Shown: positions 1-24,126 of the stretch, in pieces
Position numbering within the stretch: the stretch's first letter is position 1
Layout: the number at the start of each line of letters is the position of its first letter
IMG/VR virus record: IMGVR_UViG_3300046314_000016
Span: 1-24,126 of that record
Length of the DNA stretch: 24,126 bases
Origin: a virus
Direction: 5' to 3' (one strand)
Made by a program: the position numbers and the translations under genes
Notes under the pieces: generated by a model
Databases searched by the model: none
Told to the model about the DNA's origin: nothing
Seen by the model: only the letters and a program-made list of their open reading frames with translations

Positions 1-1454
1 GTCTTAAGCATGGCTTCGCGGCGAGCCTGTTCGGCCTTGGCAGCGGCACCAGACGCAACGGCGTAGAGTTGATTGACGAACGTGTTAAGCGGCATGGGCT
101 GCGAGACAGCCTTGTACTGGCTGGTGGCTGGGTCGAGGGCTACCTCGACAAACCCCTGGGGGGTCTGGGCGTACTGAACCCGAGCAGCTGTTGCCAACTG
201 CGACAGAGCTTGTTGGTTGCCGCCAATGGCTTGCGCTGAAGCGTCTACGAGCTGAGCAGAGTAACCACCAAAGCGGACCTTGTTGGCTTCCTCTCGGATT
301 TTGCTGGCGACTTCTGCAGTAGGTGCCATAGGCAACATGCGATTGAGTTCCTGCAGGCGCAACTGGGCCATGCGAGATTCCTGCTGGGCACGGGCCGACA
401 ACTGCGTAACTTGCTCAGGCGTGAACTGGACTTCGGGGATGGCAGGGGCTGCGGCGGGAGCAGCAGCTTGTGTGGGCGCAGCAGCTTGAGCGGGCGTAGG
501 AGCTGCACCGGGTGTATACCCACCGTTCTCGAACTGGAACTTGGTCGCAGCGATGCGCTGCAAGACCTGCGGGTCTTGCATGTTGAGTGGAGTGTTAGGC
601 GCTACGCCAAGCTGCTTTGCCACAAAGTTGACATAGCTCGCTGTACCAGCAGGTGTATTGCCCGGCGCATTGGCAGGAGACCACTTGCCCACGATCTGCT
701 CGACCGTGTTCAGCCCTTGCTGTCCATAAACTGACAACAAGCCAACTGCTGCACGTTCACCGGCAGCAGCGTCTGGGAAGATCGCAAAGCCTTGCGCGTC
801 AGCGCCTACGGCACCCATGCGGGTAGCGAAAGGACTGGCGATGATGTTGCCGGGGTTGTTGTTGCGAACGCCACGAGGAGCGTTGGCTGCTGGCGCGGTA
901 GGCGCAGTGGACCCAGTATTCAGTCGCTGGAGTTCCGCGAGGCGCTGGGCCTCTGTCATGGTAGCCGTAGCTGCGGCACCTTGTGGATTGGCAAAACGCT
1001 GCATGCGTGCGTCACGCAAAGCCGCCATATTCTGGGGCCCAGTCATGCCAGCTGGAGGAGTGTAACCAGCTACGTTCTCGTAGGGCGCAGTGCCCGGAGT
1101 ACCAGCTTTCGACAAGCGAACAGCCTCAGCAGTCGATTGATCAGGCGCGGCTGGGCGCATAAACGCAGACGGACCAGCAGCAGCAGGTGCTGCGGGAGCG
1201 GCAGAAGTAGCTTGTGTAGGAGATGGGAACGCAGGAGCCATAGCGCCGGGAGTCCCACCGGGCAGCGCCTCTGGACCCTCCACAGGCTGCATCAAACCTT
1301 GGCGGTACTGCTCGTTGCGCACGGACAAAGCATCTGCAGCACGCATGCGCTCCAGTGTACGGGCTTGGGTTTCCGCTGCGCGTTCTTCGTCAGCGAACTG
1401 ACGACCAGCAGTCTGGGCGGCGCTCAGGCCACCGATCAAAGATTGGATATTCAT
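1..1454 (-). CDS. Ejection/virion protein with internal peptidoglycan-hydrolase-like domain (3' end outside window)
   Basis: Translating the minus strand from the ATG at 1454 gives 484 residues with no stop before the window edge, so the C-terminus is missing. The start overlaps the stop of the upstream gene as ATGA. Residues 1-50 are charged and probably helical. Residues 60-190 are Ala/Pro-rich linker. Residues about 194-312 form a compact domain beginning with GVRNNNPGNI (195-204), followed by an aromatic/aliphatic core and an FVAKQLGV segment. This arrangement is typical of phage virion-associated muramidase or transglycosylase-like domains (family knowledge). Residues 313-345 are another Ala/Pro linker, then a Gln/Ala-rich helical part. 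The place after two other low-complexity virion proteins suggests an ejected internal protein that opens the peptidoglycan during DNA entry (inference). Enzymatic activity is not proven from the motif alone. Confidence 0.8.
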   Translation of the reverse strand, partial: MNIQSLIGGLSAAQTAGRQFADEERAAETQARTLERMRAADALSVRNEQYRQGLMQPVEGPEALPGGTPGAMAPAFPSPTQATSAAPAAPAAAGPSAFMRPAAPDQSTAEAVRLSKAGTPGTAPYENVAGYTPPAGMTGPQNMAALRDARMQRFANPQGAAATATMTEAQRLAELQRLNTGSTAPTAPAANAPRGVRNNNPGNIIASPFATRMGAVGADAQGFAIFPDAAAGERAAVGLLSVYGQQGLNTVEQIVGKWSPANAPGNTPAGTASYVNFVAKQLGVAPNTPLNMQDPQVLQRIAATKFQFENGGYTPGAAPTPAQAAAPTQAAAPAAAPAIPEVQFTPEQVTQLSARAQQESRMAQLRLQELNRMLPMAPTAEVASKIREEANKVRFGGYSAQLVDASAQAIGGNQQALSQLATAARVQYAQTPQGFVEVALDPATSQYKAVSQPMPLNTFVNQLYAVASGAAAKAEQARREAMLK

Positions 1455-2677
1455 CTGGCTGTTGCTCCTGCGGCTTTGGTGCGAGCGTCCTGCACGGTCT
1501 TGGTCGGCTGGCCGAGGTAGTCCTCGAGCAGTTTTTGCAGTTGTGCAGATGTCAACGCGCTTTGATTCTTGGTCGTTTCAGCCTGACGAGCGTAATAGTC
1601 CGCCACAGAGCTGGATGGAGTGTACGACAAACCGGGCACGGTAGAAGTGAGCCCCTTAGCCGAAGTCAGTGCCTGCTGCTGAGCTGCGCGGCCTGTGTCC
1701 AGACCCTTGGTGTACGCAGTAGTCGCAGCGGTGGAACCACCCAGCCGAGCACGGCGAACTTCGGCGTCGATAGCCGCTTGACTCAACCCGCGACGGGCCA
1801 AGTCCTTGCGCAGATTCTCAACCCCACGCTGGGTAGCGGCGGTCTGCTGGGCCATACCACGAATAGCCATTTCCTGTGGGTTGTATAGGCTGCGTGCTTC
1901 GTCAAACGACTGCTGAGCTTGTTGGTTAGATATACCAGCCATGCGTTGGTTCTCTGCAAGGGCTGCCATCTGCGACTGCTGGGCTTGCTCGCGCATTGCC
2001 AGTTCGCGCTGGATTTGCTGGTCGGCTACGCCTTGCTGTTGTCTGGCTGCGCTTGCGTTGCGTTGCCCTGCGAGAGCGCTCACCAAGCCGGAACCCAGCT
2101 TGACAACTTCGGCGTTTTCTTTGCCCCACGCTCCGAGTTCTTTGAGGCCAGCGTTTGCACGCTGCAAGAGCCCCGGCTGCTGCGCAGTCTGACCAAAACC
2201 GCCTTGCATAGCAGCAGTGGTGCCGCCCATACCACCCGTGATACCAGCCTGAGAAGGCGCTGCGTCAGTGGCGAACTGAGTGCTGCCCGAAGGGCCCATG
2301 GTAATGCCGGGCTGCGCACCTGCACCTGCACCGAAAGTGGCCGCGTACGCAGGTGCTGCGTTGACTGGGAGCCCGGGGGTAGTGTCGCTGAAGCCACCTT
2401 GCATGGCTGCAGTCGTGCCCGCACCAGTGTTAAACGTGTAGTCCCAGAATGGAGTTTGGGCAGGGGCAGTTGCGCCTTGCTGCGGCATGAACTGGGTGTC
2501 ACCAAACCCGTCCTGAAAAGCGCCGGAAGAGCCAGCGTTAGGCTGGTATGTGTTGTCCGCAGTGCCCTGCTGGTCAGCAAACTGCGTGTAGTCCACAGCA
2601 GGGGCGGTGTAGTCCGCCTGAGGGGCGGTGTAGTCAACACCGTCGTTGTACCCGTACCAGTCGATAAATTCATCCAT
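1451..2677 (-). CDS. Putative internal virion (ejection) protein, Gln/Ala-rich
   Basis: This 408-residue protein starts at the ATG at 2677. AAGGAG lies eight bases before that ATG, whereas the in-frame TTG at 2683 is too close to it. Residues 12-33 hold three DYT[AQ] units. Residues 34-170 are a low-complexity Gly/Thr/Gln/Pro region with two exact copies of GTTAAMQGGF (87-96 and 152-161) and a looser copy GAFQDGFGDT (52-61). Residues 170-345 are Gln/Ala/Arg-rich and should be long helices or coiled coil. No enzyme motif or signal peptide is visible. It lies between two other ejection-type proteins and shares the decapeptide with the upstream one. I infer a head-internal protein ejected with the DNA, comparable in role but not recognisably in sequence to T7 gp14-gp16 or P22 gp7/gp16/gp20. 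Confidence 0.75.
   Translation of the reverse strand: MDEFIDWYGYNDGVDYTAPQADYTAPAVDYTQFADQQGTADNTYQPNAGSSGAFQDGFGDTQFMPQQGATAPAQTPFWDYTFNTGAGTTAAMQGGFSDTTPGLPVNAAPAYAATFGAGAGAQPGITMGPSGSTQFATDAAPSQAGITGGMGGTTAAMQGGFGQTAQQPGLLQRANAGLKELGAWGKENAEVVKLGSGLVSALAGQRNASAARQQQGVADQQIQRELAMREQAQQSQMAALAENQRMAGISNQQAQQSFDEARSLYNPQEMAIRGMAQQTAATQRGVENLRKDLARRGLSQAAIDAEVRRARLGGSTAATTAYTKGLDTGRAAQQQALTSAKGLTSTVPGLSYTPSSSVADYYARQAETTKNQSALTSAQLQKLLEDYLGQPTKTVQDARTKAAGATAR
2195..2224 (-). repeat. Shared decapeptide repeat, copy 1
   Basis: This segment encodes GTTAAMQGGF (residues 152-161 of the ejection protein at 1451-2677). The same ten residues are encoded at 2390-2419 and at 3430-3459. Confidence 0.85.
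2390..2419 (-). repeat. Shared decapeptide repeat, copy 2
   Basis: Encodes GTTAAMQGGF (residues 87-96 of the protein at 1451-2677). At the DNA level it differs from the other copies mainly at third codon positions, so selection appears to act on the peptide. Confidence 0.85.
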
Positions 2678-2679
2678 GA

Positions 2680-4245
2680 TCAAGACTCCTTCGGCACGTC
2701 TGCGTACCGGCGTAACAGATTATCGAAGAATTCCTGCCCTTTTGCGCGTACAACATGCTCAGGAATGATGTATTCACCGTTGGCTACGCGCACAGGCTCA
2801 CCAGTTGACTCATTGACCGTACCGATCGAGTCTGAGCGCCCAGTGCCGGGGCCACGAATCATGCCACCACGATTCATGCCGGGAGCTGCAGGCGTTACAG
2901 CAGCTGCGCTTGTGGGAGGTACTTGCCCAGCAGGTGTGCTTTGCGCCAAGGCACGTGCCGTAGCAATGATCTTCGTGACGACAGACGGGTCGTACGCTGC
3001 TGGCAAGGGAGTCATTCCCTGCGCAGCAACAAACTGGCGCAGTTGTGGGTACAGTGATGGGTTGAACATGGCAGCTTCTGCCACACGGCCCATGGTTGTA
3101 ACTTCTTCGGGAGTCAACTCACCAGAATCCATGAGCTGCTGGGCACGAGCGACGATGCTCTGGCGCATTTGTGGGTTACGCAAAATGGCGTTCACGCGGT
3201 CGTTGACCGACGCGTTTGAGGGTACAGCACCCATAGCGATGCGACCACCTCCAGCAAAACCCATGGCGAGCAAAGGGCCTCCATCAGCGTAGCGCTTCGT
3301 GATGCCGGGGCGTTCTCCGATGAGACCGCCGTCAGCCCAGCCGCCGACCCCTGAATTATCTGCAGCAGTTGAATCCGCAGGCGAGCCAACGCTATCTGTA
3401 CCGGTGTCCGTACCTGTAGTGCCGGATCCAAAGCCTCCTTGCATAGCTGCAGTCGTGCCCTGAGTTCCTTGGCCAACCGTAGTGCCTTGGGAAGTCGGCC
3501 CCATGTCAACAACAGGAATGGCCTCTTGCTGTTCCTGCGTGTTGGGTGTGCTGAACGCGTTAACAACTGTACCAAGCCCAATCTGCCCTATTGTTCCCAG
3601 CGCGTCCATTGCAACACCGCCTGATGCAGAGCTACCAAGCGCTGAACCTACGATACCGCCAATAGGACCAGCCACAGCATTTCCTATTAACCCACCAACC
3701 GTAGAGCCTAATTGCGAATTACTCACAGAACCAGTCGACAACCCGGTAACACCAAGTCCGAGAGCAGCTGCGCCAAGTGGAGAAGCGCCCATTAGGCCTG
3801 CTCCGAAAGCTGCTGCGGGGCCAAGGTTGCCCTGAGAAGCTGCAGCCACAGAGCCGAGTGCGCCAGAGGCCATACCGAGTCCTAGGTTGCCAGTAAGCCC
3901 GGCAGCCAAACCACCAAGAGACGCAACCGTGCCCAAGCCTGCCGCAGTACCGGGCGAAACGCCACCGCCAGTGGTGGCACCAGTGGCTACACTCTCGCCG
4001 CCCCCAAAGCCAGACTCTGTCGGGGTCTGCACAAAGCCGGACTCAGGCGTCTCATACGCAGAAGCAGCAGGAGTAGAGAAGCCAGCGTTTACGTTATTCG
4101 CAGGGCGCGATGATTGCACAGTGGGGGCTTCAGGTCTGAAATAGTCGACTGCTGTGCCACGGCCTGTGCTGCCAAAATACTGCACGCCTGACGTGGGTGT
4201 CAGCCCAGCTTGTGGGTACAACGAGCGCTCAAGGGAGGAGGCCAT
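2680..4245 (-). CDS. Putative internal virion (ejection) protein with glycine-zipper region
   Basis: The 521-residue product starts at the ATG at 4245 after AAGGA. Residues 97-235 are very Gly/Ala-rich with repeated GxxxG spacing, for example GGLIGNAVAGPIGG near 184-197. Such glycine zippers pack into membranes and would suit a channel formed during DNA entry (inference). Residues 263-272 are GTTAAMQGGF, also found twice in the next gene. Residues 303-340 contain several [WYF]xxGG[hydrophobic] units (WADGGLI, YADGGPL, FAGGGRI). A further unit opens the C-terminal block: GGMIRGPGTGRSDSI at 460-474 followed by GEYIIP at 490-495. That block is a familiar ending of phage ejection or tape-measure-like proteins (family knowledge). 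No catalytic motif is visible. The tail-end position fits a head-internal or tail-tip role. Confidence 0.75.
   Translation of the reverse strand: MASSLERSLYPQAGLTPTSGVQYFGSTGRGTAVDYFRPEAPTVQSSRPANNVNAGFSTPAASAYETPESGFVQTPTESGFGGGESVATGATTGGGVSPGTAAGLGTVASLGGLAAGLTGNLGLGMASGALGSVAAASQGNLGPAAAFGAGLMGASPLGAAALGLGVTGLSTGSVSNSQLGSTVGGLIGNAVAGPIGGIVGSALGSSASGGVAMDALGTIGQIGLGTVVNAFSTPNTQEQQEAIPVVDMGPTSQGTTVGQGTQGTTAAMQGGFGSGTTGTDTGTDSVGSPADSTAADNSGVGGWADGGLIGERPGITKRYADGGPLLAMGFAGGGRIAMGAVPSNASVNDRVNAILRNPQMRQSIVARAQQLMDSGELTPEEVTTMGRVAEAAMFNPSLYPQLRQFVAAQGMTPLPAAYDPSVVTKIIATARALAQSTPAGQVPPTSAAAVTPAAPGMNRGGMIRGPGTGRSDSIGTVNESTGEPVRVANGEYIIPEHVVRAKGQEFFDNLLRRYADVPKES
3430..3459 (-). repeat. Shared decapeptide repeat, copy 3 (in the neighbouring gene)
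   Basis: Encodes GTTAAMQGGF (residues 263-272 of the ejection protein at 2680-4245), followed by a Gly/Thr-rich GSGTTGTDTGTD stretch. The presence of the same decapeptide in two adjacent genes suggests duplication, recombination or a common binding function. Confidence 0.85.
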
Positions 4246-4246
4246 C

Positions 4247-4594
4247 TTAGTTCCTTACGTTCTGCAAGAGCGCATTGAGCGCATTCTGAATGTTGGCGAC
4301 ATCGACAGCAAGCTGCTGCATGTCATTAAGCAATTTTACATAGTCGCTGCGTGCAGGGACATCAATGGGTCCACCACTCGTGGTGATTGTGTAATAGTCT
4401 CCGCGAGCGGACAACTGCTTCATGACTTGCCGGTCCGCAGGCTCGACGACGACGGAGTCATTTGTTACTACGCGCCCGGGGCCACGCTGTCCCAGCATGA
4501 TCTCGATATTTTCCTTCATTGCGGACAGCACGTCATACTGCCACTGTGGAATCTGCTCCGAAGGGATTGCAGGGATACCTTGGAACTTAGGCAT
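4247..4594 (-). CDS. Small phage structural-module protein, function unknown
   Basis: This 115-residue protein is best started at the ATG at 4594, which shares one base with the stop of the upstream nozzle-like gene (TGATG). A TTG one codon upstream is possible but less likely. The N-terminus is Pro-rich (QGIPAIPSEQIPQW). The centre has mixed polar sequence with a YYTITTSGG strand, and residues 85-115 form a Leu/Asn-rich helix that could be a coiled coil. I do not recognise a named family. Its place between the tail nozzle and the ejection proteins suggests a small virion or assembly protein, for example one forming a tail plug or needle-like stalk. That role is inference only. Confidence 0.75.
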   Translation of the reverse strand: MPKFQGIPAIPSEQIPQWQYDVLSAMKENIEIMLGQRGPGRVVTNDSVVVEPADRQVMKQLSARGDYYTITTSGGPIDVPARSDYVKLLNDMQQLAVDVANIQNALNALLQNVRN

Positions 4595-6627
4595 CAAGCA
4601 CCTCTCAGACCAGACATGGTCTCAGCCAAGTGAATCGCCCGAACCCGTACGTTGGTCGCTACTCGAATCTCGAACGTGTCTGCGCGGTACCCTGCCGGTA
4701 AGCGGAACGCGTCGTCGTTTTGACGAGATGCGGTGTACACCAACTTTTTGTTGACATACAGCTGAAACGTAGCCGCCCGATAGCTTTGTTTGAACAAGGA
4801 TAGGTTGCTACCTGCAACGACATGCTGGTTCACAAGCGCCGTACCCAGTGCTCCAAAGCCATCTAGTCCAGAGTCAATAATGGCTTGGTTGGCTGCAAGG
4901 ATCGCGGCATTTTCTGCCTCAAGTGCTGCTTCGTCTTCGTCGCTTTGGTAGTCCGCGATAACCCGTGCTGCGCCCATGTTGATAGGCTGCTTGGTCGTGA
5001 AAACCTTGGACTTCCAGTCAAGGATCGCGTTACCAATGTTTGGCGAATTCCATAGGTTCACAACGCCGTCATGCGCGTAATAAAACCGATCGGTCTTGGC
5101 TTCGTAGTACGCAGCTGAAAAAACAATGTCCGTCTGCACCAGATGGCCGCCAACCTGATCATTGCGCTCAAATAGAAACGTGTGCGTGTTGTCAGAACCA
5201 AAATATCGGCCACGGTAGTATGCGCCGTAGACCATAGAAGGCGTCACCGCAGCCGACCAAGTGGACCAACTGTGCACGTTCTTCGTCAGGTAGTCTGTAC
5301 CAATCGTCGTTGAGTACACAGCCAAACCGCCAGCAGATGCCCACACCACACCAAAGCCGATGTTGATGATGGACCGTTTGGACACGCAGGGCAAGATGTA
5401 GTCCGTACGAGCGCGAGAGATGGCTTCTGGGTTGTTGCCGTCAAACTTCCATGGGGTGCGGTCAGTCAGTGCCAACAGCGTGGTGCCATAGGCACCAAGG
5501 CCGACGATCTGTGCGTCAACCTGCTGGCGGTACTTGATAGGCCACGCGTGTGGGTGCCCGGGCTCCGAGAAGCAAACCGTGTTGCCGAAAAAGCCCACCA
5601 TCATGCCGTTGTGGATGGCCATCAGGCCTTGCATCGTGGGTTCAGGAGCGTCGTAGTCCTCAGACTCCAGCACTGTATCCAGTGAAGACACATCAATGTC
5701 GTCGACGAAACTCGTGGTGCCGAGGGCTATCTCGCCCACGCGAAAATACACAGTGCCTGACACAGTGGCTACAGTGCGGTAGACACGCACCTTCATGTTG
5801 GTTGTCTGATACCCAGTGCCGTGTGTCCACGAAGCGGGCAAGCCCGAGACGGTAACAGTCTGGCCTTCCTTCACAAAGATGGTAGCCGATGGCTCAGATG
5901 GCACAGACTCCTCATCCCAGTCAGTCACATACGTAAAAACGTAGTTGCGTGGCCCAGTGACACCCGCAAGATCAACACGGCCTGCTGTATCTGCTGTAGC
6001 CGACTCAGCGGTACCAAAATTGAAGTAGCTGAACGTGGTGCTGTCGATGACTGTTACCTGCACATTGGTCAGGTTGTATCCAGTGCCGCCAAACGACGTT
6101 GTGGTGACATAGTCACCTGTTGTCAGTCCATGCGCAGCGCTTGTGACGATCGTTGCCGTGTTGCCCGCATCGCGTGAGCGCGTGACAGAAGACTTCTGTG
6201 TGAACGCCGTCGCTGTAGCGATAGGCACAGCCGTGGGCAATGGGAGACCGAGGATGTAGCTCGCAGTAGGGTACTGGGCACCGCTGGTTGCAAGATCATA
6301 GTTCGTTGCCTTGGGTGCGCCATCGCCTGTGAAGTACACGCGCTGCGTGGTGTCACCCTCGATTTGGGACGTAGCAACGTCAACGTCTGTTATCCAGTGC
6401 AGCCACTTATTGTCTCCAGTGATGGGGTCAACCAGAGGATAGATGGTCTGCACTACGCCAGTCTTGTCCAGTGTAGCAATTGCCTCAGCCCTGCGGTACG
6501 GCAGCAAGTCCCCAGACGACAAGTCGAGGTTGTACGCGTACTGGGCTACCGTGTCCGGTAACAGCTCAGGACTGATCTTTGGCGCTTCCCCAAAGAAGCG
6601 CTGGATTTTTAGAGCGACACCGGCCAC
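4594..6627 (-). CDS. Tail nozzle / stabilisation-type structural protein
   Basis: The 677-residue product starts at GTG 6627, preceded by GAGGGATAGG. The N-terminus (IQRFFGEAPKISPELLPDT, then a DLSSGDLLPYRR segment) and the C-terminus (GYRADTFEI followed by AIHLAETMSGL) match in style a large family of podovirus tail proteins of 600-800 residues. These are usually annotated as tail nozzle, tubular protein B-like or stabilisation protein (family knowledge). The body alternates beta-strand-rich segments, with a fibronectin-like stretch around residues 225-320 (YVFTYVTDWDEESVPSE) and propeller-like repeats in the middle. There is no transmembrane segment or signal peptide. It would form the distal tail tube below the adaptor and carry the fibres. 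The exact subfamily (T7 gp12 versus P22 gp10-like) cannot be settled by eye. Confidence 0.75.
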   Translation of the reverse strand: MAGVALKIQRFFGEAPKISPELLPDTVAQYAYNLDLSSGDLLPYRRAEAIATLDKTGVVQTIYPLVDPITGDNKWLHWITDVDVATSQIEGDTTQRVYFTGDGAPKATNYDLATSGAQYPTASYILGLPLPTAVPIATATAFTQKSSVTRSRDAGNTATIVTSAAHGLTTGDYVTTTSFGGTGYNLTNVQVTVIDSTTFSYFNFGTAESATADTAGRVDLAGVTGPRNYVFTYVTDWDEESVPSEPSATIFVKEGQTVTVSGLPASWTHGTGYQTTNMKVRVYRTVATVSGTVYFRVGEIALGTTSFVDDIDVSSLDTVLESEDYDAPEPTMQGLMAIHNGMMVGFFGNTVCFSEPGHPHAWPIKYRQQVDAQIVGLGAYGTTLLALTDRTPWKFDGNNPEAISRARTDYILPCVSKRSIINIGFGVVWASAGGLAVYSTTIGTDYLTKNVHSWSTWSAAVTPSMVYGAYYRGRYFGSDNTHTFLFERNDQVGGHLVQTDIVFSAAYYEAKTDRFYYAHDGVVNLWNSPNIGNAILDWKSKVFTTKQPINMGAARVIADYQSDEDEAALEAENAAILAANQAIIDSGLDGFGALGTALVNQHVVAGSNLSLFKQSYRAATFQLYVNKKLVYTASRQNDDAFRLPAGYRADTFEIRVATNVRVRAIHLAETMSGLRGA

Positions 6628-6641
6628 AGCCTATCCCTCGT

Positions 6642-6860
6642 TTACTTCTTGACCATGCCACCGCACACGTAGGGCGTAGCTTTCTTGGTCATCTTGACCA
6701 TGCCACCGTTCTTGTAACCCATGGCACTGATCTTGGCGCGGTCTTTGGCGTCTTGCGCCTCTTGCTTGGCCTCAGTGATCTTGGCAGTGGTAGCTGGATT
6801 CTCAGGTGTACGGCGGGGCTTGTAAGCATCCATGGTGCCGGGGCGGGAAGAAGCGCTCAT
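6642..6860 (-). CDS. Small basic protein with two GGMVK motifs
   Basis: This 72-residue protein starts at the ATG at 6860 after a GAAAGGAAC ribosome site. Residues 20-45 are a charged Ala/Lys/Glu helix. Residues 47-72 contain YKNGGMVK and CGGMVKK, two copies of the same GG-hydrophobic-Lys unit separated by a Lys/Thr-rich linker. The same kind of GG unit occurs four times in the ejection protein at 2680-4245. The gene lies alone between the endolysin and the nozzle gene. Function is unknown. The shared motif suggests it belongs to the internal head or tail-plug proteins, but this is inference. Confidence 0.7.
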   Translation of the reverse strand: MSASSRPGTMDAYKPRRTPENPATTAKITEAKQEAQDAKDRAKISAMGYKNGGMVKMTKKATPYVCGGMVKK

Positions 6861-6893
6861 GATGAGTTCCTTTCGTTGGGGAGTTCCTGCATT

Positions 6894-6931
6894 GTAAGCT
6901 GACCAGCCAGAGCTGGCTAGTGGGTGCTTAC
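6894..6931 (-). other. Long intergenic inverted repeat after the endolysin gene
   Basis: The outer arms gtaagc (6894-6899) and gcttac (6926-6931) are perfect complements. They enclose an inner arm pair agccag/ctggct (6905-6910 and 6913-6918). On the minus (coding) strand no T-run follows, so this is not a canonical intrinsic terminator for the late transcript. On the plus strand TTTT follows at 6932-6935. It fills most of the 73-base gap between the lysis genes and the next gene and may be a processing, pausing or antisense-termination structure. Confidence 0.5.
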
Positions 6932-6933
6932 TT

Positions 6934-7446
6934 TTAGGCGATCATCGAGCTAGCAACTGTCTGAACTTCCGCTACGCGGCGGCCCCAGCCCTTGCCAAAG
7001 GTGTCCCAGTTCTGCAGGTCCATCAAGAACGATAGGCGACGCTTGGCATAGTCTTCAACCAGCTCAGCGGGATCGAATGCAGCAACAGCAGCCAAAGTCT
7101 TCGGACCAATGCCCCCGTCAGGCTCAACACCCACGCAAGATTGCAGCCACTTGGCTGCACGCCCCGGGCCAGAATTGACAGCTGCATCGAACACAGCGTA
7201 GTCAACCCCTGTTGGCAGCTCGTCACCCTTGATCTTGTCCCAGTACTTCGCCTTGTACATGGGGCCTACGGCCTCAGGCGTCAGCGCACGCATCTGTTTC
7301 TCGTCCACTGGGTGGCCCACCCACTCCTCCCAGACCTTCTGTGTCACGCCAAGGTTGGTGCGTCCGCCCGGATCGGATGGATGGTTGACATAACCCCCTT
7401 CGTGATGAAGAACGGCCTTGAGCGCGGAGTCAAAATTCGCTTTCAT
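6934..7446 (-). CDS. Endolysin, glycoside hydrolase family 108 muramidase
   Basis: The 170-residue enzyme is predicted to cut the MurNAc-GlcNAc bond of peptidoglycan at the end of infection. The N-terminal GH108 signature is clear: HHEGGY with the catalytic Glu at residue 16, DPGG at 25-28, and RTNLGVT at 29-35. Residues 85-120 carry the FDAAVNSGPGRAAKWLQ segment and a GGIGPKT motif, the usual C-terminal PG_binding_3-type part. Length fits the family (about 160-190). There is no signal peptide or membrane anchor, so release depends on the holins encoded just upstream. The start overlaps the stop of the 3TM holin gene (ATGA), indicating coupled translation. The assignment is firm. Confidence 0.93.
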   Translation of the reverse strand: MKANFDSALKAVLHHEGGYVNHPSDPGGRTNLGVTQKVWEEWVGHPVDEKQMRALTPEAVGPMYKAKYWDKIKGDELPTGVDYAVFDAAVNSGPGRAAKWLQSCVGVEPDGGIGPKTLAAVAAFDPAELVEDYAKRRLSFLMDLQNWDTFGKGWGRRVAEVQTVASSMIA

Positions 7447-7937
7447 TTGCCACCTTTCGTGAGCGCGACGGTCTTGTCTTGAGAAGATTTAGAAGACCCG
7501 AAATAATATGACAATACTTGCTGTGCGCTGGCGGTCATAAAGCCCAGTGCGAAGATGATGAGCTGCTGCTGCTCTGTAGGCACAATCTTGAACAGCAAAA
7601 TACCAACAAACACATATGTCAGTGCCACAGTGCCCACAGCCAGTATGGGCATGACCATCTGAGCGAACTTGCTGCCACCAGCAGCAGCCAACCCCACTTC
7701 CCGGTCACGAGCGCTATCGCGGTCCTTGGACTCCAGCTCAAACTGCTTCAAGTCTATTTCCGCAAGTTTCGCAGCCGCTTGCGGGTCTGCTTGGAGGGCT
7801 TGTGTGACTGCTTCAACTGTGTCGGCAACACCCATTTTGTCAGCAATTGCCTTAACAGCCATGCCGCCCAGAGGGCCAGCAACAACAGTAGCCAGTGCAG
7901 GAGCTGCAGACTTGAGAAGAGCGAGTAGTTCATTCAT
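7443..7937 (-). CDS. 3TM-type phage holin
   Basis: The protein has 164 residues. The N-terminal stretch ALATVVAGPLGGMAVKAIA could be a first membrane or amphipathic segment. Residues about 30-88 are charged and helical. Two clear membrane spans follow: MVMPILAVGTVALTYVFVGI and IIFALGFMTASAQQVLSYYF. The C-terminal tail GSSKSSQDKT is a hallmark ending of the GTA_holin_3TM-like family (family knowledge). It is located directly before, and translationally coupled to, the GH108 endolysin. It probably forms the inner-membrane lesion or supports it. The start shares one base with the preceding stop (TAATG). A second, T7-type holin lies 600 bases upstream, so the division of labour between the two is unknown. 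Confidence 0.85.
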   Translation of the reverse strand: MNELLALLKSAAPALATVVAGPLGGMAVKAIADKMGVADTVEAVTQALQADPQAAAKLAEIDLKQFELESKDRDSARDREVGLAAAGGSKFAQMVMPILAVGTVALTYVFVGILLFKIVPTEQQQLIIFALGFMTASAQQVLSYYFGSSKSSQDKTVALTKGGK

Positions 7938-8431
7938 TATTTACTCCCACATTGAAATTCACGACAGTAGTAGACGATCTCAACCCCGACCCACATCAGT
8001 AACACAAAGACGACGGTGGCCAGCGTGATGGCAGTCCACAACTCAAAGTCCTCTTTGCGCTTCTTGCGAGCTTGCTTGGAGGCGTCAGCGGCCCGCCGAC
8101 GCTGGGCCTTATCGTCTGCGTCCATTTGAGCGCGGCGATTAACGATCTTCTCCCAGACGTCCATGTTGTGGGGGAAGAAGAGCTGTTTGACCTGCTCCTC
8201 GAACTGGCGGGCGTTCTCGATGGCCAACTCCAGCTCCACAGCCTTTCCCATGTTGGAGCCTTTGAAGCCGCCCTTGTTGGACTCCTCAAGCACCTTGACC
8301 GCATCAGCCTTGGCGTCGAAGTATTTACCCAGCACCGGGCCTAGGCTGCGGACATCATCAACAGTCTTGACGGCCTTCTTGACCAGATTTACGGCAGCAG
8401 ATACGGCTGCAAGAGCTGTTAGCGGGTCCAT
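7937..8431 (-). CDS. Lysis-cassette membrane protein with C-terminal anchor, function unknown
   Basis: The protein has 164 residues and starts at the ATG at 8431 after GAGG. The N-terminal MDPLTALAAVSAAVNLVKKAV stretch is amphipathic. Residues 60-125 are strongly charged (QRRRAADASKQARKKRKED) and probably a coiled coil. A single membrane span lies near the C-terminus (AITLATVVFVLLMWVGVEIV), followed by a short tail with two Cys. Similar proteins are common next to 3TM holins and endolysins in phages of Gram-negative bacteria, normally as hypothetical proteins. The bulk would face the cytoplasm if the positive residues before the span stay inside. It could be an antiholin, holin partner or atypical lysis factor. 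No Rz/Rz1 spanin pair was found, so a spanin-like role is possible but unsupported. Confidence 0.8.
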   Translation of the reverse strand: MDPLTALAAVSAAVNLVKKAVKTVDDVRSLGPVLGKYFDAKADAVKVLEESNKGGFKGSNMGKAVELELAIENARQFEEQVKQLFFPHNMDVWEKIVNRRAQMDADDKAQRRRAADASKQARKKRKEDFELWTAITLATVVFVLLMWVGVEIVYYCREFQCGSK

Positions 8432-8517
8432 AGCACCTCAACCACTACCTTGGTTGTCCATATGACAAGCCCAACGATGAAAACTGCCGCGACGAGAGCC
8501 TCGGCAAAGTCTTTCAC
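8419..8517 (-). CDS. 32-residue single-span membrane micro-ORF
   Basis: A GTG at 8517 overlaps the TGA of the T7-type holin gene (GTGA). The frame runs 32 codons to TAA at 8419-8421, overlapping the first 13 bases of the next gene in another frame. The product starts MKDFAEALVAAVF and is a single hydrophobic helix ending VVVEVLWTR. The coupling arrangement is like that of the neighbours and there is otherwise no gene in the 82-base gap. No family is recognised. It could be a small holin modulator in the lysis cassette. No strong ribosome site is visible, so it may rely on termination-reinitiation. Confidence 0.5.
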   Translation of the reverse strand: MKDFAEALVAAVFIVGLVIWTTKVVVEVLWTR

Positions 8518-8699
8518 TGTCGGGCTTCTTTGTATATCTGCCACAACTTCTGACAGATCAGCAAGATGGTGTAGACCAGCGTGGCCCACAGTACCAGTTC
8601 ACTGACTTGGTAGCCCATGACAGTCGCAAGGGATACAGTTGCTGGCGGGCCTGCTTTCGCTACGATCGCTGCCGCCGTTTCTGTGGTTGTGTCTGTCAT
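8514..8699 (-). CDS. T7-type (class II) holin
   Basis: The ATG at 8699 gives a 61-residue protein beginning MTDTTTETAAAIVAKAGPP. An upstream in-frame start at 8813 would add an implausible Arg-rich stretch and overlap another gene. The N-terminal third is polar. Residues 25-50 form one membrane span (VSELVLWATLVYTILLICQK), followed by a short charged tail ending KLWQIYKEARQ. The order (small residues, then a GYQVSELVL stretch, a span with YTI near its end, then a basic tail) parallels T7 gp17.5, which is 67 residues (recalled, not aligned with software). It would make the lethal inner-membrane lesion or trigger lysis with the other membrane proteins downstream. Confidence 0.8.
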   Translation of the reverse strand: MTDTTTETAAAIVAKAGPPATVSLATVMGYQVSELVLWATLVYTILLICQKLWQIYKEARQ

Positions 8700-8731
8700 G
8701 GTCAGATGCTCGACTAAGAAGTTGCCAGATT

Positions 8732-8905
8732 TTACTCGGGTTGAGCGTCTGCGGGAAGGGGCACGTTGCCTTCTTCCAGCCATTTCAGGTACTCGGTGGC
8801 GGTCACAAGGCATGACTCTTGTCTACCATCAGGCCACTCCCGCCACACGACCTGAGTTGTCTGCATAGGCAGCATCGGCATTAATTTCCAAATTGGTTCG
8901 CTCAT
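8732..8905 (-). CDS. 57-residue fibre-associated small protein
   Basis: The minus strand from the ATG at 8905 reads 57 codons to TAA at 8732-8734. The start overlaps the stop of the upstream fibre gene as ATGA, the same coupling used by the other fibre/accessory pairs. The product begins MSEPIWKLMPMLP, has a WREWPDG stretch and a helical TEYLKWLEEGNVPLP ending. It is soluble, acidic and rich in Trp. I infer a tail-fibre assembly or chaperone-type accessory protein because it sits immediately after a fibre gene like the two other small proteins upstream. No named family is recognised. Confidence 0.65.
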   Translation of the reverse strand: MSEPIWKLMPMLPMQTTQVVWREWPDGRQESCLVTATEYLKWLEEGNVPLPADAQPE

Positions 8906-9699
8906 AGTTCACATCCATTAAATAGAAGTTGGGCACTCGCGTTTTGTGCCGCAAAGCCCGTACCGTTTCCAGCAACAAGACCTGATGCAACCGTTACATT
9001 CAAACGCGCGGAAGATAAAGACCCTTGGTTAAATACCACTGCTGTAGATGTCACCAAACCTGCCCCGCTGTTATACACACCAAAATGTGAGGCGTTTGAA
9101 ACTGTGATTCCTGTCGGCGCTACGCGAGGTGCAACTGGCAAATCAATTTCAGCAAAAGCAAACGTGCTTCCAGCGCACCAACCTGAAGATATTGGCCCTG
9201 AGCCACTCCATGCAGGTAAATACCGCTGACACATCATCAGCTCACGCCCGTAGTCCCTGCGCTCAAACGGGGATGCTTCCACACCGGGTTCAAACTGCAC
9301 CAGTGACACAGTGCCTGTATTGAATTCAATGTTCAAGTTTGTGCCACCAGTTGCAGTGCCAGTAACCCCAGAGCCAGCGTAAGAGCCAGCACCAATCTTG
9401 CCCTGAGCAGTACCAGTCCACGACAGCGCGTATGTGCCGCTGTACAGGTTTACGCCTTCAATCACTTGAATCAACGATCCTGCCGAAATGGTTAGTGTGG
9501 TGACGTTGTTGCTTGTGGCGAACGTGTAGGTGCAGCCCGATGCGCCAGCTTTCCAGCGGTCATGGCCGTAAGCACCAGCAGCCAAAGTCACAGTGCCAGA
9601 TACACCGCGCTGGTTGACCTGAAAGTTGCCGTTGATGATGGCATTGATGACCCCAATAGGGCCACCGTTGATTTGCGAGATGACGAGGTTTCCAGCCAT
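8902..9699 (-). CDS. Tail fibre / receptor-binding protein with lectin-like fold
   Basis: The start is set at the ATG at 9699, which shares a base with the previous stop (TGATG). A GTG at 9702 would add one residue. The product has 265 residues. It carries the well-known phage fibre arrangement: an INGNFQVNQRG motif near residue 23, YGHDRWKAG near 45, and QFEPGVEASPFERRDYG followed by MMCQRYLP near 135-160. The C-terminus is a Gly/Ser/Thr-rich beta region. In homologues of this type the middle is a carbohydrate-binding jelly-roll and the RRDYGRE block marks its end (family knowledge). It probably contacts the host surface. It is the third short fibre in this array. Confidence 0.8.
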   Translation of the reverse strand: MAGNLVISQINGGPIGVINAIINGNFQVNQRGVSGTVTLAAGAYGHDRWKAGASGCTYTFATSNNVTTLTISAGSLIQVIEGVNLYSGTYALSWTGTAQGKIGAGSYAGSGVTGTATGGTNLNIEFNTGTVSLVQFEPGVEASPFERRDYGRELMMCQRYLPAWSGSGPISSGWCAGSTFAFAEIDLPVAPRVAPTGITVSNASHFGVYNSGAGLVTSTAVVFNQGSLSSARLNVTVASGLVAGNGTGFAAQNASAQLLFNGCEL

Positions 9700-9869
9700 C
9701 ACAGGGCCTCCAGTTGTTCAGGTGTTGGTCGTGCCAAAGTGGGATGCGACCAGCTTTTGATGTAATCACCTTTGCCATCAGAGTCATTCTGGAGGCGGAT
9801 GACGGTCACGAAGTCACGGTCTGTGAGTTCAGGGTACAGGGCGATGATGCGTTCGTATAGTGAGGTCAT
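9699..9869 (-). CDS. XkdW-like / tail-fibre assembly chaperone-type protein
   Basis: This 56-residue protein starts at the ATG at 9869, which overlaps the upstream stop (ATGA). The sequence MTSLYERIIALYPELTD, then FVTVIRLQNDSDGKGDYIKSW, and a C-terminal PTPEQLEAL is typical of the small XkdW-like proteins that accompany phage fibre genes (family knowledge). It is soluble, with no membrane span. The likely role is helping the short fibres fold, trimerise or attach. It is placed between two fibre genes and coupled to both. Confidence 0.75.
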   Translation of the reverse strand: MTSLYERIIALYPELTDRDFVTVIRLQNDSDGKGDYIKSWSHPTLARPTPEQLEAL

Positions 9870-10423
9870 GTTGCGCTCCGAACCATTGATCCGGTAAACC
9901 ACTTCAACTCCGATTCCGAAGCGCCTGCGAACGCGCTTACCGTCGATAAAGCATAAATCTCGAAATAATCCGTGGAGCCGTTTGCGTAAACGGTGGCTGA
10001 CCCCGACAACACGGTGTCCGTGTTTGAAGCGTTTCGACCAAGTTCAAACAAACCAGTGCCGTTCTTATACAGCCGAAGCAACTTTGTACCTGCTGCGTTT
10101 ACGTAACACCCTGCCGACAAAACATAATATCCCGCAACTGTTGGCGTAAAACGATAGTTCGTGGCATTATCAAAACAACCATTTGTGTCAAAAACCTCTG
10201 TGCCAAACACAAGTTTTGTATATGCACCCGCAGAAAGCGATTGCGCCGAGGCTTGATAAGCACTAAACGCAGGGCCATTTACAGGCACGCCCGCTGTTGC
10301 AGTGGTCAGGATCGTGCCATTGGAGTCTGGCAAATTCAGTGTACGGTCAGTGTTACCGTTCGGGCTGGCAATCGTGAACGTGCCTGTGCCGCTGGCGTTG
10401 CCGGAGAGGGCTACTTTAGACAT
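9866..10423 (-). CDS. Short tail fibre / tip protein with C1q-like C-terminus
   Basis: The ATG at 10423 gives a 185-residue product. The start six codons upstream lies inside the neighbouring gene and lacks conserved sequence. The N-terminus MSKVALSGNASGTGTFTIAS with RTLNLPDSNGTILTT is a widespread phage fibre opening that probably docks onto the tail. Residues 48-185 are beta-rich with a YRFTPTVAGYYVLSAG block and an LLRLYKNG strand, the pattern of C1q/TNF-like jelly-roll tips. The surface-exposed tip is probably a receptor-binding head. The gene overlaps the preceding small gene by eight bases and the next by four. Confidence 0.8.
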   Translation of the reverse strand: MSKVALSGNASGTGTFTIASPNGNTDRTLNLPDSNGTILTTATAGVPVNGPAFSAYQASAQSLSAGAYTKLVFGTEVFDTNGCFDNATNYRFTPTVAGYYVLSAGCYVNAAGTKLLRLYKNGTGLFELGRNASNTDTVLSGSATVYANGSTDYFEIYALSTVSAFAGASESELKWFTGSMVRSAT

Positions 10424-10655
10424 TGGTGAGTCCTTCCACAATTAGTTTCAGTTCTGGCACGCCGGGTGCAGCGTCAATGTCAGCCTGAATGGCGGCGTAC
10501 TTGTCACGCACGGCTTGACGGGCAGCTTCAGCAGCAGTGGCTTCACTTGGGATGGTTGCCTTGATGTCAAGCGGTGCGAACTCAGCAGTGCGCTTGGCAC
10601 GGCGAATGTCATGCACAATGTCTTTAGCTTTGTTTAGGTTGATGTTGATGCTCAT
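10416..10655 (-). CDS. Small helical fibre-associated accessory protein
   Basis: The ATG at 10655 overlaps the upstream stop (ATGA) and gives 79 residues. An in-frame ATG four codons upstream is inside the preceding gene. The N-terminus MSININLNKAKDIVHDIRR and the Ala-rich middle (AAEAARQAVRDKYAAIQAD) predict two long helices. In many phages this protein follows the NQRIIYP-type protein as a fixed pair next to fibre genes (recalled from phage annotations). A chaperone or assembly role is inferred. Confidence 0.75.
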   Translation of the reverse strand: MSININLNKAKDIVHDIRRAKRTAEFAPLDIKATIPSEATAAEAARQAVRDKYAAIQADIDAAPGVPELKLIVEGLTNV

Positions 10656-10840
10656 GCGTACTCCCATGCGTTACGGAATGTGCGATCTTCGGGGATGTCA
10701 GCAGCATCCACAATCTTGAACGCCTTGCCTTGTGGCACGTCTTTGGCTGCAATCTCTTCGACTGTCAGGCCGCACTCAGGAGCCGGAATGATGACGGCCA
10801 CGCCACCATCGTCAGCTGGATAAATGATTCTTTGATTCAT
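10652..10840 (-). CDS. Small fibre-associated protein (NQRIIYP type)
   Basis: The protein has 62 residues and starts at the ATG at 10840. It contains MNQRIIYPADDGGVAVIIP, a GLTVEEIAAKDVP segment and a C-terminal DIPEDRTFRNAWEYA. This compact alpha/beta protein is common beside phage and prophage fibre genes, generally as a hypothetical or tail-assembly protein. It precedes and is coupled to its helical partner at 10416-10655. Molecular role is not established. Confidence 0.75.
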   Translation of the reverse strand: MNQRIIYPADDGGVAVIIPAPECGLTVEEIAAKDVPQGKAFKIVDAADIPEDRTFRNAWEYA

Positions 10841-10849
10841 AGTGTTCTT

Positions 10850-11302
10850 TCAGCGGAAGATGGCCACCGAAACGGTATCCAGATCGGGGGTAGATCCACT
10901 GGCCCCGTTCAATACTACTCTAACGGAAGTTGTTGTCAGTAGCTGCGTTCTTGGTGTTACGGATGGGTTGACGGCACCACCACCCGCAGTAGTGCCACAA
11001 GAAGCCATAACTGCGTAGTTCGTATCAGGCATCGCAGTAGTAAAGTTCACCGTGTAGTCACCCACACCGTTATCCGTAATGCTCGACACATTCCCACTCG
11101 CACGAATTGCCACAGTGCCAGTGCCGTTGAAGTTCACCCATGCTCGGCAGGTATAAGACGGAGCCGAACCTGTAGGCGTTGCCAACACGGAAGAACCAAG
11201 CGTTACGTTACCACTGAATGTTCCGGTTGTGCCTGTGATCGGCCCAGCAGACTCAAGGTCCGGCGTTGTGATACCGTTTGTGCCGTCTAAAACGATGCTC
11301 AT
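10850..11302 (-). CDS. Short tail fibre / receptor-binding module
   Basis: The product has 150 residues and starts at the ATG at 11302 with a clear AAGGGG ribosome site. The opening MSIVLDGTNGITTPDLESAG is a very common docking peptide of short phage fibres. It is followed by a short GTFSGNVTLGSSVLATPTGS linker. Residues 48-150 form a beta-rich head with an RAWVNFNGTGTVAIRASGN block and a YTVNFTTAMPDTNYAVMASC block, a module found at the C-termini of many fibres. Receptor binding is inferred. Confidence 0.8.
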   Translation of the reverse strand: MSIVLDGTNGITTPDLESAGPITGTTGTFSGNVTLGSSVLATPTGSAPSYTCRAWVNFNGTGTVAIRASGNVSSITDNGVGDYTVNFTTAMPDTNYAVMASCGTTAGGGAVNPSVTPRTQLLTTTSVRVVLNGASGSTPDLDTVSVAIFR

Positions 11303-11312
11303 GTCTTACCCC

Positions 11313-11945
11313 TTAAAGGACCACCCAGCGTGATCCGCTGGAGATTGTTACTGTAACGCCCGAGTCTACTGTGATCGGGCCGGTACTCATGGCGTTCTTG
11401 GTAGCTGGGATGGTGTAGTTTACAGTCACGTTCTGGCTGTTCTGTACAAACACTTCGTCTGACCCACCGCCAGTGGCACCGCCGCCCACGGAACCCCATG
11501 CTGTACCGTTGTACACCTCTGGCTTGTCAAGGTCATCGTTGAAGCGCAGATAACCAGCTGCAGGCGTGGCGTCGCGTTGCGCAGTGGTGCCCACGGGAAG
11601 AACCGCAGAACCTGTGCTACTGGTCTTGCGCACCACGTTGTTGATCATGGTGTTGATCGCAGCGGCGTTCAGCCGCAAAGCCACGGTGTCACCAGCCAAC
11701 CACGATGCAGCCGTAGTACCATCCTGTGCGCGAACAACCGTCAGCGTGTCAGACGTACGAGCCGTGACTTTCACGATCTCCCGCACCAGCGATGCGTTCT
11801 CCAGCGTCACGTAGAAGTAATCACCGCTCGTAGGAGCCGGAAACCGCGCTCCGTGGCCAAGCTCCAACACGATGGTTGTTGCTGACGCGTTGATGCCCAC
11901 AGACAGCTGTGAGGACGCAAAATTGGTAAAGAGAATGTCGTTCAT
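11313..11945 (-). CDS. Tail fibre base / anchor protein
   Basis: The protein has 210 residues and starts at the ATG at 11945 after TAAGGC. Residues 1-105 form the recognisable anchor domain (ILFTNFASSQLSVGINASA, then TVVRAQDGTTAASWLAGD, then LRLNAAAINTM) that occurs at the N-terminus of phage fibres and baseplate-type proteins. Residues 120-150 hold the PVGTTAQRDATPAAGYLRFN and EVYNGTAWGSVGGG motifs, and the C-terminus is a short beta region. It is the first gene of the short fibre array and probably joins the tail to the following tips (inference). Confidence 0.8.
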   Translation of the reverse strand: MNDILFTNFASSQLSVGINASATTIVLELGHGARFPAPTSGDYFYVTLENASLVREIVKVTARTSDTLTVVRAQDGTTAASWLAGDTVALRLNAAAINTMINNVVRKTSSTGSAVLPVGTTAQRDATPAAGYLRFNDDLDKPEVYNGTAWGSVGGGATGGGSDEVFVQNSQNVTVNYTIPATKNAMSTGPITVDSGVTVTISSGSRWVVL

Positions 11946-11953
11946 GTTCTGCC

Positions 11954-12640
11954 TTAAGCAAAGGGCCGCATCTCAACGGCTGTATCTTCCACATTGTAGG
12001 CTTTTGTGGCCCTTATGCGTGCGGATGAAAGCAGGAAGGTCCACTGCTTTCCGTGAACCATAGCCTGTTTCTCATTGGTCCAGCTGCGGTTTGGCATGAA
12101 CATGAGCTCTTGCAGCACGCCATGAAAGACAACGCGACTGAACTCAGCATACAAGTCTGCATCCCACACCGTAGCGTCTTCTGATGGGCGCAGATACCCG
12201 CGCATGTACAGCGTACCGGCAACGTCTGGTACAGGAGCCAGAAGAATCTCCCCGACAGTCCGCGATGTGTAATACTGTGCACCGCCAAACTCATTGTCAG
12301 GCCAGTTTGGGAAATAATGCTTGACAGCGCTGTACTTCTCTAGTGTCAGATCACGCTTTTGGCCAGACACAACTGTGTAGACGTCCGTCACGTCAGTGCA
12401 GACTGCATATGGAAATGGAGATAACGGCGCGTAGTTCAGCTGGTTCACGGCCAACGTCTGTGGCGGCAAGTCCTCTTGCCAAACTTTGCCTCGCTGGCAC
12501 AGGTCAGTGACAATCTTCTTGGCCGTACGCGAGATCGTGGGCGTAGGGCAGCCGGGCAAAAACGCAGACAGGTAGTCACCCATGGCGTCGAACGCGATGG
12601 TACTACTGGTATTTACGACGGGGCTGAGGACAATAGGCAT
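11954..12640 (-). CDS. Head-tail adaptor / tail tubular A-like protein
   Basis: The product has 228 residues and starts at the ATG at 12640. The N-terminal half is mixed alpha/beta with LCQRGKVWQEDLPP and VYTVVSGQKRDLTL. The C-terminal half has a YLRPSEDATVWDADLYAEFS segment followed by helices (QAMVHGKQWTFLLSSARIRA), a layout typical of podovirus adaptor or tubular A proteins of about 190-230 residues (family knowledge). It would sit below the portal and connect to the nozzle at 4594-6627. A second adaptor-like gene is present at 13999-14643, so which one contacts the portal is unclear. Confidence 0.6.
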   Translation of the reverse strand: MPIVLSPVVNTSSTIAFDAMGDYLSAFLPGCPTPTISRTAKKIVTDLCQRGKVWQEDLPPQTLAVNQLNYAPLSPFPYAVCTDVTDVYTVVSGQKRDLTLEKYSAVKHYFPNWPDNEFGGAQYYTSRTVGEILLAPVPDVAGTLYMRGYLRPSEDATVWDADLYAEFSRVVFHGVLQELMFMPNRSWTNEKQAMVHGKQWTFLLSSARIRATKAYNVEDTAVEMRPFA

Positions 12641-12652
12641 GTGACGTACCCG

Positions 12653-13999
12653 TTACTTGTTGATCTGCGTAACCGTGAGGATAACAGAAGGCGTCGCCGG
12701 ACAAAAGGCCGTAGCCGCTGCCGCGTCAAAAGATACCGCTGTGCTACTGACTGCGTACATCAGCTGAAACTCGTCAGCTGCGGCCATGGACAACACAAAA
12801 TTCCACGCCGGGATGGTCTCTGAGCCACTGCCTGCGATGGACACCTTGGAGGCCGAGTTGGGTACGTCGACCCCGTTCAAGCGAGGCCAAATCCACACGT
12901 ATCCAACACTGCTGCTACTTTTTACCAGCTGTGCGGAGAATTGAAAGTTGTAGAGCCCAGCGCGGCTGCACACAACCAGCGAGGCGTCAGTTTCATCAAC
13001 CGACACACCACTAGACACGTCCGTGGTGTCAAACTGCACAGCGTACGCAGTATTTATGGCCGCTGCTGTCTGATCGACCGTGCTGGAGAACACGCCGTAG
13101 TGCGTCCGGTTGCCGGGGTAAGCCCGCACCAGCATCAAACCTGTGATCGCGTTTGCAGTGATCACCGCAGCAACGGGGATAGCGACGTTAGGCGCTGTAG
13201 GCTCGACGTTGGTCATCGCCCCGGGGATCGAGGGGTGGATATACAGAATATCGCCGCCAGCCCATGTCTCACCAACAGAGGAGCCAGTGGTGTTGACGTC
13301 ACGCACCTTGCCAAAAGTCGTCGCTTGGCCGGTAGCGCCGGGGAGAATATCGTTGGTCAACACGCCAACGGTGTACAAAGGCTGGAAGGCCTCGTCTGCC
13401 ACAGCCAGTTCCACGATGGGATTGCTACCGTTGACACCCGTGAACGCCACAACTTGTCCGTTGGTATAAGTGCCTGCTGAGTTGTTCTTGACGTCGATGA
13501 ACAGCTCTTTGAACATCTGGCCTGTGACGCCGTTGCCAAGGCCGACATCCACTGTGTTGTCCGTAGCGTTCAGACGCATTTCGCCAAGTGTGATGGTGCC
13601 AGTGGCCCCAGAGACCACTCTGACTGACGTGAACCGGCCTGTGGACGCTGCTGTAGCCCCGATGGGCGTGCTGTCCACAGTCGACGCCGTGATGGTCGCG
13701 TCGCTGATCACCTTGATGATGCCGTCTGCTGGGTCTTCGAGCAAAACGTCAGAGATCGTCACGGTGCCAAACCCAGCCTTCTCCACACGGATGTCGTAGC
13801 GACCGTCTGCAGCGTAGAACGACACAAGGCCTGTGGCGCTCGATGTCAGAGGGTTAGCCCGTGGGGTGCTCGTGCTGTTCGTAGAATACAGCGTGGCAAG
13901 CGTCTGCGTGCCTGCTGCATAGACAGCTACTGTGGCGCTGTCCAGAGGGACAAGCACCCCGTTGGACATGGCGGTGATGGTCTCGACAAATTTTTGCAT
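12653..13999 (-). CDS. Long tail fibre with C1q/TNF-like C-terminal head
   Basis: The 448-residue protein starts at the ATG at 13999, sharing a base with the upstream stop (TAATG). Residues 1-92 form an N-terminal attachment domain (VETITAMSNGVLVPLDSATV, then FYAADGRYDIRV). Residues 95-160 are a trimeric fibre shaft type (STPIGATAASTGRFTSVRV). Residues 165-285 are a beta domain starting FKELFIDVKNNSAGTYTNGQ that recurs in fibres of many aquatic phages. Residues 300-448 form a C1q/TNF-like jelly roll (YNFQFSAQLVKSS, WIWPRLNGVDVPNSAS, IPAWNFVLSM). The tip is probably the receptor-binding head. It is unusual that this fibre gene lies between the two adaptor-like genes. Confidence 0.82.
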   Translation of the reverse strand: MQKFVETITAMSNGVLVPLDSATVAVYAAGTQTLATLYSTNSTSTPRANPLTSSATGLVSFYAADGRYDIRVEKAGFGTVTISDVLLEDPADGIIKVISDATITASTVDSTPIGATAASTGRFTSVRVVSGATGTITLGEMRLNATDNTVDVGLGNGVTGQMFKELFIDVKNNSAGTYTNGQVVAFTGVNGSNPIVELAVADEAFQPLYTVGVLTNDILPGATGQATTFGKVRDVNTTGSSVGETWAGGDILYIHPSIPGAMTNVEPTAPNVAIPVAAVITANAITGLMLVRAYPGNRTHYGVFSSTVDQTAAAINTAYAVQFDTTDVSSGVSVDETDASLVVCSRAGLYNFQFSAQLVKSSSSVGYVWIWPRLNGVDVPNSASKVSIAGSGSETIPAWNFVLSMAAADEFQLMYAVSSTAVSFDAAAATAFCPATPSVILTVTQINK

Positions 14000-14643
14000 T
14001 ACTTGACCTCATTCTTGGCCATACCAGCCTCTTCAGTGTCAGTGATCTTGCGGGCAGTAAGACCTGCGCCAAGGGCACCTTCGTAGGCGTCTTTGAACAT
14101 CTTGGCCCGGCTGGACTCAACGTGCTCAGCATCCATGGACTCCATAAGCCAGCAAACGCCGTCTAAGAGCACAGGGAAGTAGGCGTCCTGCAAGGCAATA
14201 GTGTCGCCCAACACGTATGTCGGTGCGCTCTTTGCATAGACGATCATGAGTGTCTCACCACCTGCCGCAGGCGGGTAGATGTAGAACCTGTTGGGGTCAC
14301 GTGGGTAACGCATCCAGTTTGTAGCTGGGCCGCCGGCCTCATCACCCCACCCGGGGAACATGAGGTCCAATACCTCTTGGTTGATCTCTTTGACCGCCCT
14401 GTTTGCGCTGTTGAGCGCGACATCCATGAGGCGGACTGAGTCCGCAGGGCAAGCCTGCAAAGTACCCGCCACACACGTCACAGGCGATACAGCCGAAAAC
14501 AAGTCAGGGCGTACTATCACCATGCGGCGCAGCACCTGATTGACCTTGCGGACGATGAAATCGTCGCTGTATCGGTACGGGGCTGTCTCGTCCAACAGCA
14601 TCTCCCGCGCTTCCAATACGACGTCAGCAGCGGTAAAGCTCAT
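13999..14643 (-). CDS. Head-tail connector / adaptor protein
   Basis: The protein has 214 residues and starts at the ATG at 14643 with an ATGA overlap. It begins FTAADVVLEAREMLLDETA, then YRYSDDFIVRKVNQVLRRMV, followed by a beta domain (FYIYPPAAGGETLMIVYAK) and C-terminal helices (MDAEHVESSRAKMFKDAYEGAL). Phage connector proteins of the gp6/DUF6682-like type share this helical bundle interrupted by a beta insertion (family knowledge, judged by eye). It would form the ring docking onto the portal. The position soon after the capsid genes supports this. Confidence 0.7.
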   Translation of the reverse strand: MSFTAADVVLEAREMLLDETAPYRYSDDFIVRKVNQVLRRMVIVRPDLFSAVSPVTCVAGTLQACPADSVRLMDVALNSANRAVKEINQEVLDLMFPGWGDEAGGPATNWMRYPRDPNRFYIYPPAAGGETLMIVYAKSAPTYVLGDTIALQDAYFPVLLDGVCWLMESMDAEHVESSRAKMFKDAYEGALGAGLTARKITDTEEAGMAKNEVK

Positions 14644-14891
14644 GGCAGGTCACGAGAGGCATCTTCTTGGATGCGCTCTTCCTCGACGATGACAACTTCT
14701 GCCTCAACAATAGGCTGTGGGTCCAGTGCCTTGACACGACGTGCGCGTGGTTTGGCAGGCTCAGCCACTTCAGCAGGAGCCTCTTCGACGACTTCCTCGA
14801 CAACTTCTTCAAAGTCTTTGCGCTGGGCGTAGGCTGGTTGCCAGATATACAACGTACCAGAGGGAATGTGGCGTAGCATGCGGTCAGACAT
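14640..14891 (-). CDS. Small acidic protein of the head-tail junction, function unknown
   Basis: The start is placed at the ATG at 14891 because GGAG lies six bases upstream. The alternative ATG at 14903 lacks a ribosome site. The product has 83 residues. Residues 1-24 (MSDRMLRHIPSGTLYIWQP) form a compact strand-turn region seen in small phage proteins between capsid and connector genes. Residues 28-83 are Glu/Val/Pro-rich with one basic patch (KPRARRVKAL) and look disordered. Function is unknown. Confidence 0.75.
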   Translation of the reverse strand: MSDRMLRHIPSGTLYIWQPAYAQRKDFEEVVEEVVEEAPAEVAEPAKPRARRVKALDPQPIVEAEVVIVEEERIQEDASRDLP

Positions 14892-14909
14892 TGTGATCTC
14901 CATGTAAAT

Positions 14910-14931
14910 AGGGGGAGCATAAGCTCCCCCT
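14910..14931 (-). terminator. Perfect hairpin ending the capsid block, weak U-tract
   Basis: A nine-base perfect stem (agggggagc at 14910-14918, gctccccct at 14923-14931) with a four-base loop lies between the tandem TAA stops of the decoration gene and the next gene. On the minus strand it is followed by ATTTA, a poor U-tract. It could be a partial intrinsic terminator that lowers tail-gene expression relative to capsid, or an mRNA 3'-end stabiliser. Confidence 0.6.
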
Positions 14932-14944
14932 GATTCTACGTCAA
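14916..14944 (-). promoter_or_regulatory. Possible sigma70-like promoter overlapping the hairpin
   Basis: On the minus strand TTGACG (14939-14944) is followed after 17 bases by TATGCT (14916-14921), matching five of six and four of six consensus bases. The -10 element lies inside the hairpin loop and arm. If real it would restart transcription of the tail genes after the capsid terminator. The match is modest and could be chance. Confidence 0.3.
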
Positions 14945-14953
14945 CCTAGCTTA

Positions 14954-15409
14954 TTAGACTTGGGCAGACGCAGCAGACACTACCTTACCGAACACGCGGA
15001 CACGGACGCGGCCCGAACCCAGCGCAACGGTATTTTGCTGCACGCGGACGTACGAAGCAGTTGTGGTGTTGACCACAGTATTGGCAGCAGTAGCCAACTT
15101 AACGAGTTGTGTGCCCGCAGCGGCGTCAGTAGCCCAAGCAGTCAGACCAGTCACGTCGGCACCGCCGACTTGAATGTCCATGGTGCCAGTGGCAGTACCG
15201 GGGCGAACCACGGTGACGGACGCAGCAGTGACGATGAAACCAGCGTATGCTGGGATTTCAAAGAAATCCACAGTGTCAGCGGCGGCAACAGCCAGTTTGG
15301 AGCCATCCAGTTCAAAGTCCATGATCACTTCGCCGGGAAAGCTGGCGCAGTCAGTGGAAGCGGGGGCGAGACCTGCAGTGCGCAGGTTAGCAATAGTTTT
15401 AGCAGCCAT
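14954..15409 (-). CDS. Putative head decoration / capsid-stabilising protein
   Basis: The product has 151 residues and starts at the ATG at 15409 after GGAGA. It ends in two consecutive TAA stops. Sequence is beta-rich with few charges: an N-terminal helix (KTIANLRTAGLAPAST), then FFEIPAYAGFIVTAASVTVV, GTATGTMDIQVGGADVTG and a C-terminal GSGRVRVRVFGKVV. The placement directly after the major capsid gene, and the small beta-sandwich type composition, suggest a decoration or cement protein bound on the outer shell. No named family is recognised. Confidence 0.7.
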   Translation of the reverse strand: MAAKTIANLRTAGLAPASTDCASFPGEVIMDFELDGSKLAVAAADTVDFFEIPAYAGFIVTAASVTVVRPGTATGTMDIQVGGADVTGLTAWATDAAAGTQLVKLATAANTVVNTTTASYVRVQQNTVALGSGRVRVRVFGKVVSAASAQV

Positions 15410-15438
15410 TTCAATTTCTCCAGATTTGAGTTTGCGAC

Positions 15439-15460
15439 CCCCCGGGTGTTACCCCGGGGG
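15439..15460 (-). other. GC-rich hairpin between capsid and decoration genes
   Basis: The arms at 15439-15446 and 15453-15460 form eight G-C pairs around a six-base loop. It begins six bases after the capsid stop. No U-tract follows on the minus strand, so it is more likely an mRNA stabiliser or pause site than a terminator. It would protect the 3' end of an abundant capsid message. Confidence 0.55.
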
Positions 15461-15466
15461 AGTTCA

Positions 15467-16405
15467 TCAGCCTTGACGGACGTAGCCGACAGCCAGAGCT
15501 TCAGGCTTGACGGTCTTGTAGCCGTAGACTTGCAGGCCACGGATGATGTTGCCGAAGGTGGACTCAGCACGCAGGCTTTCCATTTCGGTCATCTGCGAAG
15601 CGAAAGTCAAGCCTTGCTTGGTACCAGCAACCACGTTGAAGCACTTGTTGCCGCCGTCAACAACGCTGTTCAGGTTGTGCGACACATACAGAGTGAAACG
15701 GTCGATCATGCCCAGACGGCCATTGCGCAGGATGGAGGTAGCGTCGCCAGTCAGCGAAGCATCCTTCAGGTCAGACTTCTTGATCAGGCCAGCCATCCAA
15801 GCAGGGATCACCAAGAAGCGATCGCTGTCAGGGCAGTTTGCCTCGTCCAACACAGTGCCCAAGTCCACGATGAACTCGGTAACAGACTTGGTGCTGGAAG
15901 CGCCGTCTTTGGTCAAAGCCAAAGCGGAACCGGTAGCGCCCAAGTTGATGTTGCCAGAGATGCGACCAGCGGTAGCACCACGGTTCAAGGCGGAGATGTC
16001 AGGCAGCATGCCGGTCAGGACGTTGGCGTCGATGCGGATTTTCATCTTCTCAGATGCGTCCTTCGACCATGTGTCCATCAAATTGATGTCGGCCTGAACC
16101 TTGTCCACGTCGTCTTCGATGGCAGCGAAGTATTCGCCTTGGTCGATCAACAACTGGATTTTTGGCTTGTCAGGACGCTCAACAGTCAGCGTCATACCTT
16201 TTTGGTATGGGCGGATTGTCAGCTCAGGGCTGGTGCGGATATTCACGGTGTCACCCATGGACTTGATCTCACCTTCATAGTCGGTGTTCGAGATCGCGGC
16301 CAAGACGGTGGCGTCGTAGAAGTTTTCGATCAGCTTAGCTGACCAGATTTCGGGGATGAAGTTGCCGCTGTAGTTAGCGGAACCGGGGGCGACTGGATAG
16401 GTCAT
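15467..16405 (-). CDS. Major capsid protein
   Basis: The product has 312 residues and starts at the ATG at 16405, six bases after GGAG. The N-terminus (NFIPEIWSAKLIENFYDATV), the GDTVNIRTSPELTIRPYQKG beta block, a QGEYFAAIEDDVDKVQADI segment, an ALTKDGASSTKSVTEFI helix, and the FLVIPAWMAGLIKKSDLKDA domain are typical of HK97-fold capsid proteins in phages. The C-terminal domain ends GLQVYGYKTVKPEALAVGYV, a standard P-loop/A-domain closing strand. It follows a scaffold-like gene and precedes a decoration-like gene, the usual order. It assembles the icosahedral head. Assignment is firm by context and sequence style. Confidence 0.88.
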   Translation of the reverse strand: MTYPVAPGSANYSGNFIPEIWSAKLIENFYDATVLAAISNTDYEGEIKSMGDTVNIRTSPELTIRPYQKGMTLTVERPDKPKIQLLIDQGEYFAAIEDDVDKVQADINLMDTWSKDASEKMKIRIDANVLTGMLPDISALNRGATAGRISGNINLGATGSALALTKDGASSTKSVTEFIVDLGTVLDEANCPDSDRFLVIPAWMAGLIKKSDLKDASLTGDATSILRNGRLGMIDRFTLYVSHNLNSVVDGGNKCFNVVAGTKQGLTFASQMTEMESLRAESTFGNIIRGLQVYGYKTVKPEALAVGYVRQG

Positions 16406-16430
16406 ATCTTACTCCAAAACAAAAAGTTGA

Positions 16431-17477
16431 TTAAGCTGCGCTCTGGACTACTCGTCCTTCGCGCTGGGCCAAAAAGATGTCGTTCTCCAACGTACGGGCT
16501 TCAGCCTCACGACCTTTATAGCGACCATTCATCTTGTCAGCGTAGAACTTCGCGATCTCTGTACGAGCCCACTGTTTCTTTGCTGTCGCTGCTGGAGGAG
16601 CCGAACCTGCGCTTGCGCGACCGGGTGCGATCTGCCGTTCCAACTTTGAGACGTTACTCGCTTGCTGGGGTGATGGGGTTGTGCTCGGTGCTGGGACGTT
16701 TGCAACGCCAGCCTCGCGCTTCCACTGCTCAAAAAAGTTCACGACACGTTCGAGGTTGAGGTTCGTATGTGCATCGGTCAGAAGAGTTTGACGCTGTAGG
16801 CCCGAGAGAGGGTCTTCAGACAACAACCAGTCGTGGAAACGAGGCTGCTCATTGATCTTCTGCCAATCAGGTACGCGGCCACCAAGCTGCTCGTAGAATT
16901 TCTCATGAGCTGTCTTGGCCTGATTGTCTGCAACTTGGCGAACAACAGGCACTACACCTTGCAGTTGGTCTATGCGGCCAAGCAGTGCTTGTACAGCTTG
17001 TGCCAGAGGGGCCATCTCTTCACGGGAAACACGGCGAGCGAACTCGACCATGTCAGAACCATACTCGGAGACGTCTTTGTCTGTCACGTGGGCTGGGCGG
17101 CTGCTTTGCGCTGCGGGCTGGGGTGCAGCCTGCATCTGGGCGACCAATTGCTCCATGTTGGCGAGACGTTGCGCGGTTTCATCCAAACTGCGTTTTTGCG
17201 CGTTGAATGTGCCTTGCAGCGAGCGCCAGCGTTGGGCGTATGTGGGTCCGTTCTCATCCTCAGCCGAGGTGGCCGATGATTCAACAGGGGTTGCAACTGC
17301 AGTAGTGGTCGGCTCTGCTCTGGTCTCAGTAGCTGGAGTCTCTGTGGGAGTCTCAACTGCTACCGATTCGCTGGGTTCAGCTTCGCCTGCGGGCGTTTCG
17401 GCCTTTGGCGTGTACAGCTGGTCTGCGATGACTTTTGCGTCGTCGATCTGCTTCTGGAGTTGGGATGGTAATGCCAT
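16431..17477 (-). CDS. Capsid scaffolding-type protein
   Basis: The product has 348 residues and starts at the ATG at 17477. Residues 25-75 are acidic and Pro/Thr/Glu-rich (ETPAGEAEPSESVAVETPTE). Residues 80-120 form a Gln/Leu heptad region (RWRSLQGTFNAQKRSLDETA), followed by an Ala/Gln-rich helix. Residues 150-250 contain further helices, and the end is basic (a KMNGRYKGREAEARTLE stretch). A disordered acidic start, central coiled coil and basic C-terminus that contacts the coat, plus a position immediately before the capsid gene, are the marks of a scaffold protein (family knowledge). It would guide procapsid assembly. No protease motif is visible. Confidence 0.82.
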   Translation of the reverse strand: MALPSQLQKQIDDAKVIADQLYTPKAETPAGEAEPSESVAVETPTETPATETRAEPTTTAVATPVESSATSAEDENGPTYAQRWRSLQGTFNAQKRSLDETAQRLANMEQLVAQMQAAPQPAAQSSRPAHVTDKDVSEYGSDMVEFARRVSREEMAPLAQAVQALLGRIDQLQGVVPVVRQVADNQAKTAHEKFYEQLGGRVPDWQKINEQPRFHDWLLSEDPLSGLQRQTLLTDAHTNLNLERVVNFFEQWKREAGVANVPAPSTTPSPQQASNVSKLERQIAPGRASAGSAPPAATAKKQWARTEIAKFYADKMNGRYKGREAEARTLENDIFLAQREGRVVQSAA

Positions 17478-17503
17478 TTTGTACCTTGCTTTCTGCTAAG
17501 GAA

Positions 17504-17701
17504 TCAAGACCGTATGACCTGCCGAAGTTCGGTCAGTGCCTGCACCCGGCCTTTAAAGGTGCTGAAGTGCTCAGGGGTACCTTGCGCCATCTGTTCCAGT
17601 TCGGCAGAGCGCAAGCGTTCCAACAGGTCGATAAAACCCGGGAAGTGCTTGCCAACCTGCTTGCACAGGTTCTGCTCGTCGTCTGAAAAGGTAAAGCGCA
17701 T
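17504..17701 (-). CDS. Small helical protein at the head of the capsid operon
   Basis: The protein has 65 residues and starts at the ATG at 17701, about 23 bases after the predicted start of transcription from the promoter at 17731-17758. It is all helical in appearance: FSDDEQNLCKQVGKHFPGFI, then LRSAELEQMAQGT and KGRVQALTELRQVI. No ribosome site is obvious. Related small proteins often precede scaffolds in phages of this type, but no function is known. Confidence 0.75.
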   Translation of the reverse strand: MRFTFSDDEQNLCKQVGKHFPGFIDLLERLRSAELEQMAQGTPEHFSTFKGRVQALTELRQVIRS

Positions 17702-17709
17702 GGTTAAAA

Positions 17710-17723
17710 CACATTCGTATGTG
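17710..17723 (-). promoter_or_regulatory. Hairpin in the 5' leader of the capsid transcript
   Basis: CACAT (17719-17723 on the minus strand) and ATGTG (17710-17714) pair perfectly around a four-base loop, close to the predicted transcription start. The nearby GTGCAC palindrome (17725-17730) could serve as an operator. A short 5' hairpin of this kind could protect the mRNA. Confidence 0.4.
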
Positions 17724-17730
17724 AGTGCAC

Positions 17731-17758
17731 ACTATACATCATCGTTAGCGCGTGTCAA
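17731..17758 (-). promoter_or_regulatory. Near-consensus sigma70 promoter for the capsid genes
   Basis: On the minus strand TTGACA (17753-17758) is a perfect -35 box. After a 16-base spacer TATAGT (17731-17736) matches five of six -10 bases. It overlaps the last codons and stop of the repeat-protein gene and lies 30 bases before the ATG at 17701. Predicted start of transcription is near 17724. It would drive the small protein, scaffold, capsid and decoration genes with host RNA polymerase. Confidence 0.7.
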
Positions 17759-18959
17759 CACGCCTGCGTAATCTTCCGTGTGCAGCAATAGCCACAACAT
17801 GGCTTGGCGGGAGCCTGCGTTCTCCGCGTGCAGCGCAGAAATGCGCATCTGTGACACTGAAGCTACCGCGTGGGCGTGCCGTGCTTTGAGCCCCTGCGTC
17901 GACGGTGCCAAGCATCACAACGCTGCGCCCGCCGTACACTTTCGCAGTGCTGTTCTCTGACAGAGCCTGCTTGTACGACACCCGGCCTAGAACAGCAGTG
18001 ACCGCCACACCGACAGCCGTTGCCACATGTACAGTCGTAACAGCTTGTGTGCGTTTGGCCACACTCGACCCGCCACAGCCGTAGCCGATATACTGCGAAG
18101 TTGTCTTGACTTTGCTACCAGACACGCGGGCCCAGCCGTCATACTCGACAATGGTATTCGCAGGGTTGATAACTACCAGCGCTGGAGAGTTCGCGCTGGT
18201 CTTGGCTGTACCACCATGGCAGAACACCTTTGCATCCACGATGCCGCGAACGGTCAAGCGGCGTGGCCTACGCTCTTGTTTCTGCCCAATATTTTCGACA
18301 ACGCCAGCCGCCGCAAATGTATCAAGCCCAGTCTCTGAAGTTGACAGCGCACCGGTGATATGGACAACGCCAGACCCCACGAGAGTATCTGCTCCATCGG
18401 TGGTGGCCATGTCGCCTTCCACCAGCACAGCGCCTTGTCCTGCACCTGTGTCTGCACCTTCAGACGCGTTCTCGTAGCCATGAATCAACACGTCGCCAAG
18501 GACGTAGATAGTGTCAATGGCTTCAGACGTTGCAAGTGCACCAGCGACCTGCACTGCCCCGGATACTGCCGCTGTGTCACTCGCGCCTTCAGTGGCGGAA
18601 AATACCGCATATACCTCGACGACACCAGCGCCTGAGAAAACATCTTGACCGGCTTCAGACACGGCCAACACGCCAGTCACAACGGCTACGCCTACGCCGG
18701 CGAACGTATCGTTACCAACCTCGGAGACGTTCAGTGTGCCCGAGATAACTACATCACCGGTGCCAGCGAACGTGTCGCTGCCTATCTCGGAGACGCTCAG
18801 TGCGCCTGAGACAACTACGTCGCCAACACCAGCGAACGTATCAACACTCTCTGTAGCCGCGAGCTCGGCTGCGACGTACCCATTCCCTGCGGTGGCTACG
18901 ATTTGCGCACCGACAAGCTGCTCCGATAGGGAGCCTGTGTTGAGTCCGTCTACAGCCAT
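17745..18959 (-). CDS. Virion-type protein with nine ~22-residue beta repeats
   Basis: The product has 404 residues and starts at the ATG at 18959. Residues 35-225 hold nine tandem units of 21 or 22 residues with consensus DTFAGxGxVxVxGxLxxSExG; the unit-opening Asp falls at 40, 62, 84, 106, 128, 149, 170, 191 and 213. Alternating hydrophobic strands and turns suggest a beta-solenoid or stacked beta-roll. Residues 226-404 are a different region, basic at the start (QERRPRR), with four Cys and a strongly Arg-rich final 50 residues. The function is not known. Its position between portal-side head proteins and the scaffold suggests a virion or head fibre protein. The odd basic tail might reflect drift near the overlapping promoter, but the frame is continuous. 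Confidence 0.75.
   Translation of the reverse strand: MAVDGLNTGSLSEQLVGAQIVATAGNGYVAAELAATESVDTFAGVGDVVVSGALSVSEIGSDTFAGTGDVVISGTLNVSEVGNDTFAGVGVAVVTGVLAVSEAGQDVFSGAGVVEVYAVFSATEGASDTAAVSGAVQVAGALATSEAIDTIYVLGDVLIHGYENASEGADTGAGQGAVLVEGDMATTDGADTLVGSGVVHITGALSTSETGLDTFAAAGVVENIGQKQERRPRRLTVRGIVDAKVFCHGGTAKTSANSPALVVINPANTIVEYDGWARVSGSKVKTTSQYIGYGCGGSSVAKRTQAVTTVHVATAVGVAVTAVLGRVSYKQALSENSTAKVYGGRSVVMLGTVDAGAQSTARPRGSFSVTDAHFCAARGERRLPPSHVVAIAAHGRLRRRVDTR
18285..18842 (-). repeat. Tandem 63/66-bp coding repeats
   Basis: Nine units encode residues 40-225 of the repeat protein. The first three (about 18645-18842) are the most alike at the DNA level, with a GCGAACGT[AG]TC core recurring every 66 bases. 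Later copies have diverged. The similarity gradient suggests unit duplication at the 5' end of the gene. Confidence 0.75.
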
Positions 18960-18984
18960 AGCCTACTCGCGGTTAGGCTGAAGA

Positions 18985-19350
18985 TCACGCGTGAGTGATT
19001 GCAGCGCTCTGGATGATGACTGTCTGAGTAGTCGTGATGTTGGTGTTGTCCAATATGACATCAGCCGCCGACATACCAACAGTCAAACCGGTCACGATGT
19101 CTGTGTTGTCGCTCTTGCGGATGCGAGCCGCAGCAGCTACGCCAGTGGCGTCAGCAGCGTCCTGTTTGGGGAAGTTCGAGAACGTCAAAACACCACCAGA
19201 GGCGGTGCCAGCCACGGACTCCAGCGTAAACGTAGCCAACACGGTGGCCATACCAGCAGTGCCGATTTCCAACTTGCCGCCAGAGCCGATCTGGGTGACA
19301 ACTGCTTCGAGTCGTGCGTTTTTTACAGCAGTAGTGTAGTTGACAGCCAT
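18985..19350 (-). CDS. Small head-associated protein, beta-rich
   Basis: The product has 121 residues and starts at the ATG at 19350 after GAAGGA. It begins AVNYTTAVKNARLEAVVTQI, then GGKLEIGTAGMATVLATFTL, FSNFPKQDAADATGVAAAAR, and a C-terminal DVILDNTNITTTQTVIIQ. This is a common conserved phage protein located between portal and capsid genes, usually unannotated. A head-decoration or connector role is possible. The gene forms a close series with the preceding protein of similar size. Confidence 0.75.
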   Translation of the reverse strand: MAVNYTTAVKNARLEAVVTQIGSGGKLEIGTAGMATVLATFTLESVAGTASGGVLTFSNFPKQDAADATGVAAAARIRKSDNTDIVTGLTVGMSAADVILDNTNITTTQTVIIQSAAITHA

Positions 19351-19360
19351 GATGTTTCCT

Positions 19361-19780
19361 TCAGTCGATTACGAACAGACCCTCAGAGGCCGTAGCCGGA
19401 GGGAAGTACAGGTCAAACGCGCCGTTCGTTGCCGAAGTAGCCTGCTCAAGTGCCACAACGCCAAGAGCTTTACCTTGCTTAGAGGTATTGTAAATCAGCC
19501 CACCAACTACGTTGCTGATGGACACACGATCCCAATGCGCATCGGTGAAAGAAATCACGACAGCTGTGCCGTCTTCCGTGACACTGAAGCCATCAAGTTG
19601 CTTACCACCAGCGGTATACCCCGGGCCAGCGACTTCGCCGTACGCGGTGTACTCTGTGGTGAACTCGTCGAGTTTCGCCTTGTCGGTGAACAAAGCAATC
19701 ATGTAGCGGTCATTCCCGCCATGAACGCCACGTAGGGCCTCAGCTTTGTAGCTGACGCAAAGTCCGGGTCTGCACGCCAT
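19361..19780 (-). CDS. Conserved small head/virion protein downstream of portal
   Basis: The start is placed at the ATG at 19780, sharing one base with the portal stop (TGATG); a TTG one codon upstream is less likely. The product has 139 residues with the layout SYKAEALRGVHG, MIALFTDKAKLDEFTTEYTA, a GEVAGPGYTAGGKQLDG block, then VSISNVVGGLIYNTSKQGKA and a final FPPATASEGLFVI. This arrangement (a helical KxExLxGxH opening, ALFT, GTGYTAGG, GALIYN) is shared by many small phage structural-module proteins of unknown role. It is beta-rich and soluble. Confidence 0.75.
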   Translation of the reverse strand: MACRPGLCVSYKAEALRGVHGGNDRYMIALFTDKAKLDEFTTEYTAYGEVAGPGYTAGGKQLDGFSVTEDGTAVVISFTDAHWDRVSISNVVGGLIYNTSKQGKALGVVALEQATSATNGAFDLYFPPATASEGLFVID

Positions 19781-21843
19781 CAAGCGCCTCCGTTACCTGT
19801 GATTTGATTGGACACTATGTTGGCTCCTTCGCCGCCCATGGGTGCACCACCCGGGCCGGTTTCGCGAACCACCACCTCTTGGGGGGCCTGCTGTGCAGCC
19901 TGCTGCATCATCTGCTGCTGGCGCTGCATCTCTTGGTTGACCTCGATCTGCTCGTTGGTCGGCACGATGTCGTCCACTGGCATGGCCAGACCCTTTGCCA
20001 CTTCCCGCAGGATGGCTGCGCGACCTGTTGGGCCCACAATCTGCGAGTCGATGGGGTTGGCTGTTGCCTGCAGGAACTCGACACGACGGACGTTGAGCTG
20101 CTCCCGGTTGGCCAGTGTAACCGCGCCACGTGGGATGATCTCGCAGTCGCCTTTAAGCGCCGCGTCGTCAATGTACTGCATGTTCCAGTTGTACTGCGCT
20201 GTGACCAGAGGGCCGATCACGTCAAAGTCAATGTGCATGATGGTCTGGCGGATGCCCTTACCAGCAGAGCCCATGAGCATCGACAAACCAGAGGCTGTGC
20301 GACCTGCGCCGCCCACCTGACCGTCGCCGTAGACATAAGCCGGAATGCCGGACTGCTCATCTGCCATGCGAGCGAACTGCCCATACACGGCCAACAGCGG
20401 ACCACTGCGGTCGTCAGGCTGGTTAAAGCGTACAGCAGGTTGGCCAGAACCCATCGGATCAGACACGGTCTGCCACACTTTCCACGGGAACACGCGTGTG
20501 ACCTTCTCGCCTTCGGCCAGTCGATCGACGCTGATCTCCACCTGTGGGCCGGACGCAAGGCCCATATTGTTCGCCAGTGCGCGAGCAGCGGCGTTGCACA
20601 TGGCCTGCACGTCTTCGATCAGCTCAGGGTAGCTCACGCCCCACAGTGCGCCGGGGCGCTTGACAGCCGACGTCATGCGGTATGGTTTGTCGCCCAGCGG
20701 GTCGTAGTTCAGTGTGGCTTTGATGACCCAGTGGCCGATCAACCAGACGCAGGCGTCGTACATGCGGGCTGTGTCAGGCACTTCTTCAGCGCTCAGACCC
20801 CAGTCGATCAAATCTTGTCCACTCACGGGGCCCCAGAACTCGATCGCGTCGAACTTGTTGCTGTCCGAACGCCAGACGTTGAACTTGTTTTCCAACTCAG
20901 CTTTCATCAACTCGGCGGACCACATCCACTCGTTGTTGCTGCCTTCGTCGAGAACCGCACGGATCGCACCGTCGTCGTAACCCGGGACACCGATCAGCTC
21001 CGACAGGTCAGACTTCGTCAGGCGGTGGTGCTCGATAGCGTAGCCCTCATCCAGACGTGTCAGACCCGGCTCTGGGTAGAACCTGTAGGGGTCAACACGG
21101 CTGTAAGTAGGTACTAACTTCTCTTGAACTTGTGGGCTGTATGAGCCATCTGGTGCCTGTACCCACTCCAACTGGCGGCTGCGGCGGACCGTTGGGCCTT
21201 TCAAAATCGCTGCTGGGTACGTTGACAAGTCGCTGATGAACGCGTTGAAGCCATCCACCATGCCGCCTTCAGCAAACTGGTCCTGAATCTGGCGCTTCAT
21301 ACGCTCTGCGCGATCGACGGAATCCTCCATCAACGCAACACGGATGTCTTCGCGAGCCTGCTCCTTGAATGTCTCCATCATGAGTGGGCTGAGCTGCTGG
21401 CTACTCTGAATCGCCTTGATGACCTGCTCGCCCACCAGTGCTGTGACCTTCTGCTCATAGTCAGGCGGCACGTCGGGCATGGGTGTAGGCTTCAAGTCGA
21501 ACGGGATCATGCCTTCATCAAGCAAAATATCCCGCAACCACGACTCAGCGCCACGGCACTTGGTCTCTGTGAGCATCATGAAAATCTCGGAGCCGCCCGA
21601 TTTGCGAATCTCGTTGAGTTTCTCCGGCTCATACTCACCCGTGCGCTGGCGCAGGGCCTTGAGCATTTTGCGCTCGATGGGTTGCTTGGCATCGCGAGCC
21701 GCTTCCCAGCAATTGCGAACATGTTTGGCCAACCCTGTGAGGATTGGAATTTGCTGGCGCAGTATGGCGGCGTTCGCAGAATCTTTCGCTGCAGCCTCCG
21801 CATCCAACTGCGAATTCGATTTGATTACGACGAGTCCGGCCAT
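19780..21843 (-). CDS. Portal (head-tail connector) protein
   Basis: The product has 687 residues, the long form typical of short-tailed phages (P22 portal is 725). The N-terminus is helical. The region with KSGGSEIFMMLTETKCRGAE and WLRDILLD, then FNAFISDLSTYPAAILKGPT and YSRVDPYRFYPEPG, and the AMCNAAARALANNMGLASGP segment with SGIPAYVYG followed by AGRTASGLSMLMGSA are familiar blocks of podovirus portals (family knowledge). The C-terminus is Gln/Met-rich (QRQQQMMQQAAQQAPQ), as in portal barrels. Twelve copies form the DNA gate bound by terminase. Its start codon is ATG at 21843 with no normal ribosome site; CCTCC lies where one is expected, as described for the inverted repeat at 21850-21894. 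Confidence 0.88.
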   Translation of the reverse strand: MAGLVVIKSNSQLDAEAAAKDSANAAILRQQIPILTGLAKHVRNCWEAARDAKQPIERKMLKALRQRTGEYEPEKLNEIRKSGGSEIFMMLTETKCRGAESWLRDILLDEGMIPFDLKPTPMPDVPPDYEQKVTALVGEQVIKAIQSSQQLSPLMMETFKEQAREDIRVALMEDSVDRAERMKRQIQDQFAEGGMVDGFNAFISDLSTYPAAILKGPTVRRSRQLEWVQAPDGSYSPQVQEKLVPTYSRVDPYRFYPEPGLTRLDEGYAIEHHRLTKSDLSELIGVPGYDDGAIRAVLDEGSNNEWMWSAELMKAELENKFNVWRSDSNKFDAIEFWGPVSGQDLIDWGLSAEEVPDTARMYDACVWLIGHWVIKATLNYDPLGDKPYRMTSAVKRPGALWGVSYPELIEDVQAMCNAAARALANNMGLASGPQVEISVDRLAEGEKVTRVFPWKVWQTVSDPMGSGQPAVRFNQPDDRSGPLLAVYGQFARMADEQSGIPAYVYGDGQVGGAGRTASGLSMLMGSAGKGIRQTIMHIDFDVIGPLVTAQYNWNMQYIDDAALKGDCEIIPRGAVTLANREQLNVRRVEFLQATANPIDSQIVGPTGRAAILREVAKGLAMPVDDIVPTNEQIEVNQEMQRQQQMMQQAAQQAPQEVVVRETGPGGAPMGGEGANIVSNQITGNGGA

Positions 21844-21849
21844 ATGCGT

Positions 21850-21894
21850 GGAGGTGTGGGTGGTAGAGTAGTCCTGCCGGGATTCTACACCTCC
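21850..21894 (-). promoter_or_regulatory. Inverted repeat masking the portal translation start region
   Basis: In the minus-strand mRNA GGAGGTGT (21887-21894) is perfectly complementary to ACACCTCC (21850-21857), separated by 29 bases. The first arm holds the only good Shine-Dalgarno sequence of this gap, 44 bases before the portal ATG. The second arm ends six bases before that ATG. A weaker GTAG/CTAC pairing overlaps the arms. This could regulate portal synthesis, but no experiment supports it. Confidence 0.45.
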
Positions 21895-21917
21895 CCGGGT
21901 TTCTGTCTATAGCAGCC

Positions 21918-23363
21918 TCAAGTCCATGCTTCCATGGACACACTCTCGATCGCCCGAGCCTTGTTTCTGGACATCCTACCCCCCTGCTGCGCGTCTGCGT
22001 GCAGGCACAGGTACTGCATGGCATCGGCGATGTGTGATGCCTCATTTTTGTCCGGCGTGTCGTCCGTCTCGCCGTTGTTCTTGACCTTGTAGCGGTACTT
22101 GCCTCGCAGTGCGTTGATGAGCGGCCTGCAGCTGGGGTCGATGAGAACCCCGGGGCCGGTGTCCACCTGCCTGTTGAGGAACTGCTCCACGGCAGTGATC
22201 CGTGCGATGATGCTGTTGGTGTACGCAGGCTTAGCCAGCAATCCTTCTTGCTCAAGGATGTCGTACACGGTCTTCTCGTCCGTCTGCGCCCGGGCTGTTC
22301 CCGCCGGGTCTCCAATGACCAGTATGGGAGCGCTGGGAAAACTCTGAGCCAGCTCTGGCTTGAGTATGGTGCGCAGAAACCTGAGCAGGCCCATGCCGTC
22401 TGCGGTCAGTGAGCGAAACACCAGCAAGCGCCCGAGCGCGTCTATCTGGCCAATGACCGCGCTGGGGTTCAACCCGAAGTCCATGCCGATCAGCACAGGT
22501 CTCATCCCGTTCAATATGGGGTTGAGCGGGTTATTGGCCACGTGGTACGAACTGTCGAAACTGCGGAACACCGGCTGCCCTGCAAGGCTCTTGCCGAACT
22601 TGGCGTGGATGTAGACGTCGATGTACTCCTGTGTCTTGCCCTTGGCCAAGTTGTCGTAATACCCAGACGGCAGCAGCTGTATCCAGTCCGCCTCAGAGCT
22701 CAAGCCCGATGGCTGGATGGTGACGTGCATGTTGTCCGGCGGGCTGGCCAGCAACCCTTCCCAGAACGAGTCCATATCTGGCGGGTTACTCATCCCCCAC
22801 AAGTGGCTGTTGGGCTGTCCGTCGTCAGTCACGCATCCCTGTATGGGATTGCCCTTGCTGTCAAGGCCCCACTCAGGGCGATGCGGCACCATCATTCCGT
22901 CAGGGTAGCGGCCCAGACGACCTTGCAACGCTTCAAAAACGTCCTTGTTAATCTCTCGAAACTCGTCCAGCACAGCAAAACTGGCCTGCAGAGACAGCAA
23001 TCGTCGCACGTCGTTGGAGTCATCCAAGCCCCGGAACAGCACTTCGCACTCAACATCGTCGAGCTTCAGGAAGAATTTGTACTCGGACTTGAGGAACGAG
23101 CCCGCCAAACCGTCTGGAAACCACTTCAAAAAGTCAGGGATCGACGTGTCTCGCAACTGCTCTCGGGTGTTCCGCACCCAAACACAGCGACTTCTGCGGA
23201 TACCGTCCCTGCTCGGGGCCATTTTTTTGGCGTGGTACAGGATTTTGACAATACCAGCGGTTGTTTTTGTCGAACCTACTGGGCCACATACCAGTGACAA
23301 GAATTTCTCTGACAGGAAGAACGGCACCAGACTCGGCACAGGAGAAAACTGCAGCGTGCTCAT
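21918..23363 (-). CDS. terL: Terminase large subunit
   Basis: The 481-residue ATPase/nuclease packages DNA into the procapsid. The start overlaps the small-subunit gene stop (ATGA). The ATPase half has Walker A GPVGSTKTT at 27-35, Walker B FAVLDE at 129-134 with the catalytic Glu at 134, and the coupling motif MSNPP at 191-195. The RNase-H-like nuclease half has the three acidic sites MDFG (Asp 295), GDPAG (Asp 352) and HIADAMQ (Asp 447). Length is normal for the family. All catalytic residues are present, so it should be active. The product docks on the portal encoded next. Confidence 0.95.
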   Translation of the reverse strand: MSTLQFSPVPSLVPFFLSEKFLSLVCGPVGSTKTTAGIVKILYHAKKMAPSRDGIRRSRCVWVRNTREQLRDTSIPDFLKWFPDGLAGSFLKSEYKFFLKLDDVECEVLFRGLDDSNDVRRLLSLQASFAVLDEFREINKDVFEALQGRLGRYPDGMMVPHRPEWGLDSKGNPIQGCVTDDGQPNSHLWGMSNPPDMDSFWEGLLASPPDNMHVTIQPSGLSSEADWIQLLPSGYYDNLAKGKTQEYIDVYIHAKFGKSLAGQPVFRSFDSSYHVANNPLNPILNGMRPVLIGMDFGLNPSAVIGQIDALGRLLVFRSLTADGMGLLRFLRTILKPELAQSFPSAPILVIGDPAGTARAQTDEKTVYDILEQEGLLAKPAYTNSIIARITAVEQFLNRQVDTGPGVLIDPSCRPLINALRGKYRYKVKNNGETDDTPDKNEASHIADAMQYLCLHADAQQGGRMSRNKARAIESVSMEAWT

Positions 23364-23914
23364 AAGTAGTCGTCTCCAGCATACTCGTAACTGTCCGGCT
23401 CATCGAACAAAATGTTAGTGGGTGCTCGCTTTTTCGCTACTGGTAGCGTGATGGTCGGCACTTCTGTAATGTCGCTTGCGTTGAGTGTTTTCGACGAGGT
23501 GGTCACGAGCCCACCGGGCACGTTGATGGTGATGCTGAACCCCGGCCCTGCAGTTGCTTCCACGGCCTTGTTCGGTTTTGCACCAGCGAGCTCGATGAAG
23601 TTCTCAAAAGCCTTGACCCGTGCAGCTGCTGGAGCTTCAACGTCCCTGACCAAGTGGTACATGGTCGGCAACAGGTCTTCCACCAACAGGCGTGACTTGG
23701 CTTGGATGGAGAAGCCGTTGTCCTTGAGCTCAACTGTGTACGCGTCTACGTACCGCTGAAACTGCGGATTGGTTGAAATGGCATCGTACTCAGCTTGGGT
23801 CAAACCTTCACTGGCAATCACCTCGGAGACTGGGCGCAGAGCGCCTACATTGTTCCGGGCCACGGCCAACGCGAGTTCTCGCAGAAGCTGGTCTGCTGAG
23901 ATTGAGTTGTGCAT
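23360..23914 (-). CDS. Putative terminase small subunit
   Basis: The 184-residue protein immediately precedes and overlaps terL, the standard place for a DNA-recognising small terminase. Residues 1-55 are helical (QLLRELALAVARNNVGALRP, then EGLTQAEYDAISTNPQFQRY), suggesting a helix-turn-helix type DNA-binding part. Residues 60-110 are a long helix pair for oligomerisation. The C-terminus is Pro/Thr-rich and ends acidic (FDEPDSYEYAGDDYL), which may contact the large subunit. Identification is by context; sequence alone does not prove it. No ribosome site is visible before the ATG at 23914. The frame stays open upstream to the window edge without ATG, GTG or TTG, so the true N-terminus is uncertain. 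Confidence 0.7.
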   Translation of the reverse strand: MHNSISADQLLRELALAVARNNVGALRPVSEVIASEGLTQAEYDAISTNPQFQRYVDAYTVELKDNGFSIQAKSRLLVEDLLPTMYHLVRDVEAPAAARVKAFENFIELAGAKPNKAVEATAGPGFSITINVPGGLVTTSSKTLNASDITEVPTITLPVAKKRAPTNILFDEPDSYEYAGDDYL

Positions 23915-23926
23915 GGGGCGAATGTA

Positions 23927-23958
23927 GCATGAATGCTGGCGACCGGGAACCCCCGATC
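23927..23958 (-). promoter_or_regulatory. Two hairpins before the terminase genes
   Basis: AGCAT/ATGCT (23927-23938) and a seven-base stem (23941-23947 with 23952-23958, loop of four) lie just before the small-terminase ATG. The larger stem pairs fully only as minus-strand RNA, because it uses a U-G pair that is C-A in the plus-strand version. That favours a role in the late mRNA leader, or in DNA recognition by terminase (pac/cos area), over a plus-strand function. Confidence 0.4.
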
Positions 23959-24023
23959 CGACGCGGTGCTTGGAAGTGTCTCCAAACCCTATGCGCTTAA
24001 CCAGCCGGGATATTGTATATGTA

Positions 24024-24056
24024 CTTGGCCTACAAAAATAGGCCGGGGAATTTTTT
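24024..24056 (+). terminator. Possible plus-strand intrinsic terminator
   Basis: The six-base stem ggccta/taggcc (24027-24032 and 24039-24044) is extended by three more pairs (two G-U) only in plus-strand RNA, and TTTTTT follows at 24051-24056. No plus-strand gene is seen in this window, so it might block antisense transcription. In the minus direction no T-run follows the stem. Confidence 0.4.
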
Positions 24057-24098
24057 AAGTTACGAATAAGTTGGTAGATTGTTTGGGATGTAAAAAAT

Positions 24099-24121
24099 GG
24101 GGGGCGGGTTACGGGGAAGGG
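24099..24121 (+). other. G-quadruplex motif on the plus strand
   Basis: Four runs of at least three G (24099-24104, 24106-24108, 24113-24116, 24119-24121) are separated by loops of one, four and two bases, satisfying the usual G3+N1-7 rule. It lies on the template strand for the late genes, upstream of the terminase genes. The surrounding 24051-24126 is almost free of C on this strand (three in 76 bases). Confidence 0.6.
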
Positions 24122-24126
24122 AATAG

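Follow-up and report, generated by a model that had tools for sequence, protein, structure and literature searches.

A recurrent short peptide in phage ejection and tape measure proteins, a candidate docking motif of genome delivery

The peptide GTTAAMQGGF, which is present in two adjacent proteins of the window (the whole 24,126-base stretch that was analyzed, an IMG/VR phage record), recurs in a wider set of phages, and wherever the class of a carrier protein could be named from its sequence, the motif was confined to genome-delivery proteins. The best explanation, which we adopt tentatively, is that the peptide is a short linear motif that occupies disordered linkers in injected proteins and may act as a docking peptide, the most likely partner being a host component. 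The motif has the form G-[TS]-[TS]-x-A-[M/F]-x-G-G-F-[G/S/A], frequently with D/E-[T/G]-[A/T] after it, and would be seated in disordered Gly/Ala-rich linkers of proteins that enter the cell with the genome. Its carriers are ejection (internal virion) proteins in podophages and, in at least one siphophage, a tape measure protein. Met or Phe at position 6 and Phe at position 10, around an invariant Gly-Gly, are the predicted docking anchors, and multiple copies in one protein or in neighboring proteins may add avidity. With less assurance, the partner would be a conserved host component met during delivery, in the envelope or at the inner-membrane face.

Peptide copies and their gene setting

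The window encodes a TerL protein that matches terminases of named phages, a portal (phrog_332/SU10 type), a major head protein (phrog_267), head-tail proteins (phrog_399 and phrog_437), and a scaffold-like protein named by its position. The 677-aa phrog_511 protein is followed by a run of genes for 116-, 521-, 410-, and 484-aa proteins (Table 1). With the 677-aa protein upstream and a 484-aa protein of a peptidoglycan-cutting type downstream, the 521-, 410-, and 484-aa gene set is, by order and content, a podophage ejection module. The earlier note had called the two motif-bearing products ejection proteins; this label was supported by gene order, by relatives, and, for the 521-aa protein, by its phrog_3547 domain, but no family model recognizes the 410-aa protein, which had no PHROG or Pfam match at an E value of ≤0.01, phrog_598 (P22-gp7-like DNA ejection) included.

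Table 1. Peptide copies and ejection-module features of the window
Feature	Position	Strand	Description
Copy A, GTTAAMQGGF-SDT	2390..2419	-	410-aa protein, residues 89-98; exact codon-degenerate match
Copy B, GTTAAMQGGF-GQT	2195..2224	-	410-aa protein, residues 154-163; exact codon-degenerate match
Copy C, GTTAAMQGGF-GSG	3430..3459	-	521-aa protein, residues 263-272; exact codon-degenerate match
Variant copy, GSSGAFQDGF-GDT	about 2495..2533	-	410-aa ORF, residues 51-63; fits G[TS][TS]xA[MF]x[GD]GF
410-aa protein	1451..2683	-	Disordered N-terminal ~170 residues with motif copies; helical C-terminal part
521-aa protein	2680..4245	-	Tape-measure-type C-terminal domain (GPGTGxSDSI...GEYII), phrog_3547, residues 335-514, E = 2.2e-9
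Ala/Gly-rich middle segment, 521-aa protein ~residues 90-301	3343..3978	-	Replaced in G007 (alignment); holds copy C
Third ejection-module protein, 484 aa	3..1454	-	Transglycosylase/endolysin-type domain; phrog_873 E = 3.8e-29, phrog_7182 E = 1.1e-7
677-aa tail protein, nozzle-like by position	4594..6627	-	phrog_511 E = 1e-125; upstream of ejection module

All of the copies reported in the earlier note were located, namely, two in the 408-residue protein (the length of the 410-aa ORF if started at an internal ATG), one in the 521-residue protein, and a looser copy, GSSGAFQDGFGDT, which matches the broader consensus derived later from other contigs. Pairs of exact copies differ at 3, 4, and 6 of 10 codons, every difference being silent. 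The longest word common to the 410- and 521-aa proteins had 11 residues, whereas 2,000 composition shuffles gave at most 7, and the longest internal repeat of the 410-aa protein was 10 residues, against a shuffle maximum of 8 (n = 2,000). The motif was absent from the 484-aa protein. In an AlphaFold2 model of the 410-aa protein, based on a weak, 2-row alignment, residues 1 to 169 had pLDDT values of <50 and no secondary structure, and helices were predicted for residues 171 to 409; every motif copy of this protein falls within the low-confidence segment.

Recurrence in other phages and linear-motif character

An exact scan of IMG/VR with the codon-degenerate form of GTTAAMQGGF yielded 8 matches in 7 contigs, all within Ala/Gly-rich proteins of the same kind. 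When position 6 was set to NTN and position 7 was left free, 17 contigs were matched, 16 of them in such a protein, and position 6 was Met in all but one of these 16. A reversed-peptide control with the same letters matched 4 contigs, in 3 distinct unrelated proteins. The pattern G[TS][TS]xA[MILF]xGGFG occurred in 32 contigs, 24 of which were judged to be real and 8 to be chance on the basis of protein type, reading frame, and residue 6 being Met or Phe (Ile in L035). A search across other phages, as proposed in the earlier note, showed the peptide to recur in 24 IMG/VR contigs, with the consensus G-[TS]-[TS]-x-A-[MF]-x-G-G-F-G. The Phe class (GSSGAFGGGFG) was thin, being in frame in 4 of 8 contigs (L007, L092, L093, and L121) and not in the other four. 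Several candidates were rejected as members: GAAAAMQGGF in L011, L013, and L014, in which both T positions differ; other A-for-T variants, which were off frame or fell within unrelated proteins or tape-measure coiled regions; and L036, L048, L086, L087, L089, L090, L091, L094, and L097, which were judged to be chance matches.

Two scans of 84,980 bacterial and archaeal species genomes gave 0 and 2 matches, with no credible protein among them. The two matches, L104 and L105, are mutually homologous, off frame, and antisense to another ORF, and they were rejected; both adjoin an ORF that was named SecA-like by eye. No match was found by tblastn when the 410- and 521-aa proteins were searched against 50,697 phage records or when two further motif proteins were searched against phage records, and nothing usable came from the PDB when the motif profile and the 410-aa protein were the queries.

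Short linear motifs are stretches of 3 to 11 residues with few fixed positions that lie in disordered regions, recur in non-homologous proteins, and bind a domain or an enzyme as partner. The peptide has 11 positions, nine of them constrained, and in the 410-aa protein it lies in the segment of low pLDDT described above. With the motif masked, BLASTP sorted the 29 motif proteins of a comparison set of 27 contigs (984 ORFs) into 14 sequence groups, or 13 with the fragment G012 placed in the group of G019/G026. Among 13 representatives, anchored identity was 0.71 to 1.00 at constrained positions 1 to 3, 5, 6, and 8 to 11, although the scan patterns fix several positions, so that positions 1, 5, and 8 to 11 owe some of their conservation to construction; the values were 0.24 to 0.28 at free positions 4 and 7 and 0.02 to 0.26 in the flanks. 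Identity ends at the peptide edges, and a DNA-level mobile repeat was rejected because third codon positions vary freely. The pattern G[TS][TS]xA[MILF]x[GD]GF gave 34 full matches and no match one residue short in this set, and the reversed motif gave no full matches and 3 that were one short; because the contigs were selected by the motif, one full match or more is built into the design for nearly all of them, whereas the absence of decayed copies is not. Furthermore, GTTEAMSGGFG and GTTPAMSGGFG were found without the collection scan in two G003 proteins adjoining the first motif protein of that contig, and four copies were found in G029, a relative retrieved through its similarity to the 410-aa protein and not through the motif.

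These data bear on chance or neutral spread, by which Gly/Ala-rich proteins would simply yield such words or recombination would have copied the peptide. The proteins are mosaic and are Gly/Ala-rich (G 19% and A 18% around the motif), as this explanation would predict. Chance repetition was nevertheless rejected on the reversed control, the near-miss count, and the shuffles, and the silent codon divergence, the survival of copies in G029 while their flanks diverged, and the absence of the peptide from the species genomes except for the two off-frame matches also speak against an origin of this kind, which we consider highly improbable. The silent variation, the island of identity, and the recurrence in unrelated phages agree with the earlier note in that the peptide is conserved and is not a recent DNA copy, and they support its conservation by selection.

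Convincing E values in PHROGs were obtained for ejection, internal virion, or tape measure families only. Five motif proteins (L035, L037, L082, L085, and L095) matched phrog_598 ("DNA ejection"), one (L042) matched phrog_418 ("internal virion protein"), and one (L083), from a lambda-like siphophage with a tail fiber J match, matched lambda-like tape measure families. The tape-measure-type C terminus phrog_3547 was detected in three motif proteins, the 521-aa protein included. L088 matched tape measure family phrog_10030 weakly (E = 0.004), L084 had two matches, both very weak, to families whose function is unknown, and the remaining motif proteins scanned with PHROGs matched no family.

Gain and loss among relatives and the nature of the putative partner

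Copies of the motif were compared between the window and its relatives. G029, whose homologue of the 410-aa protein is 54% identical, has three copies in that protein and one in its 521-aa homologue, with different residues at the free positions (GTTSAMQGGF-ADV for copy B and GTTSAMQGGF-ADT for copy C). In G007, the 410-aa homologue has two exact copies, copy A with silent changes only and copy B, as well as the looser copy in the form GSSGAFQGGF-GDA; the 521-aa homologue has a different middle segment and the motif is gone. The C-terminal 220 residues of the 521-aa protein, unlike the swapped middle segment, are 97.7% identical. Copy C is retained in G001 and is absent from G007 and G028. The 73%-identical 410-aa homologue of G028 has no motif copy, and the module of this contig looks intact. 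These comparisons showed, at the sequence level, that the motif is gained and lost between relatives. The earlier note had held that absence of the motif from homologues of both proteins would point to chance duplication; overall, homologues with the motif were found for both, as in G029, yet G028 has no copy and G007 has lost that of the 521-aa protein. Homologous proteins in 12 stretches from named or deposited phages were likewise without the motif, which argues that it is dispensable or host specific.

The loss in G028 is informative about candidate partners. Compared with the window, G028 has a head protein of 97.8%, a scaffold of 96.8%, a 677-aa tail protein of 93.4%, and head-tail proteins of 94.3% and 92.1% identity, the portal lying outside its contig and hence outside this comparison. 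These near-identical structural proteins occur without the motif and so do not need it. Capsid, scaffold, and nozzle are unlikely to be obligate partners because their G028 versions are 93 to 98% identical without the motif; among these is the scaffold, which the earlier note had offered as a docking partner. The muramidase protein, another of its suggestions, was not well supported either: the GH108 enzyme occurs in only 7 of 27 contigs, motif-bearing G029 has no match to it, and other motif phages are also without it. G028 likewise has no match to the GH108 muramidase of the window. The genes that diverge in G028 are those for a 448-aa fiber-region protein (51%) and a 404-aa protein (50%), and its lysis genes differ.

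An alternative that we consider unlikely is a phage partner within the virion (the portal above all, the nozzle, or another core protein) to which the motif would attach the ejection proteins, so that it would serve incorporation and not delivery. In most podophage contigs the motif gene lies just downstream, within a few genes, of a nozzle-type gene; the T7-type portal model phrog_332 matches the portal of the window and 5 of 16 searched records; and the window and G003 carry the motif in neighboring proteins of one module, all of which would fit a virion partner. Nevertheless, G028 has lost the motif with its major capsid, scaffold, nozzle, and head-tail proteins 92 to 98% identical, phrog_511 matches only G007 among the 16 searched records, siphophage G020 has no BLASTP-detectable protein in common with the other contigs (a set that includes fragments), and the largest protein group covers 15 of 27 contigs, none spanning all.

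The presence of two or three neighboring motif proteins in the window, G003, and G029 could also reflect self-binding of the peptide, which would hold together the ejection proteins of one phage as a barcode, such that a swap would need all partners to be swapped. G028 has another peptide common to its two homologues (AAADAVGMEGMGFG and AAADGVGMDGMGVG; score, 72), as this would predict, and 2 of 1,000 shuffles reach that score, but the test is weak in that a cross-phage control pair also gave 2 of 1,000; a coordinated peptide swap in G028 is only suggestive. Self-binding is rather improbable given that most contigs, including those of 37 to 60 kb, have a single motif protein and that G007 keeps the motif in one of two proteins only.

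Processing, a role also raised in the earlier note, would have a protease cleave the peptide as the virion assembles or at entry; it was judged to be improbable to much the same degree. P22 gp7 is trimmed at its N terminus and lambda gpH at its C terminus, which are possible parallels; in siphophage G020 the motif occupies the linker that leads to the C-terminal domain of its tape measure protein, and in P22-gp7-like proteins the motif precedes the ejection domain, both of which would be in favor of processing. This contrasts with the presence of up to three copies in one protein and with the existence of homologues that lack the site and need no cut; furthermore, no shared protease gene was seen in passing among the contigs.

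For the docking peptide that we favor, a host component is the likeliest partner because no structural protein is common across the morphotypes (the contigs being fragmentary) and because loss of the motif accompanies changed fiber-region and lysis genes and not changed virion proteins. A study of P22 SieA (PMC10883804) argues that ejection or tape measure proteins build a transperiplasmic conduit, one that phages with short non-contractile tails probably share with those whose non-contractile tails are long; the study also reports that P22 requires host YajC. A shared host contact is plausible because of this likely common conduit and the YajC requirement.

A possible entry code and comparison with known systems

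A broader proposal, which is possible but doubtful, is that phages of different morphologies have converged on a peptide code, GTTxAMxGGFG, that would address injected proteins to a single conserved host entry component, with relatives dropping or exchanging the code. If this were so, the peptide type would tell which entry route a phage uses. Little is known of how the DNA of non-contractile phages crosses the envelope and of which host proteins are used, since the divergence of ejection proteins is too rapid for comparison. A peptide conserved nearly letter for letter is a ready bait, and its binder would test for one host entry factor common to different phages; GTTAAMQGGFGDT would be a synthetic bait form of the motif peptide.

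A literature search, with most subscription-journal papers outside its scope, found no paper that contains the peptide or that describes a linear motif shared by ejection and tape measure proteins; one set of matches consisted of a single short string in papers on unrelated subjects. We know of no short linear motif from such proteins, and the peptide may represent a new class of short linear motif with ejection and tape measure proteins as its site.

Among the nearest parallels are P22 gp7, gp20, and gp16, which belong to the same functional class, five motif proteins matching phrog_598. The intragenic module exchange of P22 gp20 described in the available part of PMC10883804 resembles the middle-segment exchange in the 521-aa protein, although that part of the paper mentions no such shared peptide for the P22 ejection proteins. 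The motif protein of G015 is a homologue of epsilon15 gp14 and BPP-1 Bbp12 (phrog_418), but the epsilon15 stretch (L103) is without the motif. Similarly, the motif protein of G020 is 44% identical over 410 aligned columns to the tape measure protein of Curvibacter phage P26059A, which has an unrelated linker at the place of the motif. Colicins carry short epitopes for envelope proteins (TolB/OmpF) in disordered Gly-rich translocation domains. The phage peptide resembles these epitopes in being short and in being placed in a Gly-rich disordered region of an envelope-crossing protein; it differs from them in sequence, in being carried by phage proteins of many families, and in that its docking partner is a predicted one.

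Peptides and tandem repeats in homologues lacking the motif

Both homologues of the motif-bearing 410- and 521-aa window proteins in G028, a close relative without the GTTAAMQGGF-type motif, carried another peptide, VGM[ED]G[ML]G[VF]G. A 26-residue unit (DYSGVSDWGSNAYDYGA...) was also found to be repeated in tandem in G028, and the same place in G029, a 54%-identical relative with the motif, was occupied by a 26-residue tandem repeat with the motif inside it. A further homologue without the motif was the "tail tape measure protein" of Phage DSL-LC04 (L101), which was matched by a 792-aa open frame containing about five copies of a 17-residue tandem repeat (GMDLSSAQGTLGGPSYA).

Coordinates of features in the window and in compared stretches
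Feature	Stretch	Position	Strand	Remark
Homologues of the two window proteins	L116 (G028)	5953-7218 and 4472-5989	+	
GSSSAFGGGFG, two copies	L121	~3946-4061	-	
404-aa ORF with degenerate repeat	window	17745-18959	-	repeat spotted by eye

Motif-like variants and a phage record

Two in-frame copies of GSSSAFGGGFG, spaced 28 residues apart, were detected in another Gly/Ser-rich phage protein and may represent the motif's Phe variant (Phe at position 6). Three contigs that are nearly identical to one another (L011, L013 and L014) encode a Gly-rich phage protein with the sequence GAAAAMQGGF, which was left out of the motif count, as both Thr positions differ. The taxonomy line of the record for Limnohabitans phage DC33 (PQ492659.1; L102) reads Inoviridae, a label that looks wrong because the record is 39 kb and has a gene for a tailed-phage protein of the internal-virion type.

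The 404-aa ORF and a small protein family

The repeat unit in the 404-aa ORF comprised about 29 residues (SEIGSDTFAGTGDVVISGTLNV...). Comparison with the G028 counterpart detected just 50% identity over the aligned part, and adjoining genes were ~97% identical. A family of 120-142-aa proteins adjoined or was close to the motif gene in eight contigs (G002, G011, G013, G014, G016, G017, G021 and G024). A similar place is held in epsilon15 by gp13, which is annotated as acetyltransferase-like.
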